Source: an uncultured Clostridia bacterium
GTDB lineage: Bacteria; Bacillota; Clostridia; Christensenellales; CAG-917
Assembly: GCA_944332995.1 (NCBI GenBank)
Contig: CALVKR010000001.1
Span: forward strand, 1 to 64,000
Direction of reading: 5' to 3'
Length of the DNA stretch: 64,000 nucleotides
Shown: piece after piece, positions 1 to 64,000 of the stretch
How positions within the stretch are numbered: position 1 is the first letter of the stretch
How the letters are laid out: every line of letters starts with the position of its first letter
Program-made: the position numbers and the translations under genes
The notes under the pieces: generated by a model
Database searches by the model: none
Told to the model about the DNA's origin: nothing
What the model saw: only the letters and a program-made list of their open reading frames with translations

Positions 1-83
1 ACAGTAAAGACAGTAAAGACAGTAAAGACAGTAAAGACAGTAAAGACAGTAAAGACAGTAAAGACAGTAAAGACAGTAAAGAC
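1..83. repeat. 9-bp tandem repeat, at least nine units
   Basis: Nine perfect head-to-tail copies of ACAGTAAAG (1-81) and the start of a tenth. The array may continue left of the window. The same unit recurs in degenerate form at 10059-10110. There are no spacers, so it is not CRISPR. The function is unknown. Confidence 0.95.
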
Positions 84-87
84 AAAA

Positions 88-129
88 ACGACGTGCGTCG
101 CACGTCGCATTTTTGCTGTCGCAAAAATG
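88..129. terminator. Two adjacent hairpins, possible terminator
   Basis: A GC-rich palindrome (GACGTGC/GCACGTC, about 90-105) is followed directly by a perfect 9-bp inverted repeat, CATTTTTGC (108-116) and GCAAAAATG (121-129), with a 4-nt loop. T- and A-tracts flank the first hairpin. This could end leftward or rightward transcription between the 9-bp array and the lipoprotein promoter. The termination role is inferred. Confidence 0.45.
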
Positions 130-139
130 AATATTTAAC

Positions 140-168
140 TTGCATTATAAACATTGTTAAGCTATAAT
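140..168 (+). promoter_or_regulatory. Sigma-A-type promoter of the 203-610 lipoprotein gene
   Basis: TTGCAT (140-145) and a perfect TATAAT (163-168) are 17 bp apart, 35 bp upstream of the ATG. This supports independent rightward transcription inside an otherwise leftward element. Confidence 0.75.
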
Positions 169-202
169 AAAGCAAAGAAAACACAAAAAAAAGAGGTACA
201 CT

Positions 203-610
203 ATGAAAGCGAAAAAGGCTTTAGCCGTTATCGGCATTGTATTGATAATCGGTATTATGGCAGTCGTTTTTACGGCGTGCAATAATTCAACCTATCAGGA
301 AAAACTTAAAGAGGCAGGCTATGTGATAACGGATATATCGGACATTCTTCCGGACAAGGATAAAGTTGAATGGGCGTTTGAAGCCTACCACCCCACAACT
401 CTCGACTCTGTAAGCGTTATCAAATATAAATCGTTAAAGGACGCCAAAGCGGCGGAAGAAGCTGCTATAAAAGGTGTGGAAAGTTTAGAAGGCGGTAAGC
501 ATTGGTATAATTGGGCCGACGCTATAAACTCTTCAAAAGCCGACACGGTCGAAAGACAGAGTATGTTGCTATTTGTCGGAACGGCAAAAGCCGTTGAGAT
601 AGCAAAATAA
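203..610 (+). CDS. Small lipoprotein of unknown function
   Basis: A 135-residue predicted lipoprotein. It has an N-terminal Lys-rich segment, a hydrophobic stretch (residues 7-25) and a lipobox FTAC, so Cys26 should be acylated and the protein anchored outside the membrane. The mature part is soluble and mixed in charge; I do not recognise a family. The start is supported by an AGAGGT site just upstream. The gene has its own consensus promoter and a terminator at 694-722, and it opposes the conjugation genes, so it looks like an independently expressed cargo gene. Surface exclusion or host modification is possible, but nothing in the sequence shows which. Confidence 0.85.
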   Translation: MKAKKALAVIGIVLIIGIMAVVFTACNNSTYQEKLKEAGYVITDISDILPDKDKVEWAFEAYHPTTLDSVSVIKYKSLKDAKAAEEAAIKGVESLEGGKHWYNWADAINSSKADTVERQSMLLFVGTAKAVEIAK

Positions 611-693
611 CATATCGAAAATATTACTATAAAATATTGATTATTTAATATTAAAAATATATAAAGATATTATAAAAAAAACAATGTGAAATA

Positions 694-722
694 AAAAGAC
701 GGCATACCCTGCCGCCTTTTTT
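694..722. terminator. Bidirectional intrinsic terminator
   Basis: Stem GACGGCA/TGCCGCC (one mismatch that becomes G-U on the minus strand), 5-nt loop, flanked by an A-tract and a T-tract. It lies between two convergent genes and can serve both. Confidence 0.85.
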
Positions 723-747
723 GTGTGTTATTTTCCTTTTATTCCTT

Positions 748-1095
748 TTATTCGTCTTCGTTGCCGTAATAAAATTCACAAAGATTTTCGCTTTCGTCAT
801 CATCAAAATCAAAGTCAATTTGCGGACGTGGGCAAGCCATCAAATTATACTCAGCTTCTATTTCTTCATCGTCGTCAAATTCCGCAACAACCACCGCAAA
901 ATCTTTACAAAGATATGTTTTTGCGTTATCCGCCTCGACTCTTACGTTATAGTCTTCTTCAAGGTCTATTCCGTTATAAACTTCCAAAGCCTGTTTTTTG
1001 TCAGCGTATATCATCTCTAAGTATTCACCGCCGGGGCTGTCATCTTTGCGCCAATAATTGTTTTCTCTAACATAATACATTTTTACTTCTTTCAT
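748..1095 (-). CDS. Hypothetical acidic protein
   Basis: A 115-residue protein with no signal peptide or membrane segment. It is strongly acidic, with runs such as EFDDDEE and DFDFDDDESE in the C-terminal half and only a few basic residues near the N-terminus. I recognise no family. The ATG at 1095 follows a good AAAGGAG site. It lies after the PrgI-VirB4 gene on the same strand, separated by a long inverted repeat (1145-1295), and ends against the bidirectional terminator. Acidic DNA mimics and anti-defence proteins are common on such elements, but that role is only a guess here. Confidence 0.75.
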   Translation of the reverse strand: MKEVKMYYVRENNYWRKDDSPGGEYLEMIYADKKQALEVYNGIDLEEDYNVRVEADNAKTYLCKDFAVVVAEFDDDEEIEAEYNLMACPRPQIDFDFDDDESENLCEFYYGNEDE

Positions 1096-1144
1096 TTTTT
1101 TACTCCTTTAGGGATAACTCCCAAAAAATTTTTTTTGTGTTTTC

Positions 1145-1295
1145 TTAAGTCTTTTTTGACTTTCGAAAACGAAGTGAGAGAAAATCATTAAATTTTTTAA
1201 AAAGTCAAGGGCAATGAGGTTATCTCATTGTGCATTTACCCTTGACGTTTAAAAAATTTGATTAAAATGATTTTCTTAAGAAAGTCAAAAGCTTA
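1145..1295. repeat. Long imperfect inverted repeat (about 60-bp arms)
   Basis: The left arm (1145-1210) and right arm (1238-1295) are imperfect reverse complements. Each carries TGACTTTC/GAAAGTCA, AAAATCATT/AATGATTTT, AAATTTTTTAA/TTAAAAAATTT and GTCAAGGG/CCCTTGAC. The 27-bp centre has its own pair CAATGAG/CTCATTG. The outer right arm includes the stop codon of the VirB4-like gene (1293-1295). The transcript could fold into one very long stem. Confidence 0.8.
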
Positions 1296-3956
1296 AACAC
1301 GCCTCTCGTCATCTCTGAGGAATATATCTTGAATGACGTCGTTTGCCGTAACGGCGAAAGCGGTTCGCTGTTTTGCGGCGCCGATGAAGAAACAAGTTCC
1401 CTGCGAAGCCTCGGCAATAAGGTCTAACTCGGCGTCGTTTAATGCGTTTGCTCCGTCGTAAAGTTTTTCTAAATCTTTTAAATCACCGCTTGCAAGCGAA
1501 AAGACAAAATGATATTGGCTGTTATTTATTATCGCCATTGTCTTTTGAGCAATTTCTTCCGTCGAAGTAAAATCACGAATATTCTGCGTGATAAAGAGCA
1601 GCATACCTGCGTATTTTCTGATACGCTTTGCCATATCTTTCATATGGTTAAGCGCAATCGGAAAATCTTTATCAACAAAATTGTAACCCTCTTCTACTAC
1701 TAAAACAGAATGTTTAAGTTCGTCCGACGTCCTGTTTTGCTTTTGAATGTTTATGACTTCCTGTTCTATAAAGTTGAAAATCAAAAGCATTTGAGCGTTT
1801 GCAACAACGTTGTTTTTGCCCGACAGCAGACTTTGAAAGTTGAAAACGACAAAGTCTGTTTTGACCTCGAGCGTGCTCGGGCCGTTCCAAAGATTTGAAT
1901 ATCTGCCCCCATGCGCAAATTTTTCTATGTAAGCTTCCGCCCTCTCGTAATTTACAAGCATTGAGGTTTTTGCCGCATTTTGTTTTTTCGTTTTGATGAC
2001 ATCGAAAAGGTCGTCAAACGTCGGGAAATCACTCGCTTTCAATTTGGTGCAATCGGTAGAATCCGATATACCTCTTTTTTTATAGCACTCTCCTACAAGA
2101 TTGTTTATAAGCTCGAACGTATCGTTGTCTATGCCTTTTAAAATGATTCGCAAGAAAGACTCGAGAGTTCTGAGCTTTGAAGAAAATATCTCTTCAGGCG
2201 GCGCCTGAGAGCCGTCCTCGGTGAGGATCGGGTAAATATGGAACGGATTTATTCTGCCCTCGCCGCCGTTTCCGACGTCGATTATCGTGCCGTTTAAAGA
2301 GCGGGCAAGTTTTGAGTATTCATTTTCGACGTCGAGCACAAAAAAGCGACAGTTTCCGCTGTATAAATTGGTCAGAAGCGTTTTTGTGCAAAAACTTTTA
2401 CCGCTGCCCGGGCGACCGACAATGACGCAGTTTGAATTTGTATAATTTTCGCCGTCACGCTTGAACGGATTCAAAAAAACCGGATAAAGGTTCCACCCGA
2501 GCAGAAAACCGCCCTCATCGAGCATTGAAGTGTTTACAAAAGGAAACACGGCTGCCGCCGATGATGAGTTTATCCCCCTGTCAAACCTTTTCAAAAGATT
2601 GTTTTTTGTGATATTTTGAGCAATAACACCCTCAATTTGTTTAAATACGAGTTCGGAAACTTTAAAGCCGAGTCCCGTAATTTCGTGCCTTACCCTCTTT
2701 TTAAAACTTGAAAAATTGTTTTTGCGGTCTTTTTCGTCGCAGTCGTTTCCGAAAACGGTTAAAAGAGTGCTGCAATCAAACAGTTTTTCGTTGCCGTTTT
2801 TTATCGCTTCGAGCGTTTCGGAAAGCGTGTCAAGGTGCGTCGATTGCTCGAGCTGTTCGGACGCCTTCATTTTTTCTTGAGAGGCGATTTCTCTGAACGC
2901 TTTATCGAGCCTTTTTGTCGCTTCCATACCGCTGACAGGTTTAAACTTTAAAACAACCTTTGTGTTGTCTATATTGAAAAGCGACGCTCCCCATGCATTG
3001 TCTACCAAAATAGGATAATCTTTAATTGCAAAGCAAGAAGCGTAAATCGGCTGTGATAACTCGCTTGATTTAATAGAATAACGCCTCGAGCCAAACTTTT
3101 TAAACGATAATTCCTGCGGTTTAACCCAATCGAGATAATCTGCAAGCTCTATATCGTCAATTTCTCTTTCGTCAAAATTTCTCGTGTGACAATACTTCAA
3201 AAAAACAGCAGTCTGTTTTTCGTCAAGAAGTGCAGCAGACATTTTGTTTGGCTGTAAAATATCAACCGCTTCAACGCAAAGGTCGTCAAGCCGTGCTTTA
3301 TCGTTTGCGTAAAACACAAAATAAAAAGAGTTTGTGTAAATTTTTTCAATGTTGTTTATGACGTCGACGTCAAAAAGCCTTGACTCTAAAATAGCTTTTT
3401 TGACCTCGTTGTCCGTTTCTTCTAACTGTTCGTAAACGTCATAAGCCCAATAATCGAAATTGAGCGGACGGTCGATTTTTACAAGCTCGGCACGCTGAGA
3501 GTCGTCAAGCAAACATAAAACTTTTTCAAAAGCGGATATTCGGCTGTCCTGCGAGCTTTCGGATAAAAGCCCGAATTCGATTTGACCTATCTCAATGACT
3601 TTTGCATAATATCCTGCACGGTATTTTATGTAAGCGCCTTCCTCTATGTCGACATATGGCAAAACGTCGTCAATGCTGTTTTTTTCGGCGCCTTTTTTTA
3701 AAAGCTTGGGACTTGCAAGATATTTGATTATCGAAGCAAAAAACATATAGCCTTTTTCGTCACCGCCCCAATCTACTAGCAGAAAAAATCCGATAATCAA
3801 AAAAGCACCTGCAACAAACCATTTTCCCTCGAGGTTGCTTGACGCCGCAACCAAAACTATTGCAAGTATGACGGCGGCTATTGCAAAATCGATAATGGTA
3901 TAGCTTTTCCAAAGCGTTGTCACTATTTTTGTGTTTTTCGGTATAACTCTTTTCAT
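1293..3956 (-). CDS. PrgI-VirB4 fusion ATPase of the conjugative type IV secretion system
   Basis: This 887-residue ATPase should power pilus assembly and substrate transfer at the inner face of the membrane. Residues 1 to about 90 form a PrgI/VirB3-like module with two membrane segments (about 21-40 and 46-62) and the family-like tail GYMFFASIIKYLASPK. The rest is VirB4-like: Walker A GRPGSGKS at 514-521, then FVLDVENEYSKLA, and a Walker B-like SVLVVEEGYNF in the C-terminal third. PrgI and VirB4 are usually separate genes in Firmicutes ICEs, so this is a fusion. The start overlaps the stop of the VirB6-like gene by 4 bp, indicating translational coupling. The assignment rests on motifs and context. 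Confidence 0.92.
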   Translation of the reverse strand: MKRVIPKNTKIVTTLWKSYTIIDFAIAAVILAIVLVAASSNLEGKWFVAGAFLIIGFFLLVDWGGDEKGYMFFASIIKYLASPKLLKKGAEKNSIDDVLPYVDIEEGAYIKYRAGYYAKVIEIGQIEFGLLSESSQDSRISAFEKVLCLLDDSQRAELVKIDRPLNFDYWAYDVYEQLEETDNEVKKAILESRLFDVDVINNIEKIYTNSFYFVFYANDKARLDDLCVEAVDILQPNKMSAALLDEKQTAVFLKYCHTRNFDEREIDDIELADYLDWVKPQELSFKKFGSRRYSIKSSELSQPIYASCFAIKDYPILVDNAWGASLFNIDNTKVVLKFKPVSGMEATKRLDKAFREIASQEKMKASEQLEQSTHLDTLSETLEAIKNGNEKLFDCSTLLTVFGNDCDEKDRKNNFSSFKKRVRHEITGLGFKVSELVFKQIEGVIAQNITKNNLLKRFDRGINSSSAAAVFPFVNTSMLDEGGFLLGWNLYPVFLNPFKRDGENYTNSNCVIVGRPGSGKSFCTKTLLTNLYSGNCRFFVLDVENEYSKLARSLNGTIIDVGNGGEGRINPFHIYPILTEDGSQAPPEEIFSSKLRTLESFLRIILKGIDNDTFELINNLVGECYKKRGISDSTDCTKLKASDFPTFDDLFDVIKTKKQNAAKTSMLVNYERAEAYIEKFAHGGRYSNLWNGPSTLEVKTDFVVFNFQSLLSGKNNVVANAQMLLIFNFIEQEVINIQKQNRTSDELKHSVLVVEEGYNFVDKDFPIALNHMKDMAKRIRKYAGMLLFITQNIRDFTSTEEIAQKTMAIINNSQYHFVFSLASGDLKDLEKLYDGANALNDAELDLIAEASQGTCFFIGAAKQRTAFAVTANDVIQDIFLRDDERRV

Positions 3957-6016
3957 TTGTCTTCCCTCTTTTCTCTGTCTTTTCTTATTTGGCTTGTTAA
4001 AGTGTCACGTCTTACAATTTTGTCCGACGAAAATGCCGCTTCTATATCGCTAAGACGTTTAGTTCTTGCCGACACGTTTTTCTTTCTTTCCTCGCCGTAA
4101 TTTTTGGCATTTTCGTTGAACTCTTTAAATTTGTTTTTAAACGACTCAACCTTGTCCTGTGCCCTGAGTTTTGCAAGCCTTGCCCTGTCTAAAGCGTTAG
4201 TGCCGAAAGCGTGCAGATTTCGTATCCCTTTGTTTTTAGAATTCGCCATGGCACTTGATATTCTTCCTGCGCCCATTGCCGCAACGTATCTACCGCCTCG
4301 TCCAACCGCTTTAATTCCGCTTCCTATTTTGCCTACCGTTTTACCGATAAAGCCTTTTTCGCCGTTTGAACCGCCCCTTGCACGTCTCATCATTGCCGCC
4401 CCGAAAAGCATTCTGCCGAAAGATCCGGCGCCACGGAAGGCATTCATCATCTCACGGCTCTCTTCCGCACTCGTGCCGAAAAGCCTTGCAAACAAAAGCT
4501 GAGCTCCATATATCGAAACCGCACCGCCAATAATGAAAATAAGCTGTGCAACGCAGTTTACAACGTTATTTACCGAAAAGGAAATGCTTGTTATGAGCGG
4601 CAAAACAAGCAAAAACAGATTTACGGCAATCACCGTTCCGTATGCCAAAATCACTTTTGAAATCATCGTGTCTTTCCATAGTTTAAACCTTGCTCCGTCG
4701 TCCGACGGCATTGTGGCAATAGGAAACGGCATACTGAAAAACAAAAAGATAATGTCAAAAACTCGCTTTGCAAGCGACAGCGCCGAAACAAACAAAACGA
4801 TGATAAGCACAATTGCCGCAATATAGGCAAGCGCCCAGTTATACGTCAAAGGATCTATAAGCCCGATTTTATATTTTTTAATTACTTGAATACCATTACC
4901 TGCATATCTTTTCATCCCAGCAGATGTAAGATCAACTTCATTGTCAAACTTGTCAAATGTTGATTGAGTCTCACTGATAACTTGGCAGTCGTAAATATAT
5001 ACGGAATTATTAAACTCTTGAATATATCCTTTGGAAAAATCCTTAAATATAATTGGAATTATCTTTCCGCCAACAATATGTCCAATTTTAATATGCTGTT
5101 TTTTTTCAAAATCGTTTCTAGACTCTATTGAATAATCAATTTCCCCAATATCGCCGCTATCGAACAACCCTTTTTGGGCATATCTTATTGTGCTGACAGC
5201 CATTTTTAAACCATTAGTAGAGATTGAACTTGAATCAGCGAACATTTCTTTGACAAGCTTATATAATTCTATCCAATTTGTTTTATCCGACAGCTGAAAA
5301 TCTATAACGTCTTTAATCTGCTCAATTTCCTCTTTTAATAGCGGTTCTGTTTCTATCCATTCGTCTAAGTATTCAGACTTAATGGGAACGGCTACAAGCT
5401 CGCCTGATGAACTTGTGCCTTTATAATCGTCTATATCTTCAAATATTCCTAATACTCCCTCTTTACCGTATTCGCCTATAATATCGTTGCCGCTCTGAAC
5501 GCCGAGATTGACGTCTTTTATGCTCACACCCGGCCGCCAAGCCGTGCCGGATTCCACCGCTTCGGCGCCGATTGCGAAAATCCGCTGACTTAACGTATAG
5601 CTGTCGCCCTCTATCTGAAAGGCGGAATTTACCGCCCCGAGCGCAAGGTTTGAGGCGGCAATGCCGGTTATAGTGACGCTTGCAACAAGGAAAAAGGCAA
5701 AAAGTCCGCTAAAAAACTGACCTATTATCTTTCCGTTTGTCTTTTTCATAACAACAAGATTGCGTATCACGGCATAGGCGGTAAAGGCGCCGAGTATGCC
5801 GACGCCGACGATGATAAACACCCAAAATACGTTTGCCACCGTTTCGTTTTGCAAAAAGTAGTCAAGCAGCGACGTGCTGACGCCTGTGTTTTCCCCTGTC
5901 GACACCTTGACGTCCTCGATACCTGCAAAGACGTTGAACAACTGTTCGATATAATCGACAACTTTCAACAGCCCTGCAAGAATATTTGCAATGATTTTAT
6001 AAAAGAAAACGTCCAA
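3953..6016 (-). CDS. VirB6/TrbL-like polytopic membrane protein
   Basis: This 687-residue membrane protein should form part of the transfer channel. Hydrophobic segments occur near residues 60-85, 100-125, 395-420, 425-445, 455-480 and 485-510. They are separated by a large, mainly extracytoplasmic region (about 130-390) and followed by a basic, Gly- and Arg-rich cytoplasmic tail. That layout resembles VirB6-like proteins of Gram-positive ICEs (pLS20_p028 and Mbov_0396 types). The start is TTG at 6016, set by an AAAGGAG site; no better ATG is nearby. It is coupled to the PrgI-VirB4 gene by a 4-bp overlap. Confidence 0.85.
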   Translation of the reverse strand: MDVFFYKIIANILAGLLKVVDYIEQLFNVFAGIEDVKVSTGENTGVSTSLLDYFLQNETVANVFWVFIIVGVGILGAFTAYAVIRNLVVMKKTNGKIIGQFFSGLFAFFLVASVTITGIAASNLALGAVNSAFQIEGDSYTLSQRIFAIGAEAVESGTAWRPGVSIKDVNLGVQSGNDIIGEYGKEGVLGIFEDIDDYKGTSSSGELVAVPIKSEYLDEWIETEPLLKEEIEQIKDVIDFQLSDKTNWIELYKLVKEMFADSSSISTNGLKMAVSTIRYAQKGLFDSGDIGEIDYSIESRNDFEKKQHIKIGHIVGGKIIPIIFKDFSKGYIQEFNNSVYIYDCQVISETQSTFDKFDNEVDLTSAGMKRYAGNGIQVIKKYKIGLIDPLTYNWALAYIAAIVLIIVLFVSALSLAKRVFDIIFLFFSMPFPIATMPSDDGARFKLWKDTMISKVILAYGTVIAVNLFLLVLPLITSISFSVNNVVNCVAQLIFIIGGAVSIYGAQLLFARLFGTSAEESREMMNAFRGAGSFGRMLFGAAMMRRARGGSNGEKGFIGKTVGKIGSGIKAVGRGGRYVAAMGAGRISSAMANSKNKGIRNLHAFGTNALDRARLAKLRAQDKVESFKNKFKEFNENAKNYGEERKKNVSARTKRLSDIEAAFSSDKIVRRDTLTSQIRKDREKREDK

Positions 6017-6032
6017 TTTTTATCTCCTTTTG

Positions 6033-6061
6033 TTGAATTTTTAAAATCTATGTGATAAAAT
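6033..6061 (+). promoter_or_regulatory. Promoter of the 6085-6552 lipoprotein gene
   Basis: TTGAAT (6033-6038) and TAAAAT (6056-6061) are 17 bp apart, just upstream of a GAGGTA site. The promoter sits in the leader of the opposite-strand VirB6-like gene, so the two transcription units may interfere. Confidence 0.55.
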
Positions 6062-6084
6062 AAAACAAAAAATCGAGGTATTTT

Positions 6085-6552
6085 ATGAAAAAACTTCGTA
6101 TATTAGGTTTGATTTCCTGCCTTATTTTGCTTTTTTCCTGTGTTTTCGTGCTGTCCGCCTGCGACGACGTCGAAAAGGTAACGTTTAAAGAGAGCGACTT
6201 TTACGGCACTTGGGCATATGTTTGGTCAACACAAAAGCCTAGCGAATCAACTGATGATCCGTTTTCTTTACCTCAGCAGGATTCAGTTGAGTTTTTAAAC
6301 GTTGACGGGCAGCTTACTGTTAAATATAGCGATGATGATAAATTGTGGACTGCAGACGCCGAACTGAAAGGCAATAGCGTTATTGCTAAAATATACAATT
6401 ACATTAGTAACGAGGAATTTACATACTTTATTTTCACTATGGACAACAGCAAATCTTTTATCACAGCCCATTCAAAAATGTCGACGAACGGTGAAATCTG
6501 GTTTGCTACATGGAAATACTGTTCGGATTATTCCTACATTAACCGTCATTAA
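6085..6552 (+). CDS. Second small lipoprotein of unknown function
   Basis: A 155-residue predicted lipoprotein with a basic start, a hydrophobic segment and the lipobox LSAC, giving an acylated Cys26. The mature region has a beta-rich pattern with aromatic residues (YGTWAYVW, EFTYFIFTM, IWFATWKYC), reminiscent of small lipocalin-like lipoproteins, but I cannot assign a family. The gene is opposite in strand to the transfer genes, has its own promoter and ends in a clear terminator. Together with the 203-610 gene it makes two separate lipoprotein cassettes placed in gaps of the transfer operon. Confidence 0.85.
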   Translation: MKKLRILGLISCLILLFSCVFVLSACDDVEKVTFKESDFYGTWAYVWSTQKPSESTDDPFSLPQQDSVEFLNVDGQLTVKYSDDDKLWTADAELKGNSVIAKIYNYISNEEFTYFIFTMDNSKSFITAHSKMSTNGEIWFATWKYCSDYSYINRH

Positions 6553-6583
6553 TCGAAATTAAGACTTTAAGGCCATTAGGTAA

Positions 6584-6610
6584 CGCTCTGCGATATGCAG
6601 AGCGTTTTTT
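6584..6610 (+). terminator. Intrinsic terminator after the second lipoprotein gene
   Basis: A perfect 8-bp stem CGCTCTGC/GCAGAGCG with loop GATAT, followed by six T. Confidence 0.9.
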
Positions 6611-6611
6611 G

Positions 6612-9416
6612 TTACCTGTCCTGGACGCGCTGCTTTATCTTTTTTGTTTTTGGCTGAGACGTCGAATTAGTCAAAGCCTTATCGGCAACGTCTGCTTCGT
6701 TTGCGATTGTAGACACCTTGTCCTTATCGAGCCATTTTTCGATATTTTCCACTGCTTCCGATAAATTGTCCTGTTTATAATAACCGTGAAAAATTTTGTT
6801 ATCGCTGAGCATTTGCAAGACGTCTGCGTCAAGCTGCTTGCTCTCTTCGAGGTTGTGAACTCTGCCCTTTTGGGTAAAATTATTGCCTCTTACGATAAAG
6901 GCGTTGTAGTTATCAAAACTGTCATACCTATTGCGGATTACGTCTTTGTATTCTTTGTCAATGCTCTTTTTGCCGTAAACCTGACCTAAAAGCAAAGGCG
7001 AATCCGTCACAATGACGTCGACCTTTCCTCTGAGCCTGTTAAGGCGCTCATACTGACCGTCGGTAACAAACTTTTGGTCTTTTAGCATTTCCTCTTTGCC
7101 GTCGTATATGAGGTCCTTGGCGAACTCGGAAACGTATTCCGCATTTATACCCCTCTTTTTAAGCTCGAAACATATTTGCAAAGCAGCCGTAGACTTGCCT
7201 GCGCCGGGACCTGCGTACAAATTGATAACCTTAGTTTTTTGCGGTTTTTCCTCAAAATTTTGCGGTTTTTCCTCTTCCGTCGTGTCTGAAATGGATTTAG
7301 GCGGTTTTTTGGGGCTTTCTTGAGCGTCGTTTTCGACTTCTTGCTCATTTTGCTCATTCTGAGCGTCCTGCGACGTCTCAGACGCTTCCTCGATATTTTT
7401 GTCGTTGACCTTTGCATAATCTTCAGCAGACGTATTATTAACGACTTTCGAAAACTCTTCCGGTGTAAGCTCAATGATATCGCCGTTTCGATTGCGAAGC
7501 TTAACTGACTCATCATTTAAAAGCAATAGCTTATATGTTCCCGATTGATTGTCGCTTTCTTTGATACGATTGTTAAACATATAGTATACATAATCTGAAT
7601 ACTCACTGTTTTTCGGCATTTTCAAAAGTGACGAGTTGTCATACTTTTTGATAAGAGCGTCCTTTGAAACGAATATCTCGTTCCACTTTTTCTTTTTTTG
7701 TGTATTCCCACCCTGTTGAACGGAATCGTCTTTTGGTGACGTCGCAGACTGATTATCTGACTGATTATCTTGCCATGTTACTTCTTTGTTTGTGTTCTCG
7801 CCCACAGCTTCTTGAGGAACAGCCATTTCTTGTTCATTTTGCTCGCTCTGAGCGTCTTGCGATGTCTCAGACGGTTGATCGGCAGATTCTGTTTCTGCGA
7901 CGTTATCTTTTGAAAACAAATAATCGCACATCTTAAAGATTTCGTCACGTTGTTCTTTGCTACTAAAGCCGGCTTTTAAGAGGCCGTCATAGGCTTCACG
8001 AATGTGCTTTTCCAAACCGCCGTTTTCGCTTCCAATGTCGTAACGACAGTCAAGGTATTGCTGAATTTTGCCGTTTGAATCGAGGTAAGAAATATGAAGT
8101 TTCGTTTTAAAATATCCCCCCTCTGATAAATACCTTTGATTGTCTTCCGTTAGCATTTTATCTGCCATAGAAAGAGGCATAACAGTTCCTCGGTATTCAG
8201 GCTTGTTGAGCTCGCACCATTCGAAAGCTACCATAGGCTCACCTGTTTTTAAGGCGAGTTTGGCAGACTCTCTTATGACATCTTCAGTCCTCTGAACAAA
8301 AACAGGATATTCCTTTGACTGTTGCTGTTGAACTGTCCTGCTTGCATTTTCCGACGTCTGAACGTCTTGCGACGTCGCAGGTTGATTTTCTGTTTCCAAG
8401 TGTTGATCCTCGCCTTGAACCTGCGTATTTGCCATGTCACTTTCAGAAGAATTTTCTGCGACGTTCACGTTATTAAGTGAATGCTCGAAGTCTTCTAAAT
8501 AGCTTGCAATTTTTGAAGCGTCTGAAATAGCGTCAAATAGATAGTTTGTGTCTTTTTTTAGTCCTGCAATCCAACTTTTAACGTAAGCGGCATGTTGCTT
8601 GATGTGTTCTTCGCTATTCTGCAAGTGATATTCGTCGCTTAAAAACATACTTGCAATTTCCGCTCTAAGCTCTTCTTTTGCATAACTTTCGCTTCCGAAA
8701 GCTGCGTTGGCTTCCACCCCTTTAAAACGATTAAGGCGAGAAGAATGACCTGTCGAATGTGCCGCCTCATGCAAAAATGTTGAATACAAGCCATATTCAT
8801 TTTTAAAGTTTTCTCTAAACGGCAGATGTATCTCATCTTTGGTAACGCTATAATAAGCACTATCGTCCTTGTCAAAATATACCGGACATTGAAACTTTTT
8901 TATAAGATTTTCAAGACGTTCGTGTCTTTCAATAGTCACTTGTTCTGATTCAGGCTTAAGCTCTAGCTTAGGAATATTTTCCATTTGCTCGGCATTAAAA
9001 ACATAATATATTTTTCTCTGAGTATATGTATTTTTTATTAAATACTCTGACCTCTCTTGAGGTGTCATATCTTTTACAGTATCTTCATCAAAAGGTTTTT
9101 TTGTGTTTTTATCATACCTGTTAAACCACTCAATTGGTGTGCCTTTTTCTCCTTTTTTGATATGCCATTTGTTTTTACTTGCCATATCAAAAGTGCACCA
9201 ACGATTATCTTTGTATCCTTTGTCTAATGCGGCGAGCATAAGTCTGAACCTGTTGACACCGTTGTAATAATTCTTTGTTACAGGATTAAAAGCCGGTTTA
9301 AAAGCCATATTTTCGACTGAAGTCCACGGTTTTTGCCAAGGAGCGGTGCCGCTTTCAAATTGAGAAATAAGCTTATCGACAAGCTCCTGACGGTTTTTAT
9401 CTGCATAATTAGGCAT
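6612..9416 (-). CDS. ArdC-type antirestriction/polyvalent protein with C-terminal P-loop domain
   Basis: A 934-residue multidomain protein. Residues 1 to about 150 match the ArdC-type ssDNA-binding domain (ELVDKLISQFESGTAPWQKPW, YYNGVN). Residues about 165-310 are a zincin-like metallopeptidase with HEAAHSTGH at 216-224. A middle segment (about 370-500) resembles polyvalent-protein associated domains (LDCRYDIGSENGGL). Low-complexity linkers repeat SQDAQ(S/N)EQNEQE. From about 728 there is an ATPase or kinase-like domain with NLYAGPGAGKST as Walker A. ArdC proteins protect incoming conjugative DNA in recipients; the extra domain is unusual. The gene lies 3 bp after the 64-residue gene on the same strand and downstream of ssb, consistent with establishment functions. 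The P-loop substrate is unknown. Confidence 0.88.
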   Translation of the reverse strand: MPNYADKNRQELVDKLISQFESGTAPWQKPWTSVENMAFKPAFNPVTKNYYNGVNRFRLMLAALDKGYKDNRWCTFDMASKNKWHIKKGEKGTPIEWFNRYDKNTKKPFDEDTVKDMTPQERSEYLIKNTYTQRKIYYVFNAEQMENIPKLELKPESEQVTIERHERLENLIKKFQCPVYFDKDDSAYYSVTKDEIHLPFRENFKNEYGLYSTFLHEAAHSTGHSSRLNRFKGVEANAAFGSESYAKEELRAEIASMFLSDEYHLQNSEEHIKQHAAYVKSWIAGLKKDTNYLFDAISDASKIASYLEDFEHSLNNVNVAENSSESDMANTQVQGEDQHLETENQPATSQDVQTSENASRTVQQQQSKEYPVFVQRTEDVIRESAKLALKTGEPMVAFEWCELNKPEYRGTVMPLSMADKMLTEDNQRYLSEGGYFKTKLHISYLDSNGKIQQYLDCRYDIGSENGGLEKHIREAYDGLLKAGFSSKEQRDEIFKMCDYLFSKDNVAETESADQPSETSQDAQSEQNEQEMAVPQEAVGENTNKEVTWQDNQSDNQSATSPKDDSVQQGGNTQKKKKWNEIFVSKDALIKKYDNSSLLKMPKNSEYSDYVYYMFNNRIKESDNQSGTYKLLLLNDESVKLRNRNGDIIELTPEEFSKVVNNTSAEDYAKVNDKNIEEASETSQDAQNEQNEQEVENDAQESPKKPPKSISDTTEEEKPQNFEEKPQKTKVINLYAGPGAGKSTAALQICFELKKRGINAEYVSEFAKDLIYDGKEEMLKDQKFVTDGQYERLNRLRGKVDVIVTDSPLLLGQVYGKKSIDKEYKDVIRNRYDSFDNYNAFIVRGNNFTQKGRVHNLEESKQLDADVLQMLSDNKIFHGYYKQDNLSEAVENIEKWLDKDKVSTIANEADVADKALTNSTSQPKTKKIKQRVQDR

Positions 9417-9419
9417 AAG

Positions 9420-9614
9420 CTACCTCTTTTTGTAAATAATTCTCACGATATCCTCTGCGATCGGCTCAGCGTCCTCGTCTCCCGGCATATTGCTGAATAA
9501 AATATCGTCGGATATATCTTCATACACTTCTAATGTCGAAATATTGCCATTTGCCTCTGCTTCTTCAATAAGCTTTGCAACACGAGCGTATTCTTTTAAG
9601 TTTTCTCTAAACAT
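9420..9614 (-). CDS. Hypothetical small acidic protein
   Basis: A 64-residue acidic protein, likely helical at both ends, without signal or membrane segment. The ATG is preceded by AAAGAGGTGG. It sits 31 bp after ssb and 3 bp before the ArdC-like gene, so the three appear to be one transcription unit. No family is recognised. Its strong ribosome site and tight packing support a real gene. Confidence 0.7.
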   Translation of the reverse strand: MFRENLKEYARVAKLIEEAEANGNISTLEVYEDISDDILFSNMPGDEDAEPIAEDIVRIIYKKR

Positions 9615-9645
9615 ATTCCACCTCTTTATCCAATAAGTTTTACGC

Positions 9646-10014
9646 TTATTCGCTTTTTTCTACTTTTTCCGGAGATTCTTCAGTTTTCTCTTCTATGCTC
9701 GAAGACGGTTTTGATAAAAACTGAACGTCGCAGTTTACAAGCTTGACGGAATATCTCGTCTCGTCATCTTTGACGTAATTGTCAATATGCAAATCTCCGC
9801 TGACTGCTACGCCGCTACCTTTTTTGAGATATTCAGCGCAGTTTTCAGCCATTTTGCCCCATACTTCAACGTTGAGAAAATCAACGCTTTGACTGCCCTC
9901 TTTCGAGCCGATACGGTTTGAAGCAACAGTAAACACGCATACTGTCTTTTCTTTTGAAACTTTTTTAAGCTCGAGGTCTCTGACAACATTGCCGATAATT
10001 GTTGTTTTAATCAT
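9646..10014 (-). CDS. ssb: Single-stranded DNA-binding protein of the element
   Basis: A 122-residue SSB with one OB fold (residues 1 to about 105) and the usual features TTIIGNVVRDLELKK, VDFLNVEVWGKMAENCAEYLKKGSGVAVSGDL. The tail is Glu/Lys-rich and lacks the acidic DDDIPF-type tip of chromosomal SSB, so it may not recruit the host partners that bind that tip. SSB would coat transferred single strands or the origin during element replication. The ATG follows AAAGGAG. Confidence 0.92.
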   Translation of the reverse strand: MIKTTIIGNVVRDLELKKVSKEKTVCVFTVASNRIGSKEGSQSVDFLNVEVWGKMAENCAEYLKKGSGVAVSGDLHIDNYVKDDETRYSVKLVNCDVQFLSKPSSSIEEKTEESPEKVEKSE

Positions 10015-10058
10015 AATTTTTTTCTCCTTTATGTTTTTTGTGTTTTAAAATCAAATTT

Positions 10059-10110
10059 GACTGTCTTTACAGTAAAGTCAGTAAAGACAGTAAAGACTGT
10101 AAAGACAGTC
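10059..10110. repeat. Hairpin built from the 9-bp AGTAAAGAC-type repeat
   Basis: Perfect 12-bp arms GACTGTCTTTAC (10059-10070) and GTAAAGACAGTC (10099-10110) enclose further AGTAAAG(A/T)C copies. It fills the gap between the pilin-like gene (stop at 10112) and ssb. The unit is that of the tandem array at 1-83. Possible roles are attenuation between the two genes or a protein-binding array; neither is shown. Confidence 0.85.
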
Positions 10111-10111
10111 T

Positions 10112-10396
10112 TTACATTGTCGACAGTGTTCCGATAAGCGCAGGCATTACCCACAGCAAAACAAAGAACAAGACTATACCGACAATGGCGGTTATCAATC
10201 CTTTTTTTGCGGCGGCACGCTTTTGCTCGTCGTCACCGCTCTGAATAAGTTTGGCAATGAGCGGCGCAAAAACAACGACACATACTATTGCCGTAAGCCC
10301 TAAAAACCAACCCCACAATAAATCGTATAAATCGTTGATTTTGTCCGTTACTGCGTCCATTGAATTTGCTGCGGCAATCGCAAAATTGCTTAACAT
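10112..10396 (-). CDS. VirB2/TrbC-like pilin candidate
   Basis: A 94-residue peptide with an N-terminal amphipathic stretch and two hydrophobic segments (about 27-50 and 68-88) joined by a basic cytoplasmic loop (QSGDDEQKRAAAKKG). Size and topology match the VirB2/TrbC pilin class found beside transfer genes in Clostridia ICEs. There is no obvious cleavable signal peptide. The ATG follows AAGGAGG. It lies 27 bp after the large surface-protein gene on the same strand. The pilin role is inferred from topology and context. Confidence 0.7.
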   Translation of the reverse strand: MLSNFAIAAANSMDAVTDKINDLYDLLWGWFLGLTAIVCVVVFAPLIAKLIQSGDDEQKRAAAKKGLITAIVGIVLFFVLLWVMPALIGTLSTM

Positions 10397-10423
10397 ATAA
10401 AAATCCTCCTTTTTGTATTTCTA

Positions 10424-13400
10424 TCAAACCGCTTTTCTGCGTTTTGTTTTAATGACTATAACGACCACCGCCGCTACCAACGAAACGGCAACAATAATCG
10501 AGATTATCGCCCAAACGTTCAGTTGCTTTTTTATTTCAAACCGATAAACGACGACATTGCCGACGTCGTCGGTGAGCGTAAGCTCATATTGTCCCACATC
10601 GGACAAAACTTTGTTTTCCGTCCATGAGATTTGCTCACCATTTAGCTTCAAAATACCGTTTACTTTCTTTGACAGGTTTGAAAAAGATACCTGCTTGCCG
10701 TCATCGCTGAAAACAATATCGAGAGACGGAACTGTGCTGTCATACTGAATGTCAAATGAATAAGTATTCGATGTGGGTAAGCTCGTCAATGCTATTGTGT
10801 AAATGCCGTCCGAGCCGTAGTTAAACACGGTTTTTGAGTCAAGACTTAACATATTTCCGTTTTGAATAACGTACGAAATCTCAAAATTTTCGGGCGCTAT
10901 AAACTCAGGCTCTTTTGTCTTTGAAGCAATTATCGTAAATTCAAACGATAAAGTGTTTGAATACATGTCGCACGCCTCAATTTTGTAAAAGCCTGTTTGA
11001 GTAAACGTTGTGGGAACGTCGTTTTGCAAAACGTCGTCTTTAATGAGAACACAAGAAAGAAGCTGCTCGTTAAAACTTAACTTTACGGTATCGGTCGTAA
11101 CAATTCCGCTTTCACAATTTGCGGTATAATCGACAATTTTATCGATATTAAAAGATACCGTGGCCACGTTTCCGAACTCGTCTGTAACAATAACGGAATA
11201 CTTACCGTGCTCCGAGACGGAATCGCCGCTCTGAATGAAAACGGAATCTGCTTTGTCTTTTGAAAGCGTGGCTTGACCTTTATCAAAATAAACGGTGACA
11301 GCATTCGACGTCGTGCCGCCGATAAGAACGTTTGTAAGCTGAATTTTCGGCAAAATATTATTTATAACGATACTGATAGTTTTTGTGTTTAAATACAAAT
11401 CCTGTGCGTAAATCGTATAAGTTCCGTTTGCCGAGAAAGGCTTGCCCGGCTCAACGACAATTCCGCTTGACGATACAACGTAAAATTCTTTTAAATCTTC
11501 CTTTGCAACGATTGTTAAAGCGGAATTTGTCTTATATATGCCACCGTCGAGCGTGTAGTCGCCCTCAACGGAAATGCTGCATACGTTGTCAAGGTATACG
11601 GTAAACGATTCGGAATTTCCCACGATGTCCTTAACGGTAAAGGTATATAGCCCTTGCGTGTTTATCTCATCGCCTGCATTGTATGCTTTTGAAATACCGT
11701 TTATCGAATATCTGACTGTCGCTCCGACTTCGTTGCATACGATGTTAAAGCCTTGATTTGTAGCGGAATTCGCTTCCACCCTCTCACCGGACGTCGTAAA
11801 AATGCTGAATGCAGGCGCTATTGTATCGATAGAAAAATAGTATTCGTTAAATAAACTCGGGTCAGAAGCGTTATACATGTAAAGCATAAAGCTTTTATTA
11901 TTATCCGCTGTTGCACTTATCGATATTGTCGTATATCCGTCGGTATCGCTTGATTGGTAATTTGAGAAATACGTCTTTGCTCCGCTGTCCGAAAGAGTGT
12001 AAACGTCTAATATGTAATTGCTTGAGTTATATAAAAATGTTACTAACTTATTTGTTACAGATTTGTTTTGGCAGCTGAGCGTGCCCGTCGGTAGACCTTT
12101 TTCATAGAAGAAAGGCTCAAACTCTACCGTTCTGCCGTAAAGGTCGGTCATAATAAACGTATATTTACCGCCCTCTCTTAAAACATAATCGAGGTCGCTC
12201 ACCGATATCGCCTTACCGTCGCTGTCATATAAAAGCTCGGTATACTCTCCCATTGCGTCGATTTTGAATAAGCCGAGCGACATAAGTGCGTTGTAACGGT
12301 CGTTAAGTAAAATCGATATGCTTACTCTCGTTTGATTTGAAAGACTAGAATGATAAAGCGACGGTTCATCTCCTGCTATTATGACTTTGAACTCAAGCGT
12401 GTTATAACTTCTGTCATATAAAGTTACAACGTATTCTCCTGCCCCCGAGTTTGTGTCAAGTGTCGGGAAATCGTTTCCCGAAACATAAACGGAATTTATA
12501 TTTCCCCCGACGATTTTCAAAAATGAGAATTCGTCGAAGTCATCGATAGCGGTTATATCAAAAGATAATGCGTATATCGAGGAAGCCGCCTGGATATACG
12601 AGCTGTCTATCGTCGCCGAGGATTGCCCTTGTCCGTCCGTAACAGACACGGAAAGTTTAGGCGCAGTTAAATCAAAATACAATAATGCGCTTTCGACGTT
12701 TCCGCAGCTGTCTCTTTCGATAAATAAATAATAGCCCTGCACAATATTGTCGGAAGCCGTCAAAGCCTCTAAAAACGTCTGTCCATATACTATGGGTATT
12801 GACTTTCTTTCGGAAAGGACGTTGTCAAACGCAACGAAATAAAGCTCGAGCTTTGACTGTATGTCAAAATACTGTTTTAGCTGATAAGTTGAATTTGCAA
12901 GATAGACATTTTCGGAATAACTGTTCAAAAGCGAAGGCTTAGTCAACAAATTGGACGTCAATGCCCCCTCATCGGCAACACCCGACGAACTCATTATCGT
13001 ATAGTAAACGTTCTGATTGGACTTATCACTGAAAGTTTTCTGCTCTGACACATACTTTTTGGCATAGTATTCGACGGCAGCGTTTACCGAACTGAGCGTT
13101 TGATAAACGCTGTAAACGCTTTCATTTGCAACGGTAACGTATGAATACGTTCCGTCAGAAAGCCGTGTCACTCTCTGATTGAATTCTTTTTGAAAAGCAA
13201 AAGCCAAAGCGGAATCATAGTCGCCAAAGCTAAAGCCTTGCGCCGTGCCGAAAACTCTCGACGGAAGCGTAACAATGTAATAAGTAGGCTGTTTGTATTC
13301 GTTTTTGATTGACGTGACGTTTCCTAGACTGTCACGAACGATAAAATGAACAGTGTAAACGTCGCTTGCGTTGCCGAAACCGTCAAGCGAATAAATTTCG

Positions 13401-15148
13401 TATTTACCTTGAGTAGCAACGTTGAATTCTTTTGATAAAACTACTTGCCACTCACCACCGTCTATACGATAGTTAATCGATACAAAATTAAAGTCGTCGG
13501 CCGCTACCGAAAAAGAATGATTTGTGTAAAAAACGTTTCCGCTTCCTGTGACGCAGTCGAATATATTCAGCGTCGGTTTTGTCAGGTCGATTGAAAATGT
13601 TTTTTCAGTTTTGTTACCGCAAAAATCAACGACTTCAATCTTGAACGTTCCTTCTTCGAAAAAATAATTTGTGGTGGAAGATATGTATTTAGGTATTATT
13701 TCGGTCTGCAAAAAGGACGTAAGCCTTGCAACGTCGAAAAAGATATATGTGGTATTGCCGTCCGTGTATTGATAATAGTTCGAGCCCTCGAGCGCATAGG
13801 ACTGCTCACTTGATATAATCGTTCCTGTGACGGAATCGTTCCAATTTGAAAACGATGAAATTTTGGAGCACTCAAGCTCAAGCAATGCCGTCTCAATTTC
13901 TTTTTTTGTGTTATATAGATTATATGTAGGATAACCTTGCCTGCTGTCATAATAGACGGTTTTTCTTATGTAGTTCGTCCAATAGTCCAAAATTTGCCAA
14001 CGGTTATTCTCATATCGATATATTTTTGTTGTGACGTCGCCGCCACCGCCCATATCGGAAATATTGAAATATAACATTTCATTGCTGTTTGCAACGTCAA
14101 GCAACGTTTGGCCGCTCTTGTTTTTGACCTCGATATACGGATTGGTTAAATCGATAAATATTGTTGTCTGCGTTGTTCTGTTATATCTGTCGGTTGCGGT
14201 AAACGTATGTTTCCCCTCACCGAGCTCGGATAATTTATATGTATATTCCGTTTCATTAAAGCTAAGCGATTTACCGTCAAGAGCAATATAATTTAAAGTT
14301 GTATCGGAAAATTCTACGGTAAAACTATCCTGTTCGATACCGAAATAATATATACCGTTTGAATATTTATAAGATTTATTTAAGTTAATAATCGGCGAAC
14401 GGTTATCGTAGTATATTATGTAGGTCGTCGTGTGTCCTACTTCGTCAACAGCTTCTAATACGTTTTTACCCTCGGTTAAGGTGACAATATTATCATTCCC
14501 TGCCGTAGCGGTATAATCAAATTCCTTGCCGTCACCGTCCGTAAAGGTAAATGAAGTCAGAAGATTGTCTGAAGCCGAAACATAAAAAAATCTGCCTTTT
14601 GACTGCGTCCACAAAACTTCATAAGTATCTTTAGACACGTAATCAAACTGAACGGCTTCATAATCATTTTCTGAAATTTTTTTATTTACCGTAATAACGG
14701 GCGAATCGCCGTCAAAATAAAAATTATATTCGGTTAGTGCATTTGTTGAACTGCCGTATTTAAACGAATAATATCCGTCTGGCAAATTTATCGTTTTATC
14801 AAGTGTTCCGTCATAATAGTTTTTGTTCGCAAAATACATATCTGTATAAGAACTTAAATTGCTCAGTAGATTTTTCGATTTTGTCGTCAGATTGTAAAGT
14901 TGAACAATGTTGTAAGTAGTGGTTAAATTGACATAACCTATCTGTCCGTCAATTTTGTTTAATCTTAAGAAAACTGAAGTAGCTATACTTCCGGTGTAAA
15001 AACTGCCATTGATTTTGTAAACTATGCCGAATACAGCCTCTGCATAAGCTACGTTACACTGCGATGACAATGATATTAAAACACAAACGGCAACTATTGC
15101 TAATAAAATAACAAATACTATTTTTTTGTTACGAACGACCGTTTTCAT
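10424..15148 (-). CDS. Very large cell-surface protein with Ig-like repeats
   Basis: This 1574-residue protein starts with a signal peptide (hydrophobic segment about 11-27, cleavage near AYAEA) and ends with a membrane segment (about 1545-1567) followed by KTKRRKAV. It should be membrane-anchored with the bulk outside. The ectodomain consists of many beta-sandwich-like repeats, each ending in a line such as GKYTFIMTDLYGRT, GTYTIYAQDLYLNT, GKYSVIVTDEFGNV or GQYELTLTDDVGNV, typical of bacterial Ig-like modules. There is no LPxTG motif. The start overlaps the coupling-protein gene by 20 bp and follows an AGGAGA site. Its place between T4CP and pilin suggests a donor-recipient adhesin or aggregation factor; this is inferred. 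Confidence 0.88.
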   Translation of the reverse strand: MKTVVRNKKIVFVILLAIVAVCVLISLSSQCNVAYAEAVFGIVYKINGSFYTGSIATSVFLRLNKIDGQIGYVNLTTTYNIVQLYNLTTKSKNLLSNLSSYTDMYFANKNYYDGTLDKTINLPDGYYSFKYGSSTNALTEYNFYFDGDSPVITVNKKISENDYEAVQFDYVSKDTYEVLWTQSKGRFFYVSASDNLLTSFTFTDGDGKEFDYTATAGNDNIVTLTEGKNVLEAVDEVGHTTTYIIYYDNRSPIINLNKSYKYSNGIYYFGIEQDSFTVEFSDTTLNYIALDGKSLSFNETEYTYKLSELGEGKHTFTATDRYNRTTQTTIFIDLTNPYIEVKNKSGQTLLDVANSNEMLYFNISDMGGGGDVTTKIYRYENNRWQILDYWTNYIRKTVYYDSRQGYPTYNLYNTKKEIETALLELECSKISSFSNWNDSVTGTIISSEQSYALEGSNYYQYTDGNTTYIFFDVARLTSFLQTEIIPKYISSTTNYFFEEGTFKIEVVDFCGNKTEKTFSIDLTKPTLNIFDCVTGSGNVFYTNHSFSVAADDFNFVSINYRIDGGEWQVVLSKEFNVATQGKYEIYSLDGFGNASDVYTVHFIVRDSLGNVTSIKNEYKQPTYYIVTLPSRVFGTAQGFSFGDYDSALAFAFQKEFNQRVTRLSDGTYSYVTVANESVYSVYQTLSSVNAAVEYYAKKYVSEQKTFSDKSNQNVYYTIMSSSGVADEGALTSNLLTKPSLLNSYSENVYLANSTYQLKQYFDIQSKLELYFVAFDNVLSERKSIPIVYGQTFLEALTASDNIVQGYYLFIERDSCGNVESALLYFDLTAPKLSVSVTDGQGQSSATIDSSYIQAASSIYALSFDITAIDDFDEFSFLKIVGGNINSVYVSGNDFPTLDTNSGAGEYVVTLYDRSYNTLEFKVIIAGDEPSLYHSSLSNQTRVSISILLNDRYNALMSLGLFKIDAMGEYTELLYDSDGKAISVSDLDYVLREGGKYTFIMTDLYGRTVEFEPFFYEKGLPTGTLSCQNKSVTNKLVTFLYNSSNYILDVYTLSDSGAKTYFSNYQSSDTDGYTTISISATADNNKSFMLYMYNASDPSLFNEYYFSIDTIAPAFSIFTTSGERVEANSATNQGFNIVCNEVGATVRYSINGISKAYNAGDEINTQGLYTFTVKDIVGNSESFTVYLDNVCSISVEGDYTLDGGIYKTNSALTIVAKEDLKEFYVVSSSGIVVEPGKPFSANGTYTIYAQDLYLNTKTISIVINNILPKIQLTNVLIGGTTSNAVTVYFDKGQATLSKDKADSVFIQSGDSVSEHGKYSVIVTDEFGNVATVSFNIDKIVDYTANCESGIVTTDTVKLSFNEQLLSCVLIKDDVLQNDVPTTFTQTGFYKIEACDMYSNTLSFEFTIIASKTKEPEFIAPENFEISYVIQNGNMLSLDSKTVFNYGSDGIYTIALTSLPTSNTYSFDIQYDSTVPSLDIVFSDDGKQVSFSNLSKKVNGILKLNGEQISWTENKVLSDVGQYELTLTDDVGNVVVYRFEIKKQLNVWAIISIIVAVSLVAAVVVIVIKTKRRKAV

Positions 15149-17402
15149 CTGACATCTCCTCTTCTATTTGTTTTAAAATTTCATTTTGATAAAAAACGTT
15201 AAATTTATCTATGAGCAAGGAAAGCGATATGTTTTCACTCTCTTGTGCCACTTCATCGATTTTCCTTAAAAAAGCAGAAAGAAATTTGATATTTGACATC
15301 GAAAAATCCTGCTCTAAAATTGATAAAATGCTCTCTAACTCCTCAAGTTGCTCATCGGTAAGCAATGCCAATATTTCTGAAAGATTTCTTTTTAGTCTTT
15401 CGAATTTATTGTTATTATTGTTGTCGATACCGTTATTTGCTGTCTCGAGGCTATCTTGCTCCATACTTTGCTCCGACATCTGAGAACCCAACGTTTTCTC
15501 GATATTATCCGAGGTAGTGTTTATATCGTATTCAATATCTTTGCAATCAAAAGGTGTTTCCTTCCCAAGTTCGAAAGCCTTATCGGAAAGAGAGTATTTT
15601 TTTGTGTTGAAAGATAAAGTAAACTTTGCTTTCAGCGGCGGATAGCCAAAACACAGGCAGATTGCGTTCCCCATGTCGTCACCGTTATTGAGCTTTTCAA
15701 GCTCGGACGGATATATCAGAGGTCTTTCGTGGACGGAAACCTGCGCCGATGAGCTTTCGGACGAACCGCTCGTAAGAGTCAAAGACTTGATTTTCTTCTT
15801 GCCACATAGGGACGAAAACTCCTCTATGGTGTTTTTGTCGGTTGTCCCGAGAAAAATTTTAATGTTACAGTTCGACTTTATCGTCTGCGCAATCTTATCG
15901 CCGTAACGGGTAAAAAGCTGATTGTAGTCTTGCACCACAAGATTAAAGAATATATTTCGAGAACGGCCGACAGTAATCATTGAGTCGAACTTCTCGATTT
16001 TAGGCAAGTTACCGAACTCATCGAGTAAAAAGTAAACGTTTTTTAACAGTTTTTCTTCAGTGGTCTTCCCCTTTTTGAAGTTTTGATTTGCTTTATCGAC
16101 AAGCTCTTTATATAACTGCTGAATCATCAATGTTGCTAAAGAATGTAAATTATCTTTCTCGTCCGGGACCTCGATAAATAATACGGTAGGCTCTTCGTCA
16201 AACTTGGAAAAATCCATTTCATTTTTAGAAGTGAGTGCCTGAACGCTCGTCGAATTAAACCACTGTGCGTATTTGTTGACGTCTGTCAAAAAAGACGAAA
16301 GAGTTCTGTCTTGTGTTATCAAAACTGTGTTTGCCAACGCCGGGGCTTTTGAGCCGTCCGGACGCATTGAAAAATAGCGCTTTAAATTATCGGCCTCAGA
16401 GTCTAAATTTTGGCTGATATTTTTATAAATGTTATAAAAATTGAGGTGTTTCGGTTCGGCAATATTCAGCTCAATATCTTCGGATATACCGAGCGCAAGA
16501 GCAAATATTAAATCCCTTGCTCCGTTTTGCCAAGTCTGGTCGTTGCTGTTGGATATCGGACAGACCGCATAAACAATGTCCTTTATGAGCTGATAACATT
16601 CCTCTTTAACTTTTTGCCCGTAAACAACAGCATTCTCTTTAGCTTCAGCGTATGTTTTAAATGTGTCATCTCCGACAACGTATTTCCCTGCTTTAAAATC
16701 GATATGACCGTCTTGAATTTTTGAAAGATTTACCAATCTTTCAATTACCGGTTTAAAAGGATTCCACTTTGAGCTCGCAAAAATCTCCCTTAAATTCAAA
16801 ACTTTTACGGTATAGCCCTGCTCTTGTAAAAGCTGACCGTGACCTCGAAGCAACTCACCTTTGGGGTCGGAAATAACTAACGACGGTTTAGTCTTGCAAT
16901 GAGCTAAAATTTGTATTACGGGATTTATAAATCCTGTTGTTTTTCCGCTTCCTGTGGTGCCGACGATGAGCGAATGAATAGGCTTTGTCAAAATGATTTT
17001 TGACTCTTTTTTTTGCTCGTTGTCATAAATAGGCAATCCGTCCGCCGTCTGCGATAAATGATCCCAAGACGTTAAAGTAAAAGTGTTACTAACTTTAACA
17101 TCTTGAAACGTGAGCCACCTTGCATTTTCTAAATCGTTCTTTTTTAAAACACGTTTAAAAAGAATATTAAAATTAAGAACACAAAAAAGAGCGGCTATTG
17201 CAAGAATGCAAATGAAAAGATAAATAACAAGAGAAGTCGAAAAAATGTCCTTGACGTTTTCGGAATTAACAGTTCCGTATCGAGCGGCAACGACCGCAAC
17301 GCCTAAAAGTATGTAAAGTAAAAACAAGCCCAATATTGCAACTGCGCCAATAAGTAAATGCTTTTTCCAATTAAGCGTTTTCAACTTCTCTTTAATATTC
17401 AT
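15129..17402 (-). CDS. VirD4/TraG-type coupling protein (T4CP)
   Basis: This 757-residue ATPase should deliver the relaxase-DNA complex to the secretion channel. Two membrane segments (about 15-40 and 55-78) are followed by a cytoplasmic motor: Walker A GTTGSGKT at 148-155, SLVISDPKGELLRGHG, Walker B YFLLDEFGNLPK, and a conserved VVQDYNQL segment. The tail (from about 630) is Asn-, Glu- and Leu-rich and may bind the relaxosome. The ATG overlaps the stop of the RHH gene by one base (TAATG), so translation is coupled. Confidence 0.95.
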   Translation of the reverse strand: MNIKEKLKTLNWKKHLLIGAVAILGLFLLYILLGVAVVAARYGTVNSENVKDIFSTSLVIYLFICILAIAALFCVLNFNILFKRVLKKNDLENARWLTFQDVKVSNTFTLTSWDHLSQTADGLPIYDNEQKKESKIILTKPIHSLIVGTTGSGKTTGFINPVIQILAHCKTKPSLVISDPKGELLRGHGQLLQEQGYTVKVLNLREIFASSKWNPFKPVIERLVNLSKIQDGHIDFKAGKYVVGDDTFKTYAEAKENAVVYGQKVKEECYQLIKDIVYAVCPISNSNDQTWQNGARDLIFALALGISEDIELNIAEPKHLNFYNIYKNISQNLDSEADNLKRYFSMRPDGSKAPALANTVLITQDRTLSSFLTDVNKYAQWFNSTSVQALTSKNEMDFSKFDEEPTVLFIEVPDEKDNLHSLATLMIQQLYKELVDKANQNFKKGKTTEEKLLKNVYFLLDEFGNLPKIEKFDSMITVGRSRNIFFNLVVQDYNQLFTRYGDKIAQTIKSNCNIKIFLGTTDKNTIEEFSSLCGKKKIKSLTLTSGSSESSSAQVSVHERPLIYPSELEKLNNGDDMGNAICLCFGYPPLKAKFTLSFNTKKYSLSDKAFELGKETPFDCKDIEYDINTTSDNIEKTLGSQMSEQSMEQDSLETANNGIDNNNNNKFERLKRNLSEILALLTDEQLEELESILSILEQDFSMSNIKFLSAFLRKIDEVAQESENISLSLLIDKFNVFYQNEILKQIEEEMSDENGRS

Positions 17403-17683
17403 TATTTATCCTTGTCCTTTTTTGTTTGCTCAACTTTTGACTTGATATATTTTGTCAATTCGTTTGTGACGTCCGTATAGTTAAGCCTGCAATAGTTTTG
17501 AAACTCTTTTAATAGCTCGACGTCTATACGCATATTTAGCAAAGTTTTTTTAACCTCAGCTTTTTTTGTGTTTTTTGCTTTGCGACTCTGTTCTGCACTT
17601 GTGCCGGATTGAGTCAATATCGAAGAAACGACGCTTTTGCTACCTTGATTATCAAAAAGTTTTGCGTTTTCAGCCCAACCCAT
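17402..17683 (-). CDS. Small ribbon-helix-helix protein, probable ParA partner
   Basis: A 93-residue protein with a flexible basic N-terminus and, from about residue 48, a ribbon-helix-helix-like region (LLNMRIDVELLKEFQNYCRLNYTDVTNELTKYIKSK). It is directly downstream of parA and joined to it by a TAATG overlap, the usual arrangement for a centromere-binding partner of a Walker-type partition ATPase. A role as transfer-operon repressor would also fit. I infer the partition role from context. Confidence 0.75.
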   Translation of the reverse strand: MGWAENAKLFDNQGSKSVVSSILTQSGTSAEQSRKAKNTKKAEVKKTLLNMRIDVELLKEFQNYCRLNYTDVTNELTKYIKSKVEQTKKDKDK

Positions 17684-18456
17684 TATTTGTTACCCCCTGT
17701 CAAAAATTCTTCGACAAAATTCAAATAATCCTGAGCTGCCTGAGGTTTAAACTCGAAGATAGATTTCCCTGCACTCGGAGCGTCGGCAACGGCCGTTATT
17801 TGCCTTATAACCGATTTATAAACTTTTGTTCCGATAGACTGCGCAAAGTCATTTAAATAATCGATAGCTTCTTTTGTTGAATTACGACGCAAATCCGCAA
17901 TAGTGATTAAAAAGCCGTTAATTTTGATGTCGGACAACGCTTTTAACTCATTGACAGTTTGAATCAACAGTCTGACGCCTTGAACGGACTGATACTCCGG
18001 CTTGAAAGGAATAATGATTTCATCGACGGCGCAAAGAACGTTAAACGTAAGAAGCGACAGCGACGGATTGGTGTCGATTATGACGTAGTCATAATTTTCC
18101 GAAGCTATCGAACTGATAGCTTTTGAAAGATAAAGCTCCCTCATAGGCTTGCCGGCAAGAGCGACGTTAGCTTCCTCGAGTCTTATGTCGCTCGGTATAA
18201 TGTCAAGTCCCTCTCGCAAATTTACAACGATGTTCTTAAAGTCGTCTTTTAACTTTACAGACAAGTTTAAAAACTCAAATGCCGTGCTCATCTCTTGCGT
18301 AACCGTCAAGCCGCAAGAGGTCGTAAGCGAGCCTTGAGCGTCAAAGTCTATCATTAAGACTTTATAGCCTTTAGCATTAAGACCGAACGCTAAGGCTTGA
18401 GCCGTGGTGGTTTTTGCAACGCCACCCTTTTGATTTACAATACCCATAACTTTCAT
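17683..18456 (-). CDS. parA: ParA-family partition ATPase
   Basis: A 257-residue ParA/Soj-type ATPase with deviant Walker A KGGVAKTT (residues 10-17), MIDFDAQGSLTT, YDYVIIDTNPSLSLLTFNVL and EIIIPFKPEYQSVQGV. No N-terminal DNA-binding extension is present, so it is the small (type Ib-like) form. With the following RHH gene it should segregate the circular or replicating form of the element. The ATG is preceded by AAAGGAG. Confidence 0.93.
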   Translation of the reverse strand: MKVMGIVNQKGGVAKTTTAQALAFGLNAKGYKVLMIDFDAQGSLTTSCGLTVTQEMSTAFEFLNLSVKLKDDFKNIVVNLREGLDIIPSDIRLEEANVALAGKPMRELYLSKAISSIASENYDYVIIDTNPSLSLLTFNVLCAVDEIIIPFKPEYQSVQGVRLLIQTVNELKALSDIKINGFLITIADLRRNSTKEAIDYLNDFAQSIGTKVYKSVIRQITAVADAPSAGKSIFEFKPQAAQDYLNFVEEFLTGGNK

Positions 18457-18478
18457 AACTAATTCTCCTTTAGGTAAA

Positions 18479-19783
18479 TTATTTGCTTTGTGTTTTTTGT
18501 TGCTCTCTTTCTATTTCCTGCCTCGACTTTTCTAAGTCGTGCGTGAAATCATTTTTGATAAACTGATAATGCGTATGAAAACGTCTTAGCATATCAAGCA
18601 AATTATGTCGCTTTCTTAAACGTTCGTTTTTAGCGTTAATTTTTGCCGACTTATCGTTTTTGCTTTTAGATATATATCTGCGTTTAAACAAATCCGACTC
18701 AATATCACCGTCACGCAGCCGAACGGCAGACTTAATGACAATGTTGCCTAAACGAGCTTTGAAATCATTTCTGAGTTTATCTATAACCTCTGGTCTGTAT
18801 TCGATAGCTCTAAGCGCCGACTCTTTATCGAGTTTGCCAAGACGTTGAAGCTTATATATCTCTTCCGGTTTCAAAGACGTATTGCCGAACATCAGATTGT
18901 TGTCTAAGCATATCTTTTTGATTTCCGCTTCTCGTTTAAGAAGTTCCGCCGTCCACGCTTTTTCGGCTTCAATAAGTTTTGGACTCGATAAAATAATGCT
19001 CGATACAACGTCATCGACAGCTTTCCTGGTGGCATTATCAATGTTTTTGGAATTGTATTGCAGTCTACCCTGTTTTGGCAGCATATCCGATAACTGTTTC
19101 ATTTTTTTAGCTATAATAGGAAACTGTTCTTCATTTCCGGCTACAGCAGGAGCGTATATTTTAAGCTCCTTTACTATGATTTCACGATAAATGTAAAGGT
19201 CATCAACGTAGTTGTCGATATACATATTGCCGTTTATCAAAAAGTCCTCGATGTCTCTCATATCGAGACTACCCTTTTTTGTAAACGAGATATTGCCTCT
19301 TGAGTCAATAGTTTTAGGTTCCTTTTCGAAGAACATAAAATGGATATGATGATGATTTTCCGTATCGGTATGCAGACCGCATATAAGCTCTATATTTTTA
19401 ATATCTATACGACTATGACCGAAAAGCCTTTTGAAGTTTGCCGATAAAAAATCAATACATTCCTTTTGTGTTGTAAAATTTTTCGATGTTTCTTCATCGA
19501 AAGAGATAAAACCGTGCCATATATTCGAGTCCGTCAGAGCTAAACGGTCGTTTATCATTTTCATCTCATCGGAAGTAATAACGCCTTTATGATTAAAAAA
19601 GCCGTGGCCGCATTTATTCATATAGTCGTCATATCTGTCATACGTTTTGCAGATTTTATTTTTATCGCCGACGTATTTCGCAAAATTATACGCTTTCGTG
19701 TTCGAGTAAAAGTTACGCTCGTCTTTATCGAAAGCGTCTTTAGGTGTAAAACGTATGTTAAAAATAATCTTTGGTGCGGACAT
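18479..19783 (-). CDS. MOBP-class (MobL-like) relaxase
   Basis: This 434-residue relaxase should nick oriT and pilot the strand into the recipient. The N-terminal half carries the features of Gram-positive MobL/MobP-type relaxases: YDDYMNKCGHGFF, IWHGFISFDEE and the histidine cluster GLHTDTENHHHIHF with His138, His144-146 and His148 for metal binding. The catalytic Tyr cannot be fixed from sequence; Tyr49, Tyr51 and Tyr54 are candidates. The C-terminal half is basic and helical, ending in Gln/Lys-rich sequence. It starts 2 bp after the mobilisation gene, with AGAGGAA as ribosome site. Confidence 0.9.
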   Translation of the reverse strand: MSAPKIIFNIRFTPKDAFDKDERNFYSNTKAYNFAKYVGDKNKICKTYDRYDDYMNKCGHGFFNHKGVITSDEMKMINDRLALTDSNIWHGFISFDEETSKNFTTQKECIDFLSANFKRLFGHSRIDIKNIELICGLHTDTENHHHIHFMFFEKEPKTIDSRGNISFTKKGSLDMRDIEDFLINGNMYIDNYVDDLYIYREIIVKELKIYAPAVAGNEEQFPIIAKKMKQLSDMLPKQGRLQYNSKNIDNATRKAVDDVVSSIILSSPKLIEAEKAWTAELLKREAEIKKICLDNNLMFGNTSLKPEEIYKLQRLGKLDKESALRAIEYRPEVIDKLRNDFKARLGNIVIKSAVRLRDGDIESDLFKRRYISKSKNDKSAKINAKNERLRKRHNLLDMLRRFHTHYQFIKNDFTHDLEKSRQEIEREQQKTQSK

Positions 19784-19785
19784 AT

Positions 19786-20229
19786 TCAGTTCCTCTTGTT
19801 ACGTTGCATATTAAGTGTTTTTAAAGCTTTTTCTTTAAATTGCTTTAAATTTTGAGGTAAAATTTCGAGCATGGACTGCTCAGTATCGACAATTGTGCTG
19901 TTTTGTATTGCTAAAATGTTGTAAACTATTGTCGACAAAATGCTTGTCACCTTTCCGTCGATGAGTATCTCGTCAAGCTTCAGTGATATTGCATTAACTT
20001 TTTGCAATATCTGCTCCGTCGCCTGACTGTTCGAACTTTCACTTGTCGATATTTTCGTGTTTTTATTTAACAATTTTTCCGAAAGTTCACTGAGCCCAAG
20101 CTCGAGAGCTTTACAGAGTAATTCATTTTTGCTTTTAAAAAAATTGCCACACTCGAGCTTTTCGATTTCGTCAAGAATAGCTATGTTGTATACTCGTATA
20201 TTCACTTTGTTTGAGCAATTTTTTTGCAC
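19786..20229 (-). CDS. MobC-like mobilisation accessory protein
   Basis: A protein of about 147 residues directly upstream of the relaxase. The N-terminal 50 residues look like a ribbon-helix-helix DNA-binding region (KVNIRVYNIAILDEIEKLECGNFFKSKNELLCKALE). The rest is helical and Gln/Leu-rich, probably for oligomerisation or relaxase contact. Start choice: GTG at 20238 is open, but the GGTGG site (20235-20239) better serves the GTG at 20229, which I use. It faces the palindrome-rich region 20290-20500, a likely binding target. The function is inferred from position and fold. Confidence 0.72.
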   Translation of the reverse strand: MQKNCSNKVNIRVYNIAILDEIEKLECGNFFKSKNELLCKALELGLSELSEKLLNKNTKISTSESSNSQATEQILQKVNAISLKLDEILIDGKVTSILSTIVYNILAIQNSTIVDTEQSMLEILPQNLKQFKEKALKTLNMQRNKRN

Positions 20230-20342
20230 TATGACCACCTTTTTTTGTGTTTTTTAATACCGATTTTCAGCAAATTTGGTTTCCAAATTGTGCCATTTTC
20301 GGTGGTGGCAAAGTGCCACCACCCGAAAAAAAAGTGCTGGCA

Positions 20343-20415
20343 CTTTGCATAGAGTTTATTTATATATATAAATATACTTATGCAAAGAGCATTTTTGAAA
20401 AAAGTGCCGGCACTT
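20343..20415 (-). promoter_or_regulatory. Possible operator-flanked promoter of the mob operon
   Basis: On the minus strand TTGCAT (within 20379-20387) is followed 17 bp later by TAAATA in an AT-rich 18-bp palindrome. Palindromes of the form GTGC(C/T)GGCAC flank it at 20331-20346 and 20402-20415. This could be an autoregulated promoter for the mobilisation-relaxase genes. The alternative is an AT-rich unwinding element between iterons. Confidence 0.4.
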
Positions 20416-20459
20416 CCCTTAACCTGCTTACTAAAAATAAGCAAAAAAATAAAGAATTT

Positions 20460-20495
20460 TGTCACCCCGGGGGGTGACACCAGTGAGCCACCCCC
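20460..20495. repeat. Intergenic copy of the rep-gene iteron
   Basis: This 36-bp stretch is the reverse complement of 22027-22062 with one mismatch. It contains the inverted repeat GTCACCCC/GGGGTGAC. Confidence 0.92.
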
Positions 20496-20718
20496 AATTC
20501 TTGCCTATAAAATCAGCCGCAGCTACAATCTACAATCCCTTCTCCTCGGATTTATTTGTAACTTGCAATTACACCGTTCTAAAATTGCTGCGGCTGATTT
20601 TCGGTCGTCTCGCTGTCTTTGGACGAGACGAGGTTTTTTGTCGCTGCGCTGTCTTACGACGCAACGACGTTACGGGTATTTTTTCAAACGCCTTGCGGCG
20701 TGTGAAAACACAGAAAAA

Positions 20719-21633
20719 TCATCTGGAATCTCGGCCTATACGTTTATGCAACGTCGAGATAGCATTGTCTATCGTTCGTCTGCCGTAACCGTTGTTCCAT
20801 TTTTCTTCTCGATACAGTCCCGAGCTTTTAAAAATCCTTTCCATTTGCTCGGCATTGCAGTCTGTGAAGAAAGCAAGTATATTGCACAGCATAAAGTCGC
20901 TTTCGGAATGATTGTTTTTTATATCCTCGCCGGCGTAAAGCCTGTCGAAAATATCGCCTTTTTTAGATTTGCGTATGGCTTCGATAACCTGGTCGTCGCT
21001 CCTGTTTTTATAACGGTATTGATTTGATGACTTTTGAGTTAAATTTGAAAACGTATTTACCGTTCCTAAATTCTCCTTGCAAATTTTTAAAAAATCAAAA
21101 TTTGCAGGCACCAATTCCGATTTTGAACTGCCAAACGGGATCCCGGTCATCGAAATAAATTTTGCCTCGGAATAGCATTCAATGCCGTTAGCATGATTTG
21201 CCTTTTTTACTAAAGCAAATTCGTTCGGCTGAGCTTTAAAAAAGAAGTGTAATCCATTCTGAGACTGTGACAGCTCCGTATAGCCGTTTTGCGATTTACT
21301 TAATAAATCATATGCCAAAGCGCTAAAATCGCCGTCTGCGCCCTTACAGTGGTCGAGGTCGACACAATGAATACCGTTTTCCTTGCATAAAGCAAAGGAT
21401 AAGCCTTTCAGATTGTTCTTTTTACAAAACGAAACGGCTTTGTCAAACGAAGCCCACGTCGATGAATCATTCGCTTTTGCATACGGTATAAATCTTCCTT
21501 TTGGTGTTGAGTTAGGATTATAAATACGCTTCACAAGTTTTCCGTCGCTCTCTTTCACAAGGTCAAAACAGCACCAGCAGTTCAGCTTTTTCATTTCATC
21601 GGGTATGTTGTTAAGATTTTCTAAGTAACTCAT
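20719..21633 (-). CDS. PrimPol-type (archaeo-eukaryotic) primase
   Basis: A 304-residue primase-polymerase candidate for replicating the element. Three signature regions are visible: HCVDLDHC with the metal-binding pair Asp92/Asp94, SQNGLHFFF with His129, and IECYSEAKFISMTG (151-164). The C-terminal third (about 215-300) resembles the helical domain seen after plasmid and phage PrimPol domains (SEADFMLCNILAFFT-like core). No helicase domain is fused. The start overlaps the rep stop by 4 bp, so both are made together. AEP-family membership follows from these motifs; the exact subfamily is uncertain. Confidence 0.85.
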   Translation of the reverse strand: MSYLENLNNIPDEMKKLNCWCCFDLVKESDGKLVKRIYNPNSTPKGRFIPYAKANDSSTWASFDKAVSFCKKNNLKGLSFALCKENGIHCVDLDHCKGADGDFSALAYDLLSKSQNGYTELSQSQNGLHFFFKAQPNEFALVKKANHANGIECYSEAKFISMTGIPFGSSKSELVPANFDFLKICKENLGTVNTFSNLTQKSSNQYRYKNRSDDQVIEAIRKSKKGDIFDRLYAGEDIKNNHSESDFMLCNILAFFTDCNAEQMERIFKSSGLYREEKWNNGYGRRTIDNAISTLHKRIGRDSR

Positions 21634-22760
21634 CTTTCCACCACCCCTTTAAAAGAATAATTGACAATGCTTTCACATATATCTGAATTATCGTTGTATG
21701 ACGACGTTATAACGTCTAATATCTCTTCCGGTTTCAAACGGCTTGAGAGAACACAGAAGAAGTTGTCCTCATTGCACTTTTTGGCCAAAAAGCTTGAAAG
21801 GTTAAATAAGCTTTTGTTAAACCTCTCAATATTGTCAAAACGCTTTTCAAACTCTGTATCATACTCTAAAAGCTTCTGATAAAGCATTGAATATACGTTT
21901 TCAGCTAAAAATACGTCTTTTTCTGTGGATAACTTGCCATTATCTATATCAATTTTTTTTGTGTTATATATACTTGTATTCTTTATTAAATCTTTAATAA
22001 TATTATGTGTCTCACTGGTGTCACCCGGGGGTGTCTCACTGGTGTCACCCCCCGGGGTGACATTTTCACAAATATGTGAATTATGCGTAGATATATAGTT
22101 CAAATAAGAAAGCTCATCGGTAAATAAAAGTCTTTTACTATTGTTCAAAATATATCTAAACAAATAATGCTTTTCCTCTAATTCCTCAATTTTCCGATTT
22201 ATAGTCGCCCTGCTACAGTTAAATAACAAGCTGAAATACTTATTTGAGGCAAAAGAATAACCGAACTCATTGCACAGCGCCGTGATTTCGGCATAGAGAA
22301 GCTTTGAGGTATAGTCGAGCTCTTTATCCTCTCTGACCTCTTTTGTCAAGACGGCATAATATGCACGGTATGGCACCGTCTCGTCATCGGGCCTGGCTTT
22401 AAGGTCGATTTCTTTGACCTCGAAGTAAACAACGTCGTTTTCCGTCAAACCGTTGGATATAGCAAAATCGATTGCGTGGCTTTTTTTGATAAACAAATAA
22501 CGCTGTTGCTGATTTGTCTCATCAGTCAATGTGACTTTGTAAATGAAGCCGGCTTTGAGCAAAGCGTCAAGCCAACGCTGCATAGTCCTCTCCGATGAAT
22601 GGAAAAACTGCAAAAATTCCTTGTTCGTCAAACAGGAATACATATTCAGACTTACCGCCGAACTGATTTCGGAATAGAGAAGTTTAGCTCCTTGCGGTAA
22701 ATCGCGATCATATCTGACTCTTGCCGGAAGTATTGAAAAATAGTTAGAAAAAAAAGACAT
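21630..22760 (-). CDS. Replication initiator with two winged-helix domains
   Basis: A 376-residue probable Rep. Residues about 1-90 (YFSILPARVRYDRDLPQGAKLLYSEI...) and about 130-205 (YYAVLTKEVREDKELDYTSKLLYAEI...) are related winged-helix domains in tandem, like the DNA-binding part of RepA_N-type initiators of Gram-positive plasmids and ICEs. A short repeated linker follows (TPGGDTSET, then PPGDTSET), encoded by direct DNA repeats that look like iterons. The C-terminal domain (about 270-376) is helical. The ATG lies in one arm of a perfect hairpin 50 bp from tRNA-Ser. The primase gene follows with a 4-bp overlap. Confidence 0.85.
   Translation of the reverse strand: MSFFSNYFSILPARVRYDRDLPQGAKLLYSEISSAVSLNMYSCLTNKEFLQFFHSSERTMQRWLDALLKAGFIYKVTLTDETNQQQRYLFIKKSHAIDFAISNGLTENDVVYFEVKEIDLKARPDDETVPYRAYYAVLTKEVREDKELDYTSKLLYAEITALCNEFGYSFASNKYFSLLFNCSRATINRKIEELEEKHYLFRYILNNSKRLLFTDELSYLNYISTHNSHICENVTPGGDTSETPPGDTSETHNIIKDLIKNTSIYNTKKIDIDNGKLSTEKDVFLAENVYSMLYQKLLEYDTEFEKRFDNIERFNKSLFNLSSFLAKKCNEDNFFCVLSSRLKPEEILDVITSSYNDNSDICESIVNYSFKGVVER
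22007..22062. repeat. Iteron-like direct repeats inside the rep coding sequence
   Basis: Two identical 20-bp copies (22007-22026 and 22031-22050) of GTGTCTCACTGGTGTCACCC with a 24-bp period, followed by the inverted repeat GTCACCCC/GGGGTGAC (22044-22061). The period is a multiple of three, so the reading frame is kept. RepA_N-type replicons are known to carry their origin iterons within rep. Confidence 0.92.
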
Positions 22761-22791
22761 AACACCCGCTCTTCCCGGATATTATGTCTTT
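22753..22791 (-). promoter_or_regulatory. Hairpin holding the rep start codon
   Basis: Perfect 10-bp arms AAAGACATAA and TTATGTCTTT enclose a 19-nt GC-rich loop. In the mRNA the AUG (22760-22758) lies in the 3' arm and the weak GGGAAGAGCGGG-type ribosome site is in the loop. Folding would hide the start codon, suggesting translational control of Rep. Confidence 0.65.
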
Positions 22792-22809
22792 ATTGAAAAA
22801 ACACGTTTG

Positions 22810-22898
22810 TGGCGGAGAAGGAGGGATTCGAACCCTCGATACCTTGCGGTAAACACGATTTCCAATCGTGCGCCATAGACCAACTAGGCGACTTCTCC
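22810..22898 (-). tRNA. tRNA-Ser (anticodon GGA), CCA encoded
   Basis: An 89-nt gene with a 7-bp acceptor stem GGAGAAG/CTTCTCC, discriminator G and encoded CCA. The anticodon stem CACGA/TCGTG carries loop TTGGAAA (anticodon GGA, reading UCC/UCU). A long variable arm and TTCGAAT T-loop are present. The 3' end points into the conjugative element, which starts within 50 bp, so this is the likely integration target. The 3' portion is not repeated elsewhere in the window. Confidence 0.97.
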
Positions 22899-22955
22899 AT
22901 AAATTGCTCTACAAAAAAACTCTATAAAATTTTTGTATTTAATCTGACGGAGAAT

Positions 22956-22984
22956 ATAATAACACACTATTTCATTTTAATCAA
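22956..22984 (-). promoter_or_regulatory. Promoter of tRNA-Ser
   Basis: On the minus strand TTGATT (22984-22979) and TATTAT (22961-22956) are 17 bp apart, about 58 bp upstream of the mature tRNA 5' end. No terminator is visible between the tRNA and rep, so transcription from here could enter the element. Confidence 0.6.
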
Positions 22985-23016
22985 ACGCTTTTAAGTATTT
23001 AATTTTAATTTTATAG

Positions 23017-23610
23017 TTTATTTCCATTGTATTGGCAGGCGACTATACTATAAGCGAGCAACAAGTCTTAAGCGCCGACGGAGTGACCTTGAATGGCGAT
23101 AACGGCGCCACAATAATTCTTACCGCACCTGTCGTTCCGTTTTTGATGAACGGACAAAATCAAACTATAAAGGGATTTAAAATGACGAGCAACGTCCCCT
23201 ATCCCGTCGAGTTTATCCGGATTGGCGGAAACGGAAACCGCATATTGGGCAACGTCATATACGGACCCGAACAATCGGGGGATTCGTCGACATGGGATGT
23301 CAACCGAGGTTTCGTGACTCAGCCAAGCATCACAATCGTTTTGATAAGCGGAAGCGTTTTTTATTCGCTAAGACAGCCGGGGTATCTGAATCCCGATTCT
23401 ACGGGAATAATCTTCAATAATGCGGCGTTTAACACAAGAGGCTACGTCGTGGACGGAGTGCTTTTTGAATTCAGCGGAAACTCGTGGGGAATACCGCAAA
23501 ATGCCGTCGATATAGCACTTCTTTCAGGCGCGGCGACGGGTGCGCCCTACGACCCTGTCAGCGCACTTGAGTCAAGCAACAGCAACGCAAACATAAGCGA
23601 CCAACGATAA
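23017..23610 (+). pseudogene. N-terminally truncated parallel beta-helix protein
   Basis: The open frame begins after a stop at 23014-23016. It encodes about 190 residues typical of the start and end of a right-handed beta-helix protein (DYTISEQQVLSADGVTLNGDNGATII, QNQTIKGFKM, RILGNVIYG). The only possible starts are ATT/TTG codons, with no Shine-Dalgarno site or secretion signal. I read it as a remnant whose 5' part, and perhaps middle, is lost, possibly through rearrangement next to the tRNA. The intact C-terminus (SNSNANISDQR) and a terminator follow. A short functional protein from TTG 23032 cannot be excluded. Confidence 0.6.
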
Positions 23611-23616
23611 TTGACG

Positions 23617-23640
23617 AGGCGGCACAAATGCCGCCTTTAA
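23617..23640 (+). terminator. Hairpin after the beta-helix remnant
   Basis: Perfect 8-bp stem AGGCGGCA/TGCCGCCT with loop CAAA and a short T/A tail. Confidence 0.75.
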
Positions 23641-23737
23641 ATATAGTTTAAACTAACGGTATAGTCAAAATTTTTTGAAAACTTTGATATTGAGCATTAC
23701 AACGCATTAAGCTTGCAAATTTGTGAGGTGTCGAATA

Positions 23738-24454
23738 TTAAATGCTGATGCTTTCAAACACCCTTTTTAAATCGTCTCTGATAACCAAAGTCGCAGAAGA
23801 ATCGAAAGAAGTTGGCTGATTATTTATAAGGCACAAAATTTTACCGTTAGTGTTATGCAAAAGAGAGCTTGCAGGATATACCGACAGAGAAGTTCCGCCC
23901 ACAATTATCAAATCGGCTTCTTCTATCGCCTTATACGCCCTAGACCATTCAGTATCCGAAAGAGGCTCCTCGTACAAAACTACGTCGGGTTTGACAACTC
24001 CTCCGCATTTTGCGCATTTTGGAACTCCTTTTGAGTTTAAAATATAATCCACGCCGTAAAACTCACCGCAATCGAGGCAATAATTTCTGTTTACGCTTCC
24101 GTGCAGTTCTATGACGTTTCGGCTACCTGCCATCTGATGCAGACCGTCTATATTTTGCGTTATCACCGACCTTAGCTTTCCCGCTTTTTCGAGCGAAGCA
24201 AGAGTTGAATGAACTACGTTTGGTTTTGCATTCGGATAAAGCATTTTCGAGCGGTAAAATTCAAAAAACTTTTCCGTGTTCCGAACAAAAAAGGAATGGC
24301 TTAAATAAACCTCGGCAGGTAGGTCGCCCGTATACAGCCCGCCCTTCCCTCTGAAATCGGGAATACCGCTCGCCGTGGAAACGCCTGCGCCACCGAAGAA
24401 AACAGCGTTTGAGCTTTGTTTTATAAAATCGTTTAGTTTTTCCGTATCCGACAT
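23738..24454 (-). CDS. cobB: Sir2-family NAD-dependent protein deacylase
   Basis: A 238-residue sirtuin that removes acyl groups from lysines using NAD. Visible motifs are the NAD-binding FFGGAGVSTASGIPDFRGKGGLY, QNIDGLHQMAG with the adjacent catalytic HG in ELHGSV, and a Cys4 zinc site (CLDCG and CAKCG). GGTSLSVYPASSLL completes the Rossmann core. Length is normal for bacterial CobB. It is probably monocistronic or follows the 255-residue membrane protein gene on the same strand after 87 bp. Confidence 0.95.
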   Translation of the reverse strand: MSDTEKLNDFIKQSSNAVFFGGAGVSTASGIPDFRGKGGLYTGDLPAEVYLSHSFFVRNTEKFFEFYRSKMLYPNAKPNVVHSTLASLEKAGKLRSVITQNIDGLHQMAGSRNVIELHGSVNRNYCLDCGEFYGVDYILNSKGVPKCAKCGGVVKPDVVLYEEPLSDTEWSRAYKAIEEADLIIVGGTSLSVYPASSLLHNTNGKILCLINNQPTSFDSSATLVIRDDLKRVFESISI

Positions 24455-24541
24455 AAGCCGCTATCCTGCCTTATCATTAAGAAAAAGTAAATTTTTAACA
24501 GACCTTAAATTTTTGAAAAAAAATCTGTTTTGACATCGAAA

Positions 24542-25309
24542 TCAACATCTGAGTTTGTTATTACTCTCGGACAATCTGTCGAGAAATTTGACGGGAATAT
24601 CTCTTTTTGTGCACCTTTCCGTAAACTTTGAAGTAACGGCAAGATATATGCAATATATTGCAGGCAACCCGAGATTCGTTTCCATAAGCGAGTTGACAAC
24701 AAGCACTTTAATCTGTTGCAAAAAGTCCATATCGACGGAGCGAATACCGCCCAAAAGCAGAGTTACTTCCCAACCGAACTGAACGGCAACGCCTATGGCA
24801 AAAAGCCACAGAAGTTTAAACTGTTTGTTTTTATCCTTTTGGAACAAATTCCAACAGATAAGCGCAACGTAACTGACAATCAAAAATACAGCCATAAACC
24901 AATGGTATGCCCCTGTTTCACGCCATATCGTTATTTGTTGTCCACCGCCCGTTATAGCGTCATCGAGAATGGGACATACAATCCACCACAGCACTATAAG
25001 CAAAGTCCATTCCGTGAGTTTTTCGTCACGCCTTAGGCAAAGCCATATCCAGGCAAAATTTGTGATGCCGTAACTTAGCGACATCCACAGTAGCACCCAA
25101 AACATATCGGCGTTTATGATATGCCTTGACCCCGTTGCAAGATGAAATATGCCGTAGTCGACGATAAAATACAGTATACCGCCGCAAAGAGCAAAAATGA
25201 GAGTCAACCGTCTTTTTGTGAAAAATAGCAACAGACAAAATGCAACGATAAATATCGAATCCATTATTATATACGATAATCCGAAAGATCTGAGCGCTAT
25301 GATTTCCAT
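24542..25309 (-). CDS. Polytopic membrane protein of unknown function
   Basis: A 255-residue protein with about seven hydrophobic segments (about 13-31, 36-53, 65-87, 98-115, 133-155, 163-180 and 205-225) and a basic C-terminus. Conserved-looking polar features inside the membrane part include DDAITGGGQQ and FGWE. I do not recognise a family. The ATG follows AGGAGG and a leader filled with 13-bp tandem repeats (25337-25427). No neighbour gives a functional hint. Confidence 0.8.
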   Translation of the reverse strand: MEIIALRSFGLSYIIMDSIFIVAFCLLLFFTKRRLTLIFALCGGILYFIVDYGIFHLATGSRHIINADMFWVLLWMSLSYGITNFAWIWLCLRRDEKLTEWTLLIVLWWIVCPILDDAITGGGQQITIWRETGAYHWFMAVFLIVSYVALICWNLFQKDKNKQFKLLWLFAIGVAVQFGWEVTLLLGGIRSVDMDFLQQIKVLVVNSLMETNLGLPAIYCIYLAVTSKFTERCTKRDIPVKFLDRLSESNNKLRC

Positions 25310-25336
25310 AACTTCCTCCTGTGTAGATAAATATCA

Positions 25337-25427
25337 ACAGGTTATATATCAAGGTTATATACCAATGTTATATACCAATTTTACATACCAAGGTTATAAT
25401 CAAGGGTTATATATCGTGGATATATAT
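25337..25427. repeat. Degenerate 13-bp tandem array in a gene leader
   Basis: About seven units near CAAGGTTATATAC (for example 25350-25362, 25363-25375, 25376-25388). They lie between a TTGACA-like box on the minus strand (25433-25438) and the ribosome site of the 255-residue membrane protein, so they may be transcribed or act as an operator array. Confidence 0.8.
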
Positions 25428-25593
25428 CAATATGTCAATAGGATATATATTGACAGTTTATATACATAAATATAACTATTGAAATTTTACCAAATTAAAA
25501 CAGCCAATTCAATAGGAAAAAGAAATTTTATATTATTCGTGACAAATTCGTATAATTCCCCATTTAAACTTAAAAATAGGATCTGAAGATTGC

Positions 25594-25627
25594 ATAAGTC
25601 GTATATTTGCATAAATATACGACTTAT
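25594..25627. repeat. Perfect 15-bp inverted repeat
   Basis: Arms ATAAGTCGTATATTT and AAATATACGACTTAT with loop GCAT. There is no T-tract, so it is not a standard terminator. It could be an operator or cruciform. Confidence 0.85.
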
Positions 25628-25837
25628 AATGAATATTTATACATTTCTTTGACATTAATGAAGATTTTATTCATTATATAAAACTAAAGTTTTATATTCC
25701 TTTCAATATCAAAAAGGCTTTTAAACGGTTTTGCGGTTAAAAAAAGTAAGAAAAAACCAAAAATGCAATTTTTATATAACTTTTTAGTCTGCAAAAGTTA
25801 TACGGAAAAAACAATTTAAAAATAAAAAATTGAAATT

Positions 25838-25863
25838 AAAAAAGGCGCCGAAAACGCCTTTTT
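25838..25863 (-). terminator. Terminator of rho
   Basis: Stem AAGGCG/CGCCTT with a 7-nt loop, flanked by A and T runs, 28 bp after the rho stop. Confidence 0.85.
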
Positions 25864-25891
25864 AATTTGATAAAACATTATAATGTGAAGA

Positions 25892-27325
25892 CTATTTATT
25901 GTTCATCAATACGAAGCCTTCTTTTTTGATAGCATTCATCTCCCCTCTTACGAGGTCGATAAACTCTTTATTGTTTGCAGATTTAACAAGCCTTGTATAA
26001 AGGTTTTCCGTTTGTTCCGCACTGTCGCCGACAGACAAAATTTTGCGGATTGCCCAAACGGCTTCCAGCTCCGATTGACTGAGCAAAAGCTCCTCTTTTC
26101 TCGTTCCGCTCTTTGCAAGGTCGATTGCAGGGAAAATACGTTTTTCGGAAAGACGGCGATCGAGATGTATTTCCATATTGCCCGTGCCTTTAAATTCCTC
26201 GTAAATGACGTCGTCCATTCTGCTACCCGTATCAATCAACGCCGTGGCTATAATCGTAAGGCTTCCGCCGTTTTCAATGTTTCTTGCCGAGCCGAAAAAT
26301 CTTTTTGGGCTGTAGAGCGCACCCGGGTCGATACCGCCTGACAGAGTTCTGCCCGTAGGCGGAATGGTAAGGTTGTAAGCTCTTGCAAGTCTTGTTAAAG
26401 AGTCAAGCAATATAACGACGTCCTTTCCCATTTCGACAAGTCGCTTTGCCCTTTCGAGCAACATTTCAGCAGCTTTTGTATGGTGGTCGGGAAGCTCGTC
26501 GAACGTGGAATAAACCACCTCGCCTTTGATTGACCTTTGCATATCCGTGACTTCTTCCGGGCGCTCGTCGATGAGCAAAACTTTTAAGATAGCGTCCGGA
26601 TAATTTTTTGCAATGGACGAAGCAATCATTTTTAAAAGGGTTGTTTTACCTGCCTTAGGAGGCGAAACAATCATTGCCCTTTGACCTTTTCCGATAGGCG
26701 CAATAAGGTCTATGGCGCGGGTTGCAAAATCGTTTGGCTTATCCGCCATTTCGAGCACGTATCTCTCGTTAGGATAAATGGGGATAAGGTCGTCGAAATT
26801 GGGTCGGGAAAGAAGTTTTTCGGGCGAATCGCCGTTGACTTCCGTCACCGCAAAGATTGAAGGCGGCTTACCCTCTTGCAAAACTCTGGCAACGCCTTTG
26901 ACATAGTCGCCGCTCCTCAAACCGAATTTTTTAATCTTTACGCCGTGGACGTATGCGTCCTTTTCGTTACACTCTCCGTTTTTTATTCTTAAAAAGCCGT
27001 ATCCGTCGGGATTTATTTCAAGGATACCCTCTCTCTCCTCCTCAATGCCGGACGAGTCGTTCATGATTTTCGGAATGGGATTTATTGAAGACGTTTTATA
27101 CGAATCGTCTGTTTCCTCCTGTTCCGTCTTAATCGGTTTAGGCGGTCTGCCCCTCACGGGAGGAGGCGGCAATACTTCCCCGTTGGCAACGGACACAATC
27201 ATATTGACAAGCTCCATTTTATTTTTCTTTGTAGGAGAGGAAATTCCCGCATTTCTGGCAATTGCTCTGATGGCAAAAATATCCATTTGCTCGAGTTCCT
27301 CACGAGTATAACTAATTTGAGACAT
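25892..27325 (-). CDS. rho: Transcription termination factor Rho
   Basis: A 477-residue hexameric RNA helicase that ends transcription at C-rich, unstructured RNA. Residues 1-50 are the Rho N-terminal domain. A Pro/Arg-rich linker with [12 protein letters not shown] follows, then the cold-shock-like RNA-binding domain ([14 protein letters not shown]) and the ATPase core with [12 protein letters not shown] (Walker A), [29 protein letters not shown] and the Q/R-loop region [16 protein letters not shown]. The ATG follows GGAGG. It is probably its own unit with the terminator at 25838-25863. Confidence 0.97.
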
Positions 27326-27446
27326 AATACCTCCGTCAAATTATGTAATAAAATATTAAATTTAAAATCTGATAAACTTTATCGAATTAAGGAAAAAGTA
27401 AATAAATTCAAAGACTGAAAAGCAGTCAAAACTCAGTCGCAGGCGA

Positions 27447-28106
27447 CTAATCGAGTTGAACTTTATCCAAAACTATAACCTTAGTGCTTTCGCCGTCAAA
27501 ATCGGCACGGTCAAACTCAACGGTGTCCGAATCTGCATAAACGACGTCTTCTTCCGGAAACAAGTCAATAAAATCGGAGACCTTATCGATATCCATAATG
27601 GAATCCTTGGTGCGGTAGTGCATCGGAATGACGATATCCGGCATGATTTTATCGACGTATTCTTTAGCTTCAACGGCGTCAATGGTGTATTTACCGCCAA
27701 CCGGGATAAGCAAAATGTTGACAGGCATGATGGTTTCCACCACTCTGATGTTGCACTCCTCTCCTATATCGCCGAGGTGGCAGACTTCAACGCCGTCCAT
27801 TCTGAATTTAAAGATGAGGTTGTCTCCTCTTTTAGTTCCCATATGGTGGTCGTGATAAGACTGAAAACTTTGAATATGAATCCCTTCGACTTCAAAACCT
27901 CCAAGCTCATCGATAACTATGGGGTTTCCGCCTACTTTGGAAACAAGATTGTGATCCGAATGTTTATGGCTTATGGTAACGGCATTCGCATTAACCTTGG
28001 GCATTGCAAAACCAACGACGCTTTCTTCAAAAGGGTCGGTAACGATTGACGTCCCCGTGCTCTCCTCGAGTTTAAAAGAACTATGCCCTAACCACTGAAT
28101 TTTCAT
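27447..28106 (-). CDS. UPF0173 metal-dependent hydrolase (MBL fold)
   Basis: A 219-residue metallo-beta-lactamase-fold protein of the UPF0173 group. It starts with the family-typical IQWLGHSSFKLE and has the metal site SHKHSDHN (HxHxDH), CHLGDIG and IPMHYRT. The substrate is unknown for the family. It is 15 bp downstream of prs on the same strand and is probably cotranscribed. Confidence 0.92.
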   Translation of the reverse strand: MKIQWLGHSSFKLEESTGTSIVTDPFEESVVGFAMPKVNANAVTISHKHSDHNLVSKVGGNPIVIDELGGFEVEGIHIQSFQSYHDHHMGTKRGDNLIFKFRMDGVEVCHLGDIGEECNIRVVETIMPVNILLIPVGGKYTIDAVEAKEYVDKIMPDIVIPMHYRTKDSIMDIDKVSDFIDLFPEEDVVYADSDTVEFDRADFDGESTKVIVLDKVQLD

Positions 28107-28121
28107 ACAAACTCCTGACGG

Positions 28122-29264
28122 TTATTTTTTCAATAAATTTTTAATTTTATCGATAGGGTCAAGCAACTTTCCGACAGACTCGTTAAAATTGCAAGACGCT
28201 ATAATGTATGCTATATATTTTGATAAATCACTTTCAATAAACCAATCGCAGCCGGCAAGTTCGGGAATTCTGTAAGTGAGGTTTGTAGAAACGACTGCCT
28301 CGAACATACCCTCTTCATGCGCTTTATTGAATTTATCGACGCCCTCGGTAAAGAGAGGGAACGTGCACGAAAGGAATATTTTATCCGCACCTTTTTCTTT
28401 TAACTCGGTAGCGAGTTTAATGACCGAATCGCCCGTGGCGATAATGTCGTCGGCAACAAAAATGTTTTTGCCGGAAACCGAGCTGCCTATGTATTCGTGC
28501 GCTATGATAGGATTTCTGCCGTTGACCACTTTGGTATAGTCTCGACGCTTGTAGAACATACCGAGGTCGACGCCGAGAACGGAAGCATAATAAATGTTTC
28601 GTGACATTGCGCCTTCATCGGGTGAAACAACCATAAAGTCGTTGTGCAAGTCAATCTCTGGATATTTTTTCTTTAACGCCTTAAGAATTTGATATGTCGG
28701 GAAGAAGTTGTCAAATCCCATAAGCGGAACGGCATTCTGAACGCGCGGGTCGTGTGCGTCGAACGTGATGATATCCGTAACGCCCATTGCCTTTAATTCC
28801 TGCAACATCATGGCGCAGTCAAGCGACTCCCTGCCGGCTCTGCGGTGCTGTCTGCCACCGTATAAAAGCGGCATGATAACGGTTATACGATAGGGCTTAC
28901 CGGCGCAAGCGCAAATAATCCTTTTTAAATCGGCATAATGTTCGTCGGGCGTGATGGGAATTTGTTTTTCGAACAAATCATAAGTGACGCCGTGATTTCC
29001 TACGTCGCATATGATATAAACGTCTTTACTGCGGACGGTATCGTTTACCATACCCTTTCCGTCGCCCGTAGTGAAACGAGGATAACTTGTGTCTACTATG
29101 AAACTGTCGACGTCGGCATATACTTTCGTACCCGAATCCTTAAACAATTTTACAAGTCGCAAGTCAATTTGTTTTGCAAAGTCCAAAGCTCCTTTAAGTG
29201 CGATAATCGCAAGCGGAGCCGCATTTTTTTGAGCAGAAAATTGTATATCGGTCGTCGGCGTCAT
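28122..29264 (-). CDS. prs: Ribose-phosphate pyrophosphokinase
   Basis: A 380-residue PRPP synthetase that makes 5-phosphoribosyl diphosphate from ribose 5-phosphate and ATP for nucleotide, His and Trp synthesis. It shows YGGRQHRRAGRES, TFDAHDPRVQN and the PRPP-binding loop VADDIIATGDSV. It is longer than the usual form of about 315 residues, in both the N-terminal part and internal loops, matching the long variant seen in some Clostridia and Bacteroidetes. The gene has its own promoter at 29289-29316, with AGGAGG before the ATG. Confidence 0.95.
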   Translation of the reverse strand: MTPTTDIQFSAQKNAAPLAIIALKGALDFAKQIDLRLVKLFKDSGTKVYADVDSFIVDTSYPRFTTGDGKGMVNDTVRSKDVYIICDVGNHGVTYDLFEKQIPITPDEHYADLKRIICACAGKPYRITVIMPLLYGGRQHRRAGRESLDCAMMLQELKAMGVTDIITFDAHDPRVQNAVPLMGFDNFFPTYQILKALKKKYPEIDLHNDFMVVSPDEGAMSRNIYYASVLGVDLGMFYKRRDYTKVVNGRNPIIAHEYIGSSVSGKNIFVADDIIATGDSVIKLATELKEKGADKIFLSCTFPLFTEGVDKFNKAHEEGMFEAVVSTNLTYRIPELAGCDWFIESDLSKYIAYIIASCNFNESVGKLLDPIDKIKNLLKK

Positions 29265-29288
29265 TAGTATCCTCCTGTATTTGTATTC

Positions 29289-29316
29289 ATTATAACATAA
29301 ATTTTTAAATTTTCAA
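29289..29316 (-). promoter_or_regulatory. Promoter of prs
   Basis: On the minus strand TTGAAA (29316-29311) and TATAAT (29294-29289) are 16 bp apart. Confidence 0.7.
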
Positions 29317-29369
29317 GAAATAATTAACTGATTTTAAAAGATATTTAAAACAATTTAAAAATTATACCA

Positions 29370-29398
29370 TTGACTTAATATGACATATATATTATAAT
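29370..29398 (+). promoter_or_regulatory. Promoter of the paralogous membrane-protein operon
   Basis: TTGACT (29370-29375) and TATAAT (29393-29398) with a 17-bp spacer, 32 bp before the first ATG. This is a near-consensus strong promoter. Confidence 0.8.
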
Positions 29399-29430
29399 TA
29401 TTACATATTCAAATTGATAAGGAGCAAATT

Positions 29431-30516
29431 ATGCAAAAAAGAAAACTATTTAACATTCTTCGCGTTATATGCTATTGCTTAGGTTTTCCGCTTTTATTTC
29501 TTATCGGTCTGATTGCCTCAATGCCGTTTTTCGGTGAACCGGTTTACGCCGATTCATGCGCTAACGGCATTTTGATTTTACTCGGCATTTGGGCCATAGT
29601 GGAAATCGTTCGCTTCAGCATGAAATTTGCGTTGAGAAAACACCGTCTGCTTCAGACAATCATCACAATCATAGTAGCAATCGTCGTTATGGCTGTTCCT
29701 ATGTTTATCGCCGATGCCGTTCTCGGAAAGCAGTACAAACAAATCGTTGAAGACAACAAAACCATCACCGTTTCCTTCAACGAAGGCGAAAGAATTTCCG
29801 CAGCAGGAACGTCTGTGACACTTACGGAAGATATTACCGTTCCCGCAGAATACTTCAACGCAGGTTTTACTACTGAGAACTATGAGTATCAGGTAGGCTG
29901 GTATAACGTCGTTACCAACACCTCACGTCGGGACAAAGCACTTTACTGGCAGCTCATTTACGATACCGATATCTATATGTATAAAACCGGCATCAACAAA
30001 TGGCTCAACTTTAACGACTACAAATTCAACAATTACGAAGAAGATACCGGTGACGGTCTCGCTCTCGGCGTAGCTTCGACTATCAAAAACGAAATTAACA
30101 CTCTTAAAAAAGTCGTCGCTGTTTACTATTATCAAGACATTAACGATTTGCCTATATCGGAAGAACTTCAATCCGCTTACGACCTCGCATGCGGAAAGAC
30201 AAGCACAAGCGAAATAATCGCTTCGGGAATGTCGCTTTCTTCTCTCTATCAGCTTCAGCTCGAATTAGAGACAAGGCCTTCGCTCTATCCCTTCCTCGCT
30301 GTCAGAAATTATATCTACATCTTCATAGGAATCGTTGCTTTCGTTTATATTCTCATCTACTTCCTTAACGAAAAATATTTAGCTTGCAAGCCCGACGAAC
30401 TCGTTCAGTTTAAATTCTTGAACAAATTCAGAAAGGAAAACGGAGACCCCACTCCCGAAGCTAAATCCGCTAATGAAGCAAAATCTAAAAAGAAGGAGGA
30501 AAAAGGTAATGAATAA
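29431..30516 (+). CDS. Membrane protein of unknown function, paralogue 1
   Basis: A 361-residue protein with three N-terminal membrane segments (about 9-31, 45-61 and 73-95), a probable extracytoplasmic domain (about 97-285), one further segment (about 290-310) and a charged cytoplasmic tail rich in Lys and Glu. The first segment carries the phrase YCLGFPLLFLIGLIASMPFF, matched by YAIGFPILLIIAIVYSLPYF in the next protein, so the two are paralogues. No family is recognised. The codons favour C-ending forms (AAC, CTC, TTC), unlike neighbours, and suggest high expression. Overlaps the next gene by 8 bp. Confidence 0.85.
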   Translation: MQKRKLFNILRVICYCLGFPLLFLIGLIASMPFFGEPVYADSCANGILILLGIWAIVEIVRFSMKFALRKHRLLQTIITIIVAIVVMAVPMFIADAVLGKQYKQIVEDNKTITVSFNEGERISAAGTSVTLTEDITVPAEYFNAGFTTENYEYQVGWYNVVTNTSRRDKALYWQLIYDTDIYMYKTGINKWLNFNDYKFNNYEEDTGDGLALGVASTIKNEINTLKKVVAVYYYQDINDLPISEELQSAYDLACGKTSTSEIIASGMSLSSLYQLQLELETRPSLYPFLAVRNYIYIFIGIVAFVYILIYFLNEKYLACKPDELVQFKFLNKFRKENGDPTPEAKSANEAKSKKKEEKGNE

Positions 30517-31981
30517 AAAAGCATTGATGATTGCATTAGACGTCATACTTTATGCTATCGGTTTTCCCATTCTTTTGATTATTGCGATAGTGTATAGTCT
30601 CCCCTATTTTGAAACTAACCTTTACGGTCTCACTGCAGCTACGCCTATTATATTAGTTGTGCTTGCATGGCTTGCAACAGGCGTTTCCGAACTTGCAATT
30701 CGTCTTGTCGCCAAAAAGAAAATGGACGCAGGCGCCTATCCCGACAAGAAAAAGGCATTAAGAAGCCAAGGCATAAGAATGATTATTGCAATCTTCTGCT
30801 GCCTTACTATCTTCACCTGCTTTTTGGATATCGTTCTTCCCCCCTTGCTCAATACGGCAACGCAGGGAACTATCCTTTACGAAGATATCCTTTTAGACGA
30901 CGAGTCGCAAAACGAGGCACAGCAAGACCTCTTCAAAACCTTTGTAACTTGGAACGTTGAAAACGGCAACCTCAACAAGAAAACTCTTTCCGAAATGGAA
31001 TCATTCTACGCCGCTCAAGGTCAGAACGAAGCATACATCAATCAAATGAAGACATTCTTTATCAATGCTTCAAAAGACTACCGTTCAAATGATAGTTCGT
31101 TGTCCGGCTGGGAAAGATACGGCTTTAATGCAGAGGGCGGCTTTGCCGAAACATGCAAAGATAAAATTATAAACTCCTATCTTTCGGAAGCCATGAACAA
31201 CGAAGAAATTCAAACCGTTCTCAAAAAGTGCTTCAACACAATCGATGCGGCATATCAAACGTTTGACCCTCTTACGATTGAGCTTGCGCTTGAAAACCTT
31301 GACTATCTCTTTAACTACAATCACGATTGGCTCAACGATCTCATGTTGGTTATCTACGGAGATGAAAACGGTGAAGCAAACAAGGATACTCCCGGAGATT
31401 TAACTACCGGCGACTACCTCTATATGTGGTGTATAGTCGACCTTCTCGGCGAAGTACCCAGCGACCCGATGGTTGAGGACAATATGAGCTTGCTCGAACC
31501 GATGTGGAAGTTGTATACCGATAAAAACGGCGTTAAAACAACCCACAACGAAGCCCGTGGCGTTCTTGACTACATGAGCATGGCTTGGATGGACAGCATC
31601 ACGCTTTTGGGTATCGTTTCCGTCACTAAGATGCGTTTGTGGTTCTACTTCTTCAGCGCAATTATCATGGTGGCAGGTCTTGTAAGATACTTCATCGTCC
31701 GCCCCTCCTACTACGGAGTATCGCTTTGCGGCTGCACGGCTTGCGGCAACGGCGACTCAACAGACGGTAACGGAGAGGAGGCAGTCTTTGAAGAAAATTT
31801 TGCCGAAAACGCATCAGACGATAAAAAGGCAAAAAAGGCTAAAAAGTCAAACAAAAAGAACGCCGAAACCGTAGAGACGGAACAAAATACAGAGGCTGTC
31901 GAATCCGAAAAAACCGAAGAAACAGCTCAAAATGAAGTCACGGAAACCTCCGAAACTTCTTTAGAAAACCCTCAAGAATAA
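30509..31981 (+). CDS. Membrane protein of unknown function, paralogue 2
   Basis: A 490-residue protein with the same plan as its upstream paralogue: three N-terminal membrane segments (about 5-28, 36-58 and 83-104), a long extracytoplasmic part (about 105-375), a segment at about 382-402 and a cytoplasmic tail. The tail holds a Cys cluster LCGCTACGNG and then a Lys-rich and Glu/Thr-rich low-complexity end. The start at 30509 is chosen over an upstream in-frame ATG (30473) because AAGGAGG lies just ahead of it. The operon ends at a strong terminator. The Cys cluster could bind metal, but nothing proves it. Confidence 0.85.
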   Translation: MNKKALMIALDVILYAIGFPILLIIAIVYSLPYFETNLYGLTAATPIILVVLAWLATGVSELAIRLVAKKKMDAGAYPDKKKALRSQGIRMIIAIFCCLTIFTCFLDIVLPPLLNTATQGTILYEDILLDDESQNEAQQDLFKTFVTWNVENGNLNKKTLSEMESFYAAQGQNEAYINQMKTFFINASKDYRSNDSSLSGWERYGFNAEGGFAETCKDKIINSYLSEAMNNEEIQTVLKKCFNTIDAAYQTFDPLTIELALENLDYLFNYNHDWLNDLMLVIYGDENGEANKDTPGDLTTGDYLYMWCIVDLLGEVPSDPMVEDNMSLLEPMWKLYTDKNGVKTTHNEARGVLDYMSMAWMDSITLLGIVSVTKMRLWFYFFSAIIMVAGLVRYFIVRPSYYGVSLCGCTACGNGDSTDGNGEEAVFEENFAENASDDKKAKKAKKSNKKNAETVETEQNTEAVESEKTEETAQNEVTETSETSLENPQE

Positions 31982-31995
31982 CTTTACGTTATAAC

Positions 31996-32026
31996 AAAAA
32001 AAGGCTCGCTATTGCGGGCCTTTTTT
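31996..32026 (+). terminator. Terminator of the membrane-protein operon
   Basis: Stem GGCTCGC/GCGGGCC (one T-G wobble), loop TATT, flanked by seven A and six T. It may also serve the opposite strand. Confidence 0.9.
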
Positions 32027-32088
32027 ATTCGTAATAAATTTAACTAAAGGTAAAACTAAAAAATTTTTAAACAAAAACAAAAAATAAT

Positions 32089-33174
32089 TTATTGGAAAAG
32101 GTCAACCAAAATTTTATTCATAATCATAAATCCCTTATCGTTTAAAGATATGCGGTCACCTTTTATATAAAAATAATTTTTATATTTATCATAAAAATCA
32201 GGCTTATTTAATATTTCTTCTTTTAAAACGCCATGAGAGGTTCTGAGGGCGAGCATTATCTTTTCAAGCTCTATGTCACTTTCGCTTAAAACCTCTTTGA
32301 ATTCCCTTTTCAACGGGTCTGAAACGTATTCATCGAAAGCGGATTGATTTCCGTATCGCTCATTGCCGATAAGAGAGTGAGCGGAAAGACCGAAACCGTA
32401 ATAAGGCTTTCTGACCCAATATCCGAGGTTGTGTTTGGCCTCATATCCCCTTTTGCAGAAATTAGAAACTTCATAACGTTTATATCCTAAACTTTTTAGT
32501 TTTGCTATAGCAAACGAAAACAAGTCGGCAAGTTCGTCGTCGGTGGGCAACTTAATATCGTTTTTTATATATCTGTCGTAAAAAGGAGTACCTTCCTCGA
32601 TTTGAAGCATATAACAGGATAGGTGCTTTACGCCCGAAGCGCTTAAATACTCGATATCTTTAGCCACACTTTCTGCCGACTGTCCTACGAGCATAATATC
32701 ACAGCTTACGTTATCGAAAAACTCAAGCGCCGTTTTAACTGCGCTCTTTGCCATATCCGAGTCGTGCACTCTGCCAAGGAATTTCAAAACGTCGTCACTT
32801 AAACTTTGCACTCCTATACTGAGCCTGTCAAAGCCTGCGCTTTTGTATGCTAAAAGTTTGCTCTTTGTTATAGATTCCGGATTTGCTTCTATTGTGGCTT
32901 CCGACAAGTCAAAGTCAAATTTATTTCTTAGCAAATTAAAAACGTCGACGATATATCTTTCGTCGACAAAGGACGGCGTACCGCCACCGAAATAAACAGT
33001 ATCGATTGTTTTGCAAACGGCGTCAGTGTTTAAAATTTCCTTTTTTAAAGCGTTAAAATATTCTTCCGAACGCTCCGGGTAAGGAAAAGATTTAAAATCG
33101 CAATAATTGCATTTACGTTTACAAAAAGGGATATGAACGTAAATCCCTGCCCTTTCGGTAAAATTATTCGTCAT
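32089..33174 (-). CDS. hemW: HemW-like radical SAM protein
   Basis: A 361-residue radical SAM enzyme related to oxygen-independent coproporphyrinogen oxidase, with the cluster motif CKRKCNYC (CxxxCxxC) in [18 protein letters not shown], then VYFGGGTPS and [19 protein letters not shown]. HemW proteins are heme chaperones rather than coproporphyrinogen oxidases; the close link to lepA supports HemW. The start lies in the lepA end (11-bp overlap) without a strong ribosome site, so coupling is likely. Confidence 0.92.
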
Positions 33175-34963
33175 CGAGTTTTAAAATGCTGGCAAAAGCC
33201 TCGGAAGGCACTTCAACGCTGCCCACCTTTCTCATTCTCTTTTTGCCTTCCTTTTGTTTTTCCAAAAGTTTTTTCTTTCTCGTTATATCACCGCCGTAGC
33301 ACTTGGCGAGAACGTCTTTTCTCACTGCTTTGACAGTTTCTCTTGCAATAACCTTACCGCCTATAGCCGCCTGAATGGGAACCTCAAAAAGCTGTCTGGG
33401 GATAACTTCCTTTAGCTTTTCGGCAAGTTTTCTGCCACGCGAATACGCTTTGTCTTTATGAACGATAAGACTGAGTGCGTCACAGACGTCGCCGTTTATC
33501 AAAAGGTCGAGCTTAACAAGGTCGCTCTTTTCATAACCTTTAATTTCATAATCCATGCTGGCATAACCTTTCGTGCGAGATTTAAGATTGTCGAAAAAGT
33601 CGTAAATTATCTCGTTTAAAGGTATATCGTAAGTTATAACAACCCTTGTTGGATCTATATAAGACATATCTATAAACACGCCTCTTTTGTCTTGGCAAAG
33701 CTCCATAATGGGACCGACAAACTCGGGCGGAGTGTAAAGGCTCGCCTTTACGACAGGCTCTTCGATATAATCGATTTCGGAAGCGTTTGGAAGCATACAA
33801 GGATTTTCGACTATAATTTCCTCGCCGTTAGTCTTTTTCACTCTGTAAGAAACGCTGGGAGCGGTTGTAACCAAATCGAGGTCAAATTCTCTCTCTAACC
33901 TTTCCTCAATGATTTCCATGTGCAATAGACCCAAAAATCCGCACCTGAAACCGAAACCGAGAGCGAGCGAGTTTTCGATTTCAAACTGAAGGGAAGCGTC
34001 GTTTAGCTGAAGTTTCATCAACGCCTCTTTAAGCTCGTCGTATTTAGAACCGTCGGCAGGAAATATACCTGCGTAGACCATTGGCTGAACCTTTTTATAG
34101 CCCGGCAGAGGCTCTGAGGTTGGATTATTTGCAAGCGTTATCGTATCGCCGACGGCGGTATCTACAACGTTTTTAATGCTTGCGGCGATATATCCGACTT
34201 CACCGGCAGAAAGAGATTCCGTCGGTATCATCTTAGGCGAAAATACGCCGACCTCGACGACTTCATATTCTTTCCCCGTCGAAAACATTTTGATTTTATC
34301 GTGCGCCTTAACCCTGCCGTCGAAAATCCTGACCATACTGATTGCGCCTCGATAGTTATCGTAAAAACTATCGAAGATAAGCGCTTTAAGCGGTTTGTTT
34401 TCGTCGCCTTTGGGCGCAGGAAGTTTCGTTACGATGGCGTCAAGCAATTCGTCCACGCCAATGCCCTCTTTGGCGCTGATTAACGGACAGCCGTTTGTAT
34501 CAAGACCTATTATATCTTCGATTTCAAGTTTGACTTTATCAACTTCCGCCGAGGGAAGGTCGATTTTGTTTATAACGGGCATAATTTCCAAATCGTGGTC
34601 GAGCGCAAGATAAACGTTTGTTAAAGTTTGCGCCTCAACGCCTTGGGTGGCATCAACAACCAAAAGAGCGCCCTCACAGGCAGCGAGAGAGCGTGAAACC
34701 TCGTAAGTAAAGTCAACGTGTCCGGGAGTATCGATAAGATTTAAAACGTATTCCGTGCCGTTGTGCTCATAAAACATTTTGCACGTCTGAAGTTTTATGG
34801 TGATACCCCTCTCCTTTTCAATATCCATATTGTCAAGGAGCTGTTCGCTCATATCTCGCTCGGCAACCGTTCCCGTTTTCTCAATCAGACGGTCGGCAAG
34901 CGTGCTCTTACCGTGGTCTATATGCGCAATTATGGAAAAGTTTCTGATGTGATTTTTGTCCAA
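33164..34963 (-). CDS. lepA: Elongation factor 4 (LepA)
   Basis: A 599-residue translational GTPase acting on the ribosome. G motifs are [41 protein letters not shown] and SAKEG. The LepA-specific C-terminal domain ends in [17 protein letters not shown]. Length is standard. It lies upstream of hemW in the usual Firmicutes order. The region 34964-35046 separates it from the divergent LUD gene. Confidence 0.97.
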
Positions 34964-34984
34964 AATGTCCTCTTAAAAACTGTG

Positions 34985-35013
34985 TTGACAACATTATAAT
35001 AAAATTTTATAAT
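34985..35013 (+). promoter_or_regulatory. Promoter of the LUD-domain gene
   Basis: Consensus TTGACA (34985-34990) and TATAAT (35008-35013), 17 bp apart, 34 bp before the ATG. Confidence 0.8.
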
Positions 35014-35046
35014 TTAATCAATTAAATTAAAATATGAGGTAAAAAA

Positions 35047-35652
35047 ATGTTTGAAAAAACAGCTGAAAACTTATCAAAAAGAGGATTTAAAGTCTACTGC
35101 GTCAAAGACGCCAAAGATGCGTTAAAAAAGTGTCTGGATATAATAAAAATCGACGACGTCCCCGCCTTTGCCGGGTCTGAGACGATAAAACAAATAGGAC
35201 TTGTTGAAGCGCTTTTAGAAAGGGGTAACGAAATTTGCCACCGCTCCTACTTAAAGGACGGCGAAACGGCGCAGGATATCATGAAAAAATCTCTTTCAGC
35301 CGATTTTATCGTATGCAGCGCAAACGCCGTTACCGAGGACGGCGAAATGCTCAACGTGGACGGCACGGGCAACAGAATAGCCGCTACATTTTATGGTCCG
35401 CAAAACATTCTTTTTGTTGTCGGTAAAAACAAAATCGTCAGAAATATGCCAGAGGCTTTTGAAAGGATTAAAACTACTGCGGCAAGGCTCAATTGCATCA
35501 GATTTGGCAAAAACACTCCTTGCGTCAACGGCGGTGACTGCGCCGATTGCACCAACGAGGAAACTATATGCAATATTTCCGCCGTCTATCACCATCCGCC
35601 CAGAGGCAAAAACTTTTACGTTGTTTTAGTGGACGATAGTTTGGGATACTGA
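35047..35652 (+). CDS. LUD-domain protein (lactate-utilisation family)
   Basis: A 201-residue stand-alone LUD-domain protein. It shows ADFIVCSANAVTEDGEMLNVDGTGNR, NILFVVGKNKIV and a C-terminal Cys-rich segment (CVNGGDCADC, then TICN). Members of this group in Clostridia occur without LutA/LutB, and their biochemical role is unsettled, so I assign only the family. It is monocistronic with a consensus promoter, AGGT before the ATG and a terminator at 35731-35763. Confidence 0.9.
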   Translation: MFEKTAENLSKRGFKVYCVKDAKDALKKCLDIIKIDDVPAFAGSETIKQIGLVEALLERGNEICHRSYLKDGETAQDIMKKSLSADFIVCSANAVTEDGEMLNVDGTGNRIAATFYGPQNILFVVGKNKIVRNMPEAFERIKTTAARLNCIRFGKNTPCVNGGDCADCTNEETICNISAVYHHPPRGKNFYVVLVDDSLGY

Positions 35653-35730
35653 TTTTATCATTCCGTTTTCACTTGACTTTGTAATGGCACTTATGTTTGC
35701 TTTTAATAAGTCTTTTAAAATTAAACAATA

Positions 35731-35763
35731 AAAAATTCCGAAATAAATTCGGAATTTTTTTAA
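35731..35763. terminator. Terminator after the LUD gene
   Basis: Twelve-base arms AAAAATTCCGAA/TTCGGAATTTTT around a 5-nt loop, then more T. Confidence 0.9.
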
Positions 35764-35773
35764 AGTTTTTTAT

Positions 35774-35935
35774 ATTTGTTTTAAACTTTTTTGCTTTAAC
35801 CTTTTTGTTTTAAGCTTCTTTGCTTTAACCTTTTTGTTTTAAAACTTTTTTGTTTTAAACATATTTCATTTTAAACATATTTCATTTTAAACTTATTTTA
35901 TTTTAAACTTATTTAGTTTTAACCATGCTTTAAAT
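35774..35935. repeat. AT-rich array of about ten TTTTAAAC units
   Basis: Degenerate tandem units with a period near 16 bp (for example TTGTTTTAAACTTTTT, CATTTTAAACATATTT). It fills the gap between two convergent genes after a terminator. A similar but shorter array of TTTTTAAAC words is at 54728-54850. Confidence 0.8.
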
Positions 35936-35949
35936 GCACCCAAAAAAGT

Positions 35950-38112
35950 TTACTTCAATTTCTTTCTCAGTCTTTGGAAGAAGTTTTTGGTCGTAACAAA
36001 GAAATTGTCGTTCATGGCAGGAATATCATACTTTTTCGAGTTGTTGCAAATCGAATAGCTGAGGTATCCGTAGAACAGCACAAACAAAACCGTTATGACC
36101 GAGAAGAAAATCAAGAAGGCGTCAAGCGATTCAAACGTAACGAGCGCTCCCGTCGTATTGTAAGAAACAAAGTTTGATTGGTTCATAAGCTGACCGACAT
36201 TTAAGAAGGTCAATACACTAAGACCTCCGAGCGCAATATACGCCCTCTTCTCGCCGGATATCATCGTATAGACAACGAGTAATGCAAGCGACATAAACAA
36301 GAAAGCATAGTTGACTTTGATTGTAAATACTGCAATTATCGCAAGCTCGAACGACGCAAGCATCAAAAGCTCAAGTCTGTTTTTGTTTTTAATGTAAAGC
36401 GAGATAACGTAAATCTGCAATACAAGCAAGAATATCAAATTGAATATTGCCGCAGTGTCGTTTACCACCTTTCCGTTCATGGATACCATAGCGTAAAGAT
36501 TGAATGCGTTTGAAGCAAATATGTTGTTGTTTGCAATGATATCTTTGTAATACGTGAAGATATAGAACGGCTGTTCGGATATATAATTCGTAACAAACGG
36601 AATGCTGAGCACGTAGAATAAAATCCATGAGCCAATAAAGCCAAATATTATTTGAGCTCTTTGAGCGTTGAACGATTTAAGCGTAACGTCTGCACGGTAA
36701 TATGCGAACACGAGATAGCATACCGCAAGCGGCACAACCGCCAGAGCGTTTATGTCAAACAGAACGGCAAGCGTAAAGAGGATATAAGCCGCAATATATT
36801 TTTTCTCGATGAGCAACACGAATGCAATCAGTATAAGCGCCACCAAAACAGACTCAAACGAACCTCTCGCTCCGCTCATAACAAAGACGATAGGCAAAAG
36901 TCCGTACAATGCGGCATACACGGTTGATATCTTGTTTCCGACGTATTTTTTGCCGTAGAAATAAATTGTCAAAACAACGGCGATATCGGCAATTATCGAC
37001 GGTATCCTCAGCCATATAGACATACCGGCGGCGTCAAGGTTTTGACCCATTCCGCCGAAGACATAAAGCATATAAAGCTGTCCTGGGGCGAACGACGCAT
37101 AGCTGTTTTTAGCAAGATATGCAAAGATGTTTGCAGGAGCCACGGAAGAAGTTGCTCTGGCAAGAGTTATCAGTTTTGTCATATCCTGACCGAAACCGTA
37201 AAGCGTAAACAAAAGAATAAATCTTATAAGCAACGTTCCGAGCGCAAGATACGACGCAATGGCGATAGGATGAGTTGCCACCTTTCTGATTTTAGCTTTT
37301 TTATCGTCGGCAGTTGCAACGACGTTTTCGCCAACCGATGAAAGTCCGTTTCTCGAACCGTAAATTCTTCTGACAAGAATATATGCAACAACGATAAGCG
37401 CAACCGAAAGCAGAGTGAGTAAAACTATAAACGCAATACCGGAATCTGTTTCGTTGTAACGTACGACTTTCTCACGCGAAATTTCATAAACGGTTGCATT
37501 TGACGGAACGTTGTCCACTCTCATCATGGATACGTTGTCGTAGTAAACCGAGCCTATTGACGTGTTTGTTTCGTCTCCGAGTTTAAGACAGATGGTAAGA
37601 TAGTCGGTATTTTTCGGTGAAACGTAAAGCGTTACGTTTTTCCAACCGCCCGTCGCCGCAGTCTGCTCCGTCAAAACGTAGTCGGTGTTTTCCAAGAACG
37701 TGATAAAAGCACCGGCAGGATATTCTGAGCCTGCGGTGATTTCCTGCGTTATTTTTATGGAATAGGAAATTTTATACGCTTTTCCGCTGTCGACTTTGAC
37801 GCTTTGGTAAACGTATGTCGCAGTGGCTTTTGTGTTTTCAATCTTAAGCGTATTTTTGCCGTAGTCGGACGACATAGAGCTGTCCGTTGCAGAGATTAAA
37901 ATATCGGAGCTTCCGAACGTGGAATCTTTAGAACCTCTCGACCACGACGTGATGACCGTGTCGCCGTCCGAATTTTCGGTGGTAAACTCGAAACCGCCGT
38001 TAGAGATGAGCTCCTCACGCACCTCTGTTTCGTAGTTGCAGGCGCAAAGAGCAAACACTGCCACGATAACGACGATACAAGCTAATATACCTAATTTGAA
38101 AAGTCTTTTCAT
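35950..38112 (-). CDS. Polytopic GT-C-like membrane protein with lipoprotein N-terminus
   Basis: A 720-residue protein. A hydrophobic start ends in ALCAC, a lipobox-like site with Cys25. Residues about 35-200 look like a carbohydrate-binding jelly-roll (SNGGFEFTT...SWSRGS, KAYKISYSIKI, GSVYYDNVSMMRV). A membrane segment (about 225-247) leads to at least ten more, in the style of GT-C glycosyltransferases of the PMT/ArnT type. The first large loop has GFGQDMTKLITLAR and SFAPGQLYMLYVFGG, where relatives carry an acidic catalytic residue and YPPG. It may transfer sugar from a lipid donor to cell-wall material. The function is inferred, and coupling the two parts in one chain is unusual. Confidence 0.75.
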   Translation of the reverse strand: MKRLFKLGILACIVVIVAVFALCACNYETEVREELISNGGFEFTTENSDGDTVITSWSRGSKDSTFGSSDILISATDSSMSSDYGKNTLKIENTKATATYVYQSVKVDSGKAYKISYSIKITQEITAGSEYPAGAFITFLENTDYVLTEQTAATGGWKNVTLYVSPKNTDYLTICLKLGDETNTSIGSVYYDNVSMMRVDNVPSNATVYEISREKVVRYNETDSGIAFIVLLTLLSVALIVVAYILVRRIYGSRNGLSSVGENVVATADDKKAKIRKVATHPIAIASYLALGTLLIRFILLFTLYGFGQDMTKLITLARATSSVAPANIFAYLAKNSYASFAPGQLYMLYVFGGMGQNLDAAGMSIWLRIPSIIADIAVVLTIYFYGKKYVGNKISTVYAALYGLLPIVFVMSGARGSFESVLVALILIAFVLLIEKKYIAAYILFTLAVLFDINALAVVPLAVCYLVFAYYRADVTLKSFNAQRAQIIFGFIGSWILFYVLSIPFVTNYISEQPFYIFTYYKDIIANNNIFASNAFNLYAMVSMNGKVVNDTAAIFNLIFLLVLQIYVISLYIKNKNRLELLMLASFELAIIAVFTIKVNYAFLFMSLALLVVYTMISGEKRAYIALGGLSVLTFLNVGQLMNQSNFVSYNTTGALVTFESLDAFLIFFSVITVLFVLFYGYLSYSICNNSKKYDIPAMNDNFFVTTKNFFQRLRKKLK

Positions 38113-38130
38113 AAAGGCAAAATCCTTAAA

Positions 38131-38487
38131 TTATTTATTGTTATTAACTTCCTTAACCTTTGCCGCTTTACCCGTTCTCTCTCTGAGATAGTAGAGTTTG
38201 GCACGTCTGACGTCACCGCGTCTTACGACTTCGATGCGGTCTACTTTCGGGGAATGAATGGGGAAAGTTCTTTCAACGCCGTAAATGCCGTCGACAAGAC
38301 GTCTTACGGTGAAGGTTTCGCGGATACCGCCGTTTTTACGAGCGATAACGGTGCCTTCGTATTTTTGGATTCTTTCTCTTTTACCTTCGATGATTTTAAC
38401 GTAAACAGCTACGGTGTCACCGATGTTGAATTCGGGAATATCGCTTTTCATATTCTCTTTTTCAATTGTGTCGATAATGTTACTCAT
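38131..38487 (-). CDS. rplS: Ribosomal protein L19
   Basis: A 118-residue L19 of the large subunit, at the interface with the small subunit. It shows [35 protein letters not shown] and [31 protein letters not shown]. It is preceded by AGGAGG, its own promoter and a leader of about 60 nt. In Bacillus rplS follows trmD; here it is separated from trmD by three genes (rbgA, rnhB, yraN). Confidence 0.97.
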
Positions 38488-38546
38488 TTAAAACCTCCTG
38501 AGGTACATTCTTGATTGCCTTGGCAATATTCAGAGGAATGCCCAGC
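38488..38546 (-). promoter_or_regulatory. Candidate L19 leader
   Basis: The short rplS leader can form ATTGCC/GGCAAT closed by CTGA/TCAG, with the ribosome site just downstream. Autoregulatory L19 leaders exist in Firmicutes. I propose the same here on position and pairing only. Confidence 0.4.
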
Positions 38547-38552
38547 CTTTAA

Positions 38553-38581
38553 ATTTTATCATATTTTTTATATTAAGACAA
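38553..38581 (-). promoter_or_regulatory. Promoter of rplS
   Basis: On the minus strand TTGTCT (38581-38576) and TAAAAT (38558-38553) are 17 bp apart. Confidence 0.6.
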
Positions 38582-38759
38582 CAAAATAGCCGCCCTATTT
38601 TAAATTTTTGACCGTGAATACGCATTTTAAAGAATGCTGTGCGGCAATGCAATGAAATATCGGTAAAACGATTTTCATTATTTATCATTATAAGGATAAA
38701 GATTATATCAACCTTAAACTTTCGGCATTGTTTTTGCTATTAAAGCAAAACTCAAATTC

Positions 38760-39104
38760 CTACGCCTCGAAAGCTCCGATAATATGGTTGACTTCGCTTC
38801 CGATAACCTCTACTACGTCAAAACGCATTGGAAAGTCGGCAATCCGACGTATAACCGAATAACTTTTGGCGCCGTTTATAATCTTCCTTTGTTTTGATTG
38901 TGTAACTGCGTCGGCAGGATATCCGAATTCGAGATTCGAGCGATATTTAACCTCTACAAATACCGTTACGCCCTTATCTAGAGCAATTATGTCAATCTCG
39001 CCGCCCTCGTATCTGAAATTTCTTTCGAGGATTTTATACCCGATTTTTTTCAGATAAGCGCAAGCAATACTCTCCCCTGCGTTACCTACCGATTTTTTGT
39101 TCAT
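38760..39104 (-). CDS. yraN: UPF0102 (YraN) nuclease-fold protein
   Basis: A 114-residue protein with the restriction-endonuclease-like core GEIDIIALDKGVTVFVEVKYRS (acidic residues and the EVK motif). It begins with the family-typical GNAGESIACAYLKKIGYKILERNFR. The biochemical role is not settled. It overlaps rnhB by 23 bp, the usual pairing. It appears to end the rbgA-rnhB-yraN unit. Confidence 0.92.
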   Translation of the reverse strand: MNKKSVGNAGESIACAYLKKIGYKILERNFRYEGGEIDIIALDKGVTVFVEVKYRSNLEFGYPADAVTQSKQRKIINGAKSYSVIRRIADFPMRFDVVEVIGSEVNHIIGAFEA

Positions 39105-39705
39105 AATGTTCTACCGCCGTTTGGACGAACTGCTTTCTGTGCAACGGAGTCATTCCGTATTTTATTATCGCTTCGATATGCTCTCCGGTGCCGTATCCCT
39201 TGTTCTTTTTGAAACCGTATTCAGGATAGACCTCGTCGCATTTTGCCATGTATCTGTCCCTTGACACTTTGGCGAGTATTGAGGCGCAGCCTATGGCGTA
39301 TGAGAGCAAATCGCCGTGAATTATCGATTTAGATTCTACCGAAAGTTCGAGCTTTACTGCGTCAATCAAAACGATATCCGGATTGATGCTGAGCGATTCG
39401 ACAGCTTTGGTCATACACTCTTTGGTTGCATTTAAAATGTTTATCTCGTCAATGCGTTCGGGCGGAGCGGATACCACGCTATAGGCAAGGCAACAGTTTT
39501 CTATCTCTGGAAAGAGAAACTCTCTTTGTTTTTCCGTCAGTTTTTTACTGTCGGTAACGCCGTCGCAGAATGAGAATAAATCTATCACCGCCGCACACAC
39601 AGTGACGGGCCCTGCGAGCGGTCCTCTGCCAACCTCGTCTACACCGCAGATATATCTGTAGCCTTTTTCAATCAGTTCTCTTTCAGGTGCAAAATCGGCT
39701 ATCAT
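39082..39705 (-). CDS. rnhB: Ribonuclease HII
   Basis: A 207-residue RNase HII that cuts RNA in RNA-DNA hybrids and removes misincorporated ribonucleotides. It shows ICGVDEVGRGPLAGPV with the catalytic DE, VTDSKKL, LIDAVKL and ASILAKVSRDRYM. The start overlaps the rbgA stop by 4 bp. Confidence 0.96.
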   Translation of the reverse strand: MIADFAPERELIEKGYRYICGVDEVGRGPLAGPVTVCAAVIDLFSFCDGVTDSKKLTEKQREFLFPEIENCCLAYSVVSAPPERIDEINILNATKECMTKAVESLSINPDIVLIDAVKLELSVESKSIIHGDLLSYAIGCASILAKVSRDRYMAKCDEVYPEYGFKKNKGYGTGEHIEAIIKYGMTPLHRKQFVQTAVEHYEQKIGR

Positions 39706-40532
39706 ACCTTCTCCAACATTATTTTGCCAAGCCTTCCCTTTCTGAAGTCATCGATAACGGAAGCGGCGCATCTGTCATAATCTATCTCGCCGCCTCTCAT
39801 TTTAAACCCCCTCGACATTGCGATTGAGTCAAAAATTTCAAGAGGTTCGGCAGATTCGTCCACGCCGTATCTGTTTTTCAATGCGCCCGGGCAGATAGAA
39901 GTTATTTCTTTTATAAACTCGAAAACTAGTTCGGATTTGTCAAGGATATCGTCGTTGATTGAGCCTATGTAAGCTAAATGCTTCGCTACCGTCTGGTCTT
40001 CAAACTTTCCCCAAAGGGTGCCCGGTGTGTCCAAAAGGTCTATCATAGAGTCTATGCTAAGCCACTGTTTACCCCTGGTCACGCCTGCTTTGTCGCCCGT
40101 TACCGCCGACGCTTTTTTGCGCATACTGTTGATAATCGTAGATTTTCCGCTGTTGGGGATACCCACAATCATTGCCCTGACATGCTTTTTTACGCCTTTT
40201 TCTAGGTATTTGTCCAAAACGTCTTTATAAGCGGATTTAATGAGCGCAGTCACTTTGGACAAATCGCCGGTACCCATTGTAACGGAATAGATTTTGCCTT
40301 CTTTGGCAAATTTTGCAGTCCACTTATCAAGGTCGGATTTTTCGACAAGATCGCACTTGTTGAAAAGATAAATAACCCTTTTAGTTGAAACGAGTTTGTT
40401 TAATACGGGATTTATAGACGAATTTACGGCTCTCGAATCGATGACGTAAAGACAAACGTCGCATAAAGCAAGATTTTCTTCCATCATTCTGACGGCTTTC
40501 GTCATATGTCCGGGAAACCATTGAATGTTCAT
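39702..40532 (-). CDS. rbgA: Ribosome biogenesis GTPase RbgA (YlqF)
   Basis: A 276-residue circularly permuted GTPase for late 50S assembly. The N-terminus MNIQWFPGHMTKAVRMMEE is diagnostic. The G motifs appear in permuted order: NKCDL (G4) first, then GIPNSGKSTIINS (G1), GVTRGKQW (G2) and DTPGTLWGK (G3). It starts immediately after the trmD stop (no gap) and continues into rnhB, so the three are one unit. Confidence 0.96.
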   Translation of the reverse strand: MNIQWFPGHMTKAVRMMEENLALCDVCLYVIDSRAVNSSINPVLNKLVSTKRVIYLFNKCDLVEKSDLDKWTAKFAKEGKIYSVTMGTGDLSKVTALIKSAYKDVLDKYLEKGVKKHVRAMIVGIPNSGKSTIINSMRKKASAVTGDKAGVTRGKQWLSIDSMIDLLDTPGTLWGKFEDQTVAKHLAYIGSINDDILDKSELVFEFIKEITSICPGALKNRYGVDESAEPLEIFDSIAMSRGFKMRGGEIDYDRCAASVIDDFRKGRLGKIMLEKV

Positions 40533-41204
40533 CTATTCTCCTAACAGGTCGGGGCGAAGTCTTTTTGTTATCTCTACCGCCTTTTCCTTTCGCCACTTGG
40601 CAACTTCGGCATGATTACCGCTAAGTAGCACGTCGGGAACGGCAAGCCCCTCAAAAACGGCAGGTCTCGTATAGTGCGGATATTCTAAAAGATTGTCGGA
40701 AAAACTTTCTTCTACAACCGATTCGCTACTGCCCAAAACTCCGTCGATATATCTTGAAACGCTGTTTATAAGCACCATGGCGGGAAGCTCGCCCCCCGTC
40801 AGAACATAGTCGCCTATTGAGATTTCCTCATCGATTTCAAGGTCGATAGCTCTTTGGTCGACACCTTCGTAGCTTCCGCACAGAATAAGAATTTCATCAA
40901 GTTCGGAAAGTGATTTGACGATATTTTGGTCGAGTCTTTTGCCTTTGGGGGACATATATATCCTACGCATTTTACGGTCGGGGTCAACCGCCCTTATAGC
41001 GCTGACAATGGGCTGGCAGGTCATGACCATACCTGCGCCACCGCCGAACGGTGCGTCGTCCGTTTTTGAATGTTTATCGGTTGAATAATCCCTTATGTTT
41101 ACAACGTCAAGCGTAAACTTGTCGTTTTTTAACGCTCTGCCGAGTATCGAGCAATCGAGCGCAGAAAACATTTCGGGGAATATCGTCAGCACTTTAAACT
41201 TCAT
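40533..41204 (-). CDS. trmD: tRNA (guanine37-N1)-methyltransferase TrmD
   Basis: A 223-residue SPOUT-fold methyltransferase that makes m1G37 and protects against frameshifting. It begins MKFKVLTIFPEMF, so I place the start at 41204, not at the upstream in-frame ATG (41261), which would add 19 atypical residues inside rimM. Motifs include DAPFGGGAGMVM, LCGSYEGVDQRAID and IGDYVLTGGELPAMV. It overlaps rimM by 11 bp. Confidence 0.96.
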   Translation of the reverse strand: MKFKVLTIFPEMFSALDCSILGRALKNDKFTLDVVNIRDYSTDKHSKTDDAPFGGGAGMVMTCQPIVSAIRAVDPDRKMRRIYMSPKGKRLDQNIVKSLSELDEILILCGSYEGVDQRAIDLEIDEEISIGDYVLTGGELPAMVLINSVSRYIDGVLGSSESVVEESFSDNLLEYPHYTRPAVFEGLAVPDVLLSGNHAEVAKWRKEKAVEITKRLRPDLLGE

Positions 41205-41700
41205 TGAAAACAGCAACCTCGTCAAAAATATTTTTATCCAAAAGCATTTTCCCGCCGTCAATGTCGACGTCGACGATGAGTTTTTTTAAGGCAGGAAAGG
41301 ATATGCATTTATCTTTCGCCATAGCGACGTAAACGTCTGCCGCTCCGTATTGAAGCACGTCGGATATTTTGCCGATAACCTTTTCTCCTACAACCACTTC
41401 AAGTCCGATAATATCGGCAATAAGGTTTGTATCCTTATCCGTTTTTACGGCATCGGCTCTGTCGATAAACAGATATTTACCCCTTAGAGCGTCGACTTGC
41501 TCCGGCGTATCTATGCCGTCGAGTTTGATGACAACAAATGCGCCCTCCAATCTCGCTTTTGAGACGGTATGGCAGACAGAATCGATATATACCTGCTTTA
41601 AACGCAAAAAGCGGGAGTTATCGTCAGTCAACCCCTCGATTTTTATTTCGCCTTTAATGCCTTTAGGTCTTAAAACTTTTCCTATTTCGACAAATTTCAT
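41194..41700 (-). CDS. rimM: Ribosome maturation factor RimM
   Basis: A 168-residue 30S assembly factor with an N-terminal RimM domain (VEIGKVLRPKGIKGEIKIEGLTD) and a C-terminal PRC barrel (LIADIIGLEVVVGEKVIGKISDVL). It acts around S19 and the 16S rRNA head. It overlaps khpA by 4 bp and trmD by 11 bp in the conserved rpsP-khpA-rimM-trmD order. Confidence 0.95.
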   Translation of the reverse strand: MKFVEIGKVLRPKGIKGEIKIEGLTDDNSRFLRLKQVYIDSVCHTVSKARLEGAFVVIKLDGIDTPEQVDALRGKYLFIDRADAVKTDKDTNLIADIIGLEVVVGEKVIGKISDVLQYGAADVYVAMAKDKCISFPALKKLIVDVDIDGGKMLLDKNIFDEVAVFNEV

Positions 41701-41933
41701 TCCTTCTCGGAAATAACCACGTTGTATTTTACACCGGATTTAGAGCTCGCCGATTTTACGATAGTCCTTATCGCCTTAGCGATTCTGCCCTGCTTTCCGA
41801 TAACTTTTCCAATGTCGTTTTTGGAAATTTCGATGACGATATCGGTCGTATCGTCGCCCTCACGGGTTTCGACGATAAAATCGCCGTCGTCACCGACAAG
41901 TTTTTTTACTAAAAACTCCACTAATTCGTACAT
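41697..41933 (-). CDS. khpA: KH-domain RNA-binding protein KhpA
   Basis: A 78-residue single KH domain with the loop IGKVIGKQGRIAKAIRTIV. KhpA (YlqC) forms an RNA-binding pair with KhpB/Jag and affects cell elongation in several Firmicutes. It follows rpsP after 10 bp. Confidence 0.94.
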   Translation of the reverse strand: MYELVEFLVKKLVGDDGDFIVETREGDDTTDIVIEISKNDIGKVIGKQGRIAKAIRTIVKSASSKSGVKYNVVISEKE

Positions 41934-41943
41934 GGTGCACCTA

Positions 41944-42183
41944 TTACATTACGCCGTTCTTTTTGAGTAATGCTCTTACGGTATCGGTAGGTTGAGCGCC
42001 TTTAGCGATCCAATCTTTAGCTTTATCGGCGTCGATTTTAACCAAAGCCGGTTCGACGGTGGGATCATAAATACCGATTTGGTCGATATATTGACCGTCT
42101 CTTGCTTTTCTCGAATCGATTGCTACGATACGATAGAAAGGTGATTTCTTTGCGCCCATTCTTGTGAGTCTGAGTTTTACCAT
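41944..42183 (-). CDS. rpsP: Ribosomal protein S16
   Basis: A 79-residue S16 of the small subunit, beginning [30 protein letters not shown]. First gene of the rpsP-khpA-rimM-trmD-rbgA-rnhB-yraN run, with AGGTAA as ribosome site. The 210-bp region before it separates it from ffh. Confidence 0.97.
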
Positions 42184-42393
42184 TATTTACCTCCAAACAA
42201 TTAAAAATTGTTTTATTGTGATTTATTTTTTAGTTTTGTTTTTAATCAATCCGCATTTATAAAACCGAAACGTCCGCTTATGCAGGCTATATAAAAGCCG
42301 TGGTAAAAACGTTTCTATCCTATATCGGGCATATTTTTGCCTCTTGCCGACGGCACAGAACAAACGAGGTGGTTATAGGCAAGCAATCTTGCT
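42184..42393 (-). other. Intergenic region between ffh and rpsP, possible structured RNA
   Basis: No gene is supported. Paired segments are present (for example TGCCG/CGGCA and GGCT/AGCC around an AT core) in a region more GC-rich than neighbouring gaps. A leader or small RNA is possible, but I see no known consensus. Confidence 0.25.
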
Positions 42394-43710
42394 CTAAAAA
42401 GGCAATTTGCCTTTGTTTTTTGCCATACGGCTCATCATCGTCTTTGACATTTCAAACTGCTTTAAAAGCTGATTGACTTCCTGTATCGACGTGCCGCTGC
42501 CCTTTGCGATTCTCTTTCTTTGGCTCGCCTTAATAATATCCGGATTGCGGCGTTCCTTTACCGTCATTGACTGAATAATCGCTTTGGTGTGTTTGATTTT
42601 CTTTTCGTCAACTTCGGTATCGACGCCCTTTAATTTATTGCTCATACCGGGTATCATATTGAGCACGTTTGAAAGATTTCCCATTTTTTTCATATTCTCG
42701 AGCTGTTCGAGATAATCTTCAAGGGTAAATGAATTTTGTTTTAACTTCTTTTGAAGATTTTTTGCGTCTTCCTCGTTGAATGCGCTTTCCGCCTTTTCAA
42801 TCAAGGTGAGCACGTCGCCCATACCGAGAATCCTCGACGCCATTCTGTCGGGGTGGAAAGCCTCGATATCTTCGAGCTTTTCGCCTATTCCCGAAAATTT
42901 GATAGGCTTTGACGTAACCGCTCTGATTGAGAGTGCGGCACCGCCTCTCGTATCGCCGTCGAGTTTTGTGAGCACGACGCCCGTGATATCCAAAGTTTTA
43001 TTGAAGGTGTCTGCAACCGTTACGGCGTCCTGTCCCGTCATGGAATCGACAACGAGCAATATCTCGTGCGGTTTCAATTCCTTTTTAAGTTCGACAAGCT
43101 CGTCCATTAACTGTTCGTCGATGTGAAGACGTCCGGCAGTATCCACAATAACGGTATCAAAGGCGTTTTTGTTGGCATATTTAATTGCTTCTTTAGCTAT
43201 CTTGACAGGGGCTATCTGTCCCTTTTCAAAGACTTCGACGCCGGCTTTTTTACCGACAACCTGAAGCTGAGTTATAGCCGCAGGACGGTATATGTCGCAA
43301 GCGCAAAGCAATACGTTTTTGCCCTGCTTTTTGAGCATACCTGCAAGTTTACCGCACATAGTCGTCTTACCTGCGCCCTGAAGACCGCACATCATGATAA
43401 TCGTGGGCGGATTTGAAGCAACGGCAAGTTTGGCGTTTTTGGTGCCCATAAGGTCGGTAAGCTCTTCGTTGACAATCTTTACGACCTGTTGCGCAGGAGT
43501 AAGGCTCTTTAATATCTCTTCATGCAACGCCTTTTCGCTTACGGACTGAATAAACGATTTTACTACGGCATAATTGACGTCCGCTTCCAAAAGGGCGATA
43601 CGAATCTCCCTCATTGCCTGCTTTATTTCAAGTTCCGTCAATCTGCCTTTGTTTTTCATTTTTTCAAAGACGTTGGCTATTCTTTCGGATAAATTTTGAA
43701 AAATTCCCAT
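42394..43710 (-). CDS. ffh: Signal recognition particle protein Ffh
   Basis: A 438-residue SRP GTPase that binds signal sequences and SRP RNA and delivers nascent membrane proteins to FtsY. It has an N domain (1 to about 85), a G domain with GLQGAGKTTMCGKLA, DTAGRLHIDEQLMDEL and TKLDGDTRGG, and a Met-rich M domain ending with the RNA-binding helix region (QRKRIAKGSGTSIQEVNQLLKQF). It starts directly after ylxM. Confidence 0.97.
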   Translation of the reverse strand: MGIFQNLSERIANVFEKMKNKGRLTELEIKQAMREIRIALLEADVNYAVVKSFIQSVSEKALHEEILKSLTPAQQVVKIVNEELTDLMGTKNAKLAVASNPPTIIMMCGLQGAGKTTMCGKLAGMLKKQGKNVLLCACDIYRPAAITQLQVVGKKAGVEVFEKGQIAPVKIAKEAIKYANKNAFDTVIVDTAGRLHIDEQLMDELVELKKELKPHEILLVVDSMTGQDAVTVADTFNKTLDITGVVLTKLDGDTRGGAALSIRAVTSKPIKFSGIGEKLEDIEAFHPDRMASRILGMGDVLTLIEKAESAFNEEDAKNLQKKLKQNSFTLEDYLEQLENMKKMGNLSNVLNMIPGMSNKLKGVDTEVDEKKIKHTKAIIQSMTVKERRNPDIIKASQRKRIAKGSGTSIQEVNQLLKQFEMSKTMMSRMAKNKGKLPF

Positions 43711-44037
43711 TTAATCCTCCACCAAATCAACAAGGCTCTCTATAATTTTATCCTCTAAATCCCCGTCTTTATCCCCTCTGGCAGATTTAAGCCGCCTTAA
43801 GAGTTCGTATATCTTGTCAGACTTAGAGACAAAACCGAGCTTTTGCTCGTATTGGACAAGAGAGTCCTCACCTCTTTTTATGGAATCCCTGGCCGCCTGC
43901 CTTGTGATTGCGAACTGTTCGGCAATCTCACCCAGAGATAAATCGCAGTCGTAAAAGAGAGTCATCATCTCTTTTTGCTTTTCTGTGAGCAAATTTCCGT
44001 AGGTAGCCAATAAAATGCTGATTTTAACGTTTTCCAT
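43711..44037 (-). CDS. ylxM: YlxM-type SRP-associated helix-turn-helix protein
   Basis: A 108-residue UPF0122/YlxM protein with a sigma-region-4-like helix-turn-helix (LTEKQKEMMTLFYDCDLSLGEIAEQFAITRQAARDSIKR). YlxM modulates SRP GTPase activity in streptococci. It is joined without gap to ffh. It is separated from ftsY by a terminator, so ylxM-ffh forms its own unit. Confidence 0.92.
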   Translation of the reverse strand: MENVKISILLATYGNLLTEKQKEMMTLFYDCDLSLGEIAEQFAITRQAARDSIKRGEDSLVQYEQKLGFVSKSDKIYELLRRLKSARGDKDGDLEDKIIESLVDLVED

Positions 44038-44043
44038 AATAAA

Positions 44044-44071
44044 AAGTGTAAAGGCTTAAACCTTTACACTT
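44044..44071 (-). terminator. Terminator after ftsY
   Basis: Perfect 11-bp stem AAGTGTAAAGG/CCTTTACACTT with a 6-nt loop. On the minus strand it is followed by TTTTTATT. It lies 125 bp after the ftsY stop, just ahead of ylxM. Confidence 0.85.
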
Positions 44072-44195
44072 ATGATAACAATTAAAAATTATTATGTCAA
44101 CTTATTTAAACGGATAAACGGAAATATTTTATCTTATCACATATTTTTACACTTGCGGTTTTAAAATTTGCGGCAAAGTGCAACCGTAAAATTTG

Positions 44196-45098
44196 TTATT
44201 CTTCGTCGAGCAATACGTCGATAAAATCGTTGGCGTCGAAAGGAATGAGGTCGTCGATTTTTTCGCCGACGCCGACGTATAACACGGGGAGCGAAAGCTG
44301 TTCGGCAATAGCTATGACTACGCCACCCTTTGCCGTTCCGTCGAGTTTTGTAAGTATGATTCCGTCTACGTCTATATCCTCGCTGAACACTTCCGCCTGA
44401 GATACGGCATTTTGTCCCGTGGTGGCGTCAAGCACGATATACTTTCTGAAATCTGCGTCGGGAAGTTCTCTTGCTACGACTCTGCATATCTTTTTCAGCT
44501 CCTCCATAAGGTTTTTCTTGTTGTGAAGTCTGCCCGCAGTATCAATCAAAACGACGTCCGTTCCCCTCGCTTTTGCCGAAGCTATCGCATCGAAAACGAC
44601 TGCCGCAGGGTCACTGCCCTCGCCGTGATGCACAACTCTTACGCCCGCTCTCTCGCCCCACACCTCAAGCTGTTCGCTTGCGGCGGCTCTGAACGTATCG
44701 GCGGCAGCTACAACAACCGATTTCCCCTGCAACTTGAACATGTTTGCAAGTTTGCCAATAGCCGTAGTCTTGCCGACACCGTTGACTCCCGAAAGAAGAA
44801 TAACGAGCGGATAGGAAAAATCCTCAATTTCAAAATCGATAGATTCAATCAAAATCTTTTTGAACAACTCTCTTGCGTCGTCGGGCTTTGTAATTCTGTT
44901 TTCGTAAATCTCGTCACGGAGCCTTTCGAGCAAGGTTTCCGTAGCGTCGATACCGACGTCTGCGGTTATAAGTGCTTCCTCGAGTTCGTCGAAAAATTCG
45001 TCATCCAACTCCTTCATGGAAAACGCTTCAAAAAGACGGCGCTTTATCGCCTCTTTGGTCTTTTTTAATCCACTTGAAATTTTTGCGAAAAATCCCAT
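44196..45098 (-). CDS. ftsY: SRP receptor FtsY
   Basis: A 300-residue SRP receptor GTPase, mostly the NG domain, with almost no acidic A domain, as is usual in Gram-positive bacteria. Motifs: LSGVNGVGKTTAIGKLA, DTFRAAASEQL, DTAGRLHNKKNLMEEL, TKLDGTAKGG. It is 8 bp after smc and probably cotranscribed with rnc-smc-ftsY. Confidence 0.97.
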   Translation of the reverse strand: MGFFAKISSGLKKTKEAIKRRLFEAFSMKELDDEFFDELEEALITADVGIDATETLLERLRDEIYENRITKPDDARELFKKILIESIDFEIEDFSYPLVILLSGVNGVGKTTAIGKLANMFKLQGKSVVVAAADTFRAAASEQLEVWGERAGVRVVHHGEGSDPAAVVFDAIASAKARGTDVVLIDTAGRLHNKKNLMEELKKICRVVARELPDADFRKYIVLDATTGQNAVSQAEVFSEDIDVDGIILTKLDGTAKGGVVIAIAEQLSLPVLYVGVGEKIDDLIPFDANDFIDVLLDEE

Positions 45099-45106
45099 TT
45101 TAACTC

Positions 45107-48100
45107 CTATGCCACACCGTTGTCGGAAGCGTGTTTGACAGCTTCTTCAAACTCGATGGAAACTATCTTTGTTACGCCTTTTTCTTCCATAGCAACGCCG
45201 AAAATGGAATCCGCATGGCGCATTGTCGGTTTGCGGTGCGTGATGACGATAAACTGCGTTTTGTCCGAGAATATTTTCAAAAGCTCGGCAAAAAGATTTG
45301 CATTTGCGTCGTCAAGCGCCGCCTCTATCTCATCCAAGATACAGAAAGGCATCGGCTTGAGTTGCAATATGGCAAACAAAATAGATATCGCCGTAAGCGC
45401 TTTCTCGCCGCCCGAAAGAAGGGATATGTGCTGCAATTTCTTGCCGGGAGGCTGTGCGTAAATTTCTATGCCAGCCTCGAGAGGATCCACTTCGTCGCTG
45501 TTCGTCAGGTCGGCGTCAATGTTTTGCAAAACAAGTTTGCCCGTTCCGCCGTCAAACAGTTTTTTGAATACGTCCTGGAAGTTGGCGTTTATCTTTTCAA
45601 AAGCTTCGTTAAATTTGACAACCATTTCGCTTGTCAAATCGGCGATAATCTTTTTAAGGTCGTCATACGCCGTCTTTATATCGTCTCTTTCCGCCGACAA
45701 GGTAGAATATCTTTCTTCAAGTTCTTCTAAATCCTTTACGGCAAGCAGGTTTACGTCGCCAAGTCTTGAGATAGACCTCTTTAACGAAGCAATCTCACCG
45801 CCCGCTTTTTTGTGGTCGAATTCCTCGTTCTTTAAGGGCAAAGCGTTTGTGTATGTAAGATCGTATTCTTCCAAAATATGCTCCTGCATACTTCTTATCT
45901 CGATATCCACTCTCTCCAAACTGCCCTCGTCCCTTATCTTCTTTTCGCTGAGGACGCTCTTTTCTTCCGTCATTCTATTCTTTGCCGTGTCGAGCTCGGA
46001 TATACGGTTTTTGAGATTTTCCTTTCTTGAAGAAAGAGAATCTATCTGTTTTTCGAGGTCTGCGATGTGCGACAGTTCCTCGCCCGTAAAAGAAGACCTT
46101 TGCGGAGCGTTTTTAAGTTCCGCAATTTTGCCCTGAACGATTTTAAGCTGAACGTCCACCTCGATGAGATTTTCCTTATATGAAGATCTTTCGTTAGAAA
46201 GTCTGAAAATCTCGTCGGATATCTTATCAATCAATCCCTTCATTGTGGCGTTCTGCACTCTGAGGTCGGTGAGTTTTCTTGCCAGCTCGTCACGCTCGGA
46301 TTTCTTTGCTTTAGAGTTATCCTGTTGTTCGGAAAGCTGACCGAACCATTCTTTCTTTTGTTTGACGTCCGATTCGAGCTCGTCCACCGACGATATTTTT
46401 TCGGTTAGTTCGGATACGATTTTATCCGCCTCGATAAGTTCCGCCTCGCAGGATGCTATGTCCACTTTAAGTCTTTCGACGTTCTCCCTTGAAAGCCTTA
46501 TCCTCTCGTTGTAAAGCCCTGCCTGACCTTTAAGGTCAAACATTCGCCTTTCGACGTCCTTTATTTTGTTTTCGCAATCTTCAACGGCTTTTTCGTTTTG
46601 TGCCTTGAGTTTTGTAAGTTCGTCAAGGTTGTCGGACAGCTTTTTCGCATTTTCTTCCATTTGAGCAATTTTTCTCTCTTGGTCGAGCAGGCTCATTTTA
46701 TCCGACTTTTTAAAGCCACCGGATATCGAACCGTTTTTGGCGAACAAATCTCCGTCCAAAGTGACGATTTTAAATTCCTGATTGTAATTTCTGAAAAGTC
46801 TTACCGCAACGTCGATATCCTCGACTACGACGGTATCTCCCATAAGTGCGGAGATGAGCTTTTCGAACTTAGCGTCGTATTCGATATGGTCGGACAAAAG
46901 CCCCAGACAGCCTCTTTCCGTCAATACTTTGGCGTTTTTATCGCCGATGGATTTTTCCCTGCAAGTGGTGAGCGGACGGAACGTAGCTCTGCCGAAACGA
47001 TTTTGTTTTAATATTCCTATGAGGAACTTGGCGTCGTCCTCGTTTTTGACGATAATGTTCTGAAGGGATGCTCCCAGCACGTTTTCGACAGCCGATACGT
47101 ATTCTTCGGGGACTTTTATCTCCTCTGCCACAACGCCCATAACTTTTGCTTTGACCTGCGGATTTTCCTTTGCTTCCTGCATCAGAGCCTTGACCGCTTC
47201 CTGATAGCCTGCAAAGCTGTCCTTTATCTGCCTCATCATCTCGATATTGGCGTTTTGAGTGCTTATTTTATTGTTTATGGCAAGCAGGTCGTCGGATATG
47301 GATGAAAGAGCCGCTTTTGCGGAGCGTTTTTGTTCCACCGCCTCGTTTTGGGCGACGATAAGCTCGGCATTCTTTTCTTTAAGTTCGTTCAAATTGCCCT
47401 CTACAATGGACAATATCGTCAAATCTTCGTCAAGAGCCGCCCTCTTTTGCTTTAACGCATCTCTTAGATTTTTTGCCCTCTCCTGATTTATTCCCTTTTC
47501 GGATATGAGCCCGGAAAGATTGCTTCTGAGTGCGCTAAGCTGCTCGACGGAACGGATATAATCTTTATTTTTTTCCTCGAACTCGCTTTCTTCGCTCTTT
47601 AATGCGTCGGCAAGCGAATTATACTGAGCGTTTACCGCCTCATACTCTCTTGCGCTTATAGCATAATTTTTGAGTTTTTCGTCTTTTTCTTCCGATGCGG
47701 TTTTTATGGCTTCATCGAGTTTTTCTATGAGCGACTCAAAATTGAGCTTATCTTTTGTAAGTCTCGACTCGTCTCCGTTTAAATTGTTGAGCTTTTCCTG
47801 GAAAACCTTGCCCTCACCCAAAATAGACGCCTGTTCTACCTTCAAAGCGAGAAGCTCGGCGTTGAGGTTTTTAGACACGTCGTCAAGCGAAGTAAAATCG
47901 GACATACAGCTGTCGAATACGCTTACGCATTCGTTAAACTGTTTTTCGAGATTTGCAATTTCCTCGGAAGTTTTCATCAAACGGTCTTTGATTTTCTGTT
48001 TGACCGATTCGTTGTTCTCATATTGATAAATATAGAGATTGACTTCCTGAATTTTCAAAAGGTCTTTTAATTCAAAATATCTTTTCGCCGTTTCCGCCTG

Positions 48101-48727
48101 TTTTCTCAAAGGCAAAATCTGCCTTTCTATCTCGGCAATGCGCTCGTTGGCGACGGTGAGGTTTTGATTTGCTTTATCGAGCTTTCTTTCCGCTTCGTTT
48201 CGTTGATATCTGAATTTGGAAATTCCCGCCGCTTCCTCGAAAATATGACGGCGGTCCTCGGGTTTGGCGGACAGCAATTCGTCAATCCTGCCCTGTCCTA
48301 TGATAGAATATCCCTCTTTACCGATACCCGTATCGTGAATGAGGTTGATTATATCTTTCATACGGCAACGTGAGCGGTTTATAAAATATTCACTGTTTCC
48401 GCTTCTGTCCAGCTTTCGGGTTATAACGACGTTATCCGCCTCGAAATTGGGAAATACTTTGCCGTTTTCGTTGTCAAAATAAAGCGAAACTTCGCAATAA
48501 GACGTGCTCTTGCGATTTTCCGTTCCGTTAAATATAACGTCCTGCATATTCTTACCGCGCAGCTGCTTAGCGCTCTGTTCGCCAAGCGTCCACCTTATGG
48601 CGTCGGCGATATTCGACTTTCCGCAGCCGTTCGGTCCTATAATGGCAGTAACGCCCTCTTTAAAATCTATCGTAACTTTGTCGGCGAAAGATTTAAAGCC
48701 TTTAAGTTCTAATCGTTCAAAATTCAA
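45107..48727 (-). CDS. smc: Chromosome partition protein Smc
   Basis: A 1206-residue condensin ATPase that organises and segregates chromosomes with ScpA and ScpB. The N-terminal ATPase half has AIIGPNGCGKSNIADAIRW. Two long coiled coils flank a hinge (about 510-660). The C-terminal half has the signature LLSGGEKALTAISILFA and Walker B FCILDEIEAALDDANA. Length is typical. It sits between rnc and ftsY as in most Firmicutes. Confidence 0.97.
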   Translation of the reverse strand: MNFERLELKGFKSFADKVTIDFKEGVTAIIGPNGCGKSNIADAIRWTLGEQSAKQLRGKNMQDVIFNGTENRKSTSYCEVSLYFDNENGKVFPNFEADNVVITRKLDRSGNSEYFINRSRCRMKDIINLIHDTGIGKEGYSIIGQGRIDELLSAKPEDRRHIFEEAAGISKFRYQRNEAERKLDKANQNLTVANERIAEIERQILPLRKQAETAKRYFELKDLLKIQEVNLYIYQYENNESVKQKIKDRLMKTSEEIANLEKQFNECVSVFDSCMSDFTSLDDVSKNLNAELLALKVEQASILGEGKVFQEKLNNLNGDESRLTKDKLNFESLIEKLDEAIKTASEEKDEKLKNYAISAREYEAVNAQYNSLADALKSEESEFEEKNKDYIRSVEQLSALRSNLSGLISEKGINQERAKNLRDALKQKRAALDEDLTILSIVEGNLNELKEKNAELIVAQNEAVEQKRSAKAALSSISDDLLAINNKISTQNANIEMMRQIKDSFAGYQEAVKALMQEAKENPQVKAKVMGVVAEEIKVPEEYVSAVENVLGASLQNIIVKNEDDAKFLIGILKQNRFGRATFRPLTTCREKSIGDKNAKVLTERGCLGLLSDHIEYDAKFEKLISALMGDTVVVEDIDVAVRLFRNYNQEFKIVTLDGDLFAKNGSISGGFKKSDKMSLLDQERKIAQMEENAKKLSDNLDELTKLKAQNEKAVEDCENKIKDVERRMFDLKGQAGLYNERIRLSRENVERLKVDIASCEAELIEADKIVSELTEKISSVDELESDVKQKKEWFGQLSEQQDNSKAKKSERDELARKLTDLRVQNATMKGLIDKISDEIFRLSNERSSYKENLIEVDVQLKIVQGKIAELKNAPQRSSFTGEELSHIADLEKQIDSLSSRKENLKNRISELDTAKNRMTEEKSVLSEKKIRDEGSLERVDIEIRSMQEHILEEYDLTYTNALPLKNEEFDHKKAGGEIASLKRSISRLGDVNLLAVKDLEELEERYSTLSAERDDIKTAYDDLKKIIADLTSEMVVKFNEAFEKINANFQDVFKKLFDGGTGKLVLQNIDADLTNSDEVDPLEAGIEIYAQPPGKKLQHISLLSGGEKALTAISILFAILQLKPMPFCILDEIEAALDDANANLFAELLKIFSDKTQFIVITHRKPTMRHADSIFGVAMEEKGVTKIVSIEFEEAVKHASDNGVA

Positions 48728-48827
48728 TTTGTATCTCCGTGCAGTTGTATAGCCTTGTTATTTTATCATAAGAAAAAACAAAAGACAAGAAAAAAGGAAG
48801 CCAAAAAGGTGAATTTGCAAAAAAAAT

Positions 48828-48853
48828 AAAAAGCGTATTATCAACGCTTTTTT
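48828..48853 (-). terminator. Hairpin overlapping the rnc stop
   Basis: Arms AAAAAGCGT/ACGCTTTTT with the rnc stop codon (48841-48843) at the loop edge. On the minus strand T-rich sequence follows. It may reduce read-through into smc. Confidence 0.7.
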
Positions 48854-49518
48854 TGTATCGAAAGTCTTGCCAAAGCAATTTTGGCACAGTTTTGCTGAGC
48901 CTCTCTTTTGGTGCCGCCCGTGCCCTTACCCATCACTTTACCGTCAACCGTAACCTCGAAAGTGAATTGCGGATTGTGGTCGGAGCCCGTTTCGGACAAC
49001 AGCTTGTACGTTATCTCAACTCCGTGTTTAGAGCCGTATTCGTTAAGTTTGGATTTAGCGTCCTTAGCGTCTGCCTTGGCGTTTTTGACTTCTTCGGCAA
49101 GATTTTCCAAAATAAACTTTTTGGCGCAGTCTATGCCGCCGTCAAGATATATCGCCCCCACAATCGATTCAAAAAGGTCGCTTTTAACGGAAGACAAACA
49201 TGATATATTCTGCTTTTTGCCACCCTCGCCGAGAAGCATATAGTCGGATATATCCAATCTGTCGATAGCTTCGGAAAGAGGTTTTTCCGAAACGACGCTC
49301 GAACGGAGCCTTGTCAAAAATCCTTCGTCCTTGGTGGGATATTTATTGAAAAAATATTCCGCTATGACAAAATTGACTATGCTGTCCCCCAAAAACTCGA
49401 GGTTCTGATAGTTTTTTCCGTTCAGATAGGAAGGGTGCGTAAACGCTCTTAAAAGATATGAGGGATTTTTAAAGATATAATCTATCTTTTTTTCCGCTTC
49501 GTCTAAATGAATTGCCAT
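48841..49518 (-). CDS. rnc: Ribonuclease III
   Basis: A 225-residue double-strand RNase for rRNA and mRNA processing. The catalytic domain holds the signature NLEFLGDSIVNFVIAEYF and the second acidic site FESIVGAIYLDGG. The C-terminal dsRNA-binding domain covers about 155-222 (DAKSKLNEYGSKHG...GTGGTKREAQQNCAKIAL). It is 36 bp after plsX, with none of the fabD-fabG-acpP genes often found between them. Confidence 0.97.
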   Translation of the reverse strand: MAIHLDEAEKKIDYIFKNPSYLLRAFTHPSYLNGKNYQNLEFLGDSIVNFVIAEYFFNKYPTKDEGFLTRLRSSVVSEKPLSEAIDRLDISDYMLLGEGGKKQNISCLSSVKSDLFESIVGAIYLDGGIDCAKKFILENLAEEVKNAKADAKDAKSKLNEYGSKHGVEITYKLLSETGSDHNPQFTFEVTVDGKVMGKGTGGTKREAQQNCAKIALARLSIQKKR

Positions 49519-49554
49519 ACTTCTCCGATTTTGTATAATTTTGTATAAATTTTA

Positions 49555-50577
49555 TTATTCTTTAGCGTCGTCGGCTTTAAAGCCTTTGACGAAATCGATT
49601 ATTTTTTCCACAACGCCCGACTGAGCAAGCGCTTTAGCCTGCAAAATGCTGGCGCAGATTGACTTTGCCTTTGACGCTCCGTGCGACTTTACGACTACCT
49701 TGTTTACGCCCAAAAAGCATGCTCCGCCGTTTTCGTTGTAGTCAAGTTTCTTTTTGAGTTTTTTGAAAGTCTTAAGCAAAAGCGCGGCGCCGAGTTTTGC
49801 CGACAATCCGCCGTCCTTTATACCCTGTTTTAAAAGGGTGAATACGGCGTTTGCCGTTCCCTCCGCCGATTTAAGTGCGATGTTCCCGTTAAAGCCGTCG
49901 CAGACAACCACGTCGAAATTGCCGGAAAGAATATCGCGCGCCTCGCAGTTTCCGACAAAATTGAGGGGGGATTCCTTTAATAAGTCAAACGCCTCTTTGG
50001 TGAGCTCGTTGCCTTTTTTATCCTCCGCTCCGTTTGAAAGCAGTCCTATCCTCGGATTTGTCACGCCCGTCTGACAGGATGCGTATGCGGAGCCCATATA
50101 GGCAAAGTGCAAAATGTTTACCGCCTTGCAATCTACGTTTGCGCCGCAGTCGCAAAGCACGACGCTGCCTCCCGTCACCGTGGGGAGTACGGGAGCGAGT
50201 GCGGGACGCGATATTCCTTTTATCCTGCCTATCTTCATAAATGCGCCTGTCAGCACGGCACCGGTAGAGCCGGACGAAACGAGAGCCTCGGCGTCGTCGT
50301 TTGCCATGAGATATTCAAGCGCTTTGACAAGCGACGATTCCTTTTTGAGTTTTATTGCCATTGTGGGCGACTCCTCGTTGGTGATGATATCTTTTGCATC
50401 GAATACTTCCACCCTCGACATATCGCATTTTGAGTCGGACAAAATTTTGTTGATTGCCGCTTCGTCGCCGAACATGGCGATTTTTAAATCTTTATCTTCG
50501 TTTAACGCTTTGACGGCTCCCTGAGTCGTTTGCTCGGGAGAATAATCGCCGCCCATAACGTCAAGAACAATTTTCAT
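49555..50577 (-). CDS. plsX: Phosphate acyltransferase PlsX
   Basis: A 340-residue enzyme that converts acyl-ACP to acyl-phosphate for phospholipid synthesis. I start it at 50577 (MKIVLDVMGGDYSPEQTTQGA), with GGAGGT ahead, rather than at the upstream ATG (50631), which adds 18 atypical residues. Motifs include VSSGSTGAVLTGA, RPALAPVLP and VVCDGFNGNIALK. It follows rpmF, separated by a terminator. Confidence 0.95.
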   Translation of the reverse strand: MKIVLDVMGGDYSPEQTTQGAVKALNEDKDLKIAMFGDEAAINKILSDSKCDMSRVEVFDAKDIITNEESPTMAIKLKKESSLVKALEYLMANDDAEALVSSGSTGAVLTGAFMKIGRIKGISRPALAPVLPTVTGGSVVLCDCGANVDCKAVNILHFAYMGSAYASCQTGVTNPRIGLLSNGAEDKKGNELTKEAFDLLKESPLNFVGNCEARDILSGNFDVVVCDGFNGNIALKSAEGTANAVFTLLKQGIKDGGLSAKLGAALLLKTFKKLKKKLDYNENGGACFLGVNKVVVKSHGASKAKSICASILQAKALAQSGVVEKIIDFVKGFKADDAKE

Positions 50578-50675
50578 AAATACCTCCAAGAAATATCTGC
50601 CGAGAAAAAAAGCAAAACCGATTTTTGCCACTCGTCGATTTTGCCCGTAAATATTTTATATCCCTATAAAAAATT

Positions 50676-50697
50676 AGGTGGGAAAACCCACCTCAAA
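50676..50697 (-). terminator. Terminator after rpmF
   Basis: Perfect 7-bp stem AGGTGGG/CCCACCT with an AAAA loop, followed on the minus strand by TAATTTTTTA. Confidence 0.8.
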
Positions 50698-50701
50698 AAA
50701 C

Positions 50702-50890
50702 TTATTCAGCTTTCTTGTTCGGCTCTTTAACCAAAACGCCTTTATAGTAACCGCACTTGGGGCATACCGTATGACTTTTGATAAGCTCGTGACATTGAGG
50801 ACATTCAACAAGACCGGTAGCTTTGAGTTTCCAGTTGGCATATCTTGAATTTGTTTTTGATTTAGAAATTTTATTTTTTGGTACTGCCAT
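50702..50890 (-). CDS. rpmF: Ribosomal protein L32
   Basis: A 62-residue L32 of the zinc-binding form, with CPQC and CPKC pairs (VECPQCHELIKSHTVCPKCGYYKG). It begins MAVPKNKISKSKTNSRY and has AGGAGG and its own consensus promoter. The rpmF-plsX neighbourhood is usual. Confidence 0.97.
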   Translation of the reverse strand: MAVPKNKISKSKTNSRYANWKLKATGLVECPQCHELIKSHTVCPKCGYYKGVLVKEPNKKAE

Positions 50891-50919
50891 TTTGAGGACC
50901 TCCTACTATTAACTACAAA

Positions 50920-50948
50920 ATAATACAATAATTTAATTTTTATGTCAA
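50920..50948 (-). promoter_or_regulatory. Promoter of rpmF
   Basis: On the minus strand a perfect TTGACA (50948-50943) and TATTAT (50925-50920), 17 bp apart. Confidence 0.8.
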
Positions 50949-51003
50949 ACAAAATAATGCGATAAAAATAAAAATAATCGCTTATATTAAAGCAAATTTT
51001 AAA

Positions 51004-51023
51004 GGCGGTCACTGATGACCGCC
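51004..51023 (-). terminator. Terminator after ackA
   Basis: Perfect 8-bp stem GGCGGTCA/TGACCGCC with a 4-nt loop, followed on the minus strand by a TTTAAAATTT tail, 61 bp after the ackA stop. Confidence 0.75.
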
Positions 51024-51084
51024 CTTCCTATTGTTGAAAAAAAACAAAAGTGCTTGCGTTTTGAAAAAGTGAACGCTAAACGCA

Positions 51085-52278
51085 TTACTGTTTGAGTGTC
51101 AACACCTTCGTTTCCCTCGCAATCGAAAGCTCCTCGTTTGTCGGCAAAATCAAAACTTTGCACTTCGAGCCCTCGTTTGATATCTCGCCTATTCCGTCCG
51201 AGTAGCTCTTGTTCTTCTCCTCGGAAAAATCAACGCCGAGATAATCCATATCCTGCATGACAAGACCTCTGATGAGCGGTGAATGTTCGCCTATGCCGCC
51301 TGTAAACACGATAGCGTCAACGCCGTTCAGAACTGCGGCGTATGAACCGATATATTTTTTGACGGAGTATGCCACCATCTCGAGTGCGAGCTTTGCCTTT
51401 TGGTCGCCCTCTTCCGCTTTGGCGGTAAGGTCACGGCAATCGCTCGAATATTCGCTGATTCCCAGCATTCCGCACTTTTTGTTGAGGAAATTGACTACGT
51501 CGTCGGCAGGAATATCGAGTTTTACCCTCATATAATCGACTGCGGCGGGGTCGATATCTCCGCTTCTCGTTCCCATGACAAGACCTTCGAGCGGAGTAAA
51601 GCCCATGGACGTATCCATGCACTTGCCGTTTTTAACCGCCGATACGGACGAGCCGTTGCCGAGGTGACAGATGATGATTTTGGAATCTGTTCCGACAATC
51701 TTTGCCGCTTCTTCCGAAACGAATTTGTGCGACGTTCCGTGGAAACCGTATTTCCTGACCTTATATTTTTCGTAAACTCTGTAAGGAATTCCGTACATAA
51801 ACGCCTTTTGAGGCATAGTGCTGTGGAAAGTGGTATCGAAAACGGCAACCATGGGGACGCCTTTCATGACTTCACGACAGCTTTTGATGCAAGCGATATT
51901 TCCCGGCATATGAAGCGGACCGAGGTCAACGTTCTTCTCGCAAATTTTTATGACTTCGTCGTCGATAACCACGCTCGAATGGAAATCTTCTCCGGAGTGG
52001 AGAACTCTGTGACCTACGGCGCTTATCTCGTCAACCGATTTAATGACGCCGTATTTTGGATCGAGCATTGCCTTTAAGACAAGCTCCATAGCCTCTTTAT
52101 GCGTCGGCATATCCTGCGAGATTTTAAGCTCTCTGCCGTCCGCCGTCTTCTGAGTAAGCGAGCCTTTTGCAAAGGTTATTCTTTCGCATATACCCTTAAG
52201 AAGCGGTTTTTCCGTGTCTATATCGATAAGTTGATATTTGAGCGAGGACGAACCTGCGTTAATGACCAAAATATTCAT
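51085..52278 (-). CDS. ackA: Acetate kinase
   Basis: A 397-residue kinase that makes ATP and acetate from acetyl phosphate. The start is placed at MNILVINAGSSSLKYQL (52278), one base after the pta stop, not at the ATG 33 bp upstream. Motifs: HRVLHSGE, VFDTTFH, YGFHGTSHKFV, ICHLGNGSSVSAV and FTGGIGEHS. With pta it forms the standard acetate pathway, suggesting fermentative energy metabolism. Confidence 0.97.
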   Translation of the reverse strand: MNILVINAGSSSLKYQLIDIDTEKPLLKGICERITFAKGSLTQKTADGRELKISQDMPTHKEAMELVLKAMLDPKYGVIKSVDEISAVGHRVLHSGEDFHSSVVIDDEVIKICEKNVDLGPLHMPGNIACIKSCREVMKGVPMVAVFDTTFHSTMPQKAFMYGIPYRVYEKYKVRKYGFHGTSHKFVSEEAAKIVGTDSKIIICHLGNGSSVSAVKNGKCMDTSMGFTPLEGLVMGTRSGDIDPAAVDYMRVKLDIPADDVVNFLNKKCGMLGISEYSSDCRDLTAKAEEGDQKAKLALEMVAYSVKKYIGSYAAVLNGVDAIVFTGGIGEHSPLIRGLVMQDMDYLGVDFSEEKNKSYSDGIGEISNEGSKCKVLILPTNEELSIARETKVLTLKQ

Positions 52279-52279
52279 T

Positions 52280-53272
52280 TTACTCTCCTTGCAAACAGGT
52301 GATTGCGGCAACTGCGACGATATCTTCGGCTACGCAGCCACGGCTGAGGTCGTTGATTGGCTTTGAAAGACCTTGCATGATAGGTCCGATTGCCATAAAG
52401 TTTCCGAGCCTTTGAGCGATTTTATATCCGATATTGCCTGCGTCGAGGTTGGGAAAAACGAAAACGTTAGCGTCGCCTGCGACAGGGCTACCCTTGGCTT
52501 TTTGATTTGCCACGGTCGGAACGAGTGCTGCGTCAAATTGCAATTCGCCGTCAACCTTGATTTCGGGGTTGGACTGTTTGACGATATTGAGAGCGCATCT
52601 GACCTTGTCGACGTTCTCGTGCTTTGCGCTTCCGAGCGTAGAGAAAGAAAGCATAGCGATTTTAGGCTCAATCTCCACGATGTTTTTACAGGAAAGATAC
52701 GCAGCCTGAACGATATCGGCAAGTTGATTTTCGTCCGGATAAGGTATAACTGCGCAGTCTGCAAAGACGTAAGCCGGAGCATTGCCGTATTTGAAGTCTT
52801 GAGGCGGCACCATTATAAAGCAGCTTGACACACTCTTTATGCCTGCCTTAGGCTTGACAACCTGAAAAGCCGCCCTCGACACGTCGGCAGACGAGAATAC
52901 CGCTCCGCCCACGACTCCGTCGACATCGCCTTTTTTTAGTGCGACGGCGGAATAATACATATTGTTTTCCCTGATGAGCTTTTCGGCTGCCTCGTAAGTC
53001 ATGCCCTTTTCCTTTCTGAGCTCATAGAGGAATTCGGCGTATTCTTTAGTGTTATCGACGGCAGGATTTAAAAACTCGACTCCCGAAAAATCGATATCCT
53101 TGAACTTAGCGGATACGGCTTCTTTGTCGCCTATCAATACCACCTTGCAAATCTTGTTTTTCGTCAGAATCTCTGCCGCTTTAGCGGCTCTGACGTCGTC
53201 GCCCTCTGCAAGCGCAATTTTTTTGTTCAATTTTGATGCTCTTGAAAAAAGATTGTCGAGAAAATTACTCAT
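52280..53272 (-). CDS. pta: Phosphate acetyltransferase
   Basis: A 330-residue single-domain Pta that interconverts acetyl-CoA and acetyl phosphate. It shows KIALAEGDDVRAAKAAEIL, VDGVVGGAVFSSADVSRAAF, MLSFSTLGSAKHENVDKV and NVFVFPNLDAGNIGYKIAQRL. It is tightly coupled to ackA downstream and divergent from tmcAL. Confidence 0.96.
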   Translation of the reverse strand: MSNFLDNLFSRASKLNKKIALAEGDDVRAAKAAEILTKNKICKVVLIGDKEAVSAKFKDIDFSGVEFLNPAVDNTKEYAEFLYELRKEKGMTYEAAEKLIRENNMYYSAVALKKGDVDGVVGGAVFSSADVSRAAFQVVKPKAGIKSVSSCFIMVPPQDFKYGNAPAYVFADCAVIPYPDENQLADIVQAAYLSCKNIVEIEPKIAMLSFSTLGSAKHENVDKVRCALNIVKQSNPEIKVDGELQFDAALVPTVANQKAKGSPVAGDANVFVFPNLDAGNIGYKIAQRLGNFMAIGPIMQGLSKPINDLSRGCVAEDIVAVAAITCLQGE

Positions 53273-53383
53273 AACGACTCCAAAAACTTGGCAATGATTA
53301 TTGCTTCTTTTAATATTTGTTGATATAATTATAGAAGTTATTTTTTAAAAAAGCAACTGATTAAAAAAATTTAATGAGGTTAT

Positions 53384-54511
53384 ATGAAAACTACCGCAAT
53401 CATTGCCGAATACAACCCGTTTCACAACGGACACCTCTATCAGCTACTTAAAGCAAAGGAAGAAACAAAACCCGACACTCTCGTCGTTTTGATGAGCGGA
53501 TCCTTTACTCAAAGGGGCGATATCTGCGTTGCCGATAAATATACCCGAGCGGATTGGGCTGTTGCGGCAGGAGCGGATATAGTTTTGGAGCTTCCCACCG
53601 TATACTCGCTTTCGCCTGCAGGCAAATTTGCGATGGGCGCTATAAGAACTCTTTCCGTTTTCGATGATTTCACACTAAGTTTCGGAAGCGAAAGCGGCGA
53701 CCTTTCCGCCCTCGAAATGGCTGTCGATGCCCTCGGGCTGGAAACGAAAGAATTTAAAGAGCTTCTGTCCGACTATATGTCAAAGGGCTATTCTCTCGCC
53801 AAGGCAAGGACAATGGCGCTCGATAACCCCGTAGTATCGGAAATTATCGGTAGCCCCAACAACATTTTGGGCGTAGAATACATAAAAGCGGTAAAGGCGC
53901 TTGAGCTGCCCGTTTCCTTTCATACGGTAAAACGTAGATATTCCGAAAACGGCGGTCTGTTTTTGTCCTCTACCGAAATTCGCAAAATGCTAAAGCACGG
54001 CGAAGATTATACAAAAGCCGTTCCCCCGTTTGTAAAACTTAAGGATACAGACCGCAAGACCTATTCGTCTATCTGTCTTTACGCCATCAACAATATGACG
54101 GCAGAGGAACTCGAAAAAGTTTCAAATATATCGGAAGGATTTGAAAACCGCCTTAAAAAACTGACTTTTTCCAGCATTGAGGAACTTTATGCCCTCACCA
54201 CAAAAAGATATACGAAAAGCACTATAAAGCGCATTATCGCAAGCGCCACTCTAAACCTTACCAAACAGCTTGTCGAAACGGCGGAAGAAAACGAGCCGTA
54301 TATAAGAGTGCTTGCCCTAAAAGAATCAAGAAAGGATTTGCTTAGCTATCTCGGAGATAAGACAAAAAATCTGTATTTAAAAGCAAGCGACTGCCCTGCC
54401 GACAGCGTCTATAAACCGCTTGTCAATATGGACGAAAAGGCGAACAGATTTTTAGCCATTGTCGGCGGAGAACAAAACAAAATCCCCGACAAACCGAGTT
54501 TTTTGAAGTAA
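53384..54511 (+). CDS. tmcAL: tRNA(Met) cytidine acetate ligase TmcAL
   Basis: A 375-residue nucleotidyltransferase-fold enzyme (YlbM family) that makes N4-acetylcytidine at the wobble base of elongator tRNA-Met from acetate and ATP. It shows AEYNPFHNGHLYQL with the HxGH motif, MSGSFTQRGD and GSPNNILGVEYIKA. It is next to rpmF/pta-ackA, the usual Firmicutes setting and a source of its substrate acetate. GAGG precedes the ATG. Confidence 0.95.
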   Translation: MKTTAIIAEYNPFHNGHLYQLLKAKEETKPDTLVVLMSGSFTQRGDICVADKYTRADWAVAAGADIVLELPTVYSLSPAGKFAMGAIRTLSVFDDFTLSFGSESGDLSALEMAVDALGLETKEFKELLSDYMSKGYSLAKARTMALDNPVVSEIIGSPNNILGVEYIKAVKALELPVSFHTVKRRYSENGGLFLSSTEIRKMLKHGEDYTKAVPPFVKLKDTDRKTYSSICLYAINNMTAEELEKVSNISEGFENRLKKLTFSSIEELYALTTKRYTKSTIKRIIASATLNLTKQLVETAEENEPYIRVLALKESRKDLLSYLGDKTKNLYLKASDCPADSVYKPLVNMDEKANRFLAIVGGEQNKIPDKPSFLK

Positions 54512-54677
54512 AGTAAAAATCACTCATTCTTTATGTTTTTAAAAATTTCTTAGCACGACAGCTATATTCACTGTTGCCGCAAGTCACGGCAACGTGGCAC
54601 TTTAACGTTACGTTTGTCGGCATAACAATACTTAAAGAGTTTTGTTAAAATCATTTTTTACCGAATATATTGCAAAT

Positions 54678-54708
54678 AAAAAAGCGAACCGGTCGTTCGC
54701 TTTTTTTA
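54678..54708. terminator. Terminator between tmcAL and thrS
   Basis: Perfect 11-bp arms AAAAAAGCGAA/TTCGCTTTTTT with a CCGGTCG loop. Symmetrical, so usable from both sides. Confidence 0.9.
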
Positions 54709-54727
54709 TTTTGGATATACAATACTT

Positions 54728-54850
54728 TAAAACAGACAGTTTTAAAAGCTGTTTTTAAACTATTTGAAAACTATTTTCTAACTGCATTTAAACAGTTTTT
54801 AAACTGTTTTTAAACAATTATGTTTACAAATATTAGGTTTTAAATCCGTT
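54728..54850. repeat. Degenerate AAACTGTTTTTAAAC repeat array
   Basis: Several imperfect copies of (A)AACTGTTTTTAAA-type words. Composition and position (between convergent genes, beside a terminator) match the array at 35774-35935. Confidence 0.65.
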
Positions 54851-54861
54851 TGCATTTAAAC

Positions 54862-56799
54862 CTAATTGAGTTTTAAAGTTCTTACTTCTTCCGTCATGCG
54901 GTCGATGAGCTCGGAAAGTTTCATTTTACCGAGGTCGCCTTCCGTGCGGTAACGGACGGCAACTACACCCTCCTCCGCTTCCTTATCGCCGATTATGAGC
55001 ATATACGGAATTTTTTCAAGCTGAGCTTCTCTTATCTTCTTGCCGATTTTCTCGCTTCTCGTATCGATTTCGACTCTGAGTCCCGCTTTTTTCATTTCGG
55101 CGACAACCTCTTTTGCCTTATCTATCGTCCTGTCGGTAAGCGACATAACTCTCGCCTGGACGGGAGCGAACCAAAGCGGAAATGCGCCTGCGTATTTTTC
55201 GATGAGCATTGCAAGCGTTCTTTCATAGCAGCCTATCGAGGAGCGGTGAATGATGAGCGGATGCACCTTGTCGCCGTTTTCGTCGACGTATACCATATCG
55301 AAGCGTTTTGCGAGCGCAAAATCGATTTGAACGGTAAACAGCGTATCCTCTTTGCCGTGGACGTTGGTACCCTGAACGTCAAGTTTAGGACCGTAGAAAG
55401 CCGCTTCACCCCATGCCTCGGTGTAGTCGATTTTGAGGTCGTCGAGAATTTGTTTCATTGCGCTTTCCGTCTTTTCCCATTCCTCTTTCGTTCCGATATA
55501 TTTATCCGCCTCGTTGGGATTCCAACGTGAGAAGCGGTAAGAAATATCCTTATCGAGACCGAGACACTTGGCAAGGTAATCTATAAGGTCGACTGCGCCG
55601 TGGAATTCCTCCTCGAGCTGGTCGTGAGTACATATAATGTGTCCGTCGGAAAGAGTAAACTGTCTTATACGGATAAGACCGTGCATCTCTCCCGACGCTT
55701 CCTTTCTGAATTCCTGCGCCGTTTCGGCGTAACGGATAGGAAGATCCCTGTAACTTTTAAGACCGTTTTTATAAATGGTGAATTGGAAAGGACAGGTCAT
55801 AGGTCTGAGGCACAAAATTTCCTCGTCTACGCCCTCCTCGCCCATATAGAACATTTTATCTTTATAGTGATCCCAGTGACCGCTCGTGATAAACAGATTA
55901 TTTTTAGACATTGACGGCGTTTTGGTGAGCAAATATCCCCTGCGCTCTTCCTCGTCCTCAACGAATCTCGAAAGAATCTGAATCATTCTTGCGCCTTTGG
56001 GCATTATGAGCGGGAGACCCTGACCGACGTTTTCGTCCGTCATGAATATGCCGAGTTCCCTACCGAGCTTGTTGTGGTCACGGTTTTTCATTTCCTCGAG
56101 TTTGACAAGGTATTCTTCGAGATTTGATTTTTTATCGAAAGCGGTTCCGTAAATACGGGTGAGCATCTTATTCTTTTCGTTGCCTCTCCAATACGCTCCG
56201 GTGAGCGAGGTGAGCTTGAACGCTTTGATTTTTCCGGTAGAATTGAGGTGCGGTCCGCTGCAAAGGTCGGCAAAATCGCCCTGGGTATAAAAAGATATCT
56301 TTTCGCCCTCGGGAATATCCCCCAAAAGCTCAATCTTGTAGGGTTGTTTGATTTTTTTGAGAAACGCTTCCGCTTCCTTTCTCGTCATATACGATCTGAC
56401 GATGGGGAGGTCGGCTTTGATGATTCTCGCCATTTCCGATTCGATTTTCGGGAAATCTTCTTGAGTTATCGGAGTTTTAAACTCAAAATCGTAGTAAAAG
56501 CCGTTCGTGATTGCTGGTCCGATTGCAAAAAGCGCCGTCGGAAAAATGTTTTTAACCGCTTGGGCTAAGATGTGCGAGCAAGTATGGCGATATGCCTCTC
56601 TGCCCGTTTCGTCGGCAAACGTAAACGCTTCGATTTTACATTCACCCGAAAGTTTGTCGCTAAAAGAAACGAATTCGTCGTTTACCTTAATCACCAAAGT
56701 GTTTCTTGCAAGCGATTCACTGATAAGTTTTACGGCCTCTATTGCCGTGATTCCGTCTTCGGCGGCAAGTTTTGTGCCGTCTTTCAATATAAGTTCCAT
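54862..56799 (-). CDS. thrS: Threonyl-tRNA synthetase
   Basis: A 645-residue class II synthetase. It has the TGS domain (1 to about 62), the editing domain with HTCSHILAQAV, the catalytic core (about 245-540) with TMRCP-like PMTCPFQF, RFRKEASGEMHGLIR-like motif 2 and IIHRSSIGCYERTLAMLIE (motif 3), and the anticodon-binding domain (about 545-645). GGAGGT precedes the ATG. The leader is only about 35 nt and no T-box is present. Confidence 0.97.
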   Translation of the reverse strand: MELILKDGTKLAAEDGITAIEAVKLISESLARNTLVIKVNDEFVSFSDKLSGECKIEAFTFADETGREAYRHTCSHILAQAVKNIFPTALFAIGPAITNGFYYDFEFKTPITQEDFPKIESEMARIIKADLPIVRSYMTRKEAEAFLKKIKQPYKIELLGDIPEGEKISFYTQGDFADLCSGPHLNSTGKIKAFKLTSLTGAYWRGNEKNKMLTRIYGTAFDKKSNLEEYLVKLEEMKNRDHNKLGRELGIFMTDENVGQGLPLIMPKGARMIQILSRFVEDEEERRGYLLTKTPSMSKNNLFITSGHWDHYKDKMFYMGEEGVDEEILCLRPMTCPFQFTIYKNGLKSYRDLPIRYAETAQEFRKEASGEMHGLIRIRQFTLSDGHIICTHDQLEEEFHGAVDLIDYLAKCLGLDKDISYRFSRWNPNEADKYIGTKEEWEKTESAMKQILDDLKIDYTEAWGEAAFYGPKLDVQGTNVHGKEDTLFTVQIDFALAKRFDMVYVDENGDKVHPLIIHRSSIGCYERTLAMLIEKYAGAFPLWFAPVQARVMSLTDRTIDKAKEVVAEMKKAGLRVEIDTRSEKIGKKIREAQLEKIPYMLIIGDKEAEEGVVAVRYRTEGDLGKMKLSELIDRMTEEVRTLKLN

Positions 56800-56840
56800 A
56801 GTACCTCCAGTTGGCTATACAAACGCCATAGTCAATAGTG

Positions 56841-56869
56841 ATTATATTGCTTTAAAGCGATACTGTCAA
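56841..56869 (-). promoter_or_regulatory. Promoter of thrS
   Basis: On the minus strand a fully consensus TTGACA (56869-56864), 17-bp spacer and TATAAT (56846-56841). Confidence 0.9.
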
Positions 56870-57040
56870 TAATTTACAGAAAGTAATAATATTTATTTTA
56901 GTTAAGTGAACGCTAACATCGATATTTATTTTTATAAATATCGGCATAAAATAATACTCGTTTTTCCGTGCATAACTTTTTAAAATCGGCTTTATAAACC
57001 GTTTTAGGGAAGTGAGAGTAAAACCTGAAAAAACAGCAAA

Positions 57041-57068
57041 AAAAGAAGCCATGAGGCTCCTTTTTTTT
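57041..57068 (-). terminator. Terminator after lacZ
   Basis: Minus-strand stem GGAGCC/GGCTTC (one G-U) with a 4-nt loop, followed by a T run. The mismatch pairs only in the minus-strand transcript, which fixes its direction. Confidence 0.8.
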
Positions 57069-57163
57069 ACGGCTATTTTAAATATGACATAAGGTATAAT
57101 CAATAAATTGAAATACCGCCGTGCAAAATGCCGCATTATTTAATTTATAAATGTCAAACGCTT

Positions 57164-60160
<2,997 letters not shown>

Positions 60161-60265
60161 TTATCACGTTAAAATAAAATCGATAACAATAAAATACAGG
60201 CAAATGCGCCATCTTGAACAATTTTACCATATTTTTCAAGTAGGCGCAATCCTTAATTTGCCTGA

Positions 60266-60976
60266 TTAGTCTTCAATAAACAGTATTCTTCCGCAGTTTG
60301 GGCACTCCGTCCAGTCGCCCTGTTTTTTGAGTTTAGCCAAAGTGTCGCCGGAAAGTTCCATATTGCAACCGCAACACATACGCACTTCGGGGTCGAATTT
60401 GACGAAAGCACGGGTTTTTCTATCCTTTTTCAAAGCTATGTATTTTTCGATAAATTCATTTTCGACGTCCTTTGCAATTGCCTTTAATCGGGCTTCTACT
60501 TCCTCTCTCTGCTTTCTGACTTCCTCATAAATTTTATCATATTCAGGTTTTATCTGCTTAACGGTTTTTGTCAAATCCTGACCTATTTTTAAAATTTCGT
60601 TCCATTCGGCGTTTATTTTTGCGCCCTGAGCTTTATCCTTTTCGGCGTCCTTTTCCAATGCGGCGAGAGAATCGGACAAAGTATTGATAAGTTTTATATA
60701 GTGCTCCGCTTCGGCAAGGTCCTCTATCTCGTCGACAACCGACAACAGCTCGTCAAGCTGCTTGGATATGTTTTCCGTTTTTTCTTTATATTTTGATGCG
60801 CTTTGGCTAAGTTCCCACGCCTCTTGCGTGATTTTTTCCATTTTGGCAGCCGCTGCTTTCAACTTATTCTGATTGTTCGTAAAAGTCTTATAGACGTCGT
60901 TTTTGAAAAAACTCTGCTCTATGGCAGTCATCTCCATGTCGACTTTCTGATACTCCAAAATTTTATCGAATTTCAT
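60266..60976 (-). CDS. Coiled-coil zinc-ribbon protein (CdsZ-like)
   Basis: A 236-residue protein with a long helical hairpin (about 1-185) and a C4 zinc ribbon (CCGCNMELSGDTLAKLKKQGDWTECPNCG). The start is set at 60976, because the upstream ATG (60988) lies within the GGAGG ribosome site. Proteins of this group lie next to nif3 in many bacteria and may act as nucleic-acid or ribosome-associated factors; the role is unsettled. It is 45 bp after nif3 on the same strand. Confidence 0.88.
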   Translation of the reverse strand: MKFDKILEYQKVDMEMTAIEQSFFKNDVYKTFTNNQNKLKAAAAKMEKITQEAWELSQSASKYKEKTENISKQLDELLSVVDEIEDLAEAEHYIKLINTLSDSLAALEKDAEKDKAQGAKINAEWNEILKIGQDLTKTVKQIKPEYDKIYEEVRKQREEVEARLKAIAKDVENEFIEKYIALKKDRKTRAFVKFDPEVRMCCGCNMELSGDTLAKLKKQGDWTECPNCGRILFIED

Positions 60977-61033
60977 ACGTTCCTCCAAAAGATTTTATAG
61001 TAGCGCAAAATTGCATTGCGTTATATCTCTAAA

Positions 61034-61771
61034 TCAAAATTTGACCTCGTCAAAAGGTTTATTGAAATATTTTACAACCTCTATCTTCCCTTTAAGCAAT
61101 TTTTCCGTCACGTCGCAAAAAATTATCTCGCTCGAGTAGTGCGGAATTTCAATGACCGAGTCGTAATCCAAAAAACAGTTATGTTTTATCTCACCCGTTA
61201 TATATACGTCGGCATTAAGACGGGCAAACTCAAACAGACTCCTTTCTCTGCCGCCGCAACCGGTGACGACAAACGCTTTCTTTATCTGCTTGTCTTTATT
61301 GCCCGAAGATACTTTGACGCACGTTTTAAAAGTTTCGGAAATCTTTTTTGCGAGAGATAAAAGCGTAGTATCTACGTTAAACAAAGCCCCGTCCGATATC
61401 GTTTCTATATCCGTACCACCGCACATTGAGGCAAAAGTGGCATTAAGTCCGACAGGAGAATTATCCATGTTGGTGTGGTGCGACAAAACGGCAATTCCGT
61501 TTTTTATCGCCTCGAGCGCTGCTCTGCCCACCCTGTCGCAAACAGTTATGCTTTTGACGTCGCTATAAAAGAGCGGATGATGAGAAATTATAACGTCCGC
61601 ACCGTTTTGAACGGCAAACTTGACAGCGCCTTCCGTCACGTCAAGACAGAGCACCGCCTTGGAAACGTCGGCAGACGGATCGCCAATCATTATTCCCGTA
61701 TTGTCCCATTCCGAGCAAAGAGAGGACGGAGCAAAAGAATATATAAAATCGTTAAGTTCGCTTACTTTCAT
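61034..61771 (-). CDS. Nif3-like dinuclear metal-binding protein
   Basis: A 245-residue NIF3/YqfO family protein. Metal ligands appear in VIISHHPLFY and SHHTNMD, with D in CLDVTEGAV and a C-terminal GEIKHNCFLD. Members form hexamers with a dinuclear metal centre; the substrate is debated. It overlaps trmK by 20 bp in the usual sigA-trmK-nif3 order. Confidence 0.95.
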   Translation of the reverse strand: MKVSELNDFIYSFAPSSLCSEWDNTGIMIGDPSADVSKAVLCLDVTEGAVKFAVQNGADVIISHHPLFYSDVKSITVCDRVGRAALEAIKNGIAVLSHHTNMDNSPVGLNATFASMCGGTDIETISDGALFNVDTTLLSLAKKISETFKTCVKVSSGNKDKQIKKAFVVTGCGGRERSLFEFARLNADVYITGEIKHNCFLDYDSVIEIPHYSSEIIFCDVTEKLLKGKIEVVKYFNKPFDEVKF

Positions 61772-62381
61772 TAAACAATTCCTCCAATAGCGAAAATCTC
61801 TCGCTGTTCGTCAGTCTTACACCGACAGGCTTTAGCGTAAGATATTCCTTTTCAAGTCTTTTGAGCGAAGCGGAACAGCTAAGGTATTCCTTTCCGAATT
61901 CTATCTCGGCGTCGCTGTAATCGACTTTAGGGTAATCGCCGCAAACGATTATCGTGTAAAACTTTGCGTCCTCGATAGTATAATCTCTTTTAATGCCGTA
62001 GCCGTTTTCCAAAAGGTATTTTCTCAGTTCTACGTTTTTGGTATTGGGCGAAAGTACATAGTTTTTGACTCTCGACGGCGCATTGGTCAATATGTTTATT
62101 ATCTCGAGTCCGCCCATACCGGCAATAACGACGTTATCTATACCGTCAAGCTCCACGCCGCTAAGTCCGTCCGTGCAAACGGCCTCAATTTCAACCCCAC
62201 AGCTTTTGGCAAGCTCTATCGCCTTATTCAGGCTCGGTTCGCTTATGTCCGTCGCCACCACTCTCTTAAAGCCGTCCAGCTTAGCCTTGACGCATAATTT
62301 GCCGTGGTCGCAGCCGACGTCGCAAAGTCCGTCGCCTATAAGGTGAGAATATATTTCGTTTAATCTATATGTCAACAACAT
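61752..62381 (-). CDS. trmK: tRNA (adenine22-N1)-methyltransferase TrmK
   Basis: A 209-residue SAM-dependent Rossmann methyltransferase that makes m1A22 in tRNA. Motif I is [12 protein letters not shown], followed by [16 protein letters not shown] and [12 protein letters not shown] (the NPPY-equivalent region of this family). It overlaps sigA by 10 bp. Confidence 0.94.
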
Positions 62382-63424
62382 TCAAAATCTTTGAGCCTTT
62401 TGAGCCTGTTTGGGTGACGCAGTTTTCTCAGCGCCTTTGCCTCAATCTGTCTTATTCTCTCACGGGTGACGTTAAACTCTTTGCCCACTTCCTCGAGCGT
62501 TCTCGGGTGCGAGTCGTCAAGTCCGTAACGAAGACGAAGCACCTTTTCCTCACGGGGAGTCAGAGTATTCAACACCTGAATGAGCTGTTCTTTAAGCATA
62601 TTGCTTTCCGCCACTTCGGCAGGCGACAAAGCGGAGTTATCCTCAATAAAATCTCCGAGATGGCTGTCCTCTTCCTCACCGATAGGAGTTTCAAGCGACA
62701 CGGGGTCTTGCGCTATCTTTTGAATATCCCTTACCCTCTCGACGGAATATCCCACCTGCTCCGCTATTTCCTCGGGAGAAGGCTCTCTGCCGAGTTTTTG
62801 CAAAAGCTGACGGGTTGCCCTCACCTGCTTGTTTATAGTTTCATACATATGAACGGGAATCCTTATCGTCCTCGCCTGGTCGGCAATAGCTCTCGTGATA
62901 GCCTGGCGTATCCACCACGTGGCATAGGTCGAAAATTTAAAGCCTTTGGTATAGTCGAATTTTTCCACCGCTTTCATAAGTCCGAGGTTGCCCTCTTGAA
63001 TCAAATCAAGAAATTGCATACCTCTGCCGACGTATCTTTTGGCAATCGACACGACAAGCCTTAAATTGGCTTCGGACAAGGTAGCTTTCGCCATCTCGTC
63101 GCCCTGTTCCATGAGCTTGGCAAGTTCAACTTCTTTTTCAGCGGAAAGAAGCGGCACCTTGCCGATATCTTTTAGATACATCTTTACGCTGTCGTCCGCC
63201 GAGCCCTCAATCATCTGGTCGAGCTCTTCCGCTTTCTCCGTTTCCTGAGCAACGACGTTTATGCCCTGGTCGTGCAAAGCGTTAAAGACAGTCTGCAAGT
63301 CTTCCTCGTTTGCCTTGACGTGCAAAAGTTTAGACATAACCTCGTCTTCGGAAATCGAGCCCGCCTCTTTGGCGAGAGCGATGAGTTTGTCAATTTCAAT
63401 TTGCAATAGTTCATCTCTTTCCAT
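62372..63424 (-). CDS. sigA: Primary sigma factor SigA (RpoD)
   Basis: A 350-residue housekeeping sigma factor. Region 1.1-like N-terminus, region 1.2 ([33 protein letters not shown]), region 2 with [20 protein letters not shown], region 3 ([21 protein letters not shown]) and region 4 with the helix-turn-helix [28 protein letters not shown]. It recognises the TTGACA/TATAAT promoters seen here. GAGGAA precedes the ATG, 14 bp after dnaG. Confidence 0.97.
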
Positions 63425-63438
63425 ACAATGGATTCCTC

Positions 63439-64000
63439 CTACCTCTTGTCCTCTATATCGGATGCTCTTAATTTTCTTTGCAAAGCGACTATTTGCTGAA
63501 TAAGGTTTGATTTTTTAGCCATATCAGTTTCGTCTTCATACGTTTTCGTCAACTGCGCTATCCTCTCCGTAAGATAGGCGTTGGCAAGTTTTAACGCACA
63601 ATCGGCATAAAATCTTTCTTCAACGCGTTCGTCGCTGAGATTTTCATAATTGTTTATAACGGAGTTCATTTCGTCCGACTCCTCGACGTGGTCGAAAAGC
63701 AGACCTATCGTTACCGCTTCGCCGTTATCCTTTCTCGACTTGACAAAGTCGAAAATCTCTTTATGTATTTCCGATTTAAACCACTCTCTGTCAAGTAAAG
63801 ATATGTCGGCGTATTCTTTGTTTTTTAGCATGGCGTTTAAAACAAATCTTGCCGCCTTCAAATCGACGTCGCAAATTTCAAGAGAGGAATTTTTTACGGA
63901 TATTTCCTTTTCCTCAACGGGAGATACCATCTGTTCGTAAAGGGAATCCGTCGAAAGTCCGCACTTTTTTGAAACAAGTTCGACGTAAACGCCCCTCTGC
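63439..64000 (-). CDS. dnaG: DNA primase DnaG, C-terminal part (runs off the window)
   Basis: The frame is open from the right window edge (position 64000) to the stop at 63439, giving about 187 residues with no start in view. It matches the C-terminal helicase-binding region of DnaG ([48 protein letters not shown]). The gene order dnaG-sigA-trmK-nif3 supports it. The zinc-binding and TOPRIM domains lie outside. Confidence 0.9.

Follow-up and report, generated by a model that had tools for sequence, protein, structure and literature searches.

A probable origin of transfer with a conserved bulged hairpin in a putative integrative conjugative element of an uncultured Clostridia bacterium

The window, i.e. 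the whole stretch of 64,000 nucleotides analysed here, contains a 480-bp intergenic region bordered by a prim-pol gene (20719-21633, minus strand) on one side and by the gene of an RHH accessory protein (19786-20238, minus strand; 150 aa, with an alternative GTG start at 20229) on the other. All genes are read leftward, in the order HTH_36 rep, prim-pol, intergenic region, RHH gene, relaxase, ParA, a 93-aa protein and coupling protein. The Rep-like protein (21630-22760, minus strand) has an HTH_36 domain (Pfam, 1e-11) and matches a PHROG replication initiation protein (3e-26). The prim-pol, of 304 aa, has a catalytic and a helix-bundle domain without a helicase, and matches the Pfam NrS-1 HBD (8e-17), a PHROG DNA primase (2e-58) and PDB primases (6e-17). 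The type IV coupling protein (15129-17402, minus strand) matches Pfam T4SS-DNA_transf (5e-46), and beyond it lie SSB-like, ArdC-like and apparent T4SS genes, which were named from their translations, ArdC being confirmed by Pfam. At the other end, rep abuts a tRNA-Ser gene, and an Rfam search matched the tRNA alone. The 3' end of this gene (22810-22830, minus strand) is presumed to be an attachment repeat; an exact 21-bp copy of it is located near the start of another contig (G000:C2:1068-1088). The layout fits an integrative conjugative element at tRNA-Ser with its far end on that second contig, and no integrase was identified.

The 434-aa relaxase (18479-19783, minus strand) is a MobL/MobP-like HUH protein with an invariant HxD...HxH motif. 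It scored 61 bits against NCBIfam MobP3, below the curated cut-off of 150, and all 15 members of its family matched this model at E<=0.001. Pfam MobL (PF18555) matched 11 of the 15 (best 3e-23) and left the window relaxase unmatched. By these profile comparisons, the protein appears to be a relative of Pfam MobL that is not filed as a member. When an earlier sequence-only reading of this DNA called it MobL-type, it named the right kind of relaxase; the nick core, however, resembles the MOBP consensus of RP4 and VirD2 and not the nick of pLS20, the MOBL prototype. The RHH domain of the accessory protein was modelled at a pLDDT of 93. It superposed on NikR, CopG and PrpA (three chains compared, all RHH) with Z of 3.7-4.0 and rmsd of 1.8-2.5 over 39-40 residues, Foldseek's own score being weak (E 2.7). 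The N-terminal domain of this protein is thus predicted, from the model, to have an RHH fold. The comparison required the domain alone, since the whole protein gave no clear match in the PDB, and the RHH alignment matched neither PDB sequences nor Pfam.

Folded as single-stranded DNA, positions 20263-20426 reached -44.0 kcal/mol against -16.5 +/- 2.9 kcal/mol for shuffled sequences (z -9.4; 0 of 200 shuffles), and positions 20427-20718 also exceeded shuffled DNA (z -5.4; 0 of 200 shuffles). The structures of the region are not attributable to chance. The inverted repeats reported by the sequence-only reading were all recovered at or very near the positions it gave, and the fold computation that it had proposed as a check came out in its favour for both halves. 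It overlooked the most conserved parts, which are a bulged hairpin (20270-20293) and a nick core (20417-20429).

The left half begins with this bulged hairpin, GCAAATTTGGTTTCCAAATTGTGC (minus strand; in mob sense GCA[C]AATTTGG-AAA-CCAAATTTGC), which is defined by its covariation and its bulge. Beside it lies a hairpin with 14-15-bp arms, GGTGGTGGCAAAGTGCCACCACC (20296-20328), found in the repeat listing and in the fold. A nick-proximal inverted repeat (p=0.005 against shuffles) has its far arm, AAGTGCTGGCACTTT, at 20332-20346 and the arm adjoining nic, AAAGTGCCGGCACTT, at 20401-20415, both given on the plus strand. The arms include the palindromes GTGCTGGCAC (20334-20343) and GTGCCGGCAC (20404-20413), 70 bp apart, and are putative sites for the RHH protein. 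In the loop of this repeat is an AT-rich palindrome (20340-20390), 88% self-complementary over 51 bp, inside which 13-nt arms lie at 20353-20378; AT-rich or short palindromic cores are also present in several relatives. The nick core (20417-20429, minus strand) reads AAGCAGGTTAAGG in mob sense and 5'-CCTTAACCTG|CTT on the transferred (plus) strand. From the RP4 precedent, the plus strand is predicted to be cut between 20426 and 20427. As for transcription, the autoregulated mob promoter offered as an alternative by the sequence-only reading is plausible, because the RHH gene directly follows and palindromes are located upstream, but no prominent promoter was detected in the region (four weak matches versus 1.6 expected).

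A single-sequence query with the relaxase gave hits in 37 of 297 genomes from the bacterium's own order, and a profile query in 49 of 396. No member of the family was detected outside the order in a thin class-wide sample of 391 genomes. Among PLSDB plasmids, there was just one distant Mesomycoplasma MobL; in IMG/VR, the single sequence had no match and the alignment query one contig. The prim-pol query gave one match against the genome contigs. In nine relative loci, a prim-pol gene lies just upstream of the mob genes. The order prim-pol, intergenic region, RHH gene, relaxase and coupling protein is kept in relatives at about 30-40% protein identity, the gene before the relaxase being a blast relative of the window RHH gene in four of the prim-pol loci and assigned by position in others.

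The nine intergenic regions allow no overall alignment, yet they have common parts in a fixed order. In mob sense, these are variable hairpins, the core AAGCAGG[A/T]TAAG (with the variant AAACAGG in L054), element-specific inverted repeats that often surround a palindromic core, a GGA[A/C]ACC hairpin and the RHH gene. The nick core and the GGANACC hairpin precede the relaxase or its RHH gene, in the same order, in other relaxase loci too, and elements without an RHH gene still keep both. Where a family member had enough sequence upstream, they were nearly always found; they were absent from nine distant relaxases (<220 bits), which served as a negative control. Across 33 distinct relaxase-linked elements, the mob-sense core is AAGCAGG[A/T/C]TAAG, corresponding to TA[T/A/G]CCTG|C on the transferred strand. 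An inverted repeat 0-4 nt from the core was supported individually in 25 of these 33 elements (p<=0.025 against shuffles, statistics that are inflated by kinship among the elements), and L041 had no clear nick-proximal repeat. The repeat is constant in position and variable in sequence between elements, as expected for element-specific binding sites. In ten related RHH sequences compared by eye, there was a hint of an association between a Phe in the RHH strand and GGTG in place of AAGTG arms (5/5 versus 1/5). Lack of conservation among relatives had been named in advance as an outcome that would speak against the sequence-only reading. Positions 20270-20429 proved to be conserved and the right-half sequences did not. 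Taken as a whole, the interpretation given by that reading is supported in part, and its oriT strongly so by the order, structure, covariation and gene context found in relatives.

Two other features of these loci were observed. The ArdC gene of the window (6612-9416) and the prim-pol gene are separate, and in L043 domains of both are found in one large protein. The protein encoded at L043:722-3178, on the leading side of the oriT, has the prim-pol as its C-terminal part and the Pfam domains ArdC N-terminal, metallopeptidase, MutS domain I and NrS-1 HBD; similar long proteins with a C-terminal prim-pol lie on the leading side of the oriT in L041, L044, L045, L046, L057 and L069. In addition, the window has repeated copies of the word TTTTTTTGTGTTTT (AAAACACAAAAAAA) or GAGAACACAAAAA at 20240, 17561, 10034, 9097, 3926, 1130, 13900 and 178, as does L043 at 442, 1678, 2146 and 3492, and some of the copies adjoin gene starts.

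The MOBP nick consensus is (C/T)ATCCTG(C/T), which is cut at or just after the hexamer and has an inverted repeat just 5' of it (PMC3772185). Most relatives match this consensus exactly; the window reads TAACCTGC, with one mismatch, its AACCTG being one base off ATCCTG as in L041, L051 and L057. As in the MOBP oriTs of RP4, the Agrobacterium VirD2 borders and H. pylori tfs4, most relatives have a TATCCTG|C core, with an inverted repeat immediately 5' of it, in an intergenic site upstream of the mob genes (PMC3772185). Unlike in those systems, the relaxase is near the MobL/MobP2/P3 families, the core of the window deviates at one base, the repeat loop is enlarged by the AT palindrome, and there is an extra conserved bulged hairpin. 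In the pWBG749 family of staphylococci, the RHH protein SmpO sets oriT specificity (PMC8136818). Compared by architecture alone, the oriT of this family (SmpO/SmpP) is similar in its conserved core and adjoining subtype-specific repeat, in the RHH gene between oriT and relaxase, and in the relaxase-less mimics found elsewhere; its binding sites are 65-67 bp apart, compared with 70 bp for the palindromes of the window (PMC8136818). It differs in its relaxase, and the distal hairpin with stem covariation and bulge is a feature of the present elements. In plasmid pLS20, referred to as the MOBL prototype (PMC5675868), the nick sequence, GAATCGGGGGCCGG, differs from the nick core of the window, and two genes separate the oriT from the relaxase.

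The support for an oriT is as strong as a comparative approach allows. Positions 20270-20429, the left half, are very probably the oriT of an integrative conjugative element, and probably the place where this mobile element is cut when its transfer to another cell begins.

The right half (20430-20718) contains a palindrome (20460-20479) followed by GTGAG (20460-20487, plus strand), which is a candidate Rep or primase initiation site. An identical copy of this 28-mer lies inside rep (22035-22062, minus strand), making exactly one copy per strand, and a partial copy lies at 22006-22026. The repeats in rep (22006-22062) encode the linker GGDTSETPPGDTSETH, and the target of selection may therefore be the DNA rather than the peptide. 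A large stem-loop (20509-20601, plus strand; 93 bp overall) with a perfect 15-bp stem (arms 20509-20523 and 20587-20601) and a 63-nt loop lies downstream of the prim-pol gene. Three leading-region hairpins follow on the plus strand. Hairpin A (20605-20631; loop CTGTCTTTGGA) and hairpin B (20640-20668), which has GCTGTCTT in common with A, were identified in the repeat listing and in the fold and sit in a 36-bp direct repeat (D1); hairpin C (20681-20708) adjoins the prim-pol stop codon and has no T run. None of the right-half sequences, including the 28-mer and the GCTGTCTT loops, is conserved in relatives. The sequence-only reading had taken the 28-mer for a Rep iteron; its palindrome is present, but there is just one full copy per strand. 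Structured DNA at the position equivalent to 20427-20718 was found in eight of nine relatives with a primase there (z -2.1 to -7.1), the exception being L042. If the plus strand is transferred, 20427-20718 would enter first, followed by the prim-pol gene, which is on the leading side of nic, and by rep. The predicted transferred strand is the template of both genes, as would suit genes of a leading region (PMC11541004).

The right-half structures could be single-strand initiation (ssi) sites on the incoming strand for a RepB'-like prim-pol, comparable to ssiA/ssiB of RSF1010, which we regard as possible, though below an even chance. In RSF1010, ssiA consists of a hairpin, 3 nt and then GTG, with one site per strand (PMC4434180). 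The 28-mer (hairpin, CCA, GTGA) is comparable, occurring once per strand on both sides of the primase gene, and GTGA/GTGG is preferred by the NrS-1 prim-pol (PMC8718748). The recurrence of leading-strand folding in relatives agrees with such sites, and so does the mean z of this fold, which is -4.0 next to a primase and -0.7 where none adjoins (p=0.001); when the primase is absent, however, the stretch is mostly coding, and the enrichment was downgraded as ssi evidence owing to this confound. L042, without a structured leading region, does not fit. A hairpin followed by GTG was seen in just one of nine relatives, and hairpin-plus-GTG was rejected as a general ssi signature.

It is rather unlikely that the region is mainly a vegetative origin of the pRN1 type, with the 28-mers as Rep iterons, the AT palindrome as melting site and the large stem-loop as start. 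Plasmid pRN1 requires a stem-loop of 100 bp (21-nt stem, 58-nt loop) located behind its prim-pol gene; the shape of this stem-loop is conserved and the sequence is not (PMC4234260), and the 15-bp stem and 63-nt loop of the window resemble it. The likeness to RSF1010 and pRN1, with hairpins beside or for an archaeo-eukaryotic-type primase, is one of geometry alone. Rep and prim-pol also adjoin, and the 28-mer is common to the region and to rep. Against this, the AT palindrome is enclosed in the oriT repeat, and the layout of this repeat is kept together with the relaxase; in addition, the pRN1 protein has a helicase domain, which the window primase lacks. Moreover, the 28-mer was absent from 42 other family genomes searched with up to three mismatches, and with its surroundings it gave nothing relevant in IMG/VR, phages and plasmids. 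A vegetative origin would at best account for the right half. More doubtful still is the reading of the right-half hairpins as ordinary terminators of transcription or as neutral repeats between genes: they do come after the prim-pol stop codon and lack sequence conservation, but T tracts are absent, terminator-like sites are at chance level (one versus 1.0 expected), and strong folding recurs in eight of nine relatives. A replication role of the right half is put forward as a hypothesis, the likeliest role of the leading hairpins being to assist the neighbouring prim-pol in priming or replicating the incoming strand.

In the left half, the GGANACC hairpin was analysed by covariation. Its inner stem was paired in 99.3% of the cells of 27 aligned sequences, with 36 double changes versus 10 in shuffles, and sliding the stem partners by one column abolished the pairing signal. 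The alignment of the short-type module gave the same picture for both hairpins. One base, mostly C, is bulged on the 5' side in a group of 16, where 97.5% is paired if the bulge is allowed for and 77.3% if it is not; in a group of 10, an invariant C is bulged on the 3' side (97.8% versus 71.1%). A palindrome in double-stranded form hardly accounts for this common bulge, which points to folding of a single strand. The need for a folded single strand would also suit an RNA leader governing how the first mob gene is translated and lying outside the oriT; in elements that have an RHH gene, the hairpin precedes the start of this gene by 5-40 nt, and it would be present in most mob transcripts. Such a leader seems rather unlikely, however, given that the hairpin is about 190 nt (L053) and 80 nt (L056) from the candidate relaxase start and that G-U pairs are almost absent from its stem. 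A role of the bulged hairpin in transfer is favoured over a messenger leader because the hairpin is kept in copies where no relaxase follows.

Searching 396 genomes with a covariance model (R1) built for the short-type module gave 136 copies in 73 of them; the window scored weakly (17.9 bits, E 0.015), yet this was the best score in its 64 kb. Just 18 of the 136 copies lie within 2.5 kb of a family relaxase, which is always downstream in mob sense, and 93 copies occur in 51 genomes without a detected family relaxase. The module is present in loci without a nearby family relaxase and is therefore not merely a mob-gene leader.

When two copies are close together (<3 kb), 15 of 18 pairs are divergent, with their leading sides facing each other, versus one quarter expected (p 3e-7, kinship ignored). 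The divergent pairs are 122-1399 bp apart and include G154:C16:1618-/3085+, G167:C1:165308-/166176+, G019:C7:25050-/25798+, G179:C16:3172-/3358+ and 11 others (L315-L328); in the cases read, the inverted-repeat sequences differ within the pair. In 16 paired loci, some of them near contig ends, a search confined to the family relaxase found none in the 6-14 kb fetched. Several paired loci carry a large serine recombinase, a small, conserved protein of about 100 aa (KDKRYEEKHKAERKAKN...) without Pfam match, and defence genes, namely a ZacC-like helicase and restriction-modification genes of types I, II and III (L316:1897-3579, L316:3812-4123, L317:3597-5369, L319:3-2852, L321:151-1794 and L323:8647-12880). 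Orphan RHH genes adjoin relaxase-less oriTs at L317:7402-7833 and L318:7166-7534, as if the specificity factor were supplied in cis. Two module pairs about 20 bp apart are convergent, the opposite of the common layout (G764:C35:99285+/99371- in L329 and G289:C22:24760+/24856- in L330).

From the observed anatomy, conservation, covariation and gene context of the oriT, we infer a nick position, protein binding, a direction of transfer and roles for the bulged and leading hairpins, as follows. The RHH protein would bind the repeated GTGC(C/T)GGCAC-type arms and bend the AT-rich core. The bent core would aid the relaxase in melting the nick core and cutting the plus strand between 20426 and 20427. 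The relaxase would remain on the 5' end and transfer would proceed rightwards, with the hairpin array, prim-pol and rep entering first and the mob genes last. The repeat and the bulged hairpin are 5' of nic on the transferred strand, where they could be recognised again to end transfer.

No paper describing the nick-plus-bulged-hairpin module was found in the literature searched, which was mostly outside subscription journals. We tentatively suggest, as a proposal with a little less than an even chance of being right, that the module represents an undescribed oriT class, widespread in one order, in which the bulged covarying hairpin is obligatory in the relaxosome. The module would also be exploited by relaxase-less, sometimes defence-carrying, divergent two-oriT elements of different specificity, such that the same inter-oriT segment enters first whichever helper relaxase acts. 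For conjugative elements of an order that has received little study, the nick core and hairpin offer a sequence-and-structure definition of oriT and a precise prediction of the nick. Most module copies in the sample sit away from a family relaxase, and through the module relaxase-less elements become recognisable as mobilisable. The job of the bulged hairpin at oriT and a possible start of the second strand by the prim-pol from leading-region hairpins are now directly testable.

Follow-up and report, generated by a model that had tools for sequence, protein, structure and literature searches.

Locus and genome setting

The window (the whole stretch of DNA analyzed, 64,000 nucleotides from an uncultured Clostridia bacterium) belongs to a genome of 1.54 Mb in 12 contigs that is 98.7% complete. 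It carries two overlapping genes, here called A and B, located between a divergent prs and two convergent genes which we take to be hemW and lepA. The prs call comes from Pfam, and the hemW frame has a Radical_SAM domain (Pfam). Gene A (29431..30516, + strand) encodes 361 aa and gene B (30509..31981, + strand) encodes 490 aa; both are described from open reading frames, hydropathy, AlphaFold2 models and 36-row alignments, and B also from conservation by region. The start of B is most likely the ATG at 30509, because a ribosome-binding site AAGGAGG is read from the sequence within gene A at 30493..30499 (+ strand), with the ATG 9 nt past it. A and B overlap by 8 nt with this start; an alternative mechanical start at 30473 (502 aa) is less likely. 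Searched against its own genome, A matches only A and B.

A promoter of the sigma-A/sigma-70 type, TTGACT-17-TATAAT (29370..29398, + strand), precedes A and agrees with the consensus at 11 of 12 positions. A score of 11 alone is modest, as 2.7% of shuffled versions of the 150 nt upstream (1000 plain shuffles) attain it, and promoter-like sites in the region show no excess over shuffles (12 vs. a shuffle mean of 10.3). The three nearest relatives (L062, L063, and L064) have the exact consensus TTGACA-17-TATAAT upstream of A. Among 55 loci in which the space upstream of A is free, 26 have a score of at least 11 there, compared with 34 of 237 other genes, and scores of at least 10 occur in 47 of 74 loci, compared with 7% of plain shuffles. 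The ribosome-binding site of A, AAGGAG (29419..29424, + strand), also read from the sequence, is kept in L062 and L063 and is AGGAG in L064. Downstream of B lies an intrinsic terminator hairpin (31997..32026, + strand) of 13 pairs with a loop of 4 and a T-run in its 3' arm, which folds with its flanks (31985-32035) at -20.3 kcal/mol (z -5.97). It is not on the list of a simple terminator scan, probably because the T-run pairs with an A-run. The near-consensus promoter, good ribosome sites and strong terminator described in an earlier note on this DNA are thus all recovered. No Rfam match to an RNA leader is found in 27000-34000.

Predicted expression and rate of change

The C-ending codon preference noted earlier is seen in 0.62 and 0.63 of the NNY two-fold codons of A and B. 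Codon use of both genes resembles that of ribosomal genes: with each genome's own ribosomal-protein cluster as reference, the codon adaptation of A and B exceeds that of all 40 other window ORFs of at least 150 aa, these ORFs being mechanical and possibly including some false ones. Across 12 further genomes, A exceeds 94 and B 106 of the 118 ORFs of the surrounding stretches. G005 is an exception, with A exceeding none of 11 local ORFs, and the lead is smaller in G014 (6 and 7 of 8) and G090 (8 and 8 of 11). Codon use and promoter conservation together support the prediction of strong transcription and translation, in line with the high expression proposed earlier. Both proteins diverge faster than most neighbor genes, with identities to the closest relative of 62% (A) and 56% (B), compared with 73-88% for rho, mbl, prs, and lepA; the value for hemW is 50%.

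Protein anatomy and conservation

Both proteins are predicted to have three N-terminal membrane helices and one C-terminal helix, with a large outer domain ahead of the last. In A, the predicted helices span approximately residues 3-33, 45-67, 72-98, and 291-318, the outer domain approximately 99-280 and the cytoplasmic tail 319-361. Those of B span approximately 3-36, 40-60, 86-112, and 373-401, with an outer domain at 113-370 and a charged, low-confidence tail at 402-490. In hydropathy and charge, a K/R-rich loop precedes helix 3, the outer domain is D/E-rich, and the tails are mixed or acidic. AlphaFold2 models, built on shallow alignments (15 and 14 rows) and of moderate quality, contain four long helices in each protein, in agreement with hydropathy (B: pLDDT 76.1, pTM 0.69; A: pLDDT 78.3, pTM 0.69); the last 83 residues of B have pLDDT < 50. 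By a crude count, four hydrophobic peaks are present in 63 of 74 B relatives and 50 of 75 A relatives, and five in 9 B and 18 A relatives.

A and B are homologous. Their residues 1-70 are 29% identical (E 3e-10), and hhalign of 36 A against 36 B proteins aligns the N-terminal module and the adjoining part of the outer domain with a probability of 98.8 (E 1.2e-16). Visual comparison suggests that the C-terminal helix regions, outside the hhalign extent, are alike as well: the window's A reads AVRNYIYIF, and B relatives have SLRNWLYI-like sequences. These alignments and the predicted topology agree with the earlier note, which had called the two proteins paralogs with a common N-terminal membrane module and overall topology.

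Conservation of B peaks at residues 345-372, just before the last helix, where the majority fraction over 15 rows is 0.77, compared with 0.46 across the entire outer domain; this part includes the motif RGVLDYMSMAW at 350-360. Other conserved positions of B are T118, T121, E125, D126, N149, and G153, the first four of which cluster past helix 3. The tails are hardly conserved (majority fraction 0.23 in B, 0.18 in A). No histidine or cysteine reaches 85% conservation in A or B, and no set of residues resembling a catalytic site was noticed by eye among the conserved positions. Charged residues conserved at 85% in or next to the helices sit at helix ends (D107, R376, and R398 in B; D95 and R292 in A), and other conserved charged residues lie outside the helices. 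The earlier note had also pointed to a CGCTAC cluster and a charged tail in B. Both exist, the cluster at residues 407-412; it is found in 1 of 36 aligned B proteins and was dropped as a functional feature.

Pairing, fusion, and neighboring genes

Linkage was followed in 80 stretches from 77 genomes, picked for a match to A or B. A is followed by B on the same strand in 73 of them, the two are fused in one frame in three, A stands alone in two and B in one, and one stretch has no real hit. Each of these three lone genes is no more than 125 nt from the end of its contig, so that independent occurrence of either gene is not seen. The gap is at most 14 nt in 72 of the 73 pairs, overlaps included (39 pairs overlap, by mechanical start); in G040 it is 423 nt, with ambiguous residues there. 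In named records, several of which are the same contigs as other stretches and hence not independent, A precedes 13 of 14 B genes, and the 14th B starts 60 nt from a contig end. Proteins of the 73 pairs range from 265 to 1093 aa (A) and from 379 to 965 aa (B), the A of 265 aa (L163) being cut by a contig end. Their lengths covary (Spearman 0.78, n = 73, uncorrected for relatedness).

The fused frames encode 1344, 1333, and 1124 aa, and in them a charged stretch links the last helix of A to the first helix of B, which places both joined ends on the same side of the membrane, the cytoplasm by the charge rule. One fused frame (G032) begins at a contig end; this genome has one fused and one separate pair (L182 and L183) on two contigs, each starting 13 nt from the contig start. 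G006, an f1 genome, has two pairs (L065 and L096), the second followed by a large gene of the type described below for f13, which suggests transfer or assembly contamination.

Neighbor genes are common to near relatives only in the comparison of loci, and constant neighbors were rejected since none extends beyond these. A large gene lies directly 3' of the pair in five f13-type stretches (L081, L082, L096, L148, and L151) and is absent from the others, so a third gene as a general part of the pair was also discarded. In L082 (10408-14331), this gene encodes 1307 aa with a lipoprotein-like signal and, as the one tested, has no Pfam match; in L151 it is cut by a contig end. In one genus, three loci (L171, L172, and L176) have ABC-ATPase cluster genes upstream of the pair, at a distance of approximately 1.9 kb in L171 and L176.

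Taxonomic distribution

Among 120 relatives searched, A matched 44 and B 46. A or B finds a match in 40 of the 42 other genomes of the window's family; the remaining two are 54% and 83% complete. Order- and class-wide counts come from the B profile. At E 0.001 it matches 74 of 396 genomes of the order, 68 of them strongly (E 1.6e-41 or better, the window's own included), and these 68 fall in four families (f1, f13, f16, and f24). The other six (G055, G174, G214, G221, G254, and G256) match no more of the model than its tail or a segment the size of one helix and were set aside. For the 391 genomes sampled across the class, the only strong match is the window's own, and three of the four hits (G055, G667, and G771) were set aside on the same grounds. 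An A hit in G093 (E 0.0016) was likewise put aside, having no profile support. The 14 named records are Clostridia, Clostridiales or Christensenella MAGs. The pair is lineage-restricted in these samples: nearly every genome of one family, whose members are mostly uncultured Clostridia, carries it, and three further families have it as well.

Spo0A, present in 20 of 22 pair-bearing genomes and in 17 of the 20 that lack the pair, is uninformative on a link to sporulation. SLH domains are confined to a single genome of 42, which lacks the pair, and are likewise uninformative for surface-layer replacement.

Comparison with known families and folds

The window's A and B have no match above the curated cut-offs of Pfam and NCBIfam. 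The best PHROGs match is at E 0.067 for A with none for B, and PADLOC gives none at E 0.1. With Pfam at E 1, the 36 A and 36 B proteins give scattered hits, each to at most 5 of 36 members (best 25 of 79 and 57 families). Among the families listed, the best hits for B relatives are AI-2E_transport (4e-6, 2/36), Selenoprotein_S (9e-5, 1/36), and SUR7 (2.3e-4, 2/36), and for A relatives YLATT (0.0022). Two candidates for A were rejected: the Yip1 domain (PF04893; 18.2 bits over residues 6-88, cut-off 28.6; 2/36 A proteins at E 1, best 0.0024 among the families listed) and Sigma_reg_N (PF13800; 15 bits, gathering cut-off 26.3). PDB sequence profiles give ZipA at E 2e-4 on the tail of the B profile and otherwise nothing better than 0.04. 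Foldseek against PDB folds gives nothing under E 1 (best chain for A, E 1.1), and VIA-align gives no Z > 7.0, although absence from the VIA-align list excludes nothing. The statement of the earlier note that no known family is apparent stands, with nothing convincing in any of these libraries. No publication on the pair emerged from searches of open full texts. Novelty here means no sequence-family or fold match in the libraries searched; no new mechanism or fold is claimed.

Tetraspanins, membrane organizers of eukaryotes, have four membrane helices with both ends in the cytoplasm, a short first and a large second outer loop, and a CCG signature with further conserved cysteines in the large loop. 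The predicted topology of A and B is the same, with the large loop between helices 3 and 4 and the ends inside, but no cysteine is conserved at 85% and the CCG signature is consequently lacking; no tetraspanin match for A, B or their relatives is among the families listed. Claudin-like folds align with A in VIA-align at Z values that do not rise above noise for bundles of helices (a chain containing stargazin, Z 7.0, rmsd 5.7, 134 aligned; CLF_4, a designed claudin fold, Z 6.2, rmsd 5.9, 141 aligned). In claudins, however, the large loop is the first, and Claudin/SUR7 (PF06687) is not among the matches of the window's A and B at E 10, where weak matches can be filtered out. In comparisons of B with the fold of Tweety homologs (TTYH), the values are VIA-align Z 6.0, rmsd 4.5 and 112 aligned for TTYH1 and Foldseek E 2.8 for TTYH2. 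In their modeled topology, A and B resemble tetraspanins or claudin-like organizers and are not filed as members of either.

MreC (PF04085) is a membrane-anchored envelope protein of wall elongation with an outer domain, as is predicted for A and B, but it has one membrane helix compared with the four predicted here. The MreC model, run against the entire genome of the window including A and B, gives no match at E 0.001. Of the genomes tested for MreC, none of the 22 that have the pair and 10 of the 20 that lack it gave a match. An MreB-like frame of MreB size (303-389 aa) is present in 20 of the 22 pair-bearing genomes. Two strong MreB matches stand in tandem in the window's genome (G000:C4:98911-100969; E 1e-115 and 1e-111), which also has a divergent one at C3, and the 21 other pair-bearing genomes tested have MreB matches no better than E 1e-71. 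In G016 (C44, approximately 103995-104339, minus strand), an MreB-matching frame is open for 24,137 codons, a giant gene of approximately 72 kb if real, in a 1.6-Mb genome.

A LepA tree was built for 40 of the 42 chosen genomes, two being left out with no match at E 1e-100. It has a deep split (support 100/98), with MreC in 10 of 11 rows on one side and 0 of 29 on the other. All 20 pair-bearing rows are on the MreC-less side, as are 9 of the 10 rows with neither MreC nor the pair. The pair is not found in 9 of the 29 genomes of this part of the tree and is thus not indispensable there. Its history takes three changes on this tree, the bootstrap of which is unsettled, and is compatible with a single origin or several.

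Interpretation

A and B represent a genuine family of membrane proteins that lacks annotation, is lineage-restricted, occurs as an obligate pair and is probably abundant. Their tight linkage, the overlap of their genes and the naturally fused frames suggest that they are subunits of a single complex, and an obligate membrane complex of A and B is likely. The fuller reading starts from computed features, namely the homology of A and B, their close linkage and fusions, the predicted topology, the conserved signs of strong expression and the restriction to four families. From these we infer that A and B may form an abundant integral-membrane complex acting as a structural scaffold of the envelope; complex, ratio, abundance and role are all part of this inferred layer, and the reading as a whole is tentative, with somewhat less than an even chance of being right. 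The term "envelope system" used in the earlier note is likewise derived from topology.

The two subunits would have been born by duplication and would be co-produced from overlapping or abutting genes, probably in a 1:1 ratio and in large amounts. Each would make four membrane passes, its two ends lying in the cytoplasm and its single large outer domain between helices 3 and 4. They would probably pair via their membrane helices and the conserved outer motifs next to the membrane, while the outer domains, very variable in length, would extend into the wall or surface layer and the charged tails into the cytoplasm. The most likely job would be structural, that of an abundant scaffold or tether organizing the envelope, and not that of an enzyme or pump. 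Predicted abundance together with the lack of signs of a pump, an enzyme or a constant partner makes a scaffold the likeliest role, weakly indicated as it is what remains when no enzyme or pump signs are seen by eye or in library searches.

Many transporters are membrane complexes of two subunits encoded by paralogous genes, and the eight helices of a pair might form the path or substrate-handling unit of a transporter, channel or export complex. The large downstream gene of the five f13-type loci and the ABC-ATPase cluster genes of one genus would fit such a function, yet no ATPase or energizing gene accompanies the pair across genera, the conserved charged residues are at helix ends, and the window's A and B pass no transporter-family cut-off (AI-2E_transport being confined to the two B relatives above); this reading is considered unlikely. 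Alternatively, the pair might serve other surface proteins as an assembly factor or membrane chaperone required in large amounts. The predicted high expression, an outer domain next to the membrane and the same large downstream gene would agree with this. No client gene is constant, however, neighbors being common to near relatives only, and a chaperone is quite unlikely. It is improbable, too, that A and B are a two-subunit receptor or signal relay that senses with its outer domains and relays through its cytoplasmic tails. Large, fast-changing outer domains, charged tails and the weak A hit to Sigma_reg_N agree with this idea, but the tails are hardly conserved, no signaling domain exceeds its cut-off in the window's A or B, and codon use at the ribosomal level is unusual for a receptor.

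Fast-evolving membrane proteins of unknown function sometimes belong to mobile or phage-related exclusion or defense, and A has a sub-threshold hit to the ExcA model (8.9 bits vs. 100). A surface exclusion or defense pair, already disfavored, is nevertheless hardly credible given the PHROGs and PADLOC results, the position of a single pair between housekeeping genes, and its presence in nearly all other genomes of the family. The pair could also have arisen in this lineage to replace part of the machinery of wall elongation, as an abundant scaffold linking cytoplasm to wall synthesis in a clade that mostly retains an MreB-like gene and has no MreC. Support for this is circumstantial, and the anticorrelation with MreC is largely explained by one split of the LepA tree; as MreC tracks this split and pairless rows lack MreC as well, the data allow the idea of a substitute and do not demand it, and it is regarded as very improbable.

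An abundant structural scaffold thus remains the favored, tentative role for the A/B complex. If A and B are a main component of the envelope, the cell surface of these bacteria would be built partly from undescribed parts, and the pair would offer a handle for surface proteomics or labeling.
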